Shown here: positions 1 through 53,930 of the stretch, piece by piece
Position numbering within the stretch: the stretch's first letter is position 1
Layout: each line of letters opens with the position of its first letter
Assembly (NCBI GenBank): GCA_028821235.1
Contig: JAPPGV010000143.1
Location: 1-53,930 of the forward strand
Direction: 5' to 3'
DNA length: 53,930 nt
Origin: a bacterium
GTDB taxonomy: Bacteria > Actinomycetota > Acidimicrobiia > Spongiisociales > Spongiisociaceae
Position numbers and translations under genes: made by a program
Notes under the pieces: model-generated
Seen by the model: only the letters and a program-made list of their open reading frames with translations
What the model was told of the DNA's origin: nothing
Database searches by the model: none

Positions 1-118
1 CCCCAATTCTTCATGGGGGTAGTGGTGGGGGTGGGTGGTTTGACACGGGAATGCCCTTCTGACCTGCGATTATGGGCTGTGCAGTAAAGGTCCATGTCGC
101 AGTCAGGAGGGCACCCGT

Positions 119-1552
119 ATGGTGAAGGCTAACAGCAGTTCGGCGTTGAAGGTGGAGGTGGGTGGCGGCGGCCAGGTGGGTCATGTGGGGTTGTGGTTGT
201 TGGGCCGGTTCGCGGATCGTCTCGGGCTGGGTGAGGCGCTGTCGGAGGCGTTCGGTGTGTCGGGTGTGACACATGATCGGGGCCGGTTGTTGGTTCATTT
301 GATGCTGGTCCTAGCGGGGGGTGGGGAGGCGGTCACTGATATTGAGGTGTTGGGGGTCCAGCGGGAGTTGTTCGGTGATGTTGCGTCGGACTCGACTTTG
401 TACCGGACGCTGACCAAAGCTGATGAAGGGACCTCCGAGAGGTTGGCCGGGGCGGTGGCCACGCTCCGGGAGCGGGTGTGGGCCGACTTCCCTGCGGGCG
501 GGACGGTGGTGTTGGATATTGATTCGTCGGTTCATGAGCTGCATTCGGAGAACAAGGACGGCGCAGCGGCGACTTACAACTCCAAGTATGGGTTCCACCC
601 AATGTATTGCTTCGCGGACTGGACGGGGGAACCGCTCGCTGCCCTGCTGCGGCGGGGCAACGCCTCGCCCAACAAGGTAGCGGACCTTACCGAGGTGCTG
701 GACGCGGCTATTGCGGCGCTGCCCCCCCGGATGCGGGTGGGTCATTCGCCGGGTGACGACCCCGAGTCGGTGGTATATCCGATCCGGGTCCGGGCCGATT
801 CCGCGGCGGGACCCGCGTTCGCTGCCGAATGCCGCCGCCGTAACGTCGGGTTCAGTTTCGTCGCGCAGAGCTCCGACGGGATCGCGGAAGCTCTCTCCTA
901 TGTTCCCGTGGACGACCCAGCCTGGGAGCCTGCCCTTCCCCAACCCCGCCCACTACAAGGTAACGATCCGAACAGTGGGCAAACCGACACCGGATCCTCC
1001 GACACCGGACTCGAACACGCAGAACCCACACGGCCACGTTCCCATGTGATCGAACTCAGCGGCCATGTCAAAGCCTACCGATGGCCCACAGACGGCCTCC
1101 GGCTCATCATCCGACGCGAACCCAAGCATCCCGGAGCCAAGACTTCACTGTTCGACTCCGACCGCTGGCGCTACTGGGGACACTGGACCGACAACCCCGC
1201 ATCCCCACCCGAATCCGACCGTGACATGCGCGCCCACGCCCGGGTCGAAACCAACATCGCCCGTATCAAAGACCAAGGCGGCAGCCGCTTCCCATTCGCC
1301 CGATTCGCTCCCAACCGTCTCTGGCTCTACATAGTCGCTCTCGCCGACACCTTGGTCCGCTGGTTCCAGAAACTCTCCCTACCCAAACAACACCCCCTCT
1401 CACGCGCGAAACCCAAAACACTGCGCTGGAACCTATGGCACATACCCGCCACCATCGCCCGCCACGGCCGCCAAACCACCCTCCGAATACCAGCCATCTG
1501 GCCCACCGCCCCCCTCATCGCAACCACCCACCAACACATCCACACCCTCTAA
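119..1552 (+). CDS. IS1380 family DDE transposase
   Basis: This 477-residue protein should catalyse cut-and-paste movement of the element. The DDE acid residues can be placed: Asp133/Asp135 in VVLDIDSS, Asp227 in RVRADSAAG, and Glu377 in ARVETNIARIKD. The stretch after the first Asp (ATYNSKYGFHPM) is typical of IS1380/DDE_Tnp_1 transposases. Length agrees with the family (about 430-480). The ATG is preceded by AGGAGG at 105-110 with 8 bases spacing. The gene looks intact. Its base composition is odd: the first half of the coding strand is rich in G and T, the last third and the downstream region rich in C and A. Confidence 0.9.
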   Translation: MVKANSSSALKVEVGGGGQVGHVGLWLLGRFADRLGLGEALSEAFGVSGVTHDRGRLLVHLMLVLAGGGEAVTDIEVLGVQRELFGDVASDSTLYRTLTKADEGTSERLAGAVATLRERVWADFPAGGTVVLDIDSSVHELHSENKDGAAATYNSKYGFHPMYCFADWTGEPLAALLRRGNASPNKVADLTEVLDAAIAALPPRMRVGHSPGDDPESVVYPIRVRADSAAGPAFAAECRRRNVGFSFVAQSSDGIAEALSYVPVDDPAWEPALPQPRPLQGNDPNSGQTDTGSSDTGLEHAEPTRPRSHVIELSGHVKAYRWPTDGLRLIIRREPKHPGAKTSLFDSDRWRYWGHWTDNPASPPESDRDMRAHARVETNIARIKDQGGSRFPFARFAPNRLWLYIVALADTLVRWFQKLSLPKQHPLSRAKPKTLRWNLWHIPATIARHGRQTTLRIPAIWPTAPLIATTHQHIHTL

Positions 1553-1744
1553 ACAACCCCGCACCCACACCAACCCGAACCCCCGACCCCCCACGCCCCG
1601 AACACCCCCGCCACCCTGCACAAGCCCCACCTGCGAACACCCAAACCCCTGAACCCCCCACAGCAGGCACCGCTCTAACCCCCCAACAGCTACAACACCC
1701 CCCAAACACCACCACCCGACCCCCTCACACCCCCAACCCGCCAA
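1553..1744. other. C/A-rich, G-poor 3' non-coding part of the IS
   Basis: About 190 bases between the transposase stop and the right IR consist almost only of C and A on the plus strand, with long C-runs and few G. I see no gene. An overlapping plus-strand open frame codes only for Pro/Thr/His low-complexity sequence and is a product of the composition. Confidence 0.6.
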
Positions 1745-1766
1745 CCCCGTGAAGAATCAGGGCTAG
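1745..1766. repeat. right terminal inverted repeat of the IS1380-like element
   Basis: CCCCGTGAAGAATCAGGGCT plus AG is the reverse complement of the left tip, with one indel and two or three substitutions. It ends at the CTAG typical of the outer IR edge. Confidence 0.8.
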
Positions 1767-1811
1767 TGGCTAGTTTATGTTTGGTTATATTGACTGCTGA
1801 CTGCTGACTAG
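1764..1811. repeat. heptanucleotide array next to the IS end and the MarR stop
   Basis: TGACTGC-TGACTGC-TGACTAG runs from 1791 to 1811. The preceding bases (TAGTGGC-TAGTTTA at 1764-1777) look like decayed units. The TAG stop of the minus-strand MarR gene (1808-1810) lies inside the last unit. This is one of five period-7 arrays in the window. Confidence 0.7.
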
Positions 1812-2452
1812 TCCGGAGTGTGTGCTCCGAGAGGTCCGGGTTCTGCGGCGCGTCTCATGATGCTGCGAAGCAGGCGTGACAGTTGATCCTGTTCATCGGT
1901 ATCGAGACCGGTCGTCAACGTGCGTTCGCACGTATGGAAGTGCGGGTAGAGCTCCTCGACCACGGCGAGCCCGTCAGGTGTCAGGGACACGGCTACCCGA
2001 CGCCGATCCCCGGACAGGCGACGACGGGAGACCAGATCGCGTTTCTCGAGGGTCTTCACCAGGCCCGTAAGGGTGCCTTTCGAGACTCCGGCCTCGTGGG
2101 CGAGCCGCCTTGACTCCATCTCCCCCCAGATCCACAGTATCCACAAGCAGGTGAACCCTCCCCACGTGAGCCGCCAGCGCGTGAGCAGTTCCTGTTCGAG
2201 CCGGTTGCGCACGGTGATGGCCGCCCGGTAGATGTTGACAACCGCCTGATGGGCGCGGAAATCGAACCATGGCTCGTCGCGGAAGTGGTCACGGATGTCC
2301 CTCTCGACGCGAAGGATCGCATCACGGTCTTCGGACGGGTCGCCGCCTCTCAAAGCCCCTCTCTCTCCGGGCCACGCCACGTGAACACCCGTGGCAGATG
2401 ACCCGCGGAAACATGGCCGGCTCAGCCTCTCCTCGCAATGATATGTCGTCAT
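1808..2452 (-). CDS. MarR family transcriptional regulator
   Basis: The protein is a likely ligand-responsive DNA-binding dimer. After a 60-70 residue N-terminal part, residues about 75-200 form the MarR fold: a first helix pair (VVNIYRAAITVRNRLEQELL), a winged helix with recognition segment SKGTLTGLVKTLEKRDLV, and the basic wing SRRRLSGDRRRVAVSLTP. MarR proteins usually have 140-170 residues, so the start is doubtful. The ATG at 2452 has no clear ribosome site, while a TTG at 2353 sits behind GGAGAGAGG and would give 181 residues. It lies downstream of, and in the same direction as, the ribose-type transporter, which it may regulate (inference). Confidence 0.8.
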   Translation of the reverse strand: MTTYHCEERLSRPCFRGSSATGVHVAWPGERGALRGGDPSEDRDAILRVERDIRDHFRDEPWFDFRAHQAVVNIYRAAITVRNRLEQELLTRWRLTWGGFTCLWILWIWGEMESRRLAHEAGVSKGTLTGLVKTLEKRDLVSRRRLSGDRRRVAVSLTPDGLAVVEELYPHFHTCERTLTTGLDTDEQDQLSRLLRSIMRRAAEPGPLGAHTPD

Positions 2453-2539
2453 CCGGGTTACAGGTGCAAGGGGTCAGGTGCTACCAGACATGTCGCATCG
2501 TGACACGGGCCTAGCTCGGTAGTCGAATACCGTCAAGAC

Positions 2540-2560
2540 TGACAGCTGACAGCTGACTAA
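2540..2560. repeat. heptanucleotide array at the permease stop codon
   Basis: TGACAGC-TGACAGC-TGACTAA. The stop codon of the minus-strand permease (2557-2559, CTA on this strand) is part of the third unit, the same arrangement as at the MarR stop. Confidence 0.7.
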
Positions 2561-3609
2561 ATCCCCGAGCGGCCGAGCGCGCCGAGGCCACCGGTGCTGC
2601 GCCCTTCTAACCGGCGTCCGACCCCGTCGAGCCCGGCCGCCACGACGAGCGCTGCTCCTGCGCTCACGCGGAACCAGAACGGGGCCACACCGAACAGCAG
2701 GAGCCCGTTGTTCAGGAGCCCGACGAACAGGACACCGGCTATAACCCCGACCAGCGACCCTCGCCCGCCGCCGAATGCCACCCCGCCGAGCAGCACCGCG
2801 CTGAGGACGTTCAACTCGAGACCTTCACCGGTGAGCGGTGGCGCTGCGTCGAGCCTCGAGACGAGGATCATCGCGCCTACCGCGCTGCCCGCCCCGGTCG
2901 CCATGTAGAGGTAAACGGGAATCGCGTTGATCCGGATCCCAGCCCTGAACGCCGCTCTCGCGTTGACGCCGATCGCCACCACGTAACGGCCCCATCTGGT
3001 CTTGTAGAGGAAAATCGCCCCGAGCAGGACGGTCACCGCGGCAATGGCGACCGGAACGGGTATCTCCAGCCACCGGACCCGGCCCCGACCGATGATGGCG
3101 AAGGTGTCACCGAATCCAGAGGCGGTCCGTCCCTCGGTCACCACGAACACCACGCCTCGGACCCCCGTGAAGAAGCCCAGAGTCACCACGATCGGGGACA
3201 GCCCCAGCGGGGAGGAGAGGATCCCCTGCGCGGCGCCGACCGCCAAGCCGATCAGCACGGTGATGATCAGGGCAGGCACGATCCCCATGGTTCCCAGGAG
3301 CTTTCCGAGGAGAACCGCACACAGGCCGGTGATCGAGCCGATCGCGAAGTCGACGTAACCGGCCATCAGGAGTAGTGCGCTCGGTATTGCCAGGGTGGCG
3401 ATGACGGCGGTCTGCAACAGGACCAGACGGAAGTTCGAGACGGTGAGGAACCGGTCGGAGAAGATGGCGAAGAAGACGACCTCGACCACCAGCGCCCCGA
3501 CGATCCCGTTGCGCAGGATCTTGGCCCAGGTACCTGCGATCTCCTGCCGGTTGTCCCCCAACAGAGCCGCGGCTCGCGAACGCAGGCCTACAGGCTCACG
3601 TCCGGGCAT
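2557..3609 (-). CDS. ribose-type ABC transporter permease (BPD_transp_2)
   Basis: This 350-residue integral membrane protein would form the channel of a simple-sugar type importer. It has about ten hydrophobic segments starting near residue 35 (IVGALVVEVVFFAIFSDRFL) and a family-typical early stretch, LLMAGYVDFAIGSITGLCAVL, equivalent to the RbsC 'GGIDLSVG' region. It also has PIVVTLGFFTGVRGVVFVVTEGR and a C-terminal LNVLSAVLLGGVAFGGGRGSL loop. Length matches RbsC/YtfT permeases. The receptor gene lies 105 bases upstream on the same strand. No ATPase of the RbsA type occurs in the window. The substrate is unknown. Confidence 0.88.
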   Translation of the reverse strand: MPGREPVGLRSRAAALLGDNRQEIAGTWAKILRNGIVGALVVEVVFFAIFSDRFLTVSNFRLVLLQTAVIATLAIPSALLLMAGYVDFAIGSITGLCAVLLGKLLGTMGIVPALIITVLIGLAVGAAQGILSSPLGLSPIVVTLGFFTGVRGVVFVVTEGRTASGFGDTFAIIGRGRVRWLEIPVPVAIAAVTVLLGAIFLYKTRWGRYVVAIGVNARAAFRAGIRINAIPVYLYMATGAGSAVGAMILVSRLDAAPPLTGEGLELNVLSAVLLGGVAFGGGRGSLVGVIAGVLFVGLLNNGLLLFGVAPFWFRVSAGAALVVAAGLDGVGRRLEGRSTGGLGALGRSGI

Positions 3610-3714
3610 CAGGCCTCGATCCGGTACTGATCTTCATCAGAACAACCGAGGCGGCCGACGAGCATGCTCCCTCGCACCGCTCGCCGACCGCCCGAGAATA
3701 CGTAACCTGGTGAT

Positions 3715-5118
3715 CTAGCCCAGGAATTCCGCGTAGTTGTCCAGCACCTGCTGTGCGAAGCTCGCCATACCCGGGGTGACTGCCACGTAGTTGAGCACCA
3801 GGCTCGTGGGCGGCTGCCCTTCCAGGATGTTCGCGGGCAGGTCTGCGACCGCCTTGCCCAGTTGGTCGAGAATCAAAGCTCCCGAGACACGGTAGATGCC
3901 GTACTCGTCGGCGCCGGCCAGCAATTCCAGCGCCTCGTTCTGCCCGTCCATTCCCCCGACGAAGATCTCGCCCGGGTCCCTGCCGTCCTGCTCGATCTGG
4001 GCAACGAACGCCTGGTAGGCGCCTAGCGCTCCGCCGTCGTTGATCCCGATGACCATGTTGAGTCCCGGATCGGCCTGGAGGAAGGTCTCCGTCGCTTCCA
4101 GCCCGCTGGCCTCGGCAACCGACTCCGCCTCGAGGGGCGCCACGCCGGTCGCTTCTGTAATGATCTCCCGGAGCGGATCGGTACGGTCCGTACACGCCCT
4201 TCCGCACTGGTCGAACGTGAACAGCGCCCAGGAGAAGGTCTCCGGATCGCCCGTGAAGTCCTCTTCCAACCAGCGAAGAGCCTCGGCTGCCACTGCGCGG
4301 GCTCCGTCGATGTTCGCGTAGACGATGGACGAGTCGCCACCGGGGACCGCCGTCGAATAGCCGACTACGACGATGCCGGCGTCCTTGGCCGACTGCACCA
4401 CTGGCAGGTACGGATCGATGCCGCACAAGGGCAGGAACACGATGGCGTCGACACCGGCCGCCACGAAGCCCTCGATGTCCTGGACCTGCTTCTCGCAGTC
4501 GCCGTTCGCCGAACCTTCGACCCAGTCGTAGCCGCGTCTCTCGGCCTCGATCCTGGCGGGGTCGGCGACGATCGGATAGATGCCGGCACTCTCATTGCCA
4601 AAGCTGAATGCGATCGTGCCCTTGCTCTCCTGCGCTGCCATCGCCTGCTCTTCGGCCATCCGCTGCGCCTCGGCAAGGGCAGCCTCCGCCTCGGCAAGCG
4701 CCGCCTGGGAAGCCTCATCACCCTCCATAGCCTCCTCGGCCATCATGTTGGCTTCATCGAGCGCAGCCTCCGCGTCGGCCAACGCATCTTCCGCGTCGGC
4801 AAGCGCATCCTGGGAACCCGCGTCATCATCCATAGCCTCCGCGGCCATCGCCTTGGCACTCGCCAGAGCAGCCTCCGCGTCGGCCAACGCCGCGGCAGCA
4901 GCCTCGGCTTCAGCCCGAGCCGCAGCAGCAGCAGCCTGGGCGTCGGCTGCATCAGACTGAGCCGCCGCCGCCTGCGCTTGAGCTGCCGCCGTCTCGTCGG
5001 CCTCGCCGCCGTCGCCGCATGCGAAGGCGACCAGCGACAAGGCCGCCAGCAGCCCTAAGAATCTCCACTTCCGACGTGCCTGTCCACGCGGGCGAAATAC
5101 CCGGTTTGTCCGTGACAT
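3715..5118 (-). CDS. sugar-type solute-binding lipoprotein with Ala-rich coiled-coil spacer
   Basis: The N-terminus has basic residues, a hydrophobic core and a lipobox (SLVAFAC, Cys34), so the protein should be a membrane-anchored receptor. Between the lipobox and the ligand-binding domain lie roughly 130 residues made almost only of Ala, Glu, Asp and Gln in heptad-like order (AEAALADAEAALASAKAMAA), predicted to form a long coiled coil. From about residue 167 (GTIAFSFGNESAGIYPIVAD) the type-1 periplasmic binding fold follows, with GVDAIVFLPLCGIDPYLPVV and MVIGINDGGALGAYQAF, as in RbsB/Peripla_BP_4. The total of 467 residues is about 130 more than usual because of the spacer. It is the first gene of the transporter operon. 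Confidence 0.88.
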   Translation of the reverse strand: MSRTNRVFRPRGQARRKWRFLGLLAALSLVAFACGDGGEADETAAAQAQAAAAQSDAADAQAAAAAARAEAEAAAAALADAEAALASAKAMAAEAMDDDAGSQDALADAEDALADAEAALDEANMMAEEAMEGDEASQAALAEAEAALAEAQRMAEEQAMAAQESKGTIAFSFGNESAGIYPIVADPARIEAERRGYDWVEGSANGDCEKQVQDIEGFVAAGVDAIVFLPLCGIDPYLPVVQSAKDAGIVVVGYSTAVPGGDSSIVYANIDGARAVAAEALRWLEEDFTGDPETFSWALFTFDQCGRACTDRTDPLREIITEATGVAPLEAESVAEASGLEATETFLQADPGLNMVIGINDGGALGAYQAFVAQIEQDGRDPGEIFVGGMDGQNEALELLAGADEYGIYRVSGALILDQLGKAVADLPANILEGQPPTSLVLNYVAVTPGMASFAQQVLDNYAEFLG

Positions 5119-5405
5119 GGATCCTCCCTACTCCGATCCGAGGAATGAAGCATCATAACCCAGGGATGATGCTGGTGGCTGGTGGCTGGTAGCTGGTAGC
5201 TGGTAGCTGGCGCCGGCAAGCGGCTCGTCGATCGCGACGCCGATTCATAACGGGCGTGGGCGCCGAGCGCCTTCCAATAACACGTGGCAAATAGAGAGGT
5301 TACCAACTTTTAAGAGATAGAATCATTATAGAACAGTATGCTCAAGGTTGGCAGAACGGTAGACAATGACTAGACTGGTGGTTGGTCAGCGCTTGGGAAG
5401 GTGAG
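5119..5405. other. intergenic region between divergent genes, with AT-rich core
   Basis: The stretch holds a period-7 array (5171-5212) and an AT-rich core around 5305-5340 (for example AAGAGATAGAATCATTATAG) that is a plausible place for divergent promoters of the receptor gene and the small-gene pair. I could not place -35/-10 boxes with confidence. Confidence 0.4.
5171..5212. repeat. heptanucleotide array (GCTGGTR)6
   Basis: Six consecutive 7-base units: GCTGGTG twice, GCTGGTA three times, then GCTGGCG. It lies about 50 bases upstream of the receptor start codon (minus strand). Confidence 0.85.
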
Positions 5406-5537
5406 ATGACAGACGACAACCGCCAGGCCGATCTCGCCTGGGCAGTTCACAAGATCGAAGCCAGGCTCGACTCCCCGTCGAGGTGGATGGCCGGACTCGA
5501 CCTCGTGTCGTTCACTGCCGTCGCGGTGCGGCCATGA
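5406..5537 (+). CDS. small hypothetical protein, unit A of duplicated pair (copy 1)
   Basis: ATG at 5406 opens a 43-codon frame (MTDDNRQADLAWAVHKIEAR, ending TAVAVRP) whose TGA overlaps the ATG of the next frame as ATGA. It follows GGGAAGGTGAG, a fair ribosome site. A second copy of the same arrangement lies 347 bases downstream. That the overlap and the reading frame survive in both copies is the main support for coding. I recognise no family; the short C-terminal segment (GLDLVSFTAVAV) is mildly hydrophobic. Confidence 0.5.
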   Translation: MTDDNRQADLAWAVHKIEARLDSPSRWMAGLDLVSFTAVAVRP

Positions 5538-5734
5538 CGGTCACCGAGTCCCTGGTGGACGCCAAAGACGCAGCGGTCGAGGCCCGCCTCGAATCGAAGA
5601 TCGAGCGAGCCGTGGCAGCCCTGGAGCGCCGCTTCGGCGCAATGGAACGCCGCATCAACCAGCACACGCTCTGGGTGGTCGGCTGGGTCACCCTCGTCGG
5701 CGGCCTCATCATCACAGTGGTGCTCAACCAGTAG
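5534..5734 (+). CDS. small coiled-coil, tail-anchored membrane protein (copy 1)
   Basis: This 66-residue protein has a charged amphipathic helix (SLVDAKDAAVEARLESKIER) followed by one C-terminal membrane segment (TLWVVGWVTLVGGLIITVVL) and a two-residue tail. The start is taken as the ATG that overlaps the preceding stop (ATGA); a longer in-frame start at 5483 would run through unit A. The architecture recalls small DUF1640-like proteins, but I cannot assign a family. A near-identical second copy follows at 5842-6021, which lacks seven residues (RFGAMER). Function unknown. Confidence 0.65.
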   Translation: MTVTESLVDAKDAAVEARLESKIERAVAALERRFGAMERRINQHTLWVVGWVTLVGGLIITVVLNQ

Positions 5735-5752
5735 CGTGGAGGGGAAGGCGAG

Positions 5753-5845
5753 ATGACAGATGTCGAGACCAGGTTCGGTTACCCGTGTAGATGGCTGCTC
5801 AGAGTCGACCTCGCCCTGACCGCCGTCGTCACGGTGCGGCGATGA
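5753..5845 (+). CDS. small hypothetical protein, unit A of duplicated pair (copy 2)
   Basis: A 30-codon frame (MTDVETRFGYPCRWLLRVDL and on to TVRR) resembles copy 1 at both ends (MTD start; RW-x(3,4)-DL-x(3)-TAV near the end) but is shorter in the middle. It again ends in ATGA shared with the next gene and follows GGAGGGGAAGGCGAG. It may be a decaying paralogue. Confidence 0.4.
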   Translation: MTDVETRFGYPCRWLLRVDLALTAVVTVRR

Positions 5846-6021
5846 CGGTCAGCGAGTCCCTGGTGGACGCCAAAGACGCAGCGGTCGAGGCCCGCCTCGA
5901 ATCGAAGATCGAGCGAGCCGTGGCAGCTCTGGAGCGCCGCATCAACCAGCACACGCTCTGGGTGGTCGGCTGGGTCACCCTCGTCGGCGGCCTGATAATC
6001 ACGGTGGTGCTCAACCAGTAG
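5842..6021 (+). CDS. small coiled-coil, tail-anchored membrane protein (copy 2)
   Basis: This 59-residue duplicate of the gene at 5534 shares the DAKDAAVEARLESKIERAVA helix and the C-terminal membrane segment ending VVLNQ, with the seven residues RFGAMER missing. The two copies are almost identical in DNA over the helix-coding part, so the duplication is recent. The gene is translationally coupled to the short frame before it (ATGA). Confidence 0.6.
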   Translation: MTVSESLVDAKDAAVEARLESKIERAVAALERRINQHTLWVVGWVTLVGGLIITVVLNQ

Positions 6022-6111
6022 TAGGGGTCCCGCGAACCTGCGCAGGAATTCGCTTCGCCGATCCGGATATAGCTCATCCGCCACCATCCGGGAAGCTGTC
6101 GAGAACTGTAT

Positions 6112-7830
6112 TCAGCCGCGGTCCAACCTGGCGCCGGTCGGGGTGGCGGTTCCGTCCGCGCCCACCTTAACGCCGTAGACCTGCTCGGCTTGCTCCGGTG
6201 ACACGTAGCCGTCGAGGACGTCCTCCCGCACCAACTCGATGGCGCGATCGAGGGGGTTGCCCCAACCTCCCCCTCCGGCTGAGAGGTTGCGGAACCGTTC
6301 CCCGGGCTGCATGGTGAACCTCTCCATCCGCGCCCGCTGGGCACGGTCGGTGTCTGGCCAAACGATCATGGCGTTGGTCTCCGGCTCGTGCCCGCCCCGC
6401 AGCGCCCACGGCTTCGTCTTGGTCTTCTTCTTCATCGACAGCATCTCGCCGGTGGCGAGGAATCTCACTTCGCGGCAGATGCCCAGACCTCCCCGCCACT
6501 TTCCGGCCCCTGCCGAGTCCTGGCGCAGTTCTAGGCGCTCGTGGAAGATCGGGGACTTGTGCTCCAGAACCTCCATCGAGGTGTTGCGGACTGCCGTCGT
6601 GGAGGGATGCTGCAAAGCGGTGGCTCCGTCGTAGTCGGGTGTGGCGCCCCAGCCGATTCCCTCGTTGTTGCTGACCGCGTACATCTCTCCGGTCTCGGGA
6701 TGCGTGCCTACCGCCATGAAACCCGGCTCGTCGGAACCGGAGGAGGCGTTGATCTCGTCCATCCCCTGAGCCAGGGCTTTGTTGATCAGCTCGAAGGCCG
6801 CCATCCCCGTCCACAGCGTGAAGGTGGCCGCCGGGTATACGGCATGGAAGAGGTTCCCGGGAGGGCATTCGACGGTGAGAGGGTCGAAATGGCCGTGGTT
6901 GGCGGGAGTGTCGGGGGTGGTGAGTGACTTGAAGACCGACTTGGCCAGGCTAGAGGTCTTCCCGAACGGCATGTTGACGGGCCCGGGCACCGCGTCGTCG
7001 GAGTCGCCGTAGTCGACGACGAAGCGGTCCCCGTCGATGGTGACCGTCACCGCCATCCTGATCAGGTCGTGTGAGATACCGTCGTCATCCAGCCAGTCAT
7101 GGGCCGACCACTGCCCGTCGGGCATGGCCCGCACCGCTTCGGCGGCGGTCTGCGCGCCGTGCTCGATGATGCGGTCGATCGCCGCGTCGACGTTTGCCAG
7201 GCCGAACTTCTCCCAGATCTGGTGCAGGCGGCGCTCTCCCACCCTGATGGCGGAGATCTGGGCATGGAAGTCCCCGATGATGGTCTCGGGCATCCGGGAG
7301 TTGTAGCGCAGGATGGCCATGATCTGCTCATCGACCTCCCCCCGGCGGATCAGCTTCACGCCCGGCATGATCAGGCCCTCCTGGTGCATGGAGGTGGAGT
7401 CCAGGACGTAGCCGGGATCCTTGGCGCCCAGGTCCATCCAGTGAGCCCGGACCGCCAGGTAGGCATCGGGACGCTCGCTTCCCTCGCAGAAGACCGGGGC
7501 GAACAGCATGGCGTCGGACACGTGGGCCCCGCTCCAGTAGGGATAGTTGATCATCACCACGTCGCCGGGGTGGAGGTTCTCGACCCCCACCTTCTCCACG
7601 CCCTTGTGGATGGCGTAGTCGTTGGCGCCCAGGAAGGTGAGTATCCCCGTCGACTCGGAGATCAGCCGGCGGTGGCGGTCGTACATGGAGATGCCGAAGT
7701 CCAGGACCTCGTAGATCACCGGGTTGAAGGCGGTCCTGACCAGGGTGCGCCGCATCTGTTCGGAGGTGGAGTTCAGGTAGTGGCGGATCACCTCCACGGT
7801 GGCGCCATCGAGAGCCCGAGTCCCGCTCAC
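6112..7830 (-). CDS. hyuB: hydantoinase/oxoprolinase B subunit family protein
   Basis: At 572 residues this has the usual length of HyuB, which with HyuA forms ATP-dependent hydrolases of cyclic amides (N-methylhydantoin, 5-oxoproline) and related carboxylases. Recognisable blocks are EQMRRTLVRTAFNPVIYEVLDFG near the start, PGDVVMINYPYWSGAHVSDAM (family core), RAHWMDLGAKDPGYVLDS, QDSAGAGKWRGGLGICREV and the C-terminal GERFRNLSAGGGGWGNPL. Its start overlaps the hyuA stop (ATGA at 7827-7830), so the subunits should be made together. The substrate cannot be read from sequence. It is the last gene of an amidohydrolase-hyuA-hyuB operon. Confidence 0.92.
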   Translation of the reverse strand: MSGTRALDGATVEVIRHYLNSTSEQMRRTLVRTAFNPVIYEVLDFGISMYDRHRRLISESTGILTFLGANDYAIHKGVEKVGVENLHPGDVVMINYPYWSGAHVSDAMLFAPVFCEGSERPDAYLAVRAHWMDLGAKDPGYVLDSTSMHQEGLIMPGVKLIRRGEVDEQIMAILRYNSRMPETIIGDFHAQISAIRVGERRLHQIWEKFGLANVDAAIDRIIEHGAQTAAEAVRAMPDGQWSAHDWLDDDGISHDLIRMAVTVTIDGDRFVVDYGDSDDAVPGPVNMPFGKTSSLAKSVFKSLTTPDTPANHGHFDPLTVECPPGNLFHAVYPAATFTLWTGMAAFELINKALAQGMDEINASSGSDEPGFMAVGTHPETGEMYAVSNNEGIGWGATPDYDGATALQHPSTTAVRNTSMEVLEHKSPIFHERLELRQDSAGAGKWRGGLGICREVRFLATGEMLSMKKKTKTKPWALRGGHEPETNAMIVWPDTDRAQRARMERFTMQPGERFRNLSAGGGGWGNPLDRAIELVREDVLDGYVSPEQAEQVYGVKVGADGTATPTGARLDRG

Positions 7831-9866
7831 TTCACCACCAGGTTTCCTGCGGGATCCGGAACTGCCGTTTGATCCCCATGGACAACGGTCACCGAGGTCG
7901 GCTCGCGGATGATGGCGGGGCCTTCGATCTCCATCCCCGGTTCCAGCAGGCTCCGTTCGTAGATCGGAAACAGGCGACGTTCCCGGGTGGCGAAGTCGAA
8001 GGCGTGACGCTCACCGACGCGGCTCTCCGCTCCACCCGCGGCGGCGGCATGGCTCCCTCCGAGGAGGGCGGACGGTTTCTCCAGACGCCCGATCGCCCTG
8101 ACCCGAGCGGTGAGGATCTGGACTTCCTCCTCCAGCCGGTGCCCGTACCGCTCCACGTGTCTGTGATGAAAACGGTCGATCACCGAGTCAGTGCCGTCGG
8201 CCTTCTCCAGCTCGATCGACAGAGTGTGCTCCTGGCCGTTGTAGCGCAGGTCCAGGCGTCTCAGCAGAACCCGGTTCTCCGCGGGCACGTACTGGGTGGC
8301 GAGCACGTGGTCGGCCTCGCTCTCGAGTTGAGCGAATACGCCTTCGACCTGGGCCAGAGCGGCCTCGTCCAGCATCGTCAGGACGGTCTGGCCCAGGTCG
8401 TACTCCAGGTCGGACATGAGCATCCCCCAAGCGGAGAACACGGCCGGGGCGGCGGGCACGACCACCTCGGGCAGTTCCATCTCCCTGGCCAGAAGCGGCG
8501 CCAGCATCGGCCCCGCCCCTCCGAACGCCACCAGCGAGAACTCTCTGGGATCGAGACCCCTCTCCACCGTTATCTCCCTGATGGCGCCCACCGTGCGGGC
8601 CAGGAGAACGTCGAAGACCGAGGCGGCGGCCCGTTGCGTGGACATGCCGAGGGGCGTCGCCAGCTTCTCCGTGACACCCCGGACCGCCGCGGCCTCGTCC
8701 AGGCTCATCTCGCCTCCCAGGAACTCGTCCGCCGCCAGATATCCCAGGCAGAGGGAGGCGTCGGTCACGGTCGGCTCCGTGTTGCCCCGCCCGTAGCAGA
8801 TCGGTCCGGGAACCGCGCCTGCGCTATGGGGGCCGACCCTCAGGAGGCCCTTGTCCATCCAGGCGATCGATCCGCCCCCGGCCCCGATGGTGCGGATGTC
8901 GAACACCGGGATCCGGATCGGGAGGCTCTCGATCTCGGCTTCGTATACCTCGGTGGGCGCCCCGTCCACGATCACGCAGGCGTCGAGGCTGGTTCCTCCC
9001 ACGTCGAAGGAGATGAGCGAGGAGCGCCCGGTGGCCTCTCCCAGGCTGATGGTCCCGGCGATGCCACCCGCCGGACCGGAGAAGACGGTCAGGAGCGGTG
9101 ACACCCGGGCGATCTCCGAGGTCATCGCCCCGCCCGCCGAGCGCATGATCAGGAAGGAGCCGTCGAAGCCGCCCTCGCGAAGCCGGTCCTCGAGATCGGT
9201 GAGGTAGCGGCCGAGTATGGGACGGATGTAGGCGTCGGCAACCGCAGTGGAGGTCCTCTCGTACTCGCGGTACTCCCTCACCAGGTCGACCGACACCGAG
9301 ACCGAAAGATCGGGGAATGCCTTGGTCAGTATGCTCTTGGCGGCTTTCTCGTGCTCGCTGTTGGCGTAGGAGTGCAGGAAGCAGACCGCAACCGACTCGA
9401 CTCCCCGCTCCGAGAGGAGCCGACCCGCTTCGATCACCGCCTCGTGGTCGAGCTCCTCCACCACCTTGCCGCGGTGGTCGATGCGTCCCGGTACCCCGAC
9501 CGTGTGGCGGCGGCTGACCAGGAGTTCCGGCCGCCGGTAGCGGAAGTCGTACATCGAACCGCGGGGCAGGTCGCCGCGGGCGATCTCGAAGATGTCACGG
9601 AACCCGGCGTTGGTGATGATCCCCGTCACCGAGCCCTTGCGCTCCAGGATGGCGTTCAGCCCGAGGGTGGTGCCGTGCGTGTACACCGAGGCCTCCTCGA
9701 GGGCGGCGTCGGTAGCGCGGGTGGCCGTGATCACTCCGTCGGCGGGCGCGGCGGGAGTGGTGGGAGACTTGCGCACCGTGATCTCCCCGCTCTGCTCGTC
9801 GTAGGCGATGGCGTCCACGAAGGTTCCGCCGATGTCCACCGCCAAGCGGTATCTGCGTCCGGTCAT
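7827..9866 (-). CDS. hyuA: hydantoinase/oxoprolinase A subunit family protein
   Basis: This 679-residue protein carries the ATP-binding actin-like halves of HyuA. The N-terminal phosphate loop is DIGGTFVDAIAYD, followed by YTHGTTLGLNAILERKGSV, the second nucleotide loop SFDVGGTSLDACVI, the adenosine-side IRTIGAGGGSIAWMD, and the signature VERGLDPREFSLVAFGGAGP. It would phosphorylate the cyclic amide for ring opening with HyuB. It starts 26 bases after the amidohydrolase gene and overlaps hyuB by four bases. The second HyuA in this window (24923-26962) has the same length, but the two are clearly diverged. Confidence 0.93.
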   Translation of the reverse strand: MTGRRYRLAVDIGGTFVDAIAYDEQSGEITVRKSPTTPAAPADGVITATRATDAALEEASVYTHGTTLGLNAILERKGSVTGIITNAGFRDIFEIARGDLPRGSMYDFRYRRPELLVSRRHTVGVPGRIDHRGKVVEELDHEAVIEAGRLLSERGVESVAVCFLHSYANSEHEKAAKSILTKAFPDLSVSVSVDLVREYREYERTSTAVADAYIRPILGRYLTDLEDRLREGGFDGSFLIMRSAGGAMTSEIARVSPLLTVFSGPAGGIAGTISLGEATGRSSLISFDVGGTSLDACVIVDGAPTEVYEAEIESLPIRIPVFDIRTIGAGGGSIAWMDKGLLRVGPHSAGAVPGPICYGRGNTEPTVTDASLCLGYLAADEFLGGEMSLDEAAAVRGVTEKLATPLGMSTQRAAASVFDVLLARTVGAIREITVERGLDPREFSLVAFGGAGPMLAPLLAREMELPEVVVPAAPAVFSAWGMLMSDLEYDLGQTVLTMLDEAALAQVEGVFAQLESEADHVLATQYVPAENRVLLRRLDLRYNGQEHTLSIELEKADGTDSVIDRFHHRHVERYGHRLEEEVQILTARVRAIGRLEKPSALLGGSHAAAAGGAESRVGERHAFDFATRERRLFPIYERSLLEPGMEIEGPAIIREPTSVTVVHGDQTAVPDPAGNLVVK

Positions 9867-9892
9867 GCTCTACTTCGGAAGGGATCCTGCGG

Positions 9893-11074
9893 TCAGGCTG
9901 CCGGCCGGTCGTCGCGCACCACGCGGCCGGACTGCATGACGAAGGAGATGTCTCGCATCGCCGCTACGTCGGAAAGCGGGTTCTCTTCGACGGCGACCAG
10001 GTCGGCGACCTTACCCTCTTCCACAGTACCGATTTCGGACTCCATTCCCAAGAGCCGGGCCGCGTTGGAGGTGGCGCCGGCCAGAGCCAGCCGGGGATGG
10101 AGCCCGGCGCCCTGCATGAGACCCATCTCGTACACCGCCACCGAGGTCCCCTCGATGGGGTCGCCCGGCGGGTAGTCGGTCCCGTTGACCATCGTGACCC
10201 CGGCCGCCACGGCCCGGCGGATGCTGGCCAGGTGCATCGGGCCCACCTCCAGGGAGGTTTCGATCTGGAACTCCTCGAACCCCTTCCAGCGCATCCACTC
10301 CTGCGAGCGAGTGACACACAGGGTGGGGGTCAGGAACACGCCCTTGGCCGCCATCCGGCCGGCCGTGTCCTCGTCGAGGTCGTAGGCATGCTCGAACGAG
10401 CGGATGCCGGCGTCGAGCGCCCAGTTGATGGCCAGTGACGAGGCTGCGTGGGCCACCACGTAGGTGTCGCGCTCGGAAGCCGCGTCGACGGTGGCCTGCA
10501 TCTCGGCCTGGTTCATCTGAGGGCTGTCGAAGGTCTCCCCCAGGTTGGCGATCCCGCCCGTGATGAACACCTTGATATGGGAGCAGCCGGCATCCAGTTC
10601 GGCCAGGGCCGCCTCCCGGAAGGCTTCCGGTCCGTCGGCGATCGCGCTGCCCTGCCCCGTGCCATGCCCGCCCGGGACGGAGATCGCCCGGCCGGCGCCC
10701 ACGATCCGCGGCACGTCGGCCCATCCCGCCCGGGCTGCTTCGGCCAGCAGCAGGTCGGCACGGTTCAACTCGTGGACGCAGCGAATGGTGGTGATCCCCG
10801 CCCGCAACGCGTCCTGCGCCCGCCCGTAGGCGCGGAGCACCGTCAGCCCCGGATTCTCCCTCTCGTCCGTCGCCGAGAACGGGTACACGACCGACAGGTG
10901 GGTATGCACGGAGATCAGACCCGGAACGAGATAGCGCCCGCCGAGGCTCATCCGCTCACCGGCGCCCGGCTGCCTGCGGATGGCTCCGATCCTTCCCCCC
11001 GAGATCTCGACGCTCACCCCGTCCCGGACCTCCCCGGTGACAACGTCAACCACCCTGACGTCGGTCAACCACAT
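9893..11074 (-). CDS. metal-dependent amidohydrolase (imidazolonepropionase/prolidase-like)
   Basis: This 393-residue cytosolic hydrolase is of the amidohydrolase superfamily. The metal ligands are visible in order: LISVHTHL (HxH, near residue 57), the Lys of SHIKVFITGG (about 165), His in YVVAHAASS, His in IRSFEHAYDLD and the catalytic Asp in MVNGTDYPPGDP. It ends with the family's KVADLVAVEENPL β-sandwich strand. Members act on dipeptides (Xaa-Pro, Xaa-Arg/Lys) or N-acyl amino acids; which applies here is open. A strong CCAGGAGG lies upstream of the ATG, just after a period-7 array. It is the first gene of the operon with hyuA and hyuB, so it probably acts on the linear amide product (inference). 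Confidence 0.88.
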   Translation of the reverse strand: MWLTDVRVVDVVTGEVRDGVSVEISGGRIGAIRRQPGAGERMSLGGRYLVPGLISVHTHLSVVYPFSATDERENPGLTVLRAYGRAQDALRAGITTIRCVHELNRADLLLAEAARAGWADVPRIVGAGRAISVPGGHGTGQGSAIADGPEAFREAALAELDAGCSHIKVFITGGIANLGETFDSPQMNQAEMQATVDAASERDTYVVAHAASSLAINWALDAGIRSFEHAYDLDEDTAGRMAAKGVFLTPTLCVTRSQEWMRWKGFEEFQIETSLEVGPMHLASIRRAVAAGVTMVNGTDYPPGDPIEGTSVAVYEMGLMQGAGLHPRLALAGATSNAARLLGMESEIGTVEEGKVADLVAVEENPLSDVAAMRDISFVMQSGRVVRDDRPAA

Positions 11075-11087
11075 CTTGGCCTCCTGG

Positions 11088-11115
11088 TTGTTAGTTACTA
11101 GTTGTTAGTTATCAG
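11088..11115. repeat. heptanucleotide array (TTGTTAG/TTACTAG)4
   Basis: TTGTTAG-TTACTAG-TTGTTAG-TTATCAG. It sits immediately upstream of the ribosome site of the amidohydrolase gene (minus strand), so it would be in its 5' leader or promoter. Confidence 0.8.
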
Positions 11116-11324
11116 TATCGGTGCTTAGCCAGGGAACACAACCGGCCACCTGGCCATCGCGACCGGTGGGGTCGACTGCAACCCCTCGTCTGAGCCACGC
11201 CACCCTACAGGTGTCGGCAGGCTCTACAGGCTCTGCATTCGTGCATTCCGGCGGCGACCCGGGCTCCCGGCTCGGATATCCTCATCCCCGATTCGAACGA
11301 CCATAACGCAAGGAGGTGGTCTGC

Positions 11325-11509
11325 GTGCGAAGTGGCGGCGTGTGATGCGCCGGCAGCGGCGTCCCTCGCCAGGCCCGCCGACGAAGGCGTACCCGCAGCG
11401 ATACGTCAAGGAGGTGGAACGCCGCGAGGGGCGTCGGTGGCAAGCAGGACACGGCGAATCACTACGCAGGCAGACCACTAGGAGAAGGGTCCCATGCCGG
11501 TCGACCTGA
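11325..11509 (+). other. possible leader peptide and Arg-rich small frame upstream of the M20 gene
   Basis: The 11116-11493 gap has no large gene. A perfect ribosome site, AAGGAGGTGG at 11310-11319, precedes GTG 11325, which opens a six-codon frame ending at 11345 (product MRSGGV). That stop overlaps ATG 11345 (TGATG), which opens a 54-codon Arg-rich frame overlapping the M20 start. AAGGAGGTGG recurs at 11408-11417. This could be a translated leader or chance; I see no homology. Confidence 0.3.
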
Positions 11510-12750
11510 CCGCCGCCTTGGAGGCGGCCGACCAACTGGAGGGTTACGAGCGGGAGTTGCTCGCCTCACTCGTTTCCACGCGCAGCGTCCGCGCCGAGGT
11601 CTCCCGCATCCACGAGTTGTGCGCCGAGGAGGTCGGGAAGCTGGGAATGGCGGTGGAGATGGTCTCTCCCCGGGTGGGCGAACTGGAGAGCCATCCCGAG
11701 TGGTGCCCGCCGTACCCGGCCAGCGCCGAGCCAGAGCGGATGGTGAGCGTGCTGGGGTCATGGGGTGAGGGACCGGGCATCTTCCTGTTCGCCCACACCG
11801 ACACCGAGCGTCCCGACCCGCTGGGCGACTGGGACACCGACCCGTACCGGGCGACGGAGGTCAGGGACCGGATCCACGGGGTGGGAACGGCCGACGACAA
11901 GGCGGGGGTGGTGTCGGTACTGGCCGCCACGAAGGCCCTGCTCCCCCGTCTCGAAGGAGTTAGGGTGGTGGTGGGACTCGTGCACGGGAAGCTCGGGGGC
12001 GGGCTGGGGACGCTGCCCACCATGGCCAGGGTCGGCGAGGTGGACACCTCCCTCTACTGCCATCCGGCGGAGACGGGCCGGGGAATGGCCCACTTCAAGA
12101 TCGCCACCCGGGGCTTCTTCAACTTCCGGATCGAGACGATGGGCCGGCGCCCCGATCCGGTGGAGATCCGCACCCCCAACTCCGAGGACCCTCGCCGGGG
12201 GATCAACGCCTTCACCCGCCTGCGGGAGGTCCTCGACGCCGTGGACCGGTGGGCCGACCGGGACGATCTCCTCTGCTCGGTGAACTGGGTCTCTGCCGGG
12301 GTCAACCCGATCGTGCTGCCGGAGCGGGCGGTCGCGGAGGGCACCGTGTGGTTCCGCCACGGGACGGTGGGCGAGGTGTACGAGAGCCTGGATAGCGCCG
12401 CTCTGGCGGCAGGCGCCCTGTCCACCGAGCGGTTCGGCGTCCAGTCCAACCCGGCCGAGATACCGCCCGACCATCCCCTGGTGGTCGCCACGACCCGGGC
12501 GATCGCCACCGAGACCGGGACCATCCCGGGCGTGTACCCGGCGCATGTGGCGTCGGATATCCGCTTCCCGATCCGATGCCTCAGTGCGGCCACGGTCGGA
12601 TTCGGCGCGCTGGGAGGCAACTTCTACGGCCCCAACGAGTGGGTGGACGCCGGGGACATGCACCGGGCCACGCGAGCGATCATCCGGATCGTCTCGGCCT
12701 GGGCTGACCGGGTCTCCCACGGTGACTCCTGGCATCTCCCGAACGGATAG
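11494..12750 (+). CDS. M20 peptidase-like protein with altered active site
   Basis: The 418-residue protein has the M20/ArgE-DapE layout: first metal His in FAHTDTE (His101, Asp103), bridging Asp in GVGTADDKAGV (Asp134), a dimerisation domain about 200-310 and a C-terminal HPLVV...GPNEWVDAGDM block. Where active M20 enzymes have the catalytic and metal Glu pair (DEExGG), this protein reads VHGKLGGGLGT, with Lys166 and Leu167. The last metal His before GPNE is also replaced (NFYGPNE). It may be catalytically changed or dead. A ribosome site (AGGAGAAGGG) precedes the ATG. The gene is divergent from the hyu operon and was probably an acyl-amino-acid or peptide hydrolase. Confidence 0.8.
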   Translation: MPVDLTAALEAADQLEGYERELLASLVSTRSVRAEVSRIHELCAEEVGKLGMAVEMVSPRVGELESHPEWCPPYPASAEPERMVSVLGSWGEGPGIFLFAHTDTERPDPLGDWDTDPYRATEVRDRIHGVGTADDKAGVVSVLAATKALLPRLEGVRVVVGLVHGKLGGGLGTLPTMARVGEVDTSLYCHPAETGRGMAHFKIATRGFFNFRIETMGRRPDPVEIRTPNSEDPRRGINAFTRLREVLDAVDRWADRDDLLCSVNWVSAGVNPIVLPERAVAEGTVWFRHGTVGEVYESLDSAALAAGALSTERFGVQSNPAEIPPDHPLVVATTRAIATETGTIPGVYPAHVASDIRFPIRCLSAATVGFGALGGNFYGPNEWVDAGDMHRATRAIIRIVSAWADRVSHGDSWHLPNG

Positions 12751-12758
12751 TCATCGCA

Positions 12759-12775
12759 GACCGAGCCGCTCGGTC
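12759..12775. terminator. hairpin downstream of the M20-like gene
   Basis: A perfect 7-base stem GACCGAG / CTCGGTC with loop CCG starts 8 bases after the stop codon. There is no T-run, so it is at best a weak terminator or a stabilising hairpin. Confidence 0.35.
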
Positions 12776-12835
12776 CGCAACCTCGACGGGCGGCTTGGAT
12801 GCTCGATACGGGACCGGCAACTCGATGAACGTGTA

Positions 12836-13135
12836 ATGACCTTTGTTGGTGGATCACACAGATCAGAAGTCACAGCCATACCAGAGGCGGCCACGGCGGA
12901 GAAGCTGCTACCTGCACCGCCAGGAGCGCGCAGACTCGGCAGGGAGATAGCCGCAGGTGCTTCTGACGCCTACACCGACGATGACTGGCGGAGGATCCTG
13001 AACAAAATGAGTCCGGATCGGGCAGCCGCAAAGATTTCCCGCCGCCCACTCGATGATCGTCAGCGGCTCCTGAACCTCGTTGCGCCCGATCGTCGAGCGG
13101 AGATCGAACGGTTTCTCACCGCGTTCGCCGCATAG
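12836..13135 (+). CDS. small hypothetical protein
   Basis: A 99-codon frame from ATG 12836. The C-terminal half has regular helix-type composition (DDDWRRILNKMSPDRAAAKI, then RQRLLNLVAPDRRAEIERFL), as expected of a real small cytosolic protein; the first 20 residues are less convincing. No family recognised. It lies between the M20-like gene and a convergent channel gene. Confidence 0.45.
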   Translation: MTFVGGSHRSEVTAIPEAATAEKLLPAPPGARRLGREIAAGASDAYTDDDWRRILNKMSPDRAAAKISRRPLDDRQRLLNLVAPDRRAEIERFLTAFAA

Positions 13136-13317
13136 CGGAACTCTTTTGCCCCAACAGTTCCGTGTAGCTCCGTCAGCCTTGATGCCGGGTCCGGGTCAGC
13201 GGTCGGGAGCGCCACACCTGTCGATCAATCCGATCGCATACAGTGGTTGGTCCCCGAATCCTGCGAACCGCCACAGGGGGGGTTGACAGCGTCAGGCAGG
13301 AACGGCACTTTCTGGGG

Positions 13318-13977
13318 TCAGTCGTCCTGGTCGGGCAGGATCCTGGCCCACCATTCCTTCGCCGCGGAGATTCCCCCCACACCGAAGGCGATCACCAGAG
13401 TGGCTCCCACCGTCCCGACCACGGCTATGAAGAGAGTGTTGACTATCTCCTCGCCGATGTTGAGGGTGTTCAGAGCTACGAAGATCCCGAGGCCGATCAC
13501 CACCCATCTCGCCGCCGCGGGTAGCCACCGGATGTGGCGTTCCTGCGACCAGGGGGTGGACAGTTCGGCCAGGAACGCACCCATAGCCGCCGCCACGATG
13601 ACGATGACTATGGCCACCACCACGAGCGGCAGGTATCCGATCAGTCCCGTCAGGATGTCGCTCAGGTACTCGACATCTAGGGCCTCGGCCGTGAGGAGGA
13701 ACACCACAAGCAGAGCGATCCAGTAGATCGCTCGCGCTGCGAGGTCGGTAGCCGTATAGCCCGCCGCCCGCAGCCGGTCCGCGAGTCCCGCCCGTTCCAG
13801 CAAAGTGTCGAGGCCCACGACCTTGAACACACGCTGGAACACCCTGTGGACCAGCCGCGCCACCAGCCAGCCGACGAAAAGGATTACGAGCGCGCCAATC
13901 AGCCTCGGTAAAAAGGAGAGAATCGTCTCGCCTGCGTTCGCCAATCCTTCAGAAAGCCCGTCTATGAGATCCGACAT
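13318..13977 (-). CDS. mechanosensitive-channel-like membrane protein (conserved TM helix repeats)
   Basis: The 219-residue protein has four to five membrane segments (LPRLIGALVILFVGWLVARL at about 23-42, IYWIALLVVFLLTAEAL, LIGYLPLVVVAIVIVIVAAA, WVVIGLGIFVALNTL, TLFIAVVGTVGATLVIAFGV). The pattern 'GWLVARLVHRVFQRV...LDTLLERAGL' repeats the 'conserved TM helix' (PF05552) seen in small-channel proteins such as CmpX. The C-terminus ends in AFGVGGISAAKEWWARIL, resembling the pore-lining helix end of MscS relatives, but the cytoplasmic MscS β-domain is absent. It probably contributes to osmotic or membrane-tension responses. It is a single gene, convergent with the small gene before it. Confidence 0.8.
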   Translation of the reverse strand: MSDLIDGLSEGLANAGETILSFLPRLIGALVILFVGWLVARLVHRVFQRVFKVVGLDTLLERAGLADRLRAAGYTATDLAARAIYWIALLVVFLLTAEALDVEYLSDILTGLIGYLPLVVVAIVIVIVAAAMGAFLAELSTPWSQERHIRWLPAAARWVVIGLGIFVALNTLNIGEEIVNTLFIAVVGTVGATLVIAFGVGGISAAKEWWARILPDQDD

Positions 13978-14236
13978 CCATACCTCCGTCGCATGCTCAG
14001 ATTCTAAGTATCCAAGCGTTGTCTAGGCGGGAATAAGCCCGCCGGATCCCGTCACCGCCGGACCTGGCACTCGGGATGGAAGACCCGTGGCAACCGACCA
14101 CTAAGACCAGAGCGTCAGCCTGGTCGTGGTGAGCAACCGGCGTAGAGGGCACCCGGAACTTGAATCATCGCCACCCGCCCACCAACCACCCGCCCACCAA
14201 CCACCAACCACCAACCACCAACCACCAACCACCAAC
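13978..14236. repeat. intergenic region with (AACCACC)n heptanucleotide array
   Basis: From about 14171 to 14237 the plus strand consists of uninterrupted 7-base units. The first few are variants (CCACCCG, CCCACCA, ACCACCC, GCCCACC), followed by five perfect AACCACC units and a final AACCTAG. The last unit contains the reverse complement of the TAG stop of the minus-strand SDR gene. The remaining part of the gap shows no gene. Confidence 0.85.
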
Positions 14237-14992
14237 CTAGGCGATGGTCTGGCCCGCGTCGAGGTAGAGGGTGGAGCCGGTGGCCATCCTGGAATCCTCG
14301 GAGGCCAGGAACACCGCCGCGCCGACTATGTCCTCGGGAACCCCGATGATTCCGAGCGGGATCATCGAGAGCCGGTACTCTCGGAACTCGGGAACAGCGA
14401 GATCCGAACGGTTCATGTCGGTCTCGATCAGTCCCGGCGCGATGGCGTTGGCTCGGATCTTGTGTGGCGCCAGCTCGAAGGCCAGCTGCCGGGTCAGCAT
14501 CCGCACCCCTCCCTTGGCCACGCAGTAGTGCGCGAGGTCCCGCCCCGCCAGGGTATCGCCGGCCGAGGACATGTTGATGATGATGCCGCCGTCTCCCTGG
14601 AGGACCATCTGCTTCGCCGCCGCCTGGGAGCACAGGAAGAACCCCTTCAGGTTCACCTCGATGATCCGGTCCCACTCGGACTCCTCGATCTCGAGGAACG
14701 GGGTCCGGATCAGGATGGCGGCGTTGTTCACCAGGATGTCGATCCGCCCGAAGCGGTCGACCGCCGCGCCGATCAGGCCGTTCACGTGCGAAGACGACGA
14801 GGTGTCGGCTCGAACCGCAATGGCCTCCGACCCCATCGCCTCGATCTCGGCCACCGCCGAGTTCGCCGCTTCCTCGTCGCTCCGGTAGTTGACCACCACC
14901 TTGGCGCCTTCCCGCCCGTACCCGAGCGCGATGGCCCGCCCGATGGAACGGGACGACCCGGTGACCACCGCTACCTTGTCCTTGAGTCGCAT
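14237..14992 (-). CDS. short-chain dehydrogenase/reductase (FabG-like)
   Basis: A classical 251-residue SDR. It has the dinucleotide loop TGSSRSIGRAIALG (residues 11-24), Arg at the end of β2 (VVNYRSD, suggesting NADP), ILVNNAAIL, catalytic Ser in INMSSAGDTL, the Tyr-x3-Lys pair in HYCVAKGG, and the C-terminal FLASEDSRMATGSTLYLDAG. It should reduce or oxidise a secondary alcohol or ketone in the cytosol. The gene starts 14 bases downstream of the NicX/M29-like gene on the same strand, which implies one transcript. The stop codon merges with a heptanucleotide array. The substrate is not inferable. Confidence 0.92.
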   Translation of the reverse strand: MRLKDKVAVVTGSSRSIGRAIALGYGREGAKVVVNYRSDEEAANSAVAEIEAMGSEAIAVRADTSSSSHVNGLIGAAVDRFGRIDILVNNAAILIRTPFLEIEESEWDRIIEVNLKGFFLCSQAAAKQMVLQGDGGIIINMSSAGDTLAGRDLAHYCVAKGGVRMLTRQLAFELAPHKIRANAIAPGLIETDMNRSDLAVPEFREYRLSMIPLGIIGVPEDIVGAAVFLASEDSRMATGSTLYLDAGQTIA

Positions 14993-15006
14993 AGTCGGAA
15001 CCCGGG

Positions 15007-16047
15007 CTATTCCAGCTCGAACCCGGGCACCACGAAGCTGCCCCGGTCGATGATCTGGGTGTCCCCGATCCAGATGGAGTGGTTGCGGGTCGGGATGTCG
15101 AAGTGGAAGTTGACCCGGTTGTTACCACCCAGCTTGCGGAAGAAGTTGGCGCCGAAGGCGATCAGCATGTTGCCGTAGTAGCTCTCGGTGTCCATCACGC
15201 CGCCGCCTTCCCAGAAGCGGAGGCCGAGGGCGTTCCAGTTGGCCCGGTGCTCGTACCCCCAGCCGATGTGGGACAAGCCGTAGACCCGCTGGTCCTTGGG
15301 CTGCTCGAAGAAGTCCTTGAGAAGCCGGGCGTCGGCGCCCCCGTCGATGGAGACGATGCTCCCCTCCCGTAGCTCCATGCGGATCGGCTGCTCCACGTAC
15401 TTGCCCATCGGCAGCAGCGCGTCGCCGGCGTCCACCACCAGGGTGCCCTCCGCCGAGTCCTCCAGCGGCGCCACGCCGCACTGCCCCGACGGCCAGTGGT
15501 CCCACCGCCCCGGCTCGTCCGTGTACCCGTACTGGCACCCGAGGGGCCGGCCCGTGTAGCGGACGGTGAGGTCGGTCCCCGCCTCCGACTGGACCCGCAT
15601 GATGTCCGACGTCGCCATGTACCGCACGCTGGCTTCGCCCCGCTCGCGAATCACCGGGAGAGGGAATAGGCGGCGCAGGTGGTCCTCGGGTTCCTCGATC
15701 ATCAAGGACCGGACACCGGACTCCAGAGCCTCGTTGTGGGCGTCGGAGTAGATCCAGTGCGACCCCATGCTGGCCAGGAAGCCCACCACCAGGTCGCAGC
15801 CCTTCCAAGCCTCGACGATGGTGCGCGACTTCGTCCAGGAGTCATCGGCGGCCACCATGATCTGGAAGAAGTCGCCCCCGAGCACCTTGACCGCTCCCAT
15901 CAGGGCGGTGATGTAGGCCGGGTTGCTCTGGGTGTTGGTGAAGGCCATGACGGTCTGTCCGGGGCCCACCCCGCACAACTCCATGTGGTCCTTGAACATC
16001 GGTACCAGTTCCGCGCCGGCGGCGGACGTGGTGGGGACTCTACGCAA
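15007..16047 (-). CDS. NicX/M29-like metalloenzyme (2,5-dihydroxypyridine dioxygenase or leucyl aminopeptidase family)
   Basis: From a TTG start at 16047 the product has 346 residues, the normal size of the family. GACAAGGAGATGGCAG precedes the TTG, whereas the long upstream extension of the open frame is Arg/Ser-rich and lacks family features. The N-terminal half has MFKDHMELCGVGPGQTVMAF and NPAYITALMGAVKVLGGDFF. The C-terminal metal-site region shows YGLSHIGWGYEHRANW and a His-x-Asp motif in VNFHFDIP, with a nearby HSIWIGD. NicX uses two His and one Asp to hold iron; M29 aminopeptidases use related residues for other metals. Sequence alone does not choose between them. It is the upstream partner of the SDR. 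Confidence 0.75.
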   Translation of the reverse strand: MRRVPTTSAAGAELVPMFKDHMELCGVGPGQTVMAFTNTQSNPAYITALMGAVKVLGGDFFQIMVAADDSWTKSRTIVEAWKGCDLVVGFLASMGSHWIYSDAHNEALESGVRSLMIEEPEDHLRRLFPLPVIRERGEASVRYMATSDIMRVQSEAGTDLTVRYTGRPLGCQYGYTDEPGRWDHWPSGQCGVAPLEDSAEGTLVVDAGDALLPMGKYVEQPIRMELREGSIVSIDGGADARLLKDFFEQPKDQRVYGLSHIGWGYEHRANWNALGLRFWEGGGVMDTESYYGNMLIAFGANFFRKLGGNNRVNFHFDIPTRNHSIWIGDTQIIDRGSFVVPGFELE

Positions 16048-16592
16048 CTGCCATCTCCTTGTCGGGTCTCCGGCCAGCATCGTACCCGGCCGCCGGCAAG
16101 CCCCTGCCGACGACCGCTGCTCGTCGGCTCCTGATGTTCTGACCACCGGGTCCGCGGCACGATCTGATGATCCGGCCGTCGTGGCATGGCTCAAGGCTGG
16201 TGCGGCGCGCCGTCCTCCTTGGAGGTTGATCATGTCACAGTGTTGCCGCATACTGTCGAACAACCGTAAACACCACTCGGTCCGGTTACGGCGTCGCTCC
16301 GGGCCGTGGTCAGGGATCATACAGTCCGGGCCGGCCCCGGCAGGGCGGGACACGCTCGGAACCTCGGAGGGTGACGGCAGGGGGAGGGCCCACCGGGAGG
16401 CACAGGCGTGGCGCTCTTTCGCGTTCTCGGGCTCCGAGAGCCGGATCGCGAAGTGCTCCGCGAAGTTGGCGGCATGTCAACGGTTGGTCCCGTCCGACAC
16501 TGCTTCCTGCTGCGAGCCGTGACCACGAATACCCGGTCCTCATGGCTAGCCTGTGGCCATCGCGCATGCCTGGACAAGTGGATGGAGGGGCT
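16048..16592. other. gap between divergent genes, no gene recognised
   Basis: This 545-base GC-rich stretch contains open frames on both strands, but their products are Arg/Pro/Ser-rich with no recognisable domain. The promoters of the NicX-like gene and of the HTH-DUF433 gene must lie here. I could not identify them. Confidence 0.4.
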
Positions 16593-17276
16593 GTGTCCGG
16601 CTATCACGGTGATCTAACGGGCCGCTTCCGGTCTGCTCTGGCCGGTTGTTACGACGCCCGCCGCGCAGCCGCGTTGTCCGGCGTTCCGGCATCGACGGTC
16701 TACTACTGGGCGCGTGAAGATGTGGTGGTCCCCACTGTGTCGGCTACCCGGCAGAAGCTCTGGTCTTACGCCGATCTGATGGCTCTACGGATCGTGTACT
16801 GGCTCCGTCACCCGAAACGCGGCCAAGCGGGTGTTGTGCGTGCGAGCCCGATGCCCCAGGTCAGGGAGGCATTGGACGAGTTGGAGAGCCGCGGTCTGGA
16901 CATTTGGGCTGAGAACTACCATGAGTCGGGGACGCCGTTACTGGTGAATATCGACGGCAGGGTGTATCTGGGTGATGGCTGGGCAGCCGGCATGCATGGC
17001 CAGATGTCACTCGTCCCGATGCTCGATCTGCTCGGTCCGTTCGGGATGGGAGACCACCTCGGCCCAGACCTGATCCGGCCTCGACCCGGTCTCCGCATTG
17101 TCCCCGGCAAGGTGTCCGGCGAACCGCATTTGGTCGGTTCCCGCATCACCACCAGATCGGTCGCTGCTCTCTACCGACGTTTCGGGGATCTTGGAGCGGT
17201 AACGGCGCTATATCCCGAAGCTGACCCAGAAACCATCGAACAGGCGATCCAACTCGAGAGCGTGCTCGCGGCGTGA
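16593..17276 (+). CDS. HTH-DUF433 protein, probable antitoxin
   Basis: From GTG 16593 (behind GATGGAGGGG) the product has 227 residues. The N-terminal part is MerR/HTH_17-like (ARRAAALSGVPASTVYYWAR, then KLWSYADLMALRIVYWLR). The C-terminal 70 residues are DUF433: RIVPGKVSGEPHLVGSRITTRSVAALYRRFGDLGAVTALYPEADPETIEQAI. DUF433 proteins pair with PIN-like DUF5615 partners in VapBC-type modules; here the partner follows with a GTGA overlap. Most DUF433 proteins have only about 75-100 residues, so fusion to its own DNA-binding domain is a notable variant and suggests autorepression. Confidence 0.8.
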   Translation: MSGYHGDLTGRFRSALAGCYDARRAAALSGVPASTVYYWAREDVVVPTVSATRQKLWSYADLMALRIVYWLRHPKRGQAGVVRASPMPQVREALDELESRGLDIWAENYHESGTPLLVNIDGRVYLGDGWAAGMHGQMSLVPMLDLLGPFGMGDHLGPDLIRPRPGLRIVPGKVSGEPHLVGSRITTRSVAALYRRFGDLGAVTALYPEADPETIEQAIQLESVLAA

Positions 17277-17779
17277 CCGCGCTGCCGCTGGACCACAACT
17301 TTCCCCAACCGATACTGGCTGCGCTCTCCGACTGGCTCGGCGATGTCGAGCTTCTCCCGATAGGGCACATAGACGGTCGACTCACGAACCTCAGGGACCG
17401 GGAACGGATCCTCACGCTCTACCAACTCGGCTACAGAGGACTGGTCACGAACAACTACAGAATGTTGCAGAATCCGGTCGAGTTGGCTGCGGTCATCAAG
17501 ACCAAGCTGTCGGTATTCGCCGTCGAAGGCTTGGGGGATGACCCCATCCGAGCCACAGGTGCACTGCTCCTGGACCTCCCATCAGTGGTCAACGCTGTCA
17601 AGGCCGGCAGAGCCGGGGTGTTCTGGCTCCGCCCGCGCGTCCCGCAGCCCAGAGACCCATGGGACCTCTTCAAAAGGCTTGCGAATCGGCGGGAAGAGGA
17701 AGTCGGTGACCTCTACCGGCAAGTCGCCGTGTCCGACGACGAATTGGCCGCTCCGGTCTTGAGTCGCGCGGAGCAGTGA
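17273..17779 (+). CDS. PIN-like (DUF5615-type) probable toxin
   Basis: The product has 168 residues and is translationally coupled to the DUF433 gene (GTG start inside GTGA). It begins with PLDHNFPQPILAALSDWL, matching the first acidic motif of DUF5615/PIN_5 proteins ('DENLP'). A second conserved position is in YRGLVTNNYRML, where family members have a 'TxDxD/N' motif; here Asn-Asn replaces the acid. It also has an extra 60-residue C-terminus. Family members are thought to be RNases held in check by DUF433 partners. Because the acidic set is incomplete, activity is uncertain. Confidence 0.65.
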   Translation: MTALPLDHNFPQPILAALSDWLGDVELLPIGHIDGRLTNLRDRERILTLYQLGYRGLVTNNYRMLQNPVELAAVIKTKLSVFAVEGLGDDPIRATGALLLDLPSVVNAVKAGRAGVFWLRPRVPQPRDPWDLFKRLANRREEEVGDLYRQVAVSDDELAAPVLSRAEQ

Positions 17780-17908
17780 CCGGGGAAACGGATCGTGAAG
17801 AGGTTGACCGCTCCGCAGACACCCCGGACTCCATCCGGCCGTGCACGCCAACCAGTCCTACCAATTCATTGAGGGCCATCCACCGACAGTTCCCTCGGTG
17901 ACTTCAGG

Positions 17909-18859
17909 TTAAGACGACCACACCCTCTTGAACAGATCGATCCAGTTGAGGCCGAGGATGCCCGCGATGGAGTCGTCCGGGTAGCCCCGCCTCACCATCT
18001 CCTTCTCGATGTTGGGGATCTGCGCCGGGGTCTCCAACCCGATCGGGAAGGTCCCCGAGTCGTCCGGGTAGTCCTCGATGCTCCACTCTCCGGAGGCGAT
18101 CATCCCGGCGTGGATCTCCGGGCTCAACTTGCAGAAGTCCAATCCCAGCCCGACCTGATCCGGACCGATGAGTTCCACCAGGTAGTCGATGTGGTCCACC
18201 AGGTCTGCCACGGTGGCGCCCTTCCCGCCGTGGCGCACGAAGGCCGGGTAGGCGTTGACCCCCACCAGGCCGCCCAGGTCGGCCACTGCCCGGATCTGGT
18301 CGTCGTCGATGTTGCGTCGGTTGGAGACCAGCGCGCTGGGATTGGAGTGGGAGAACACCGGCGGGGCCGATGTCACCCGCATGGCGTCCATGGTGGTACG
18401 GCGGCCGGTGTGGGAGAGGTCCACGACCATGCCCAGCCGGTTCATCTCCTTCACCACCTCCCGCCCGAAGGACGTGAGCGGGCCGTCGCCCGGTTCCAGG
18501 CATCCGTCCCCCACCGGGTTGGTCCGGTTGTAGCAGAGCTGCACCATCCGAAGCCCCATGCGGCGGAAGCGCTCGTAGTTGGCTAGGTCGTCCCCCATCG
18601 GGGCGGTGTTCTGGAAGTGGATCACCACCCCCAGCTTCCCGGCGATGGGAAACCGATGGAAGTCCGACGGATCGTTGATCGCGACCAATCGGGCGTCCTC
18701 CTCCAGCCATCGGGCCCACTGAACGAGCAACTCCCGTGTCTCGGCGGGACCCTCCCAGTTCGCCACGGTCGGCACGGCTATGTCGACCCCTCCGTCGATC
18801 CACCTGTCCCAAGAGGAAGGGTCGGTCATCAGGGGGCAAACCCCGTCGACGACCGTCAC
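17909..18859 (-). CDS. M19 membrane-dipeptidase family protein
   Basis: The 316-residue protein follows the renal dipeptidase fold: RRMGLRMVQLCYNRTNPVGDGC, FGREVVKEMNRLGMVVDLSHTG (metal His), PPVFSHSNPSAL (metal His) and VGLGLDF near the C-terminus. Two other canonical ligands are not in place. The N-terminal HxD (normally DGHND) reads VVDGVCPLMTDP, and the bridging Glu reads HFQNTAP. As I recall, a divergent M19 subgroup shares the FQNT motif, so this is probably lineage-specific, not decay. Substrates would be D-/L-dipeptides if active. The start is GTG. It is a single gene, divergent from the oligopeptide transporter. Confidence 0.82.
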   Translation of the reverse strand: MTVVDGVCPLMTDPSSWDRWIDGGVDIAVPTVANWEGPAETRELLVQWARWLEEDARLVAINDPSDFHRFPIAGKLGVVIHFQNTAPMGDDLANYERFRRMGLRMVQLCYNRTNPVGDGCLEPGDGPLTSFGREVVKEMNRLGMVVDLSHTGRRTTMDAMRVTSAPPVFSHSNPSALVSNRRNIDDDQIRAVADLGGLVGVNAYPAFVRHGGKGATVADLVDHIDYLVELIGPDQVGLGLDFCKLSPEIHAGMIASGEWSIEDYPDDSGTFPIGLETPAQIPNIEKEMVRRGYPDDSIAGILGLNWIDLFKRVWSS

Positions 18860-19130
18860 TCGATGATGTGACGAGCCACGGAGGGGGCCGCGGCAGGGGA
18901 GCGAACGCTCGCGTCAAACATCGACACCGTCTCCTCCTATTCTCCCCGAGTTTCGGCTCGATGATCCCAACGCCCAACTGTTCCAAGTTGCGCCAACTGC
19001 GCTGCTGGTACCGCTTTGCCGGAGGGACCGGCCGCCGCGTAGGATACCGCCGGTAGGAATCGACCGGCCCCGCTAATCCGTCTGCGCGACCGGCGGCCTC
19101 ACCTACGAGACCCACGAGAAGGAAGGAACT
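18860..19130. other. intergenic region upstream of the oligopeptide operon
   Basis: No gene seen. It must carry divergent promoters. The only clear signal is the ribosome site GAAGGAAGGAACT directly before ATG 19131. Confidence 0.4.
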
Positions 19131-21011
19131 ATGACCAAGATTCGTGTATGGGTACCCATGCTCTTGGTTCTGGCACTCGTCGCCGCCGCCTGCGGTGACG
19201 ACGAGCCCGAGGCCCCGCAGACCACAGCGGCTGCGGTCGCCGAGACCACTACCACGGCAGCCATGGTCGACGAAGAACCCATGGTCGACGAGGAACCCAT
19301 GGAGGAAGAGGAAGAGCCCGACGAGGACATGGTGATCCAGGAGGAAGAGGTCACCACCACCACCCAGCTCACCGGCACCGAACTGGCCGGCGGCGAGGGT
19401 AGTTGCGCTCCCGAGTCCGAGGCTGCCCCGGCACGCGGCGTCGCCCCCGTCGATGGCATGACGATCGTCCGGGCCATTTCGGGTGATGTCTCCACCATCG
19501 ATCCCCGCCGTAACTTCGAAGCGCGCGCTTCCGAGATGGTCGCCAACATGTACGACCAGCTCACCACGTTCCATCTCATCGAGAACGACAACGGCGTGCT
19601 GGTGGCCGACTCCACCCGTCCCCAGGGTCTGCTGGCCGAGGGCTGGGACTTCAACGAGGACTGCACCTCGGTGATCTTCACCCTGCGCCAGGGTGTGAAG
19701 TTCCACCACACCGGCAACGAGATGACCGCCGATGACGTCAGGTGGAGCTTCCTGCGGGCAGCGCATCTGGACGCGGGCGGATGGTTCGACCATGCGGTGA
19801 TCGGCCTCTACGACTTCGGTTCGGAAGCCGACATCGAGAATGCCATCACCGTCATCGACGACTACCACATCCGGTTCGACTTCAACAAGCCCACTCCATT
19901 CCCGTTGCACGTGCTGTCCAACGCCGGAGTCACGGTCTACGACTCGGAGGTGTTGATGGCCAACGCCACCGACGACGACCCGTGGGCCCACGAGTACCTG
20001 AAGACCAAAGACGTTGGTACCGGACCCTTCTACCTGGAGAAGCTGGAACCGGGCGTCGAGATCGTGCTCAAGCGCAACGACGACTACTTCCTCGGCCCGG
20101 CCCAGGCCGAGCGGATCATCCTGCGGGTCATCCCCGATGCCGCCCAGCAGGCCGCCCTGCTGACCGCCGGCGAGATCGACTTCGCCGAGGCAGTGCCGGT
20201 AACCGCCATCCCCGACCTCCGCGACCAAGGAGTGAAGGTCACCACGGTGGGCGGTAACAACCAGGCCGTCATGTACATGAACCCGACCCGGGCTCCGTTC
20301 GACGACCAGAACGTCCGCCAGGCCATCGCCTACTCCTACCCGTACGATGACGTGCTGGAAGGCGTCTACTTCGGTGCGGCGAGCCGCGGCGGCGGGCCGA
20401 TCCCGTCGACCACGCCCTCGTACAACCCGGACGCCCCGTTCTACAGCCAGGACCTGGACAAGGCCGCCGAGCTGCTGGCCGCCTCGGGTTATCCCGACGG
20501 CTTCAGCGCCGATCTGTACATAGACGGCACGCTGGCCTTCGCTCCGGAACTGGCGATCGTGGTGCAGGCTTCGCTGGCCCAGATCGGGATCGACGTGAAC
20601 ATCGTGAGGCTGGACTCCGGGCAGTTCCGGGACAACGTCTTCGCGCAGGACGAGGACGGCAACCGGATCAACCCGATGGACTTCTTCCTGTTCTACTTCG
20701 GGTCCGGTTCCTGGGTGAACGAGCCCCAGTACCACATGGAGCTGTTCTGGGAGCCCAACGCCTTCGCCATGCGGAGCAACTACGAGAACCCGGAGGTCAC
20801 GGAGAAGCTGATCGCCGCCAAGTTCCTGAGCCCGGCCGATCCGGCGAGGGCCCAGCTCTACCACGACGTGCAGGCGCTGATGCTGGCCGACGCCCCCGCG
20901 GTGTGGCTGGCCGAGCCGCATCACATCGTGGCGTCCAGCCAGGACGTCCAGGGATTCATCTGGAGACCCGATCAGATCAACCGTTACTACTACGTGACCA
21001 AGTCGGCCTGA
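19131..21011 (+). CDS. dipeptide/oligopeptide ABC transporter substrate-binding lipoprotein
   Basis: This 626-residue receptor belongs to the SBP_bac_5 family. Lipobox: ALVAAAC (Cys21 by my count), then an approximately 70-residue Thr/Glu/Asp/Met-rich linker (AMVDEEPMVDEEPMEEEEEP) as a flexible spacer. The binding domain starts near GMTIVRAISGDVSTIDPRRN and shows the family run MVANMYDQLTTF, LRQGVKFHHTGNEMTADDVRWSF, VGTGPFYLEKLEPG and a C-terminal AQLYHDVQALMLADAPAVWLAEP. It delivers peptides or peptide-like compounds to the two permeases that follow. A strong terminator separates it from them, which would explain excess receptor over channel. Confidence 0.93.
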   Translation: MTKIRVWVPMLLVLALVAAACGDDEPEAPQTTAAAVAETTTTAAMVDEEPMVDEEPMEEEEEPDEDMVIQEEEVTTTTQLTGTELAGGEGSCAPESEAAPARGVAPVDGMTIVRAISGDVSTIDPRRNFEARASEMVANMYDQLTTFHLIENDNGVLVADSTRPQGLLAEGWDFNEDCTSVIFTLRQGVKFHHTGNEMTADDVRWSFLRAAHLDAGGWFDHAVIGLYDFGSEADIENAITVIDDYHIRFDFNKPTPFPLHVLSNAGVTVYDSEVLMANATDDDPWAHEYLKTKDVGTGPFYLEKLEPGVEIVLKRNDDYFLGPAQAERIILRVIPDAAQQAALLTAGEIDFAEAVPVTAIPDLRDQGVKVTTVGGNNQAVMYMNPTRAPFDDQNVRQAIAYSYPYDDVLEGVYFGAASRGGGPIPSTTPSYNPDAPFYSQDLDKAAELLAASGYPDGFSADLYIDGTLAFAPELAIVVQASLAQIGIDVNIVRLDSGQFRDNVFAQDEDGNRINPMDFFLFYFGSGSWVNEPQYHMELFWEPNAFAMRSNYENPEVTEKLIAAKFLSPADPARAQLYHDVQALMLADAPAVWLAEPHHIVASSQDVQGFIWRPDQINRYYYVTKSA

Positions 21012-21042
21012 TCACCCGGTAGTAACCCGAGGAACAACGGAC

Positions 21043-21081
21043 AAGCCGCCGGGCCGGTACGCTGGCCCGGCGGCTTTCCCC
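21043..21081 (+). terminator. intrinsic terminator / attenuator inside the transporter operon
   Basis: A perfect 13-base stem AAGCCGCCGGGCC / GGCCCGGCGGCTT with an 8-base loop, followed by CCCCTTTTT. It lies between the receptor gene and the first permease, 31 bases after the receptor stop. Confidence 0.85.
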
Positions 21082-21134
21082 TTTTTGGGGGACCGGTGCT
21101 GTAATAAAAGGAGAAGGCACGGGGCTAGGAGAAG

Positions 21135-22178
21135 ATGCTCTCTTACGTGATCCGGAGGCTGGCAGCCCTCATCCCGATCCTGATCGGGGTCACCCTGCTC
21201 GCCTTCATCGTCTCCCATGCCCTGCCCGGGGATCCGGCCCGCCAGTACGCGGGCATCAACGCCTCCGAGGCCCAGGTGGAGGCCATCCGGGCACGTCTGG
21301 GACTGGACCGCTCCCTGCCCCAGCAGTACTGCGTCTACATGATCGGCGACACGTGTCTGGGGGGATCCGGGAAGGGCGGGTTGTTACGGGGCGACCTCGG
21401 CGAGTCGATCCGAACCGGGTTCTCAGTTGCCGAGGACGTAGGTGCCAGGCTGCCGGCGACCCTCGAGATGGTGGCCGCCGGGATGCTGTTCGCCCTGGTC
21501 GTGGCCCTGCCTCTAGGGGTATGGGCGGCGGTGCGCAAGGGCAAGCTGTTGGACAAGTTCTGCCGATTCATCTCGACCCTGGGGGTGGCGGTCCCCGACT
21601 TCTGGCTGGCCATGATCCTCCTGCTGATCTTCTTCATAGTCCTCCAATGGCTACCGGGACCGGTGGGACGCCTGCCCATCGGCGCCACGCCCCCGGACGG
21701 CCCCACCGGCCTGTACGTGATCGACTCGCTGGTGAGGGGCGAATGGGAGACGTTCCGGACGGCGGTCAAGCACCTGCTCCTGCCCATGGTGGCGATCGGG
21801 TTCCCGGCCGTCGCCCCCATCCTGAGGCTCACCCGCAACGCCACCCTGTCGGTGCTCAACTCCGACTACATCGCCTTCGGCCGGGCCGCCGGCTTGCGGG
21901 GGGCGCCGCTCTACCTGAAGTACGTTCTCCGCAACGCGCTGCCGGGCGCGGTGACCATGACCGGACTGATCGCCGGATACATGATCGGCGGGGCGGTGCT
22001 GGTGGAGAGGGTGTTCTCCTGGCCGGGGGTGGGTCTGTACGGCTTCAACTCCCTGGTCAATACCGATTACCCGGCCATCCAGGCGTACGTCCTGCTGTCC
22101 GCCGTCACCTACACGGTTGCCTTCCTGATCGTCGACCTGGTGCAGTCGCTGATCGACCCGCGGGTGAGGCTGAAGTGA
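21135..22178 (+). CDS. dppB: oligopeptide ABC transporter permease (DppB type)
   Basis: This 347-residue inner-membrane permease has the OppB/DppB N-terminus (MLSYVIRRLAALIPILIGVTLLAF). A periplasmic segment (SHALPGDPARQYAG) and several membrane helices follow, then the ATPase-contacting EAA loop (FGRAAGLRGAPLYLKYVLRNALPG). The insertion CVYMIGDTCLGGSGKGGLLRGDLGESI is the usual DppB extracellular segment. A ribosome site (GGAGAAGG, then CTAGGAGAAG) precedes the ATG. The stop overlaps the next gene as GTGA. Confidence 0.93.
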   Translation: MLSYVIRRLAALIPILIGVTLLAFIVSHALPGDPARQYAGINASEAQVEAIRARLGLDRSLPQQYCVYMIGDTCLGGSGKGGLLRGDLGESIRTGFSVAEDVGARLPATLEMVAAGMLFALVVALPLGVWAAVRKGKLLDKFCRFISTLGVAVPDFWLAMILLLIFFIVLQWLPGPVGRLPIGATPPDGPTGLYVIDSLVRGEWETFRTAVKHLLLPMVAIGFPAVAPILRLTRNATLSVLNSDYIAFGRAAGLRGAPLYLKYVLRNALPGAVTMTGLIAGYMIGGAVLVERVFSWPGVGLYGFNSLVNTDYPAIQAYVLLSAVTYTVAFLIVDLVQSLIDPRVRLK

Positions 22179-23005
22179 GCGGTCGCAAGTACGACGCGCG
22201 GCTGGTCATCGGGCTGACCATGTTCGGGTTCATGGTGGCCGTGGCCGTCTTCGCCCCGCTCATCGCCCGTAACGATCCGCTGGCGATCGACCTGACCAAC
22301 CAGTTCGTGCCGCCGTCGGCGGATCACTGGTTCGGAACGGCCAGCCTCGGTTTCGACGTCTTCGCCCGGGTCGTCTACGCCGCCCGCCACGACCTGCTGA
22401 TCGCGGTCTCCGCTGTTGCCCTCTCCATCGCCATCGGCCACCCGATCGGGTTGCTGGTCGGTTACGTGGGCGGTTGGGGCGACTCGGTGACCATGCGCTT
22501 TCTGGACGTGATCCAGGCCTTCCCGGCCCTCGTGCTGGCGATCGGCGTGCTGGCCGCCCTGGGTCAGGGAGTCCGCAACCTGATCCTCGTGATCGGGATC
22601 GTGGGCGTGCCCACCTTCGTCCGCCTGGTGCGGGCCGAGGTCCGCTCGCTCCGGGAGCACGCCTATGTGGAGGCGGGCCGGGCGGTGGGCAACTCCCGGT
22701 CCAAGATCCTGGTGCGTTACATCGCCCCCGGGACGGTCGGCACGGTGGTCACCCAGGCGGCGGTCAGCTGCGGCTGGGCGATCCTGCTCGCCGCCGCCCT
22801 CGGCTTCATCGGCCTGGGCGTACCGCTTCCCGAGCCCGAGTGGGGGGCGATGATCGCGGAGGGCATACCCGAGATGAGGAGGGGAGGCAGCTGGTGGATC
22901 CCGGTCTTCCCCGGAATCGCCATCGCCATAACCGTGTTCTCCCTGAGCCTGATCGGTGAGTCGGTGGCCGACCTCGTGGAGCCCACCCGGAGGAAGTCAC
23001 GATGA
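22175..23005 (+). CDS. dppC: oligopeptide ABC transporter permease (DppC type)
   Basis: Starting at the GTG inside the GTGA overlap, the product has 276 residues, the DppC norm. It has an N-terminal membrane helix (LVIGLTMFGFMVAVAVFAPLIA), the DHWFGTASLGFDVFARVVYAAR motif equivalent to the family 'HxLGTDxxGRDxxSR', and an EAA loop (YVEAGRAVGNSRSKILVRYIAPG). Open sequence upstream in the same frame is antisense-type noise over dppB. It forms the heteromeric channel with DppB. Confidence 0.93.
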   Translation: MSGRKYDARLVIGLTMFGFMVAVAVFAPLIARNDPLAIDLTNQFVPPSADHWFGTASLGFDVFARVVYAARHDLLIAVSAVALSIAIGHPIGLLVGYVGGWGDSVTMRFLDVIQAFPALVLAIGVLAALGQGVRNLILVIGIVGVPTFVRLVRAEVRSLREHAYVEAGRAVGNSRSKILVRYIAPGTVGTVVTQAAVSCGWAILLAAALGFIGLGVPLPEPEWGAMIAEGIPEMRRGGSWWIPVFPGIAIAITVFSLSLIGESVADLVEPTRRKSR

Positions 23006-23961
23006 GCGCCCTCCTCGAAGTCCGGGGCCTCGAGGTGGGGATCGGCGGTCTGCCCATCCTCCGCGGCGTGGACATGGAGGTCAGGCCGGGGGAGATACTC
23101 GGCGTGGTGGGCGAGACCGGGGCCGGCAAGTCCATGACCGCCCGCTCCGTCCTCGACCTGCTCCCCGCCGCCGCCACGGTCGACTTCGCGTCCTGCACGT
23201 TCGCCGGGCAGGACTTCATCCCTCCGAAGGCCCGCCAGGAGGCCCGCGGCCACCGGATCGGCTTCGTGCCCCAGCGGCCCCGCGGCAGCCTCAACCCGGT
23301 GTTCCGGGTGGGCAACCAACTCTCCGCCACCCTCCGCCGCCTCCGCGACATGGGCAGGCGGGAGGCGAAGGACGAGGCCCTCGACCTGCTCCGATCGGTG
23401 CGAATCACCGACCCCGAGCGGGTGTACCGGTCGTTCCCCCACGAGCTGTCGGGAGGCATGTGCCAGCGGGTGTGCATAGCCATCGCCCTGGCCGGACAGC
23501 CGGAGCTGATAATCGCCGACGAGCCCACCACCGGCCTCGACGTCACCATCCAGGCCGAGATACTCCGGCTGCTGGGCGACCTGATCACCGAGCGCCACGC
23601 GGCCGGGATGCTGATCACGCACGATCTCGGGGTGGTGGCCGACGTGTGCGACCGGGTGGCGGTCATGTACGCGGGGCGGGTGGTGAACCTGGGCACCACC
23701 ACCGAGATCTACCGCGAGGCCCTGCATCCCTACGCCAACCGGCTGGTGTCCATCGCCACCTCCCTCGACTCGGGCGGCACTCCCCGGGAGATCCCGGGGA
23801 GGGTCCCAAACCCTGGCGATGAGCTGGCCGCCTGCGCCTTCGCCCCCCGCTGCTTCCGGGCCGGGCCCGGCTGCTTCGACGTGGAGCCGCCCCGCATCGA
23901 CCGGGACGGCCAGATCGCCTTCTGCCACCATCCCGTCAACGCCGGCGAGGTCCCGCGATGA
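23002..23961 (+). CDS. dppD: oligopeptide ABC transporter ATPase (DppD type)
   Basis: A 319-residue ATPase with Walker A GETGAGKS, Q-loop region GFVPQRPRGSLNPVF, signature LSGGMCQRVCIAIAL, Walker B LIIADEPTTGLDV, and H-loop LLITHDLGVVADVCDR. The C-terminal oligopeptide-type extension has Cys residues in ACAFAPRCFRAGPGCFDVEPP, as in DppD/OppD. It overlaps dppC (ATGA) and the next gene (ATGA). Confidence 0.93.
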   Translation: MSALLEVRGLEVGIGGLPILRGVDMEVRPGEILGVVGETGAGKSMTARSVLDLLPAAATVDFASCTFAGQDFIPPKARQEARGHRIGFVPQRPRGSLNPVFRVGNQLSATLRRLRDMGRREAKDEALDLLRSVRITDPERVYRSFPHELSGGMCQRVCIAIALAGQPELIIADEPTTGLDVTIQAEILRLLGDLITERHAAGMLITHDLGVVADVCDRVAVMYAGRVVNLGTTTEIYREALHPYANRLVSIATSLDSGGTPREIPGRVPNPGDELAACAFAPRCFRAGPGCFDVEPPRIDRDGQIAFCHHPVNAGEVPR

Positions 23962-24926
23962 CCGCGGCCGCCGACACCCTGGCGATCAGGGACCTCACCA
24001 AGGTCTTCCGGATCAGGACGAGAGGCTTCCGCCACGCCGACCTCAAGGCGGTCGACGACGTCACCCTCTCCATCGCGCCCGGGCGCACCCTGGCCGTGGT
24101 GGGCGAGTCCGGATCGGGCAAGACCACGCTGGCCCGCCTCATCCTCCGCCTCCTGGAGCCCACCGAGGGGACGGTGCTCCTCGAGGACGCCGACATCACC
24201 GCCATGGAAGGCGCCGAGCTGGAGGACGTGCGGGGCCGGATGCAGATCGTCTTCCAGGACCCCTACGACTCCCTCTCGCCCTGGCAGACGGTGGGCCGTA
24301 CCGTGGCCGAGCCGCTGCTGCTGCACGAGGACCTCACCATGAAGCAGGCATCCGGGCGGGTGGCAGAGATGCTGGAGCGGGTGGGCCTCAGCCCCGAGCA
24401 CGCCCGCCGCTACCCCCACGAGCTCTCCGGAGGCCAGGCCCAGCGGGTGGGCATCGCCCGGGCCATGGTCACCGAGCCCGCCCTGGTGGTGCTCGACGAG
24501 CCCACCTCATCGCTGGACATGTCGGTCCAGTCCCAGATCCTCCTCCTGCTCCAGTCGCTCCAGGAGGAGATGGACATCTCCTACCTGTTCATCTCCCACG
24601 ACCTGTCGGTGGTCCGCTACATCGCCCACGACCTGGCCGTCATGTACCTGGGCAAGGTGGTGGAGTCGGGCCCCGCCGCCGAGATATTCGCCTCGCCCCG
24701 CCACCCCTACACCGAGGCGCTGCTGCGGGCCGCCCCCCGTCCCGACCCCTCCCACAAGACCGACCACGTCTACCTGGTCGGCGAGCAGCCCTCCGCCCTG
24801 GACCGGGCCCCCGGCTGCCCCCTCTACGGGAGGTGCCCGATCTCCGAGGAAGTCTGCGCCGACACCCCCCAGGAACTGGTGGACATCGGCGCCGGGCACC
24901 GAGTCGCCTGCTGGAAGCGGATTTGA
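23958..24926 (+). CDS. dppF: oligopeptide ABC transporter ATPase (DppF type)
   Basis: A 322-residue second ATPase with Walker A GESGSGKT, QIVFQDPYDSLSPWQTVG, signature ELSGGQAQRVGIARAM, Walker B LVVLDEPTSSLDMSVQ, H-loop FISHDLSVVRYIAHD and a Cys-containing C-terminus (GCPLYGRCPISEEVC). It pairs with the preceding ATPase to drive uptake. Its stop (TGA) overlaps the TTG start of the HyuA gene (TTGA), so a catabolic enzyme is translated directly behind the transporter. Confidence 0.93.
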   Translation: MTAAADTLAIRDLTKVFRIRTRGFRHADLKAVDDVTLSIAPGRTLAVVGESGSGKTTLARLILRLLEPTEGTVLLEDADITAMEGAELEDVRGRMQIVFQDPYDSLSPWQTVGRTVAEPLLLHEDLTMKQASGRVAEMLERVGLSPEHARRYPHELSGGQAQRVGIARAMVTEPALVVLDEPTSSLDMSVQSQILLLLQSLQEEMDISYLFISHDLSVVRYIAHDLAVMYLGKVVESGPAAEIFASPRHPYTEALLRAAPRPDPSHKTDHVYLVGEQPSALDRAPGCPLYGRCPISEEVCADTPQELVDIGAGHRVACWKRI

Positions 24927-26962
24927 AGCTCCGGCTGGCAACCGACATCGGCGGCACCTTCACCGACGTGGTGGTGTTCGACCCGGACGCGGGCAGGTAC
25001 ACCACCTCCAAGGCGCCCAGCCGCAGCGAAGACCTGGCCGGAGGGGTGATGGACGCCCTCGGGCTCGTGGTCGACGACCCGTCGGGAGTCGAGTCCTTCG
25101 TGCACGGATCCACGGTGGGACTCAACGCCTTCCTGCAGCGGCGGGGCGAGCGGGTCATCCTCCTGGCCACCAGGGGCGCCAGCGACATCTACCACATCGC
25201 CCGGGGCAACCGCCTGGATATGTTCAACATCCGCTACCGCAAACCGGTCCCGCTCATCCCCCGCCGCGACATCATCCCCATCGGCGGACGGCTCGACTGC
25301 GACGGCAACGAACTCGCTCCCCTCGACCACGACGACCTGCGACGAGCGGCCGAGCGGATCCGCTCCGAGAACGTCGACTCCGTGGCCATCGCCTTCCTGT
25401 TCTCCTACGTAGATTCCTCCCACGAGCTGGCCGCCGCCGAGATACTGGCGGACCTACTGCCCGACGTGTCCGTCTCCCTCTCCCACCAGGTGGCGGCCGA
25501 GTGGCGGGAGTACGAACGGACCGCCTCCACCGTGATGGACGCCTACATCGCCCCCTCCGTCTCCCGCTACATGGCCGACCTCTCCACCCGCCTCAGCGAC
25601 CGGGGGATGGAGGCACCACTCCGGGTGATGCAGTCCAACGGGGGCGTCATCTCGGCCCGCTCCGCGTCCGAACGGCCCCTCCAGACCCTCCTGTCCGGCC
25701 CCGTGGGCGGGGCGGCGGGCGGGGTCGCCCTGTCCGAGGTCCTGGACCGGCCCAACCTGATCTGCATCGACCTGGGCGGGACCAGCTTCGACGTGAGCCT
25801 GATCACCGCCGGCCACGCCGACAGCTCCCCCTCGGCCCTGCTGGAGGGCCTCCCCGTACTCATGCCGGTGGTCGACATCCACACCATCGGAGCGGGTGGC
25901 GGGTCCCTCGCCTACCAGGAGGCCGGAGGCCTGCGGGTGGGACCCGAGAGCGCCGGCGCCCATCCCGGCCCAGCCTGCTACGGCAGGGGAGGGACCCAAC
26001 CAACCGTCACCGACGCCAACCTGTACCTGGGCCGGATCGACCCGACCTACTTCCTGGGCGGCAACCTCACCCTCGACGTCGACGCGGCCCGGCAGGCGCT
26101 GGAGGATCTGGGACACAGCCTGGAGCTGGACGGGGAGAAACTGGCGCTGGGGATCATCGAGGTGATCAACGCCAAGATGTCCCAGGCCATCCGCACCCTC
26201 ACCGTGGAACGGGGCATCGAACCCCGGGAGTTCAGCCTGGTGGCCTTCGGAGGCGCCGGGCCCATGCACGCCGTGGCGCTAGCCCAGGAGCTGGGCATAG
26301 CCGAGGTGATCGTCCCCCCCGACCCGGGCGGCTTCTCGGCCTGGGGCATGCTGCAGTCGGCGGTCCGCCAGGACTTCAGCGAGGCCTTCTTCCAGGACTT
26401 CGCCGACCTCGACACCACCGAAGTCGAAGCCCGGTTCACCCGCCTCGGCGAGAGAGCCGTCGCCAGCCTGCTCGGGGAAGGGGTGGACCACGACCGCATC
26501 TCCCTGATCCAGCGCGTCGACATGCGCTACCAGGGCCAGGAGCACACTCTCACCGTCACCCTCCCCGACCACGCCTCCCCCTCCCCCAACGGCCACCTCG
26601 CCACCCTGCGCCAACGTTTCGAGGACACCTACCGCGCCCGCTACGGCCACTCCAACCCCGACGCCTCCCTGGAGACCGTGAACCTGAGGCTCACCGCCCT
26701 CGGCGACGTGGGACGCCCCCTCCTAGAGGCCAACTACCGCCCTGATCACCCCTCCGATTTGCCGTCCAAGACCACCCCGGTCCTGTTCGCCACCGGTTCC
26801 TACCCCACCGCCCGGTTCCACCGCGAATCCGTCATGCCCGGCCAAGCCATCGCCGGCCCCGCCATCGTGGAGGAAGCCACCGCCACCACCGTCATCCCGC
26901 CGGAAGCGTCGGCCACCATCGACCCGTACGGCTGCCTGATCATCGAAGCGGCTTCGCAGTAG
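24923..26962 (+). CDS. hyuA: hydantoinase/oxoprolinase A subunit family protein (second copy)
   Basis: The start is taken as TTG 24923, which overlaps the ATPase stop and gives MKLRLATDIGGTFTDVVVFD, the expected HyuA N-terminus. The in-frame open sequence further upstream is out-of-frame dpp sequence. The 679 residues include FVHGSTVGLNAFLQRRGERV, CIDLGGTSFDVSLI, IHTIGAGGGSLAYQ and VERGIEPREFSLVAFGGAGP. It should use ATP to activate a cyclic amide brought in by the upstream transporter (inference). Its natural partner, a HyuB, is 4.1 kb downstream, beyond a toxin-antitoxin pair and an ATPase gene. Confidence 0.92.
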   Translation: MKLRLATDIGGTFTDVVVFDPDAGRYTTSKAPSRSEDLAGGVMDALGLVVDDPSGVESFVHGSTVGLNAFLQRRGERVILLATRGASDIYHIARGNRLDMFNIRYRKPVPLIPRRDIIPIGGRLDCDGNELAPLDHDDLRRAAERIRSENVDSVAIAFLFSYVDSSHELAAAEILADLLPDVSVSLSHQVAAEWREYERTASTVMDAYIAPSVSRYMADLSTRLSDRGMEAPLRVMQSNGGVISARSASERPLQTLLSGPVGGAAGGVALSEVLDRPNLICIDLGGTSFDVSLITAGHADSSPSALLEGLPVLMPVVDIHTIGAGGGSLAYQEAGGLRVGPESAGAHPGPACYGRGGTQPTVTDANLYLGRIDPTYFLGGNLTLDVDAARQALEDLGHSLELDGEKLALGIIEVINAKMSQAIRTLTVERGIEPREFSLVAFGGAGPMHAVALAQELGIAEVIVPPDPGGFSAWGMLQSAVRQDFSEAFFQDFADLDTTEVEARFTRLGERAVASLLGEGVDHDRISLIQRVDMRYQGQEHTLTVTLPDHASPSPNGHLATLRQRFEDTYRARYGHSNPDASLETVNLRLTALGDVGRPLLEANYRPDHPSDLPSKTTPVLFATGSYPTARFHRESVMPGQAIAGPAIVEEATATTVIPPEASATIDPYGCLIIEAASQ

Positions 26963-27100
26963 CATGTTCTGCACCACTTCCTAGCGGACACCTCTCGGGC
27001 TTGGAGACAGTCACATGCAGTATTTTCACCGCATCGTTGAGGAATGTATTACACCGCTACTCGGTATACTAGAGTGAGCAAGCGCAAGAGGGGGTCACCG

Positions 27101-27379
27101 ATGGCCGCGACCGACACTGTCGCAACAACCGCATACGACACCACCACGATCGGTCGATGGGCCAAGGCTGCGATCGCCCACGCCGAGGTGGAAGCCATCA
27201 GCGATCCTGCCGGGTACTTCGCTACTGTCCCGGCCTGCAAGGGTGCCTGGGCTTGCGGGCCTACCCGTGAAGCGGCCGTTCGGGAGTTGGAAGATGCGCT
27301 GGCTGATTGGGCTGCGGTTCACCTACGGACCGGGAACCAACCACCCCTCCCTGCCATGGGTGGCATAAGTCTTGGCTGA
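27101..27379 (+). CDS. hicB: HicB-type antitoxin
   Basis: Ninety-two residues from ATG 27101, behind AAGAGGGGG. The core IAHAEVEAISDPAGYFATVPACKGAWACGPTREAAVRELEDALADW matches the partial RNase-H-like HicB fold (substrate-like 'GYFAxVPxxxGxxAxGxTxEEA'). It lacks a recognisable C-terminal DNA-binding domain. The order is antitoxin first, and the stop overlaps the hicA start by one base (TGATG). A TATACT box at 27065-27070 is a possible -10. The pair lies in the segment that separates hyuA from hyuB. Confidence 0.85.
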   Translation: MAATDTVATTAYDTTTIGRWAKAAIAHAEVEAISDPAGYFATVPACKGAWACGPTREAAVRELEDALADWAAVHLRTGNQPPLPAMGGISLG

Positions 27380-27609
27380 TGAGCCGACGGATAACCCCCG
27401 TCGGTCACCGCGATCTTGTAAGGAAGCTCCACCGCTTCGGCTGGGAAGGACCGATCCCGGGATCGAAACACTTTCACATGGTGCATCGAGATCGAAGGTA
27501 TCCGCTGATCATCCCGAACCCGCATTCCGGTCAGGAAGTGGGCGTGCCCTTACTCCGGCGAATCTTGCGCCAGGCCGGGATTTCACGTGACGAGTGGCTG
27601 AGCGTATGA
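27379..27609 (+). CDS. hicA: HicA-type mRNA interferase toxin
   Basis: Seventy-six residues with the HicA double-stranded-RNA-binding-like fold: HRDLVRKLHRFGWEGPIPGSKHFHMVHRD, with the catalytic His in the conserved GSKHFHM, then PLIIPNPHSGQEVGVPLLRRILRQAGIS. It cleaves mRNA when not bound by HicB (family knowledge). Start and reading frame are fixed by the TGATG junction with hicB. Nothing suggests inactivation. Confidence 0.88.
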   Translation: MSRRITPVGHRDLVRKLHRFGWEGPIPGSKHFHMVHRDRRYPLIIPNPHSGQEVGVPLLRRILRQAGISRDEWLSV

Positions 27610-27707
27610 CGAATACAAACGTGCCAGCGATGAAGACTCCGCAATGAAGCCCACCCGAGTCAAAGACTCGGAGACAACCGTGAACGCGGATCGCATAGTT
27701 TCAGAGC

Positions 27708-27776
27708 CGCAAATCTCATAGTTTGTATAGCGCAGATCTTATAATTTAAGTGGCGCAAATCTCATAATATCCTTCG
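27708..27776. repeat. three 23-base direct repeats upstream of a DUF4143 ATPase gene
   Basis: Units start at 27708, 27731 and 27754, exactly 23 bases apart: CGCAAATCTCATAGTTTGTA, CGCAGATCTTATAATTTAAG and CGCAAATCTCATAATATCCT (first 20 bases of each). The block is AT-rich (23 G+C in the 60 bases 27721-27780, counted by hand) in a GC-rich neighbourhood. It ends 24 bases before the ATPase ATG, so it overlaps its promoter or leader. Confidence 0.85.
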
Positions 27777-27799
27777 GCAGGGGTTAGTCTCCTGGCAAC

Positions 27800-29083
27800 A
27801 TGGTGAACCGATACCCGAGAATCGTCGAGCGCCTGCTCGAAGAAGAGTTGCTGTCGATCTTCCCCGCGGTGCTCCTGGTGGGGGCGCGCGGCGCCGGTAA
27901 GTCCACGTCGGCCGGCCGGTTCGCGGACACCACCATCGATCTCTCCATGCCCGGCCCAAAGCTTGCCGCCCGCCAAGATCCTGACGGGCTCCTTGCCGCC
28001 TCCCGGGGAACGGTGGTGATCGACGAGTGGCAGGAAGCGCCCGAGATCGTGGGCGCGGTGAAGCGATTCGTCGACACCGACCGCTCCCGCACGGCGGGCC
28101 GGTTCATCCTTACCGGCTCGGTGCGGGCGGCTCACCAAGCCGCCACCTGGCCGGGTACCGGTCGCCTCATCCGGGTGCGAATGTCGGGACTGACCCAGGG
28201 CGAGATCGAACATGACCGGGTGTACAACCCGATCGAAGAGCTGTTCTCGGCAGCCGACCCACCGAACGGAGGAGCCTGCAATCTCACCAGATCGGACTAC
28301 CTAAGGCGTCTAGTCGCCGGTCGCTTCCCGGACGTGCTACGTCTGTCCGGACGCTCCCGGTCACGCTGGTTCGCCAGCTACGTCGAGCAGCTGACCGAGT
28401 TCGACGCTCCCCAGATCGCGGTCGGGGCCCCGAGACCGACCAAGCTGCGAACGGTGCTGGCGTCGTGCGCGGCCCGAACCGGCCAGGTGCTCAACCATGC
28501 GGCCACCGCGCGGGACGCTGGCGTCGCCGCTGCTACTGCCGACGCCCATGTGCGCCTGCTGGAGGATCTGTCGATCATCGCCCGCATACCGGCTTGGCAC
28601 TCGAAGCGGCTATACCGCCTCACGAGATCGCCGAAGGTCCACATCGTCGACCCGGGTCTGGCCGCCCATCTGCTCCATGCCGACGAGGACACCCTGGCGC
28701 GGGACGCGACCCTCGTCGGACAGCTGTTCGAGACCTTCGTCGTGAGCGAACTCCGACCCCATCTCGAGGCGGTCTCCACCGCCACCGAGATGTTCCACTT
28801 CAGGGACCGTTCCGGGCGCGAGATCGACTGCATACTCGAACGGAGCGGCCGGATCGTCGGGCTGGAGGTGAAGTCATCGACCGGAGTGGGTCGCCACGAC
28901 GCCAGAAGCCTCATATGGCTGCGCGACCAACTGGGTGACCGCTTCCATCTCGGAGTGGTCCTCTACGCCGGACAGTTCCCGTTCCGGATCGGCGACCGCG
29001 TGTGGGCGCTACCCATCGGCGCGTTGTGGCGTCCATCGGACTCACTCGCGAAGATCGGGCAAACACCGGGCAACACCGCATGA
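27800..29083 (+). CDS. AAA ATPase with DUF4143 domain
   Basis: This 427-residue protein has N-terminal AAA_14 motifs: Walker A GARGAGKS (28-35), Walker B TVVIDEWQEAPEI, and an arginine-containing GRFILTGS strand. A middle helical part precedes the C-terminal DUF4143 nuclease-like domain, with ETFVVSELRPHLEAV, FHFRDRSGREIDCILE (Asp in 'REIDCI') and GLEVKSS (E-x-K). The D...ExK pattern is that of restriction-endonuclease-like folds. The role of this common family is unknown; it is often found in accessory regions beside toxin-antitoxin genes, as here. It is preceded by 23-base repeats. Confidence 0.88.
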   Translation: MVNRYPRIVERLLEEELLSIFPAVLLVGARGAGKSTSAGRFADTTIDLSMPGPKLAARQDPDGLLAASRGTVVIDEWQEAPEIVGAVKRFVDTDRSRTAGRFILTGSVRAAHQAATWPGTGRLIRVRMSGLTQGEIEHDRVYNPIEELFSAADPPNGGACNLTRSDYLRRLVAGRFPDVLRLSGRSRSRWFASYVEQLTEFDAPQIAVGAPRPTKLRTVLASCAARTGQVLNHAATARDAGVAAATADAHVRLLEDLSIIARIPAWHSKRLYRLTRSPKVHIVDPGLAAHLLHADEDTLARDATLVGQLFETFVVSELRPHLEAVSTATEMFHFRDRSGREIDCILERSGRIVGLEVKSSTGVGRHDARSLIWLRDQLGDRFHLGVVLYAGQFPFRIGDRVWALPIGALWRPSDSLAKIGQTPGNTA

Positions 29084-29295
29084 AGGGAAGGAGTCACCGA
29101 AGCCTCCGAGCGACACCGCTAGATACACAACCGGGCGCGACACGACGGCTCGATGGTCAAGGTCGCGATCGCTCTAGCCGAGGGGTTGGCAGTGGCCGGG
29201 TTCTCGGCTTCCCAGCTCGAGATCGTGCAGATCTCCGACCGGTAGGCCGATCGGATTGAGGAGTGGCGCGACCCACCGGGGATGGCGAGGACTAC

Positions 29296-30936
29296 ATGGC
29301 TGAGATAACCGTGTTCCTGGCTCGCACGGTGCGAACGATGGAACCGTCGCTGCCCGTGGTGGAAGCGGTCGCGGTGCGCAACGGTCGCATAGTCGAGGTC
29401 GGGACACTGGAGACGATGCGGCCATGGCTTGAATCGCGCAGTTACGAGGTTGACGACACGTTCAGGGACCGGTGCATCATGCCGGGGTTCATCGATCCCC
29501 ACCTGCATCCCTCCATGGCCGCGATGCTGCTGCCCATGCACTTCACGACGGCGGTGGGGTGGGATCTCCTGGGAGAGCAAATCGAACCCGTACATGACCA
29601 GGAGCAGTTCCGAGCCCGTCTGGTCGACATCGAAGCCGGCCTGGCGTCCGCCGAACCGCTGTTCGCGTTCGGCCATCACCCCATATGGCACGGCGACATC
29701 GACCGGCGCACCCTCAACGAGATTTCGACAAGCCGTCCCATAGTGGTGTGGCACCGGGGATACCACTCGCTGGTGGTGAACGACGCCTGCCTGCGGTGGA
29801 TGGACCTGGACACGGCCACGACGGGCCGCCACCCCCAGATCGACCTCGAGGCGGGCCGGTTTTTCGAGACGGGCCTGGACGTGGCGTTGCACCACCTCCG
29901 CAGCTTCATCCTTGGGACAGACCGATTCCGCAACGGGCTGGACCGGATGCGCCAGGTCATCCACCATGGTGGCCACACGACCATCGGCGACGCCGCCTTC
30001 GGTTTCTACGGATTCGAAGAGGAGTGGGCACATCTGCTGGCGGTGATGGAACAGCCGGACACGCCGTTCCGGATCCACCTGATGGCCTACGCCGCGGGAC
30101 CGGACGGCGACGTACGAAGCGACCGGAGATTCCTCGAGGACGTCCTGGCGTATCCAACGCGCAACACCCACCGCCTGCGGTTCAGCGACCACGTCAAGCT
30201 TTTCGCCGACGGCGGGTTCTTCGCAGAGTTGTTGATGCTGAAGCCCCCCGGCCACCTCGACGGTCGTCACGGAGAATGGATAACACCCCCCGAGAGGTTC
30301 GAACAGATCGCCCGGATCCTCTGGAACGCCGACCTGAAGATACATGTGCACTGCAGCGGAGACCTCGGCGTCGAACTGGCCCTGTCCACCCTCGAGAAGC
30401 TCCAGCGCGAACGTCCCCGCTTCGATCACCGCTTCACCTTCGAACACTTCGGCATCTCGACCTCGCAACAGGTCGACCGTATCGCCGCCGTCGGGGGTGT
30501 CGCCTCGGTCAACGCTTACTACGTATACGAACTCTCCGAAGCCTTCGCCACCCACACCCTCGGATACGAACGGGCGTCCCAGATCTCAAGGCTCGGCTCC
30601 CTCGAGCGTGCAGGAGTACGGTTCGCCGTCCACTCAGACTTCCCGATGGCACCGGCGAAACCCCTCAACAACGCCTGGGTCGCCGCCAACCGTCTCACCG
30701 AATCCGGCGCGCTGATGGGCCCGAACGAGCGGGCCTCCCTCGACGCGGCGCTCAGAGCCATCACCACCAACGCCGCGTACGTCCTCGGACTCGAAGACGA
30801 GATCGGATCGTTGCGCTGGGGCAAGCGAGCAGACTTCACCATCCTCGACGCAGACCCCTACCAGGTGGACGTCGAATCCCTCCGCGATATCCCCATACGA
30901 GCAACGGTCTTCGAAGGCGAGAAGTACGAACTCTGA
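29296..30936 (+). CDS. amidohydrolase family 3 protein (YtcJ/N-substituted formamide deformylase-like)
   Basis: The product has 546 residues from ATG 29296; an in-frame GTG at 29263 is possible but adds no conserved sequence. Metal-site features: MPGFIDPHLHPSM (HxH), a Lys in DHVKLFADGGF, His in LKIHVHCSGDLG, His in RFTFEHFGIS and Asp in VRFAVHSDFPMAP. The C-terminal strand reads GSLRWGKRADFTILDADPY. Members hydrolyse formamides, N-acyl compounds or cyclic amides; the substrate is unknown. It lies between the second hyuA and hyuB in the same direction and probably belongs to the same catabolic set. Confidence 0.88.
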   Translation: MAEITVFLARTVRTMEPSLPVVEAVAVRNGRIVEVGTLETMRPWLESRSYEVDDTFRDRCIMPGFIDPHLHPSMAAMLLPMHFTTAVGWDLLGEQIEPVHDQEQFRARLVDIEAGLASAEPLFAFGHHPIWHGDIDRRTLNEISTSRPIVVWHRGYHSLVVNDACLRWMDLDTATTGRHPQIDLEAGRFFETGLDVALHHLRSFILGTDRFRNGLDRMRQVIHHGGHTTIGDAAFGFYGFEEEWAHLLAVMEQPDTPFRIHLMAYAAGPDGDVRSDRRFLEDVLAYPTRNTHRLRFSDHVKLFADGGFFAELLMLKPPGHLDGRHGEWITPPERFEQIARILWNADLKIHVHCSGDLGVELALSTLEKLQRERPRFDHRFTFEHFGISTSQQVDRIAAVGGVASVNAYYVYELSEAFATHTLGYERASQISRLGSLERAGVRFAVHSDFPMAPAKPLNNAWVAANRLTESGALMGPNERASLDAALRAITTNAAYVLGLEDEIGSLRWGKRADFTILDADPYQVDVESLRDIPIRATVFEGEKYEL

Positions 30937-31053
30937 CCCGTCCCGAACCCGGAGATTGCAGGACATCCCGGTTCCGGGGCTACGGTGAGGCGAGTGGCGG
31001 CGGTACCGCTCCACTCCAAGCAAGTGGTTGCCCGACATCGGAGTTCCACCGGC

Positions 31054-32754
31054 ATGAAACCCGACCCGATCACGATCGAGATCCTCCGTAACGCCTTCAT
31101 CATGGCCGCCGAGGAGATGAACGCGGCCTTGATCCGCTCCGCCTACACGCCGGTGATCTACGAGTCGAAGGACTGCGCGGTGGCGCTGATCGACAGCCGG
31201 CACCGGGTCCTGGGCCAGTCGTCAGGAGTCCCGCTGTTCCTGGGCAACCTGGAGGCCTGCACCCTCGCCACCGAGGAGATGTTCGGGCGGTCCGTATGGG
31301 GCCAGGGCGACATCTGGATCATGAACGACGCCTACCTGACCGGCACCCACATGCACGACGTTACGGTCTTCGCCCCCATCTTCTACCAGGGCGACCTGGC
31401 CGGCTTCGCCGCCTCCCGGGCCCACTGGCTGGACATCGGCGCCAAGGACCCGGGAGTGCCGATGGATTCGGTCGAGATCTTCCAGGAGGGGGTCCGCCTG
31501 CCCCCCACCATGGTGGTGAGAAACGGCGAGCCCGTGCAGGACATCTGGGACATCATCGAGGCCAACGTGCGCTTCCCCCGCTCCGCCATCGGCGACATGA
31601 CCGCCCAGTTCGCGGTGGCTTCGATCGGCGAGCACCGCCTGGGAGCCCTCTTCGACCGCTACGGGCGGGACACCGTGGAGGCTGCCGCCGAGGAGATATT
31701 CCGCCAGAGCGAGCAGCTCGACCGCGAAGCCATCCGAGCCATCCCCGACGGCGAGTACACCGCCGAGGGCTTCCTGGACTCCGACGGGGTGGGGGACGAC
31801 CCGGTCCGCATCAAGGTCAGGATCAACGTGGAGGGCGAGCGCCTGCTCTTCGACCTCACCGAGGCCGACGGACCCGGCCAGGGCCCCATCAACTGCGGGG
31901 CCGTGCAGACCCTGTCCGCCTGCCGCTTGGCGTTCAAGTACCTGTTCAACTCCCATCACCCCGTCAACGGAGGCACGTTCCGGCCCCTGGAGGTGAAGAC
32001 CCGGCCCGGATCGATCCTCCATGCCCGGTCCCCGGCCGCCTGCCAGTTCTACTTCACCCCCCTGGGCCTGATGATCGACCTGATCTGCTCGGCCCTCTCC
32101 CCCGCCCTCCCCGACACCGTCCCAGCCGCCCACTACGGCGACGGCATGATCTTCCAGTTCACCGGCATCAACCCCCGCACCGACGAACTCTTCCTCGACA
32201 ACGAACCGCACGTGGGCGGATGGGGCGCCTCCCACGGCCGCGACGGCGAGGACGGCATGATCTGGACCCTGTCCGGCAACTTCCACGACATGCCCATCGA
32301 GGTGTTCGAGTCCAAGTTCCCCGCCCTGATCACCGAGTACGGATACCGCCAGGACTCCGCCGGCCCCGGCCGCTGGCGGGGAGGCAACGGCATCATCCGC
32401 GAGTACCGGATGACCACCGACACCGAGATGAGCCTCTGGTTCGAACGCTCCGGCAACCCCGCCTGGGGCCTCTTCGGCGGCCTGGGCGGAGCACCCCCCG
32501 AAGTCGTCATCAACTCCGGAACCCCCAGAGAAACCCGCCGCCTGAAGACCAACCGCATGCCCCTTCGCGAAGGAGACACCGTCCGCTGCTACACCGGCGG
32601 CGGAGGCGGATACGGCGACCCCTTCGAACGTGATCCCCAAGCCGTCCAAGCCGACTTGGCCGACGGCCACATCTCCCCCGACTATGCCAAGCGCCACCAC
32701 CCGCAGAACTCCCGGGACCGAAGACGGTCGAAAAGAGGTGGGCACCTTCAGTGA
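31054..32754 (+). CDS. hyuB: hydantoinase/oxoprolinase B subunit family protein (second copy)
   Basis: From ATG 31054 the protein has 566 residues: MKPDPITIEILRNAFIMAAE, then GDIWIMNDAYLTGTHMHDVT (family core), ASRAHWLDIGAKDPGVP, YRQDSAGPGRWRGGNGIIREY and the C-terminal VRCYTGGGGGYGDPFERDP. It would pair with a HyuA; the closest in direction is the one behind the oligopeptide transporter. Its stop is inside the GTGA that starts the exported protease gene, an unusual coupling of a cytosolic enzyme with a secreted one. A decayed copy of its C-terminus is found at 53585-53855. Confidence 0.92.
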   Translation: MKPDPITIEILRNAFIMAAEEMNAALIRSAYTPVIYESKDCAVALIDSRHRVLGQSSGVPLFLGNLEACTLATEEMFGRSVWGQGDIWIMNDAYLTGTHMHDVTVFAPIFYQGDLAGFAASRAHWLDIGAKDPGVPMDSVEIFQEGVRLPPTMVVRNGEPVQDIWDIIEANVRFPRSAIGDMTAQFAVASIGEHRLGALFDRYGRDTVEAAAEEIFRQSEQLDREAIRAIPDGEYTAEGFLDSDGVGDDPVRIKVRINVEGERLLFDLTEADGPGQGPINCGAVQTLSACRLAFKYLFNSHHPVNGGTFRPLEVKTRPGSILHARSPAACQFYFTPLGLMIDLICSALSPALPDTVPAAHYGDGMIFQFTGINPRTDELFLDNEPHVGGWGASHGRDGEDGMIWTLSGNFHDMPIEVFESKFPALITEYGYRQDSAGPGRWRGGNGIIREYRMTTDTEMSLWFERSGNPAWGLFGGLGGAPPEVVINSGTPRETRRLKTNRMPLREGDTVRCYTGGGGGYGDPFERDPQAVQADLADGHISPDYAKRHHPQNSRDRRRSKRGGHLQ

Positions 32755-35700
32755 CGGGCAGGCGCGTGCGACTGGGCGGTTCCGCGTCAGTGCGGGCTGT
32801 GTTGGCTGTGGTGCTGGTCTTGCCGATGGTATCGGTGGTTCCGTCACCTTTGTCAGCTCAGACCGATGCCGGGTACGTTGACATCGGGACGGGGGACGCT
32901 CATTACGACAATGTGGTGTTCTTGGCGGCGCGGGGTGTGTTGGAGGGTACGGATTGTGGTGAGGGAAGGTTCTGTCCGGGTGAGGCAATTAGCCGTCGCA
33001 CGTTCGCGGTGTGGCTGGTCCGGGTTCTCGACAACGGGGCGGAGCCGACCCGCCCGGCCGTGTCCCCATTCGCGGATGTCGAGGTTACCGACACTGAGGC
33101 GGGGTTCATCGCTCGGCTGGCCGAATTGGGTGTGACGACCGGTTGTGCGGTAGATCCTCTGAGGTTCTGTCCGGACCAGACCGTCACACGTGGGCAGATG
33201 GCGTCGTTTCTGGTTCGGGCGTTCGACATGCCCCGAGCAGCGCCGGCCGGGTTTGTCGATGTGCCGGCCGGCAATGTACATGCGGGGTCGATCGACCGCC
33301 TCGCCGCGGCCGGTGTCACCGCGGGATGCGCTACCGATCCTGCCCGGTTCTGTCCTGGCGGCAGGACCACCCGGGCGCAGATGGCGTCTTTCCTTGCCCG
33401 GGCGATCAGGTGGGTCGACAGTCAGTCGGCGGGGTTCGACCCATTTGTGACGCCGTCGTTGTCGGGTCTCGACCTGGAACGGTTGGCGGAGGCGGTGGCG
33501 ACGCTGGATCCGAAGGCGGCCTGTCCTGAGGTGGATCTGCCGGCGTCGTACGACGATGTGGTCGAGGTGGCTCGTATTGATAGGGGCTGCGCGTTCGTGG
33601 AATACGTGCCGCTCGACGGCCGCACGGTCGAGGAGGTGCGGGCCGGGTTCGTGTCGGATCCGACGGTGTTCGCGGTGAGTCGGCCGGTGACGCGCCTTGT
33701 ACCGGACACATCACATATTTTCGAGTTTGATGATCCCTCGCTGGAACAGTGGCATCTACCGGAGTTGGCTGCTGACGAACTGTGGAGTGGGTGGCCGTCG
33801 GGAAGCCACGTAAGCGTGGCGGTGATCGACGATGGTGTGGACGGTAAGCACCGTGACCTGAGCAACAACGTGTCGCGTTCAGGCGATCCCTGTCATAGCA
33901 ATCCGTATGGTGACCACGGTACCCATGTGGCAGGAATCGTCGCCGCCGAGCAGGGCAACAGCCACGATGTGGCAGGTGTGGCACCGGACGCCGAGATCCT
34001 TCCGGTAAAGACCTTTTTCGGGGGAACGAAGGATGTTCACTGTGCCAATATCGTTCCTACTTTCACTCAGGCGGTAAACCTGGCCCGGCTTGGCCGTGCT
34101 GATGTGATCAACTTGTCATTCAGCGCGGACCCAGAAGCAGACTATCCGGGCATAGATGCTCCGATAGTGATCACCAAGGTGGCTCAGGCGATCGGCACCG
34201 ATACCCTGCAGTGGGCGATCCGCGTAGCGACCATGCAGAACGTGGTTGTCGTCGCGTCGGGGGGTAACTGCGGCGACAACACTCAATGGACGGACGCGAA
34301 CGGTAATCACGCCTTCGGATGGGAGCACCAAGGTTGTGCAGCGCACAACCAGGATCGGGTCCCAGCTTCGTATCCTGAGGTCATCGCCGTGGCAGCGACG
34401 GACTCCGACCGTAATCGGGCCGCATTCAGCACCTCCAACTCGGATGTCGATATAGCCGCACCGGGTCACAGGATCCTTTCCACCGTCCGCGCCTATACAG
34501 CCGGACCCGACGATCCATGCCCCTCGACTACGACATGCCAGGTACAGGTCGAGTCCGGGACCTCCATGTCGGCGCCCGTGGTCTCCGCGGTGGTCGCTCA
34601 CATGAAGGCCCGATACCCGCAAGCGACTGTAAACCAGATCATGAGCGCTCTGTACACAACCGCCGACGACAAAGGCCAAGGCAGGACCGATGACCTCGGG
34701 CACGGCATCGTGGACCCGGCCGCGGCGATACGAGAACTCCACCGGCTCATAACCGGCGAGAGCCTGCCCGAAACTATTCCCGCGGTCGGCGGTGATCAGG
34801 CCGCGGTCATCCTGGCCGCCGGCGACAGCGCCCAAGGCCAGCCCGGCTGCAGCTCCCCACACTGCCGGAATCTGGACATCACCCTCCAGAACGCCCTCGA
34901 AGGTGACTACACCGTGGCCTGCTGGTCGAGCCGCGACCCCCAGCAACCCTGGCACACAGCCACATGGCACTGGCCGACCTCCACGAACTGGAGTGACGGA
35001 GGATGCTGGTACGGGTATCCAGACGAACAAGTATGGGTAGTCGTCTCCAACGCCCACGGCACGGCCAGGTCCAACACTCTCACCTGGCCAGGCACCACCA
35101 CCGCCACCGTACAGCCCACCACACCGAGGGCCGGAGTTACCGCCGGCGTCATCTCAGCCGGTTGGGTGCACTCATGCGGGGTACGCACCGACGGAACGGT
35201 GGAATGCTGGGGCAACAACGCGGAAGGACAGGCAACCGCACCGGCCGGATCGTTCACCCAAGTCTCCGCCGCTGCGCAGCACTCATGCGGGGTACGCACC
35301 GACGGAACGGTGGAGTGCTGGACCCGCAACGTGCTCGGGCGGGCGACCGCACCGGCCGGATCGTTCACCCAGGTCTCCGCGGCCGTGCAACATTCATGCG
35401 GGCTGCGAACCGACCAATCGGTGGAGTGCTGGGGCAACAACCGGTCCGGGCAGACGACGGCACCGTCCGGATCGTTCACCCAGGTCTCCGCCAACGGCTT
35501 CCATTCATGCGGGCTCCGTACCGACGGAACGGTGGAGTGCTGGGGCAACAACGCGGAAGGGCAGACGGCAGCACCGTCCGGATCGTTCACCCAGGTCTCC
35601 GCCGGTGGACATCACTCGTGCGCGCTACGTACCGACGAAACGGTGGAATGCTGGGGCAACAACCAGCTCGGGCAGGCCACAGCGCCGTCCGGATCGTTCA

Positions 35701-36017
35701 CCCAGGTCTCCGCCGGTCTCACCCATTCGTGCGGGCTGCGCACCGACCGGTCGGTGGAATGCTGGGGCAACAACCAGCTCGGGCAGGCCACAGCGCCGTC
35801 AGGTTCGTTCACCCAGGTCTCCGCCGGTGGACATCATTCGTGCGGGCTGCGTGTGGACGGGTCGGTGGAATGCTGGGGCCGCAACGACGACGGCGAGACC
35901 GATGTGCCCGCCGGTACATTCGGTACCCCGGATGCAGATCGCCCCACGGTCACCTTGACGAAAGGCGATCTCCGGTCGCGCTCTGCAACATGGCTTCCCA
36001 TTCACGCGCCGCCCTGA
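32751..36017 (+). CDS. exported SLH - subtilisin-like protease (S8) - RCC1 repeat protein
   Basis: The 1088-residue product starts at GTG inside GTGA. A signal peptide (VRAVLAVVLVLPMVSVVPSPLSA) is followed by three SLH units (about residues 42-220; GRFCPGEAISRRTFAVWLVR, RFCPDQTVTRGQMASFLVRA, RFCPGGRTTRAQMASFLARA), for attachment to the cell envelope. The S8 domain has its triad in VAVIDDGVDG (Asp360), GDHGTHVAG (His389) and SGTSMSAP (Ser605), with the oxyanion Asn in ASGGNCGD. After a linker with Cys and Trp pairs come seven 37-residue RCC1-type repeats (HSCGLRTDGTVECWGNNAEG), probably a β-propeller. It is likely a surface protease; targets unknown. The 3' end overlaps a convergent gene by 68 bases. 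Confidence 0.9.
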   Translation: MTGRRVRLGGSASVRAVLAVVLVLPMVSVVPSPLSAQTDAGYVDIGTGDAHYDNVVFLAARGVLEGTDCGEGRFCPGEAISRRTFAVWLVRVLDNGAEPTRPAVSPFADVEVTDTEAGFIARLAELGVTTGCAVDPLRFCPDQTVTRGQMASFLVRAFDMPRAAPAGFVDVPAGNVHAGSIDRLAAAGVTAGCATDPARFCPGGRTTRAQMASFLARAIRWVDSQSAGFDPFVTPSLSGLDLERLAEAVATLDPKAACPEVDLPASYDDVVEVARIDRGCAFVEYVPLDGRTVEEVRAGFVSDPTVFAVSRPVTRLVPDTSHIFEFDDPSLEQWHLPELAADELWSGWPSGSHVSVAVIDDGVDGKHRDLSNNVSRSGDPCHSNPYGDHGTHVAGIVAAEQGNSHDVAGVAPDAEILPVKTFFGGTKDVHCANIVPTFTQAVNLARLGRADVINLSFSADPEADYPGIDAPIVITKVAQAIGTDTLQWAIRVATMQNVVVVASGGNCGDNTQWTDANGNHAFGWEHQGCAAHNQDRVPASYPEVIAVAATDSDRNRAAFSTSNSDVDIAAPGHRILSTVRAYTAGPDDPCPSTTTCQVQVESGTSMSAPVVSAVVAHMKARYPQATVNQIMSALYTTADDKGQGRTDDLGHGIVDPAAAIRELHRLITGESLPETIPAVGGDQAAVILAAGDSAQGQPGCSSPHCRNLDITLQNALEGDYTVACWSSRDPQQPWHTATWHWPTSTNWSDGGCWYGYPDEQVWVVVSNAHGTARSNTLTWPGTTTATVQPTTPRAGVTAGVISAGWVHSCGVRTDGTVECWGNNAEGQATAPAGSFTQVSAAAQHSCGVRTDGTVECWTRNVLGRATAPAGSFTQVSAAVQHSCGLRTDQSVECWGNNRSGQTTAPSGSFTQVSANGFHSCGLRTDGTVECWGNNAEGQTAAPSGSFTQVSAGGHHSCALRTDETVECWGNNQLGQATAPSGSFTQVSAGLTHSCGLRTDRSVECWGNNQLGQATAPSGSFTQVSAGGHHSCGLRVDGSVECWGRNDDGETDVPAGTFGTPDADRPTVTLTKGDLRSRSATWLPIHAPP
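35169..35930 (+). repeat. seven tandem 111-base coding repeats (RCC1-like)
   Basis: Units begin at 35169 and recur every 111 bases (37 codons), starting with HSC(G/A)(L/V)R and containing VECWGNN. DNA identity between neighbours is high, so the array may expand or contract by recombination. Confidence 0.9.
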
Positions 36018-36330
36018 ACACAAGAATGACCATCTCATCCCGAGTGATCTGACTCCCGTGGGGATCCAACCAGATTACCGGCTGTGGTTGTTCGAGGCAG
36101 AGCAGAATCATGTCGTGATTCGAGGTGACCACTACCTGGTTGGTAGATCGGGCATACTCGATGATCGTCTGGTCGGAGGAGCCTCGAGGAGGAGCGCCGT
36201 CTCCTTCGTGCCCCGCATAGCTCACGCTGTATCCGAGTTCCCGCAGCGCACCGGCCACTCTCCGAGGAAGGTTCTCATCGAATAGGAGGCGAAGGTCGGG
36301 GAGGTCTACGCCGCTGTCTTCGACGCTCAG
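35950..36330 (-). CDS. DUF5615 PIN-like probable toxin
   Basis: The protein core is LRLLFDENLPRRVAGALRELGYSVSYAGHEGDGAPPRGSSDQTIIEYARSTNQVVVTSNHDM. The first acidic motif FDENLP and the later 'TSNHD' site are the DUF5615 hallmarks, so this copy looks catalytically complete. The frame contains no ATG, GTG or TTG between the DUF433 stop and the domain; the only start near the junction is CTG 36330, which overlaps the DUF433 TGA (CTGA). About 126 residues from there. Its 3' end runs 68 bases into the convergent protease gene. Likely RNase toxin of a VapBC-like pair. Confidence 0.72.
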   Translation of the reverse strand: MSVEDSGVDLPDLRLLFDENLPRRVAGALRELGYSVSYAGHEGDGAPPRGSSDQTIIEYARSTNQVVVTSNHDMILLCLEQPQPVIWLDPHGSQITRDEMVILVFRAAREWEAMLQSATGDRLSSR

Positions 36331-36608
36331 GCAGCGAGCTCGTACTGGAGGGCAGCGCGTACCTGGTTGATGTTCAGGCTCAGGTCGTCTGCGATGTCCT
36401 CGATGTGGTCGCCCACCGCTTCGAGGTCGGCTACCAGTCTTGTGGGAACCCGGGTTCCATCGATACACGGCGCGCCCGCCTGGACTCTGGGGTTGAGCCA
36501 CACCCCCTTCGCCGGCCGCCAGATGGAAGCGTGGAGGTCGGAACCGAACTCGATCGGATTCAGTAGCTCCTCAGCAGTGGTCAGACAATGTGTGAAAACG
36601 GGAATCAA
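36327..36608 (-). CDS. DUF433 probable antitoxin
   Basis: The protein has up to 93 residues. The C-terminal 60 form DUF433: GVWLNPRVQAGAPCIDGTRVPTRLVADLEAVGDHIEDIADDLSLNINQVRAALQYELA. 'GAPCIDGTRVPT' is the family core. The first 25 residues are poorly conserved, so the start could be later. It is directly coupled to the DUF5615 gene. Unlike the pair at 16593-17779, no MerR-like helix-turn-helix precedes the domain. Confidence 0.8.
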   Translation of the reverse strand: MIPVFTHCLTTAEELLNPIEFGSDLHASIWRPAKGVWLNPRVQAGAPCIDGTRVPTRLVADLEAVGDHIEDIADDLSLNINQVRAALQYELAA

Positions 36609-36630
36609 TAACGTGTGTGACCGGGAATTA
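36590..36630. repeat. two 25-base direct repeats upstream of the second DUF4143 gene
   Basis: GTGTGAAAACGGGAAT at 36590 and GTGTGACCGGGAATTA at 36615 are 25 bases apart and end about 25 bases before the ATG 36655. They lie between the divergent DUF433 and DUF4143 genes, so they could regulate either. Confidence 0.6.
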
Positions 36631-36654
36631 GCTCCGATTTGCTAGACTTCCCTC

Positions 36655-37885
36655 ATGGAGGGCTACGTCTCCCGCCTCGTCGACACGCTCCTAGAGGAGT
36701 ACCTCGGAGAGCTTCCGGCCGTCATGGTCGTGGGGCCGCGCGCCTGCGGCAAGACCACGACCGCCCTCCGTCTCGTCAGCAGTGTCGTCCGCCTGGACTC
36801 CGACGAGGCCGCCGCATTCCGCGCCAGCCCCGATGCTGCACTGCGCGGCCGTGCCGAGCCCGTGCTGCTTGATGAGTGGCAGATGGTGCCGGAGGTGCTC
36901 GGCGCCGTCAAGCGGACCATCGACGCGGACCGGCGACCCGGACGCTTCCTCATCACCGGATCAGCCCGAACCGACCCGGGCGACCGGTTCTGGCCTCTCA
37001 CCGGCCGGGTCGTCATGCTGCGCATGCACCCGATGACCGTGGCCGAGCAACAGCATCGGCCCGTGCGTCCGCTCATAGACCGCATTGCGGAGGGCGATTG
37101 GCCGGAAGGCGCCCCGGGAGCTCCGGTCGATCTTCGATCGTATCTGCAGTTCGCTCTCCGCGGCGGGTTCCCCGAGCCTGCGCTCGAGCTGAGCGACCGC
37201 GGCGCCCGAGCATGGCTCGAGAGCTATGCCGACCAGATCGCCCTGCGCGATGCCCGCACTCTCGGCGCCCGAACCCGATGCCTACCGGCTGCAGCGCTAC
37301 CTGGAGGCTTACGCGATCAACTCCGGACGGGTGGTCCAGCACAAGACGGTCTACGACGCGGCCGGTATCAGCCGCAAGACAGCCCTGTCGTACGATGCGC
37401 TGTTGCGGGACCTGACGGTCGTGAATGAACTACCGGCTTGGGCGACCAACCGGCTCAAGCGCCTCACCCGGGCGCCCAAGCGCTACATGGTCGACTCCGG
37501 CCTGCTCGGGGGAATCCTGCGCGTCGGCATCGACGATGTCTTGGCCAGCGGCGACCTGCTCGGCACCATGATCGAGACGTTCGTGGTGGCCCAGTTGCAG
37601 GCCCAAGCGGCCGTGTCGAGCACCCGCTACCGGCTCTCGCACCTGCGCGAGTACGACGGCCGCCGGGAGGTGGACGTGATCGCAGAACTGGCCGGCGGGC
37701 GGATCGTCGGCGTGGAGATCAAAGCCGCGGCCGGCGTCGGGAGCTCCCACGCCCGCCACCTGTCGTGGCTGGCCCAGACGATGCAGGACCGCTTCGCGGG
37801 CGGTGTTGTGCTCCACACGGGCCGGGACACCTTCGAACTGGGTGACGGCATACTGGCGGCGCCCATCTCCACCCTGTGGGCATAG
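36655..37885 (+). pseudogene. frameshifted AAA ATPase with DUF4143 domain
   Basis: Two overlapping frames together make one family-length protein. Frame 1 (from ATG 36655) carries Walker A GPRACGKT (27-34), Walker B PVLLDEWQMVPEV and GRFLITGSAR, and keeps homology to about DQIALRDARTLG. From about 37260 the homology continues in the other frame (PDAYRLQRYLEAYAINSGRV, then ETFVVAQLQAQA, YDGRREVDVIAEL and GVEIKAA), ending at 37885. One base gained or lost in the GC-rich stretch 37255-37275 explains it. It is either a real inactivating mutation or a sequencing error. It is a paralogue of the gene at 27800. Confidence 0.8.
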
Positions 37886-37957
37886 TCGGCGCCGCTTCCG
37901 GCTAGGTACCACCATGCCCGCGAACGGGTCGAGTTCCGGCAGGCCCCGGCTTCGTAT

Positions 37958-38593
37958 TCAACTCCTTCGTTCAGCTCCAGCCCGTACTGCCTGGTAGACG
38001 GCTTGAGCGATCCTGCTGCCCCACGGTGACCGCGGACCGGCGAACCGCTCCGCAGCGGCCTTGGCCGGCCACACGATCGTGACCGCGTCGGTGGCGGTCC
38101 CGGTCCCAGGTATCCCTCGGTTTGCCAACGCCTGGGCCTTGGCTTCTGTGGCTGTGATCACCGCGTTCACTGCCGCCCCCGGGTCCAGTGCGACAGGCAG
38201 CTGCACCACGAGGTTGATCGTGCCTCCCGCCGCGGGCGTCTCAGTCGCAGGCGTTCCGGCGGCCCAGGTGGGATGGCTGATCCCCACGGTGGCGTCCACC
38301 ACCACCCCTACCGCGGTGCTGCGTTGCCGGCGGCTCAGGTCCACCGCCGTGAACATCGCCACCCCGGTTCCCCGCAGATCCAACTCGGCCGCCACTTCAT
38401 CGGCATGGTCGGAGAGGTCGGTGCGGTCGTAGTCCGATCTGACGCCAATGTTGAGCACCCACTCCGCCACACCCGGTCCACCGCCCACGGGCGCCGACGA
38501 CAGTACCGACACCGGAGTTCCCCACCGCCACACCAGCACCCCTCGATGCTCGCCGGTTGCAGGGACCAGGTGGGGGTCGACCAGACGGCTCAC
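37958..38593 (-). CDS. cbiZ: adenosylcobinamide amidohydrolase (CbiZ family)
   Basis: CbiZ removes the aminopropanol side chain from adenosylcobinamide in cobamide salvage or remodelling. The 211-residue product has HPTWAAGTPATETPAAGGTINLVVQL, then EAKAQALANRGIPGTGTATDAVTIVWPA, and ends FAGPRSPWGSRIAQAVYQAV, all CbiZ hallmarks. The start is taken as the GTG that overlaps the upstream stop (GTGA); an ATG at 38632 is the alternative. No other cobalamin gene is in the window. The partner upstream is a PD-(D/E)XK-like protein, an unusual neighbour. Confidence 0.85.
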   Translation of the reverse strand: MSRLVDPHLVPATGEHRGVLVWRWGTPVSVLSSAPVGGGPGVAEWVLNIGVRSDYDRTDLSDHADEVAAELDLRGTGVAMFTAVDLSRRQRSTAVGVVVDATVGISHPTWAAGTPATETPAAGGTINLVVQLPVALDPGAAVNAVITATEAKAQALANRGIPGTGTATDAVTIVWPAKAAAERFAGPRSPWGSRIAQAVYQAVRAGAERRS

Positions 38594-39126
38594 CTGCCAC
38601 AACGATCTATAACGTCTCGCAGTTCGCACCATCGCTGGGGCGTCGTGAGGCTGTCGAGCGTTGACACCCGCACGGTCTTCTGGGCGCCGAGTTGGTCGTC
38701 GAGCCTCGCTGTCGGGATCACCCAGAAGGTCCAGCGAGCCGGATCGGCAACGTTCTCGTTCGTCGCCGGCACTGCTCGATGAAGACAGAACACGTACACG
38801 TCGGCAACCCGCCTGGGCGGATCGCAACTCTCCCATGTGTCGGTAGCCGCGTCCCAGGCCATCTTGCGGGGAGGGATCCGGAAGTTCGGCGTCGACCGGT
38901 TCTCACGATTCCAGCTCTGGCTGAGACCGGAGGCCTTGACCTCGATCTTGAGATCTCTGTACCGCAGATCGACCGAGTCCCACTCGGCGCGAGTGTCGCC
39001 GTCGCCGATAATGCCGAGCGCTTCGCCGACCAGCCACTCTGCAAACCACCCCCTGGTGGCATTGTCGACGAGGTTCCCCACAGCCCAGTTCCGGAAGCCA
39101 TCGATGTCTTGAGAGCGATCGACCAT
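38590..39126 (-). CDS. hypothetical protein with PD-(D/E)XK nuclease-like motif
   Basis: In this 178-residue cytosolic protein, residues about 22-65 read NATRGWFAEWLVGEALG, then EWDSVDLRYRDLKIEVKASG. Asp in DSVDLR followed by E-V-K is the PD-(D/E)XK signature, with the leading helix Glu in FAEWLV. The C-terminal half (VADVYVFCLHRA, RWTFWVIPTARL) resembles restriction-endonuclease-like proteins of unknown role found in actinobacteria. No methyltransferase lies nearby. It is coupled to cbiZ by a GTGA overlap. Confidence 0.65.
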   Translation of the reverse strand: MVDRSQDIDGFRNWAVGNLVDNATRGWFAEWLVGEALGIIGDGDTRAEWDSVDLRYRDLKIEVKASGLSQSWNRENRSTPNFRIPPRKMAWDAATDTWESCDPPRRVADVYVFCLHRAVPATNENVADPARWTFWVIPTARLDDQLGAQKTVRVSTLDSLTTPQRWCELRDVIDRCGR

Positions 39127-39162
39127 CGCAACGATCCTATCGACGGGTCTTCCCGGACAGAC

Positions 39163-40311
39163 CTACAGATCGGCGTCCTGTATTGTCTTGCCCTGGCCGA
39201 TCAGGCGCATGTTCACCGCGAAGTACCTGACGCGGTCCGGGTCCTGTCCCCGGGCGAGCGCCAGGTGGAGCGCGTAGAGCTGCAAGGGCATTAGGTGGGT
39301 CAGCGCGGCTACCTCCTCGACGGGTTCGGCTAGCGGCGCGACCGGGAGTACCCGATGGCCACCAAGGTCCGAGGGCTCGAGTTCCGAGACGATGACCGGG
39401 TCGCCATCCAGGTCGGAGACACCGTCGGCGATCTCCACCGCCTTCCGGTGCGATAGCCCTCGCGATGTCACCACCAGGACCGGGTCCCCCGGTTCGAGGA
39501 TGAACATCTGCTCGTGTGCGTACTCATCGAGGGCCTCGCATATCGCCGGTACGTAGCCCGTCTCGTAGAGCTTCGCCGCCCCGGTGAGAGCGGTGGCGTG
39601 ATGCGGACCGGCGCCGAGCAGTACCCAGCGGTCCCTGGACCTGTGCCGTGCTGCTGTCTCCTGAGCCTTCGGTCCCGCCATCTCTATCGTGTCGCGCATC
39701 GCGGCAGGCGCGCTCGCCAGCGCCCGGTCGATCGAGGTGGTTTCCCTGGACCGGATCGCGGCGACCCGGGCGGCGAGGCCCAGGGTCGATGCGATCATGG
39801 CGGTGTGGCTCGTGGTGTGCGACGCCGCGACCGGTGCTTCGGGCAGGGTGGTCACCAGGACGTGGTCGGCCAGCCGCGCCAGCCGCGACCCTTCGTGGCC
39901 GGTGACGGCGAGTACCGGGACACCGCGGATCGCGGCGGCTTCGGCACAGGCCACGGTCGACTGGGACTCCCCGGAGTTGGAGTAGGCCAGGAGGATCCCT
40001 CCGCTGATCTCCTCCAGCAGGTAGGAGTGGGCGTCGAACGACTGGTGTACGGCCGACGGCATCCCTGCCCACCGGGACATCGCGTAGCGGCCCACTTTCC
40101 CGGTGAACCGCGAGTCGCCGCACCCCGCGAAGTGGAGATGCTTCGGGCCCTGCTCGGCGATCCACGCTGCCGCCCTCCCGAGCCCATCCTCGTTATCGAG
40201 ATTCAGGGCCGCTACCTCCGGTTGGCGGTGGATCTCCCGCCACATGTGCAGTTCCGTGTGTTCGGTCTTCGTCGTCCGGTCTGAGGTAGCCACTTTCATC
40301 CTCTCATTCAT
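39163..40311 (-). CDS. double SIS-domain protein (GlmS/AgaS/FrlB-like)
   Basis: This 382-residue protein has two sugar-isomerase (SIS) domains and no glutaminase domain. Domain 1: HLHFAGCGDSRFTGKVGRY, ILLAYSNSGESQSTVACAEA. Domain 2: RWVLLGAGPHHATALTGAAKLYE, then LDEYAHEQMFILEPGDPVLVV. Such proteins isomerise or deaminate amino-sugar or fructosamine phosphates. The N-terminal HMWREIHRQPEVAAL motif is the GlmS-type lead-in helix. Its start overlaps the ridA stop by 8 bases. It is the last gene of the nucleoside hydrolase/sugar transporter operon and could act on the released sugar (inference). Confidence 0.85.
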   Translation of the reverse strand: MNERMKVATSDRTTKTEHTELHMWREIHRQPEVAALNLDNEDGLGRAAAWIAEQGPKHLHFAGCGDSRFTGKVGRYAMSRWAGMPSAVHQSFDAHSYLLEEISGGILLAYSNSGESQSTVACAEAAAIRGVPVLAVTGHEGSRLARLADHVLVTTLPEAPVAASHTTSHTAMIASTLGLAARVAAIRSRETTSIDRALASAPAAMRDTIEMAGPKAQETAARHRSRDRWVLLGAGPHHATALTGAAKLYETGYVPAICEALDEYAHEQMFILEPGDPVLVVTSRGLSHRKAVEIADGVSDLDGDPVIVSELEPSDLGGHRVLPVAPLAEPVEEVAALTHLMPLQLYALHLALARGQDPDRVRYFAVNMRLIGQGKTIQDADL

Positions 40312-40714
40312 CCTCGGATGGCCGGCCGGGTTCCGGCACGAACGCGACGGCCTCGATGATCACGTCGACCCCTTCCGGGAGGTCCGCCACTGTGATGAAC
40401 GTCCGGGCCGGGTAGGGCTCGTCGAACGCCTCGGCGTAGGCCCGGCTGACCGCCTGGAAGTCGGTGTAGCGGCGGGCGAACACGCAGCAGCGTATGACCG
40501 AGTCCATGTCGGAGCCTCCGGCCACGACGATCCGTTCGATGTTCTCCAAGCAGGTCCTCACCTGTGCCTCCACCGAGCCGTCCACGATCCTCCCGGCTTT
40601 CGGGTCGAACGGGAGCTGGCCGGAGGTGTACAGGATGCCGCCCCCGGCGGCGCCCTGCGAGTACGGGCCCTCGAACCCGGGATAGAGCGGGAGGTCAACG
40701 GCTGTCCGGCTCAT
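40304..40714 (-). CDS. ridA: RidA family imine/enamine deaminase
   Basis: A 136-residue member of the YjgF/YER057c/UK114 family. It has the conserved PYSQGAAGGGILYTSGQLPFD, QVRTCLENIERIVVAGGSDMDSV and PARTFITVADLPEGVDVIIEAVAFV, with the active-site Arg in PARTF and a Glu near the end. RidA hydrolyses reactive imines such as 2-aminoacrylate. It starts three bases after the permease stop and is part of the operon, which suggests that the pathway makes an unstable imine or enamine. Confidence 0.92.
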   Translation of the reverse strand: MSRTAVDLPLYPGFEGPYSQGAAGGGILYTSGQLPFDPKAGRIVDGSVEAQVRTCLENIERIVVAGGSDMDSVIRCCVFARRYTDFQAVSRAYAEAFDEPYPARTFITVADLPEGVDVIIEAVAFVPEPGRPSEDE

Positions 40715-40717
40715 CGG

Positions 40718-41617
40718 TCATCCTTTCATCGCGCTTTCGGTGAATCCCTGGACGATGTATCGCTGCAGGAGGAGGAACAGGATCAGGACCGGGACCGTGG
40801 CGATCGTCGCGCCGGCCAGGATCGCCCCCCAGTTGGGCAGCTCGCCGGGAACCACCGTCTGGGCCAGGGCCACCTGGATCAGCTGCAGCTCGGGCCGCTG
40901 GATGATCACGAGGGGCCACAGGAAACCGTTCCAGGACCAGAGGAAGGTGATCACCGACAGGGTCGCCAGGGCCGGCTTGATGTTCGGGAGGAGGACATCG
41001 AAGTAGACCCGGAAGTGGGACGCCCCGTCGACCAGGGCGGCATCGTCGAGCTCGCGGGGGACGTCGTCGAAGGCCTGCCGCAGCAGGAACAGGCCGAAGG
41101 CGCTGGCGATCTCCGGCAGGAAAACGGCCGGCAGCATGTCCCCGAGCCCGAGGCGGCTCGCCATCAGGTACATGGGGATGAGGATCGACTCGAAGGGCAC
41201 CAGGAGCGTTCCCAGGATGATGATGAACAGCACCCTCCGCCCCGGGAACCGCAGGCGGGAGAACGCGTAGGCGCCCGTCGAGCAGAGGACCAGCGTCAGG
41301 ATCACCTGGGATACGGCCACGATGGTGGAGTTGATCAGTGCCCGACCCATGCCGAGGCGGCCGAACACCTCCCGGTAGTTGTCGAGGGTGGCGTCGAACG
41401 GGAGGAACGTGGCGGCGGTGACCGGCGCGGCGTCACGGAAGATGGCGAACTGCGGCTTGAACGACGCCGCCACCACCCACCACACCGGGGCGATGAACAC
41501 CAGCGCCACGGCGATGCCGAGCGCCACCCGGAGGTATCCGGGCACCGGAGCGCTCAGCCGCATCGGCGCCTGCTCCGCCTCCCGCCGCCGGCGCCTGATC
41601 AGCTTCAGCCCGGCCAT
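40718..41617 (-). CDS. carbohydrate ABC transporter permease (MalG type)
   Basis: A 299-residue permease with six membrane segments (VALGIAVALVFIAPVWWVVAASF first), followed by MGRALINSTIVAVSQVILTLVLCSTGAYAFSRL. The EAA loop is DDVPRELDDAALVDGASHFRVYFDVLLPNIKPAL. It ends AATIATVPVLILFLLLQRYIVQGFTESAMKG, the standard MalG-family C-terminus. Adjacent to the MalF-type gene (1 base between). Substrate unknown; neighbours suggest a nucleoside or N-glycoside. Confidence 0.92.
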   Translation of the reverse strand: MAGLKLIRRRRREAEQAPMRLSAPVPGYLRVALGIAVALVFIAPVWWVVAASFKPQFAIFRDAAPVTAATFLPFDATLDNYREVFGRLGMGRALINSTIVAVSQVILTLVLCSTGAYAFSRLRFPGRRVLFIIILGTLLVPFESILIPMYLMASRLGLGDMLPAVFLPEIASAFGLFLLRQAFDDVPRELDDAALVDGASHFRVYFDVLLPNIKPALATLSVITFLWSWNGFLWPLVIIQRPELQLIQVALAQTVVPGELPNWGAILAGATIATVPVLILFLLLQRYIVQGFTESAMKG

Positions 41618-41618
41618 C

Positions 41619-42509
41619 TCAGGCGTCCGTCCTCGACAGCAGCCGCCGCTGGAGGAGCGCCACCACCAGCACCGTGGCGAGGAAGACCACGGCTATCGCC
41701 GATGCGTAGCCCGGGTCCAGGAAGCTGAAAGCCTGCTGGTAGAGGTAGTACACCACGAACAACGTGCTGTCGCTCGGCCCGCCACGCGTCATCACGTAGG
41801 CCGGGGCGAACTGCTGGAAGCTGAAGATCGTGATGATGACCACCACGAACACGGTGGTTCGCGACAGGAGCGGGAGGGTCACGAACCGGAACCGCTGCCA
41901 CGGTCCGGCGCCGTCCACCGCGGCGGCCTCGGCATAGACCGTTGGGATGGCTTGGAGGCCGGCCACGAACAGGATCATCGTGAACCCGATCTGGTACCAG
42001 ATGATCATCAGCATCAGCGACGGGAGCGCCTGCGACGTGCTGGTGATGAAGTCGAGACCCTCGAAACCGAGGCGTTCCAGCACCCCGTTGAAAATGCCGT
42101 TGGCCGGGTCCAGCAGCAGCCGCCAGATCGCCGTCACCACCACGATCGACATCGTGACGGGGGAGAACACGATCGTGCGGATGCGGCGGATTCCCCGCTG
42201 CGAGCCGCGCAGGGCGAGCGCCAACCCCAGCGCCAGCGGGATCTGAAGGACGATCATGCCCACCACAAAGGTGGCGCTGACCTGCATCGACTTCAGGAAC
42301 CTGTGATCGGACGCCAGCCTGACGAAGTTATCCACCCCGATGAAGAGGCGCTCGTCGGGGCGGAGCAGGTTGAAATACTGCAGGCTCGTCAGTGCCACCT
42401 CGGCGATCGGTATGAGGCGGAAGACCACCAGCAACACCAGGAACGGCCCGAGGAAGCCGGCCACGGTGGTGAAGCGGGAGTACCGGGTCTTCGTTCTTAC
42501 CTTGGCCAT
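41619..42509 (-). CDS. carbohydrate ABC transporter permease (MalF type)
   Basis: A 296-residue permease: first helix VAGFLGPFLVLLVVFRLIPIAEVALTSL, VDNFVRLASDHRFLKSMQVS (family 'NYxxLLxDxxFxxAL' region), and EAA loop VYAEAAAVDGAGPWQRFRFVTLPLLSRT. It forms the heterodimeric channel with the MalG-type partner. No ATPase gene of the MsmK/UgpC type is in the window, so the system probably borrows a shared one. The receptor gene that fits it is 6 kb away on the other strand (48619). Confidence 0.92.
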   Translation of the reverse strand: MAKVRTKTRYSRFTTVAGFLGPFLVLLVVFRLIPIAEVALTSLQYFNLLRPDERLFIGVDNFVRLASDHRFLKSMQVSATFVVGMIVLQIPLALGLALALRGSQRGIRRIRTIVFSPVTMSIVVVTAIWRLLLDPANGIFNGVLERLGFEGLDFITSTSQALPSLMLMIIWYQIGFTMILFVAGLQAIPTVYAEAAAVDGAGPWQRFRFVTLPLLSRTTVFVVVIITIFSFQQFAPAYVMTRGGPSDSTLFVVYYLYQQAFSFLDPGYASAIAVVFLATVLVVALLQRRLLSRTDA

Positions 42510-42548
42510 GTCGGCTCCCCTGCGGCGTGGAGGTCTGCTGCGCCTACC

Positions 42549-43511
42549 TCATCTGTCGTCGTCCCCGGACTCCTGGGAGTGGAAGATCCGGGAGAGGAAG
42601 TCGAGGAAACGCTCGCGATCCGCCCAGACCGCCACCCGGGCGTTCTTGGGTTGCGAGGCGAGGAAGGTGTGCGGTCGCTGGTCGACGACCGTGCGGCCCC
42701 GGGTGAGGGTCCCGTGCAGTTCAATCTCGACATTGGCCCGTTCGAACCTCACCAGATCCGGATCGACCAATGCGCCCACGGCCAGCGCATCGTGCACGGG
42801 AGCGCCGCCTCCCTCGACGGGCATCCTCGACTCGTACATGTGGATCCGTTCCGGCAGGAACGCGGCGGCGGTCAGGGCGGCCGGGGTCCCGGCTTCGGCC
42901 CAGCGGGCCACGTCGCCGGAGGTGACGGGGGCCATGTGGGTGGCGTCCAGGGGGAACATCTCGATCGGCGCGCCCGCCCGGAACACGACGTCGGCGGCTT
43001 CGGGATCCCAGTAGATGTTGGCCTCGGCGCTGGCCGAGATGTTGCTGACCGCGATGCCGCCCCCCATGATCGCGATCCGCTCGATGTTCGAGACGATCCC
43101 CGGACGCATCCGGAACGCCAGGGCGAGGTTGGTCAGCGGGCCGACCGCGGCAAGCGTGATCGGAGTCTCCGCGGTCGCCAATGTCTCGACGAGGAAATCG
43201 ACCGCATGCACCGGCTCGGCCGCGATCGACGGCTCCGGCAGGTCCAGATCCTGGGGCCAACCCGCGCTACGGTCGATCTGGCCGATGAGAGGACCGTCGG
43301 CCCCCCGGTACACGGGGACCCCGGAGATGGCGGCGCTCTCGAGGACCTTGAGGGTGTTCAATGTGGTGATCTCGACGGGACAGTTCCCGGCGACCGTGGT
43401 GACCGCGATCAGGTTCAGGTCCGGATGGAGGGCGCCCACCAGCAGCGCTATCGCATCGTCGGAACCCGTGTCGCAATCGATGATCAGATCTTCCGACACT
43501 CGCCCCTCCAC
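42549..43511 (-). CDS. inosine-uridine preferring nucleoside hydrolase family protein
   Basis: The enzyme (320 residues) cleaves the N-glycosidic bond of ribonucleosides. The N-terminal DxDxGxDD calcium/ribose motif is present as IIDCDTGSDDAIAL (Asp12, Asp14, Asp18, Asp19). Further family blocks are NTLKVLESAAISGVPVYRGADGPL, TLAAVGPLTNLALAF, IAIMGGGIAVSNISASAEANIYWDPEAADVVF (the N-x-x-x-D region) and the C-terminal VHDALAVGALVDPDLV with the metal Asp. It is the first gene of its operon and points to nucleoside or nucleoside-like substrates for the transporter. Confidence 0.92.
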   Translation of the reverse strand: MEGRVSEDLIIDCDTGSDDAIALLVGALHPDLNLIAVTTVAGNCPVEITTLNTLKVLESAAISGVPVYRGADGPLIGQIDRSAGWPQDLDLPEPSIAAEPVHAVDFLVETLATAETPITLAAVGPLTNLALAFRMRPGIVSNIERIAIMGGGIAVSNISASAEANIYWDPEAADVVFRAGAPIEMFPLDATHMAPVTSGDVARWAEAGTPAALTAAAFLPERIHMYESRMPVEGGGAPVHDALAVGALVDPDLVRFERANVEIELHGTLTRGRTVVDQRPHTFLASQPKNARVAVWADRERFLDFLSRIFHSQESGDDDR

Positions 43512-43891
43512 CCGACAAATCTCTCCGGGAGGCTATCACCCTCGAGGCCGTCAAGGCCGGTCGAAAAACTGCGCTGTATCGGCCGGTTAAGAACTGCGCG
43601 GTCAGTGGGGTGGTCTCCTTTCGGTTGCCTTGGAGTCGGTAGCTCCGGTCGGTGTTTGATCGGATACGGGGGCTTCTCATCGCCGCCTCCGAACGTGTCA
43701 GCGACCGGGGCCGGACACGGCTGCGTGGCTTCCTCACCGAACCGTATAGTAGTATCAACTATTAAACCCGATGAGGGAAGCGGCTAAGTTGACTGACCAC
43801 CCAAACCGGGCGCAAGCTCTTTGTAGCCCTTTTCCGAAGCGCGGTCCGCGTTCCAGTGGCCGACGCGCTCGCCGGACTCGGACGACTGAGG
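43512..43891. other. intergenic region between divergent genes with two direct repeats
   Basis: A pair of direct repeats lies at 43555-43600: GGCCGGTCGAAAAACTGCGC and, 26 bases on, GGCCGGTTAAGAACTGCGC. An AT-rich run (TATAGTAGTATCAACTATTA, 43744-43763) about 130 bases before the surface-protein gene is a candidate promoter. No convincing gene. Confidence 0.5.
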
Positions 43892-46246
43892 ATGCTGTCC
43901 GCGTTGATTCTCAAGCGATGGGTTGCGGCATCGAGTGTGGTCGCGGTGTTGGCTGTGGGTGCTGTCGCAGCGGCGCAGTCCGGCGACGACTGCTACGCGG
44001 GCCTGGTGGTGGGTCCGGGGGAGAGTTGCACCTACCCAGGCACGACTCAGGAGTTCTCGGTCGATGACGCCGGCTGGGGGCACTTCATCTTCGCCGCCTC
44101 CGGAACGGGTATCGACATGCGCGGCACGACCTTCAACGGAGTCACCTACAACTTCAAGGCCTCCAAGCAAGCCGACGGCACCTGGCTCATCGAGACCGCC
44201 GGCGCGACAACAACCACCAACACAACGGTGGTATCGACCGGGTTCCCGGACGTGGCGCCGGACCACTACGCCTTCGAGGCTGTCGAATGGGCGGTCGAGG
44301 TCGGCGTGACCGCCGGCTACACCGATGGCACGTTCAAACCGCAGCGGCCTCTCATCAAGCGGCACGCGGTCGTGTTCATGGAACGCTTCTACGACGAGAT
44401 CCTTCAAGCCGAGGAGTCAGAGGACTTCACCCGTGCCGACATGATGGTGCTACTCAAAGCCATCAACGACGGCACCATCCGCGGGACCGGGTCCGGCACC
44501 GCAGCCGAGTCGCCTTCACGACAGGGAGCGAGCCGGCGTTTCTCAGACGTGGCGCCGGACCACTACGCCTTCGAGGCTGTCGAATGGGCGGTCGAGGTCG
44601 GCGTGACCGCCGGCTACACCGATGGCACGTTCAAACCGCAGCGGCCTCTCATCAAGCGGCACGCGGTCGTGTTCATGGAACGCTTCTACGACGAGATCCT
44701 TCAAGCCGAGGAGTCAGAGGACTTCACCCGTGCCGACATGATGGTGCTGCTCAAAGCCATCAACGACGGCACCCTGACCGCTGCCCGGCAAGCGCCCGGG
44801 TCCGACGCAATGTTCCCGGGTTCGCCGGAGTCGGATAGAGCCGCGCTTGTTGCGTTGTATCACGCCACCGACGGACCCAACTGGCACGTCAACGACAACT
44901 GGCTTACAGACGAACCCTTGGGGAATTGGTACGGAGTCACCACTGACCACACCGGCCGAGTCGTTCGACTGGTACAACATTACAATGGTCTCGCGGGCGA
45001 ACTGCCACCTCAACTTGGTGACCTGGACGCTGTCGAGACGGTTGAGTTGAACGGCATCGATAGCAATAACCTCGACCTATCACCGCTGTCAGGTCTAGCA
45101 CGGCTGCGTCACCTTACGCTGTTCAGTTCTCAGGTTTCTGACCTTTCAGGACTGACGGACCTACCTCAACTCGAGACCCTTCAGCTTTCTGATAACGAGA
45201 TCCATGATCTATCGCCGATTCTACGTCTCCACAGCTTGCGGACTCTGAATGTGGCGGAGAACCCTCTCAGTCGTCGGTCCGTCCACACACTCATTCCGAT
45301 TCTCGAAGCCAGGGGTGTCCAAGTTTATCATCACGGCTACGCCCTTGGCGACGGCGATTTGACCGTTGAAGATGGCCCATTGATTTACAACGACAATCTG
45401 GTTGTATTGCCGGTAGCAAAAGGTTCAGGACTCCTGGCCTACACGTCGACCTTCTACCGCCATTTCGAAGATGACTTTGACTTTCTGGTGATTGTGAATA
45501 TTGATGGTGAGTCTGAGATAGGTGCCGGTGGGTATTATATCCCCGTAGCCAATGATATACAGGGGATTGGGCAAGCGCTATACTCGTATAGCAACGAATT
45601 TGGATCAGCCGGGAAACTCCACGGAGTCCCATACTTCAGTGAACCCTGGTGGTTTCGGGGTATCATTCTGCACGAGGTGATGCATAGGTGGGCTGCCTAC
45701 GGCCACCATCCCCTCGCGCACGGTTCACACTTTGCTGACTTCAGCAACATCTTCGGGGCGTTTGGTGGAGAGTTCTCTTCTTCTTTCGACCAGATCGTCG
45801 ATCTCGGAGATGGCCAGTTCCGTGCCGACAAACAGGAATGGTCTTACACGTATGGCCCACTAGAGCTCTACTTCGCAGGTCTCATTCCTTCAGAAGAGGT
45901 ACCTGACTTTTGGGTCGCCGTTGATGGAGCGTGGGTCGATCAAGAATCTGGGGTGTTCTCTGCAACCCGGATAGAGCCGTTCACCGTAACCGATGTCATC
46001 GCTGCATACGGGCGACGGGTTCCTCATGTGTCCAGCTCCCAACGTGAGTTCAGGGCCGCAGTGATTCTGCTGTTGGATGAGCAGAATCCGACAGTGGATT
46101 CGAAGCTGCTCGAGAGCTTGAGTAGCGACATAGCTTGGTTCAGCTTCATCGGTGCGGATGAGTCCTCCGAAGAGAACTTCTTCGAAGCGACCGGGGGTCG
46201 GGCTACTTTCAGAACCGATGGCCTGGCGCAGACGCTCAACAACTAG
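43892..46246 (+). CDS. exported SLH - LRR - HExxH metallopeptidase-like surface protein
   Basis: The start is set at ATG 43892, giving 784 residues and a clean signal peptide (LKRWVAASSVVAVLAVGAVA). About residues 120-195 and 219-294 are two almost identical SLH domains (DVAPDHYAFEAVEWAVEVGV, encoded by a 228-base duplication). Residues about 310-470 are leucine-rich repeats with the cap YHATDGPNWHVNDNW and units such as LPQLETLQLSDNEIHDL. From about 480 comes a domain I do not recognise that contains HEVMHRW (His594, Glu595, His598), a zinc-peptidase type motif. G+C drops sharply in this last part (25 of 60 bases at 45481-45540, against 39 of 60 at 44281-44340). Probably a surface enzyme assembled from parts of different origin. 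Confidence 0.85.
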   Translation: MLSALILKRWVAASSVVAVLAVGAVAAAQSGDDCYAGLVVGPGESCTYPGTTQEFSVDDAGWGHFIFAASGTGIDMRGTTFNGVTYNFKASKQADGTWLIETAGATTTTNTTVVSTGFPDVAPDHYAFEAVEWAVEVGVTAGYTDGTFKPQRPLIKRHAVVFMERFYDEILQAEESEDFTRADMMVLLKAINDGTIRGTGSGTAAESPSRQGASRRFSDVAPDHYAFEAVEWAVEVGVTAGYTDGTFKPQRPLIKRHAVVFMERFYDEILQAEESEDFTRADMMVLLKAINDGTLTAARQAPGSDAMFPGSPESDRAALVALYHATDGPNWHVNDNWLTDEPLGNWYGVTTDHTGRVVRLVQHYNGLAGELPPQLGDLDAVETVELNGIDSNNLDLSPLSGLARLRHLTLFSSQVSDLSGLTDLPQLETLQLSDNEIHDLSPILRLHSLRTLNVAENPLSRRSVHTLIPILEARGVQVYHHGYALGDGDLTVEDGPLIYNDNLVVLPVAKGSGLLAYTSTFYRHFEDDFDFLVIVNIDGESEIGAGGYYIPVANDIQGIGQALYSYSNEFGSAGKLHGVPYFSEPWWFRGIILHEVMHRWAAYGHHPLAHGSHFADFSNIFGAFGGEFSSSFDQIVDLGDGQFRADKQEWSYTYGPLELYFAGLIPSEEVPDFWVAVDGAWVDQESGVFSATRIEPFTVTDVIAAYGRRVPHVSSSQREFRAAVILLLDEQNPTVDSKLLESLSSDIAWFSFIGADESSEENFFEATGGRATFRTDGLAQTLNN
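44249..44773 (+). repeat. 228-base direct duplication encoding an SLH domain
   Basis: 44249-44476 and 44546-44773 agree at every position I compared except one third-codon base (GTGCTA versus GTGCTG). The 297-base spacing includes a non-repeated 69-base linker. Confidence 0.9.
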
Positions 46247-46409
46247 ATCGCTGAGCCTCACCGGGTATTGCGCAGGCTGTGGTGCGCCCCTGGGTGTCAC
46301 ACGGTGGGGATAGTTGGCCGTCAAGTATGAGTGTTTTCGCGTTCTCGGCGTCCCAGGCTTCCCGCTGCGGTGTTCAGTCCGTTCCGGGTATCGGCAACGA
46401 GTCCGGGAG

Positions 46410-48140
46410 TCAGTCCCTGGGTTCGTTCGCCGTAACGTCGGCCCCGCTCTCCGCCAGGCGGGCGACGAGTCCCTTCCGACCACCGGTGGAATCGAACCGC
46501 TCCCACGCCTGGGCGAAGTCGGCCCGGCGCATCGCAGCCTGACGGTTCTGGCCGCCGATCAACTGGCCCAATGCGATGAGCTGGCCTCGGTTGCTGCTGC
46601 GCATGGGTAAGCCTTCGGCGTAGCGGCGAAGGAACTGGCCGGCAACGCATGCGTCCTGGAACTCGCCCAGCACATCCTGAAGTTTCTTCAGCCGCCTGGT
46701 CTCCGCCTTCAGCAACCCGCCATAGGCCGGCCGGAAGAACTCGAGGAGGTAACGCAGCTGCTTGCATCGAATCCTCAGCGCATGCAGCGACTCGTCCCTG
46801 GACGCGGACGTGATCGCACGACCACGGCGCACCACACCCCGGTAGCGCTTACCGATGAGCAGCTGCGCGCCGTCGCCGACCGTGACCGAACCCAAGGCCT
46901 CCATGGTGCGCGCGGACGGACCCCGTTCGAGCGATTGCGCAAAGTCCGCCTTCAGACGCCCGTACCTCCGGCTGGTCAGGCAGGTCAGCAAACGCCTTCG
47001 CTCCTCCTGCCACCGGTCGGCGAGATACTGCTGGTAGTCGTCCAGGTGCGCAGCATCCTCCGGGGCAATCTCGGACAGGAAGCCCGGGAGGTTCCCCATG
47101 GCGACGTCGAGGTCCCGCACACCGCCGAGCGTGGCCGCGAGCCATTTGAACTCGCCGTTGAACGAGCGGATCGAGGCGGGCAGCACCTTCTTGAAAGCGC
47201 GCAGCGCGGAACGGAGGCGGCGCGTCGCCACCCGCATCTTGTGCACGCCTTCGGGGTCCAGACCCTCCCAGGCCCTGGGCTCCTGGGCGATCATCTCCTC
47301 GAACTGCTCGAGCAAGCGGCCGTAAGCCAGGTGGATGGCCGGATCGGACGGCGCGGGCTTCCGTTCCCGCAACGCCAGAACGAACTGGGTGCTCGCCAGC
47401 AACACCGTTCCCGGAGCCCGCGGGGGCGACAGGCCCGCGGTCTGCAGTCCCCGTTCGAACTTGCTGAGGCGGGCGGCCAGAAGGCCGAACCGTTGTTGCG
47501 TTTCCGCGGCCAGTTGCCGTAGCGACTCCTCCCCACCCTCCTTCAGCTCGATCTCCAGTTCCACGAACGCCATGCGGCCCGGCGCCGGCTTCTTGACCGG
47601 GCCGTCGGTGGTGATGGTCGTCCGGTCGATCCCCAGTTCCACCAGCGCACCATCGGGCAGCCGGATGTCGAACAGGCGACGGTGCGTCCGAACGCGGAAG
47701 AGCTTCCGCAGGTCCCCCGACCGGAGACCGCCGGACCGGTCGGCGACATGCTCGGCAACCAGAGGGTGGCTGCCGTCCTGCGGAAAGGCCGTGACCCGGC
47801 GCTCGACCTCCTCGCGCTTCTGCACGATCCCGTCCCGCAGCTTGTTGGACTTCAGGGTCATGCTCTTGTCGCCCGAGCGGTCGCGCCACCGGTACGCCCA
47901 CCCCGCCCTGAACAGATGCCAACCGGGAGTGTCCCAGTAGTCATCCACGATGTCCACGGTCAAGGCGGACTGCACGTCGTACGAGTCGAGAGAGTCGATC
48001 AGATCCTCAACGTGCGCGGCGTCTTCGATCAGGAACTTCGCTTCGATCTCCGAGTGAGCCGCCTCGAGCGGAGAAGGCGCGTCCTCCTCGGGCGTGCCGT
48101 CTCCCGGTGGTTCCGGGACTGATCCCAGCCGTGAGACCAT
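46410..48140 (-). CDS. CYTH-CHAD domain protein
   Basis: The 576-residue product is read from ATG 48140 behind ACAGGAGACC; an upstream ATG at 48176 has no such site. The N-terminal CYTH domain (about 30-230) has the EIEAKFLI (ExExK) signature, followed by YWDTPGWHLFRAGWAYRWRD and VELEIELKEG. Such domains are triphosphatases. The C-terminal CHAD domain (about 270-560) is rich in His/Arg/Lys helices, for example GVHKMRVATRRLRSALRAFKKVL and LHALRIRCKQLRYLLEFFRP, and binds polyphosphate. This is the YgiF-like arrangement. It is divergently transcribed from the sugar receptor gene. Confidence 0.92.
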   Translation of the reverse strand: MVSRLGSVPEPPGDGTPEEDAPSPLEAAHSEIEAKFLIEDAAHVEDLIDSLDSYDVQSALTVDIVDDYWDTPGWHLFRAGWAYRWRDRSGDKSMTLKSNKLRDGIVQKREEVERRVTAFPQDGSHPLVAEHVADRSGGLRSGDLRKLFRVRTHRRLFDIRLPDGALVELGIDRTTITTDGPVKKPAPGRMAFVELEIELKEGGEESLRQLAAETQQRFGLLAARLSKFERGLQTAGLSPPRAPGTVLLASTQFVLALRERKPAPSDPAIHLAYGRLLEQFEEMIAQEPRAWEGLDPEGVHKMRVATRRLRSALRAFKKVLPASIRSFNGEFKWLAATLGGVRDLDVAMGNLPGFLSEIAPEDAAHLDDYQQYLADRWQEERRRLLTCLTSRRYGRLKADFAQSLERGPSARTMEALGSVTVGDGAQLLIGKRYRGVVRRGRAITSASRDESLHALRIRCKQLRYLLEFFRPAYGGLLKAETRRLKKLQDVLGEFQDACVAGQFLRRYAEGLPMRSSNRGQLIALGQLIGGQNRQAAMRRADFAQAWERFDSTGGRKGLVARLAESGADVTANEPRD

Positions 48141-48618
48141 GGTGTGGTCTCCTGTTTCGACACGTACCTGGTTCAAGATCCAGGGGCATACAGCTTACTT
48201 TGACCGCGTATTCAGCGCTGAACAGAGGGCCCATCCGGCCGCGAAACGTGGGTTGGCGTGTAATGCCGACAACGACGGTCCGGAGCCGATTGCCTCCACC
48301 TAAACCCACGCAGCCGGATCCCCATGTATGGCCATGATCCGCCCAGCACATCCGGAATGCTAAGAAAACCAGTGGACGCCGATCTCGGGCCAGGGTTAGG
48401 GTTGACCCATCCTTGATCGAGAGATGATGGCAGGCATCCCAGCCGATCCGACGGGAAGCTGCGTTCCCCGAGCACTCCCACGCGGGATCGCTCCCGAAGC
48501 CGTTCGCAACGTTCTCGTCGGGCTCCTCGATCCGCTATCACGCTCGATAGGAGGTATTGCCAGGTAGTGACGGTCCGCGCCAGGCGGACAGGCACGAATC
48601 AAGGGAGGGCCCAGGGCC
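48141..48618. other. gap between divergent genes
   Basis: No gene supported; open frames here give Arg/Pro-rich products. A GATAGGAGGT at 48548-48557 looks like a ribosome site, but only ATG 48619 behind AAGGGAGGGCCC starts a recognisable protein. Confidence 0.4.
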
Positions 48619-50058
48619 ATGTGGAGCAAGAGCAAATGGAGAGCCGCCGCGTTCGCGGCATTGACGCTAGCGCTGGTCATGTCAGCGTGCGGAGCAGAGG
48701 AGGAACCCGCTCCGGAGGAACCCGAAGCAGCCGCGGTCACCACCGCCGCGCCCGAGCCTGCTCCCGAACCCGCTCCCGAGGAACCCGAAGAAGCCGCGGT
48801 CACCACCGCCGCGCCCGAGGCCGCTCCTGCGGAGGACCCCGACGCCTGTGACGAGATCATCACGCTCCGGTTGCTCCGCTGGCAGGGAGACACGCTCGAC
48901 ATCGCCATCGCCGACTACAAGGAAGTGGAACCCTGCGTCGAGATCGCGGTCGAGGAAGTGCCGTTCGGCCAGCTGTACGAGAAGATCAGCATCGTGGCGA
49001 CGTCGGACGATCCCCCCGACATCCTCCTCTACGACGGGCCGTTCACCCAGTCCTACGCGGAGGCCGGGATGCTGCTGCCCCTCGACGACTACATCAGCGA
49101 CGAGCACCTGAACGACATCCTCTTCGCCACCCGGTCCGAGCACAGCTACCAGGGCGTGCTGTACTCGCCCGGGCTGGAGCAGTCGGCCATGGCCCTCTTC
49201 TACAACAAGGACATGACCGACGCCGCGGGCATCAACCCGCCGCAGGACATCTCGGAGGCCTGGACGTGGGAGGAGGCCGTGGCGGCCTTCCAGAAGATCC
49301 AGGATGAGGGGATCGCGGAGTGGGGCCTGGCCCCGTCGGCCTTCGGCGACGGCACGCCCGGCTTCGCCTACCGGGACCTCATCATGACGAGGTCGATGGG
49401 CGATCCGAATGCTGCCATGGACTCGTCCGCCTACCGCACCTTCTGGGCCATATCCGACGACGGATGCACGGTGGACGGGTACCTGAACACGCCTGAGGCG
49501 ATCGAAGGGCTCGAGTTCTACGCCAAGATGTTCAACGAGTGGGAGATCACGCCGAAGGTCGGGATCCCGAACGCCCTCCTCGACGGGACCGCGGCGTTCG
49601 GCCTGGAGCCCCCCTTCGTGGCGGGAGTCCTGGAGGCCAACGCCGACTTCGAGTGGGGGATCACGCCGGTGCCCTACTTCAACACGCCGTTCACCCATAC
49701 GGGTAGCGTCACGGTCGGCGTCAGCGCCAAGACGAAGTACCCCGACGAGGCCGCCGCGTTCGTGATGTTCGCCACCAACCCGGAGCAGTCCAAGAAGTAC
49801 TCGGACAACTACCAGTCCCTGCCGGTCCGCCAGTCCATCCTGGATCTGCAGACGTTCTTCGAGGTGTACCCGCAGAGCATCTTCGCCGAGTCGCTCGCAG
49901 TGGCCGGGCAACCGCGGCCCCCGACTCCGGCGTTCACCCAGTACGAGCAGATCGTGACCACCGCCCTCGGTGACATCGCCCTCGGCGCCGACGCGCAGGA
50001 GACCATGGATTCGGCCGTGGCCCAACTGGACCCGATCCTGGCCCGCTACTGCGGCTAG
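48619..50058 (+). CDS. sugar-type ABC transporter substrate-binding lipoprotein (SBP_bac_1)
   Basis: The 479-residue receptor has a signal peptide and lipobox ALVMSAC (Cys24 by my count). A 50-residue Pro/Glu/Ala/Thr linker then repeats EEPE-A-AAVTTAAPE twice. The binding domain starts near ITLRLLRWQGDTLDIAIADYKEVEP and contains DPPDILLYDGPFTQSYAEAGMLLPLDDYI, ALFYNKDMTDAAGI and GVSAKTKYPDEAAAFVMFA, as in UgpB/MalE relatives. It is the probable receptor of the MalF/MalG-type permeases at 40718-42509, although it is 6 kb away on the opposite strand. Confidence 0.9.
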   Translation: MWSKSKWRAAAFAALTLALVMSACGAEEEPAPEEPEAAAVTTAAPEPAPEPAPEEPEEAAVTTAAPEAAPAEDPDACDEIITLRLLRWQGDTLDIAIADYKEVEPCVEIAVEEVPFGQLYEKISIVATSDDPPDILLYDGPFTQSYAEAGMLLPLDDYISDEHLNDILFATRSEHSYQGVLYSPGLEQSAMALFYNKDMTDAAGINPPQDISEAWTWEEAVAAFQKIQDEGIAEWGLAPSAFGDGTPGFAYRDLIMTRSMGDPNAAMDSSAYRTFWAISDDGCTVDGYLNTPEAIEGLEFYAKMFNEWEITPKVGIPNALLDGTAAFGLEPPFVAGVLEANADFEWGITPVPYFNTPFTHTGSVTVGVSAKTKYPDEAAAFVMFATNPEQSKKYSDNYQSLPVRQSILDLQTFFEVYPQSIFAESLAVAGQPRPPTPAFTQYEQIVTTALGDIALGADAQETMDSAVAQLDPILARYCG

Positions 50059-50079
50059 CAAGAGCCGCTAAAGGCTGAC

Positions 50080-50122
50080 CCCCGCAATGCTCCGGCGGCA
50101 CCGCCCGTCGCGGCATGCGGGG
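50080..50122 (+). terminator. imperfect hairpin after the sugar receptor gene
   Basis: CCCGCAATGC pairs with GCATGCGGG around a GC-rich loop (one bulge). There is no T-run. It may act as a weak terminator or mRNA-protecting hairpin after the receptor cistron. Confidence 0.35.
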
Positions 50123-50350
50123 TGAGGCGTTCGCACAGGCAAGGCGAGCGTGCGCGCACATGCGCCCGCTGCTCCTCGACGAACCGGAGAGTCCATACGG
50201 GCACGGAGACCCCACGGTTTCGGTCCTCGACAGTCGTGTTATATCGGCAACCGTGAAATACTCACGTGTGTGTCAGGTGAACCGTCCGGCCCTTGACGCC
50301 CGGGCGCGGTACGATGGATCGTCAGCCGGTCTCAGGAAGGAACATCGTCG

Positions 50351-50560
50351 ATGGCTACCGCCACCCAAAGCTACGTGGACGCACACACCGACCGCCTCAA
50401 CGAGCGACTACGTGCGGACCAGGCAAAGGCCCTGTTGCGTATTGCCGAATACATCAACGAATCGAACAAGGCACGGTCTCGGGAGACGATGTGGATGACC
50501 GGCGTCCTGCTGGCGGCTATGGCGTCCGTCGCCGGTCTCATCATCGCGGTACTGCGATGA
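50351..50560 (+). CDS. small coiled-coil, tail-anchored membrane protein
   Basis: The product has 69 residues with GGAAGGAAC upstream of the ATG. Residues 1-46 form a charged helix (YVDAHTDRLNERLRADQAKA) and residues 48-68 one membrane segment (MWMTGVLLAAMASVAGLIIA) ending in VLR. The plan is the same as in the duplicated proteins at 5534 and 5842, though sequence identity is low. Function unknown. Confidence 0.65.
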   Translation: MATATQSYVDAHTDRLNERLRADQAKALLRIAEYINESNKARSRETMWMTGVLLAAMASVAGLIIAVLR

Positions 50561-50635
50561 GTTCCGGGTCCCGAGCCTGGTGAAACCGTAAGTAGGTCCG
50601 AGCGCCGCTCCGTCGATCTGCCAAGCCATCCGGGC

Positions 50636-50857
50636 CTACGGTGCTGCGTCCCGACCCCCCGACTCGGCGCGTAACGCCTCGATCATCGCGGGCAGGTCGT
50701 CGGGCCCCAGCGCGACAGGCGGGGGTTCCCCGGATGCGAGTTGCCGCTGCAACGTGCGTTCGGCGGACAGGAAGGCATCGTCGTACACCGAGAAGTCGAA
50801 ACCGGGATCGACCGGAGCGTCCGACTCGTCGAGGCGACTCCAGTCCCCGGAACCCAC
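50636..50857 (-). CDS. small hypothetical protein
   Basis: A 73-codon acidic frame (FDFSVYDDAFLSAERTLQRQ, PDDLPAMIEALRAESGG) with GTG start behind GGAGAGG. Composition is protein-like, but no family is recognised. It is divergent from the DUF3830 gene. Confidence 0.4.
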   Translation of the reverse strand: MGSGDWSRLDESDAPVDPGFDFSVYDDAFLSAERTLQRQLASGEPPPVALGPDDLPAMIEALRAESGGRDAAP

Positions 50858-50932
50858 TGCCTCTCCATCCGTCGGGATCCCTACATAGAGTAACGATCCA
50901 TGAGCCCCGTGGACAGAGGCATAGAGGCGTCA

Positions 50933-51439
50933 ATGTCGCAACCCGGCAGCGGACTCCGGGTGTTCATCGACGATGAGTTCGTGGCGACCGCCGTGCTCAG
51001 ATTCGACGTCGCGAGCCGGACCGCGTCCGCCATCAGGGACGTGCTCCCGCTGGAAGCAACCCTCATGCACATCACGTGCTCCGGCGAAGGAGTCTTCTTC
51101 CCCATCGACGCCGAGTTGGCGATCGACACGGTGCCGGGCGGGGCAGGATCCGACGGGGTCACGGATGAAGGGGTCGTCGTCCACGGCCTCCCGCTCGTCC
51201 ACCCCGAGAACCTCACCGTGTACCTGTCGCAGGGCGACTTCGTCCTGACCCCCGACAAGGCCTGCATCATCGCCTACGGCAGAAGGTGCATCGTCCGCTC
51301 CTACGTCGGCGACCTGCCGAGCAACGCCTTCGCCTACATGCGCGATCCGGACGGCCTCGATCGACTTGAGATTCTCGCCAAGCGAACCCTCAAGGAGGGA
51401 GCCAAGACGATCCGGCTCGAACCGGACACCACCCGGTGA
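50933..51439 (+). CDS. DUF3830 cyclophilin-like protein
   Basis: The 168-residue protein is read from ATG 50933 (AGAGGC upstream); ATG 50900 is the alternative. The pattern LRVFIDDEFVATAVLRFDVA, AIRDVLPLEATLMHITCSGEGVFFPID, HPENLTVYLSQGDFVL and ACIIAYG matches DUF3830, a cyclophilin-like β-barrel family of unknown biochemical role that I recall near catabolic enzymes. It is coupled to the kinase gene by GTGA. Possibly an auxiliary or isomerase-like member of the pathway. Confidence 0.7.
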   Translation: MSQPGSGLRVFIDDEFVATAVLRFDVASRTASAIRDVLPLEATLMHITCSGEGVFFPIDAELAIDTVPGGAGSDGVTDEGVVVHGLPLVHPENLTVYLSQGDFVLTPDKACIIAYGRRCIVRSYVGDLPSNAFAYMRDPDGLDRLEILAKRTLKEGAKTIRLEPDTTR

Positions 51440-52359
51440 CGCCCTGGCCGGACGTCTGGTCCGTCGGGCTCATCATGATCGACGACCTTTACGTCGAGGG
51501 CGAGCCGAGGGCCAGGGGGCTCCTGGCCGGCGGGGCCGCCTACGCATGCGTCGGAGTCGCCTACGCGGGAGCCCGGGCGGGACTCGTCGCCCGCGCCGGC
51601 ACAGGCATCGATCCGGATACGCTCGCCCAGCTGCAGCAACGCGGCCTGGTGCTCGAAGTGAAGCAGGTGGCCGCCCCGAGCATCCACGAGCGCGTCTACG
51701 TGTCAGCCGCCCGGGAGACGGTGTACGAGTGGGAGCCCGGTTCGGGTGACTATGAAGGCACGTGCCCGCAGCCAAGCGACTTCACGTCGGATCTCGCGCC
51801 GGACCAGTGCGTGCACATCGCGCCCATACCCGTGCGATACCAGGCCGAGTGGATCGCATTCGCAGCCGGGGCCGGGTCGATGATCGTCCTCGACCCGCAC
51901 ACGGACGACGCCGCCGCCGACCCGGACGCTTACACCAACCTCATACCCGAAAGCACCGCCTTCCTCCCCAGCGCGCTGGAGAGCGAATGCATCGCCGGGC
52001 CGGACCACGAGCAGGCGGCCCGGGACTATGTCGCGGCCGGCGCCCGGATGGCCGCGGTGAAGCTCGGCCAGGAAGGATGCGTCGTCGCCACCGCTACCGA
52101 CGTGACGTTCGTTCCGGCTCAGACGGTCCATCGACCTACGGACACGACCGGAGCCGGCAACGCGTTCTGCGGTGCGTTCGCGGCAGCCGTCGCCCAGGGT
52201 CGCAGCGCCGTTGAAGCGGCCCAAGTGGCCGTGCGGGCCGGAGCGCACATGGTCCAGCATGCCGGCACCGTCGCAGCTCTCGACGGTCTGCCGTCGAAGC
52301 CCGGCCCAAGGACATCGAGCAGTACTCGAAAGGACCAGACGGACCCGGACGATGGATGA
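51436..52359 (+). CDS. PfkB-family carbohydrate kinase-like protein with Asn at the catalytic position
   Basis: The 307-residue protein has the ribokinase fold: GLIMIDDLYVEGEPRARGLLAGGAAYACVGVAYAG at the N-terminus, RMAAVKLGQEGCVVA before the C-terminal signature. That signature reads DTTGAGNAFCGAF (Asn242), where PfkB kinases have DTxGAGD with Asp as general base. The codon is AAC. It may be inactive, slow, or use another base. It starts with GTG within GTGA and overlaps the phosphodiesterase gene by 8 bases. In the proposed module it would phosphorylate the sugar set free by the nucleoside hydrolase. Confidence 0.85.
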   Translation: MTPWPDVWSVGLIMIDDLYVEGEPRARGLLAGGAAYACVGVAYAGARAGLVARAGTGIDPDTLAQLQQRGLVLEVKQVAAPSIHERVYVSAARETVYEWEPGSGDYEGTCPQPSDFTSDLAPDQCVHIAPIPVRYQAEWIAFAAGAGSMIVLDPHTDDAAADPDAYTNLIPESTAFLPSALESECIAGPDHEQAARDYVAAGARMAAVKLGQEGCVVATATDVTFVPAQTVHRPTDTTGAGNAFCGAFAAAVAQGRSAVEAAQVAVRAGAHMVQHAGTVAALDGLPSKPGPRTSSSTRKDQTDPDDG

Positions 52360-53446
52360 CCCGACACCCTCCTACGACGGCGTCAACCTGGCGAACCTTG
52401 CAGCCGAACTGGAGGTCCGCCTCACCGGCCGTTCCCCGACCCGAGGCCTGCGCCCCGAACTGGCCGATCTGATCCCCCACACGCGGAACTACCTCCTGCT
52501 GATCATCGACGGCCTCGGCGATCAGCAACTCGCCCACCCCGCCGCCGCCACCCTGCGCCAGCACCGTCGAGCAGCCCTGACCGCGCCGTTCCCCACCACC
52601 ACCTCGGTCGGGCTCTCCTCGGTGACCACGGCACTGGCGCCCATGCAGCACGGAGTGATCGGCTACACCCAGTGGATGCCCACCCTCCGCACGGTCGTGA
52701 ACATGCTGGAGTGGGTGGACATGGCAACGGGACAGGCCATCGACCTCGACCCGGTCGGTTTCCATCCCAGCCCCAACCTGCCCGAGCGCCTCAGCGCAGC
52801 CGGTGTCAGAACAATGATCTTCCAACCCACCGAGCTCCTGGACACCCCCGTGAGCAATATGCTCTGCCGTGGAGCCGAACGCCACGGATACTCATCCCCC
52901 TTCGACATCCGGCCGCCGGCCCTCTCTAGCGACGGCAACCGCACCCTGACCGTCGTGTACACGGCCCCCGTGGACACAGCTGCCCACGCCTACCGGCAAC
53001 GATCACAGGCGTACAGCACCGCCCTCTCCCAAACAGGCCAGGTGTGGGAACACTTCAGACGTTCCCTGCCACTCGACACCACCCTCATCGGATCAGCCGA
53101 CCACGGCCACTGCGACATCCCACCCGACAGAAAGATGTACCTGGACGAGAACCTCGCCAACGGCTTGCAATGGTGGGGAGACGGCCGATTACTCATGTTT
53201 CGCGGGCCCCTCGAACCAGTACACGGGATCGCTCGGCGGACGGGCGCCCAGTTCGTCAGCGCCGAACAACTCCGCCGATGGCTAGGTGGAGGACCCCCAC
53301 ACCCGGCCCTCACCGAATTCCCGACCGCGGCCCTCCTAGCCCTGCCGGGAACGGTCATCTTCCCCCAATACCTCCCGAGCCCTTACGTCGGCCACCACGG
53401 CGGGATCACGCCCCACGAGCTACTGATCCCCCTACTAGTCGCCTAG
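52352..53446 (+). CDS. alkaline-phosphatase superfamily phosphodiesterase/nucleotide pyrophosphatase-like protein
   Basis: The product has 364 residues from ATG 52352. Metal and nucleophile motifs in order: LLLIIDGLGDQ (Asp), nucleophile Thr in FPTTTSVGLSSV, VDTAAHAY (Asp and His), IGSADHGHCDIP (Asp-His) and VGHHGGITPHE (His), the pattern of type I phosphodiesterases (PF01663). No signal peptide is seen, so it is probably cytosolic. It overlaps the kinase gene. It could hydrolyse a nucleotide or sugar-phosphate diester in the same pathway. It is the last gene of its operon; the codons near its end become rich in C and A. Confidence 0.85.
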   Translation: MDDPTPSYDGVNLANLAAELEVRLTGRSPTRGLRPELADLIPHTRNYLLLIIDGLGDQQLAHPAAATLRQHRRAALTAPFPTTTSVGLSSVTTALAPMQHGVIGYTQWMPTLRTVVNMLEWVDMATGQAIDLDPVGFHPSPNLPERLSAAGVRTMIFQPTELLDTPVSNMLCRGAERHGYSSPFDIRPPALSSDGNRTLTVVYTAPVDTAAHAYRQRSQAYSTALSQTGQVWEHFRRSLPLDTTLIGSADHGHCDIPPDRKMYLDENLANGLQWWGDGRLLMFRGPLEPVHGIARRTGAQFVSAEQLRRWLGGGPPHPALTEFPTAALLALPGTVIFPQYLPSPYVGHHGGITPHELLIPLLVA

Positions 53447-53584
53447 AACCACCAACCCGACCAATGGTCGCAACGGTACTCTCGTCTTGCGGTACCCCAC
53501 CTCTCGGGGCTGCCAGGCAACGATGACACCACCCCGGATTCTGAATCGCGCACGGGTGGATATCGGTCGTGAACAGCCCAGCGA

Positions 53585-53855
53585 TGATGACAACCGACAC
53601 CGAGATGAGCTCTTGGTTCGTACCCTCCCGCAACTCCGCCTGGGTCTCTCGGCGGTAGGCGCGGAGCGCCCCCGGAGGTCGCTATCGACGTACGAACCCC
53701 CAAACCCGAGGGTTCAAGATCAACCGGAGGCCCTCCACGAAGGCTACACGCTCCGTTGCTACACCGGCGGCGGGCGAATACGGGACCCTCTCGAACGCGA
53801 CCGTCAGTTAGTCCTAAGCAACGTAGCCGTCGGCCACATCTCCCCCCTACGCTAG
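53585..53855 (+). pseudogene. decayed C-terminal remnant of a hyuB gene
   Basis: The translated region TTDTEMSSWF, then after a frameshift LHEGYTLRCYTGGG, DPLERD and VGHISP, lines up with the last 100 residues of the intact HyuB at 31054 (TTDTEMSLWF, REGDTVRCYTGGG, DPFERD, DGHISP). At DNA level CGACACCGAGATGAGC and CTACACCGGCGGCGG are shared. The 5' nine-tenths is missing. It ends 20 bases before the IS tip, so IS insertion or recombination may have removed the rest. Confidence 0.8.
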
Positions 53856-53875
53856 TCACCATGATCAATTGATGC

Positions 53876-53930
53876 CTAGCCCCAATTCTTCATGGGGGTA
53901 GTGGTGGGGGTGGGTGGTTTGACACGGGAA
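53876..53930 (+). mobile_element. left end of a second (or the same) IS1380-like copy, truncated by the window
   Basis: CTAG at 53876-53879 followed by the C-run and ATTCTTCATGGGG is the outer edge of the left IR. 53881-53930 repeats bases 1-50 of the window exactly and in the same orientation. Confidence 0.85.

Follow-up and report, generated by a model that had tools for sequence, protein, structure and literature searches.

What does the surface protein encoded at 43892-46246 (+) do, and how did a gene whose two parts differ in base composition come to lie in this genome? The window, meaning the whole 53,930-nucleotide stretch that was analysed, carries it as a single open reading frame of 784 codons. 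With a probability of roughly 0.6, the product is a secreted, wall-tethered metallopeptidase guided by leucine-rich repeats (LRRs), in which an LRR-HExxH module has been joined to an SLH anchor and, alongside a CYTH-CHAD gene, brought in on a 4.8-kb segment.

The protein consists of several parts, assigned from the reading frame and Pfam: a signal peptide, an N-terminal domain, two SLH units, LRRs and an HExxH domain. Translation from the ATG yields a signal-peptide-like N-terminus, and an in-frame GTG is located 12 codons upstream. Residues 1-115 (43892-44236, +) comprise the signal peptide, read from the sequence and ending near AAAQS, and a small N-terminal domain, which over residues 29-103 shares 36% identity with a congener's SLH protein (L028). 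The SLH units at 44249-44476 and 44546-44773 (both +) are detected by Pfam (PF00395, 3e-21; 75.6 bits, where the cut-off is 20.8; two stretches) and by repeat comparison. The copies are 228 bp long with a period of 297, and their sole difference is A/G at 44452, a synonymous CTA/CTG change; another comparison gives the duplication as 234 bp at 99%. The sequence-only reading had named the duplicated SLH with its one difference, the LRRs and a C-terminal HEVMHRW domain, and all of these were recovered. It had also called the duplication very young; a recent event is plausible, but gene conversion could equally keep the copies alike.

In the proposed mechanism, the signal peptide would direct export and the two SLH units would tether the protein to a cell-wall polymer, presumably pyruvylated. 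The genome contains one PF04230 gene (82.9 bits), a candidate for a CsaB-like role; PF04230 is the family of pyruvyl transferases on which SLH anchoring draws in Bacillus. In Bacillus S-layer proteins, three SLH motifs are usual for tight binding; the window protein has only two. The SLH unit with its FTRADMM motif is also found in small congener proteins (47% identity in L026, 39% in L025).

The base composition changes directly behind the second SLH unit. G+C at fourfold sites (GC4) is 0.79 for residues 1-308, 0.63 for residues 309-370, 0.50 for residues 371-487 and 0.59 for residues 488-784, against an average of 0.84 in the other genes of the window, which served as the comparison set. Relative to these genes, the deficit has p values of 3e-11 (residues 371-487) and 5e-13 (residues 488-784). 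The best single change point is residue 319 (range 297-358), with 0.80 before and 0.56 after, at about 41% of the gene; the earlier description of a host-like first 40% followed by a remainder of lower G+C is borne out. The low segment begins with residues 309-487 (44816-45352, +), an LRR cap followed by leucine-rich repeats, delimited by Pfam and composition, with an LRR_4 match of 7e-9 at residues 425-459. Since an LRR cap encoded elsewhere in this genome, in the protein L002, has a GC4 of 0.85, LRR content alone is not the cause of the drop. That protein (40-2361) is D-Ala-D-Ala carboxypeptidase-like, followed by the LRR cap and by SLH-like repeats read from the sequence, and is a second LRR and SLH protein of this genome.

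The C-terminal domain (residues 488-784; 45353-46243, +) belongs to a real and widespread family, which we read as putative zinc peptidases of an unnamed kind. Its 25 aligned members come from several phyla, many of them 25-50% identical to the window domain. In the alignment, the HEVMHRW motif (residues 594-600; 45671-45691, +) supplies the putative zinc and catalytic residues H594 (24 of 25 members), E595 and H598 (both 25/25), followed by an invariant W600 (25/25). Y660 is likewise present in 25/25, and D527 and D530 in 24/24. Behind HExxH there is no invariant Glu; the invariant residue of ligand type is H613 (25/25; 45728-45730, +), proposed, as a guess based on its conservation, to be the third zinc ligand. 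Its distance from the second His of the motif varies among members, and the window reads HF at H613 where 23/25 read HW. H594, H598 and probably H613 would bind zinc, with E595 as the general base, while the LRRs would capture a protein (or glycan) target and the HExxH domain would cut that target or its neighbour. In L016 (583-2607; G303, same phylum), QEQGHRW replaces HExxH; this is a possible inactive relative, and some family members may thus be inactive.

Pfam and NCBIfam detect only SLH and LRR in this protein and miss the catalytic-looking domain. Residues 488-784 have no Pfam match, and the domain, queried alone or in sets of 8 or 24 members, yielded only chance-level matches in Pfam, NCBIfam and PHROGs; PDB sequences searched with the domain by sequence and by profile gave no match. 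A scan of 84,980 species, with one genome per species, found seven relatives; they belong to Pseudomonadota, Bacteroidota, Nitrospirota, Acidobacteriota and a MAG titled Gemmatimonadota. Pairwise matches of the window domain to its relatives are of the 4e-47 type. Within its own phylum, 2 of 396 genomes contain the domain (one being the window's own); the figures are 2 of 398 for Pseudomonadota, 5 of 326 (one weak) for the phylum of Cellulophaga and 10 of 64 for that of the RHO2 MAG. With a larger profile, 8/395 genomes of its own class match at E<=1e-3, the own genome included and several marginal; the window scores 350 bits against the family profile, in which it is itself included. None of the 14 other genomes of the taxonomic family contains the domain. 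Two 1-Mb genomes of the same class encode large proteins (L104, L105) with HEFEHS or HEFQHS and weak family-profile matches, perhaps a remote branch.

The AlphaFold model of the domain (pLDDT 77.7, pTM 0.81) places HEVMH (model residues 107-111) inside a 17-residue helix, 98-114, which follows one helix and three strands. Zincin peptidases typically carry HExxH in a helix that follows a strand layer. A second family member was modelled with a pLDDT of 67.4, and Foldseek searches of the two models against the PDB returned nothing at E<=0.001 (best E 0.84 and 3.3), nor did a search against viral models. The list from VIA-align was topped by tyrosine phosphatases with a best Z of 4.0, which was not accepted as kinship. 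The proposal of a metallopeptidase is supported by the conservation of the motif, which is also predicted to lie in a helix after three strands, but comparison with solved structures provides no matching fold.

In comparison with known systems, the protein resembles internalin-type LRR surface proteins in its signal peptide, its SDLSGLTDLPQLETLQLSDNEI-type LRRs and its surface anchoring, and internalin models match weakly over the window LRRs. It differs in that the anchor is SLH and not LPXTG or GW, and in the added HExxH domain. The internalin scores, 31-41 bits against cut-offs of 1050-1600, lie far below threshold, and this identity was rejected. As in the SLH-anchored surface enzymes of Gram-positive bacteria, SLH would tether an extracellular catalytic part; unlike in those, there are two N-terminal SLH motifs, one per unit, and the catalytic-looking domain belongs to an unnamed family. 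The x-W after HExxH is shared with M1-like HExxHxW peptidases. Peptidase M1 has an invariant Glu ligand about 18 residues beyond the motif; in the window family the downstream candidate is a His at variable spacing and not a Glu, and M1 identity was rejected for lack of that Glu and of a Pfam M1 match.

The protein is likened to an LRR-guided surface enzyme, a comparison drawn from its families, and two other functions have to be weighed. In one, it is a surface LRR adhesin whose HExxH domain does not cut or holds metal for structure alone, its job being attachment. LRR and SLH by themselves suffice for an adhesin, one family member lacks the first His (QEQGH), and the window domain has a long branch (1.23) and the HF variant at H613. 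However, the window domain retains H594, E595, H598, W600 and H613, and relatives that consist of the domain alone, free of LRRs (L010, L063), indicate that it has a use of its own; attachment as the only function is unlikely. In the other, the domain is a metal-dependent enzyme but not a peptidase, acting for instance on glycan under LRR guidance. The lack of a matching solved zincin and of any family annotation would suit this, but an HExxH helix behind a strand layer is a trait of zincin peptidases, and we consider it distinctly unlikely.

The combination of LRRs and HExxH domain is not confined to the window. LRRs (at least three repeats by a simple LRR pattern) precede the domain in 12 of the 19 distinct members that have at least 150 upstream residues, the window included; the count leaves out the partial L066 and the very large L012, where three pattern hits over 1656 residues could be accidental. 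On this basis, the pair is an existing module that predates the window gene. In the pseudomonadotal L007 (COS1_bin_8) and L008, and in most members of the phylum of G412 (RHO2_bin_15 and others), the LRRs lie directly upstream of the domain, which is 42-51% identical to that of the window and is reached through the same linker, roughly NPLS..S...H.PALE.RGV.V followed by IYNDNVFVLPV. These proteins differ from the window protein in that no SLH is seen and the N-terminal parts are others (dockerin, CARDB); many end in a conserved SFGTPPPPIVCH tail, which the window protein lacks. Several genomes of the phylum of G412 carry two or three LRR-HExxH genes (L068-L082), many with the SFGTPPPPIVCH tail. 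L101, a remote member in a small-genome class-mate, has apparent repeats ahead of the domain by eye, and L011 combines the domain with Kelch and FG-GAP repeats. L007, L010 and L101 have lipoprotein-like N-termini, read from the sequence, and look exported.

DNA alignment shows that a 4.83-kb segment (43540-48373) is missing from the same place in six congeners, which have about 170-250 bp of other spacer instead. Similarity to the congeners ends at 43539, or at 43556 for one of them, and begins again at 48373-48375, so that the six agree within about 20 bases. To the left is a nucleoside hydrolase gene (42549-43511, -), 88-92% identical in congeners; to the right is a gene named from its sequence as the solute-binding protein of a sugar-type ABC transporter (48619-50058, +), 82-92% identical over the aligned part. 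The two are direct neighbours in the six congeners. Within 90-100 bases of the insert ends there is no shared 7-mer direct or inverted repeat, and neither of the insert's two genes is a transposase. Viral contigs and plasmids hold no relative of the C-terminal domain, so no carrier was found. The second gene of the insert, encoding CYTH-CHAD (46410-48176, -), lies tail to tail with the SLH-LRR-HExxH gene, and the congeners have their copies elsewhere, after a phosphodiesterase gene where they can be placed (L057, L059). The insert copy has 84.6-86.3% DNA identity to six other copies of the genus; these share 88.3-93.7% with one another. A second CYTH-CHAD of the own genome (L060; G000:C62:807-2549) adjoins a stretch that has 79% identity to a portion of the phosphodiesterase gene and is either a rearranged copy or contamination.

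How the segment arose is best judged against two alternatives. Vertical inheritance, with loss in the congeners and a low G+C from relaxed selection, would be compatible with the thin presence of members across the class and phylum. Against it, the window domain is closer to members of other phyla (up to 51% identity) than to the same-phylum L016 (about 31%), the composition break coincides with a domain boundary, the empty site is common to six congeners and the CHAD copy lies beyond their range; we regard it as very unlikely. A chimeric contig that fused two genes is a concern in a draft of 162 contigs with 4.99% estimated contamination. However, a single open frame crosses the join at a domain border, both flanks are syntenic with congeners and the segment ends in a CHAD gene of the genus type, which makes an artefact extremely improbable.

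The preferred reading remains transfer of a composite gene. The composition break at the SLH/LRR boundary, the congener homologues of the SLH and N-terminal domains, the module in other phyla and the empty site support the earlier proposal that a foreign LRR-peptidase module was joined to a local anchor. As a correction, a fusion within this genome is not required: the insert's CYTH-CHAD lies beyond the range of the congeners' copies, so that a related lineage may have supplied the finished gene whole. These data fit a scenario in which the entire segment came from a relative beyond the sampled genus, the fusion having been made before; an old duplicate is also possible. The search for donors of the LRR-HExxH part yielded relatives in other phyla but no donor. 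With a best identity of 51% and its long branch, the module is either old or derived from a donor that has not been sampled; the idea that a sampled donor passed it on recently was dropped. The sequence of events would then be that a module scattered over distant phyla was joined to the SLH anchor of this bacterial group, and that the fused gene reached this genome on the segment.

Sponge symbionts are enriched in leucine-rich and other eukaryote-like repeats, which are thought to target the host, and such repeats are scarce in the Actinobacteriota of sponges in one survey (PMC8163846). This survey of sponge MAGs sampled Coscinoderma and Rhopaloeides (PMC8163846), and the record names COS1 and RHO2 of two close relatives would fit an origin there. 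Tentatively, this undescribed family of putative secreted zinc peptidases, mostly coupled to LRRs, may move among distant, partly sponge-associated bacteria and be fitted to local anchors (SLH in the window, lipoprotein or dockerin elsewhere), so that a community would share one target-guided protease. A repeat protein with a built-in enzyme is open to direct assay, and a module common to several phyla offers a testable case of domain transfer. About 8 kb away in the window, at 32751-36014 (+), an S8 subtilase fused to RCC1 repeats (Pfam 2e-42 and 3e-52; GC4 0.74) is a second protease with eukaryote-like repeats.
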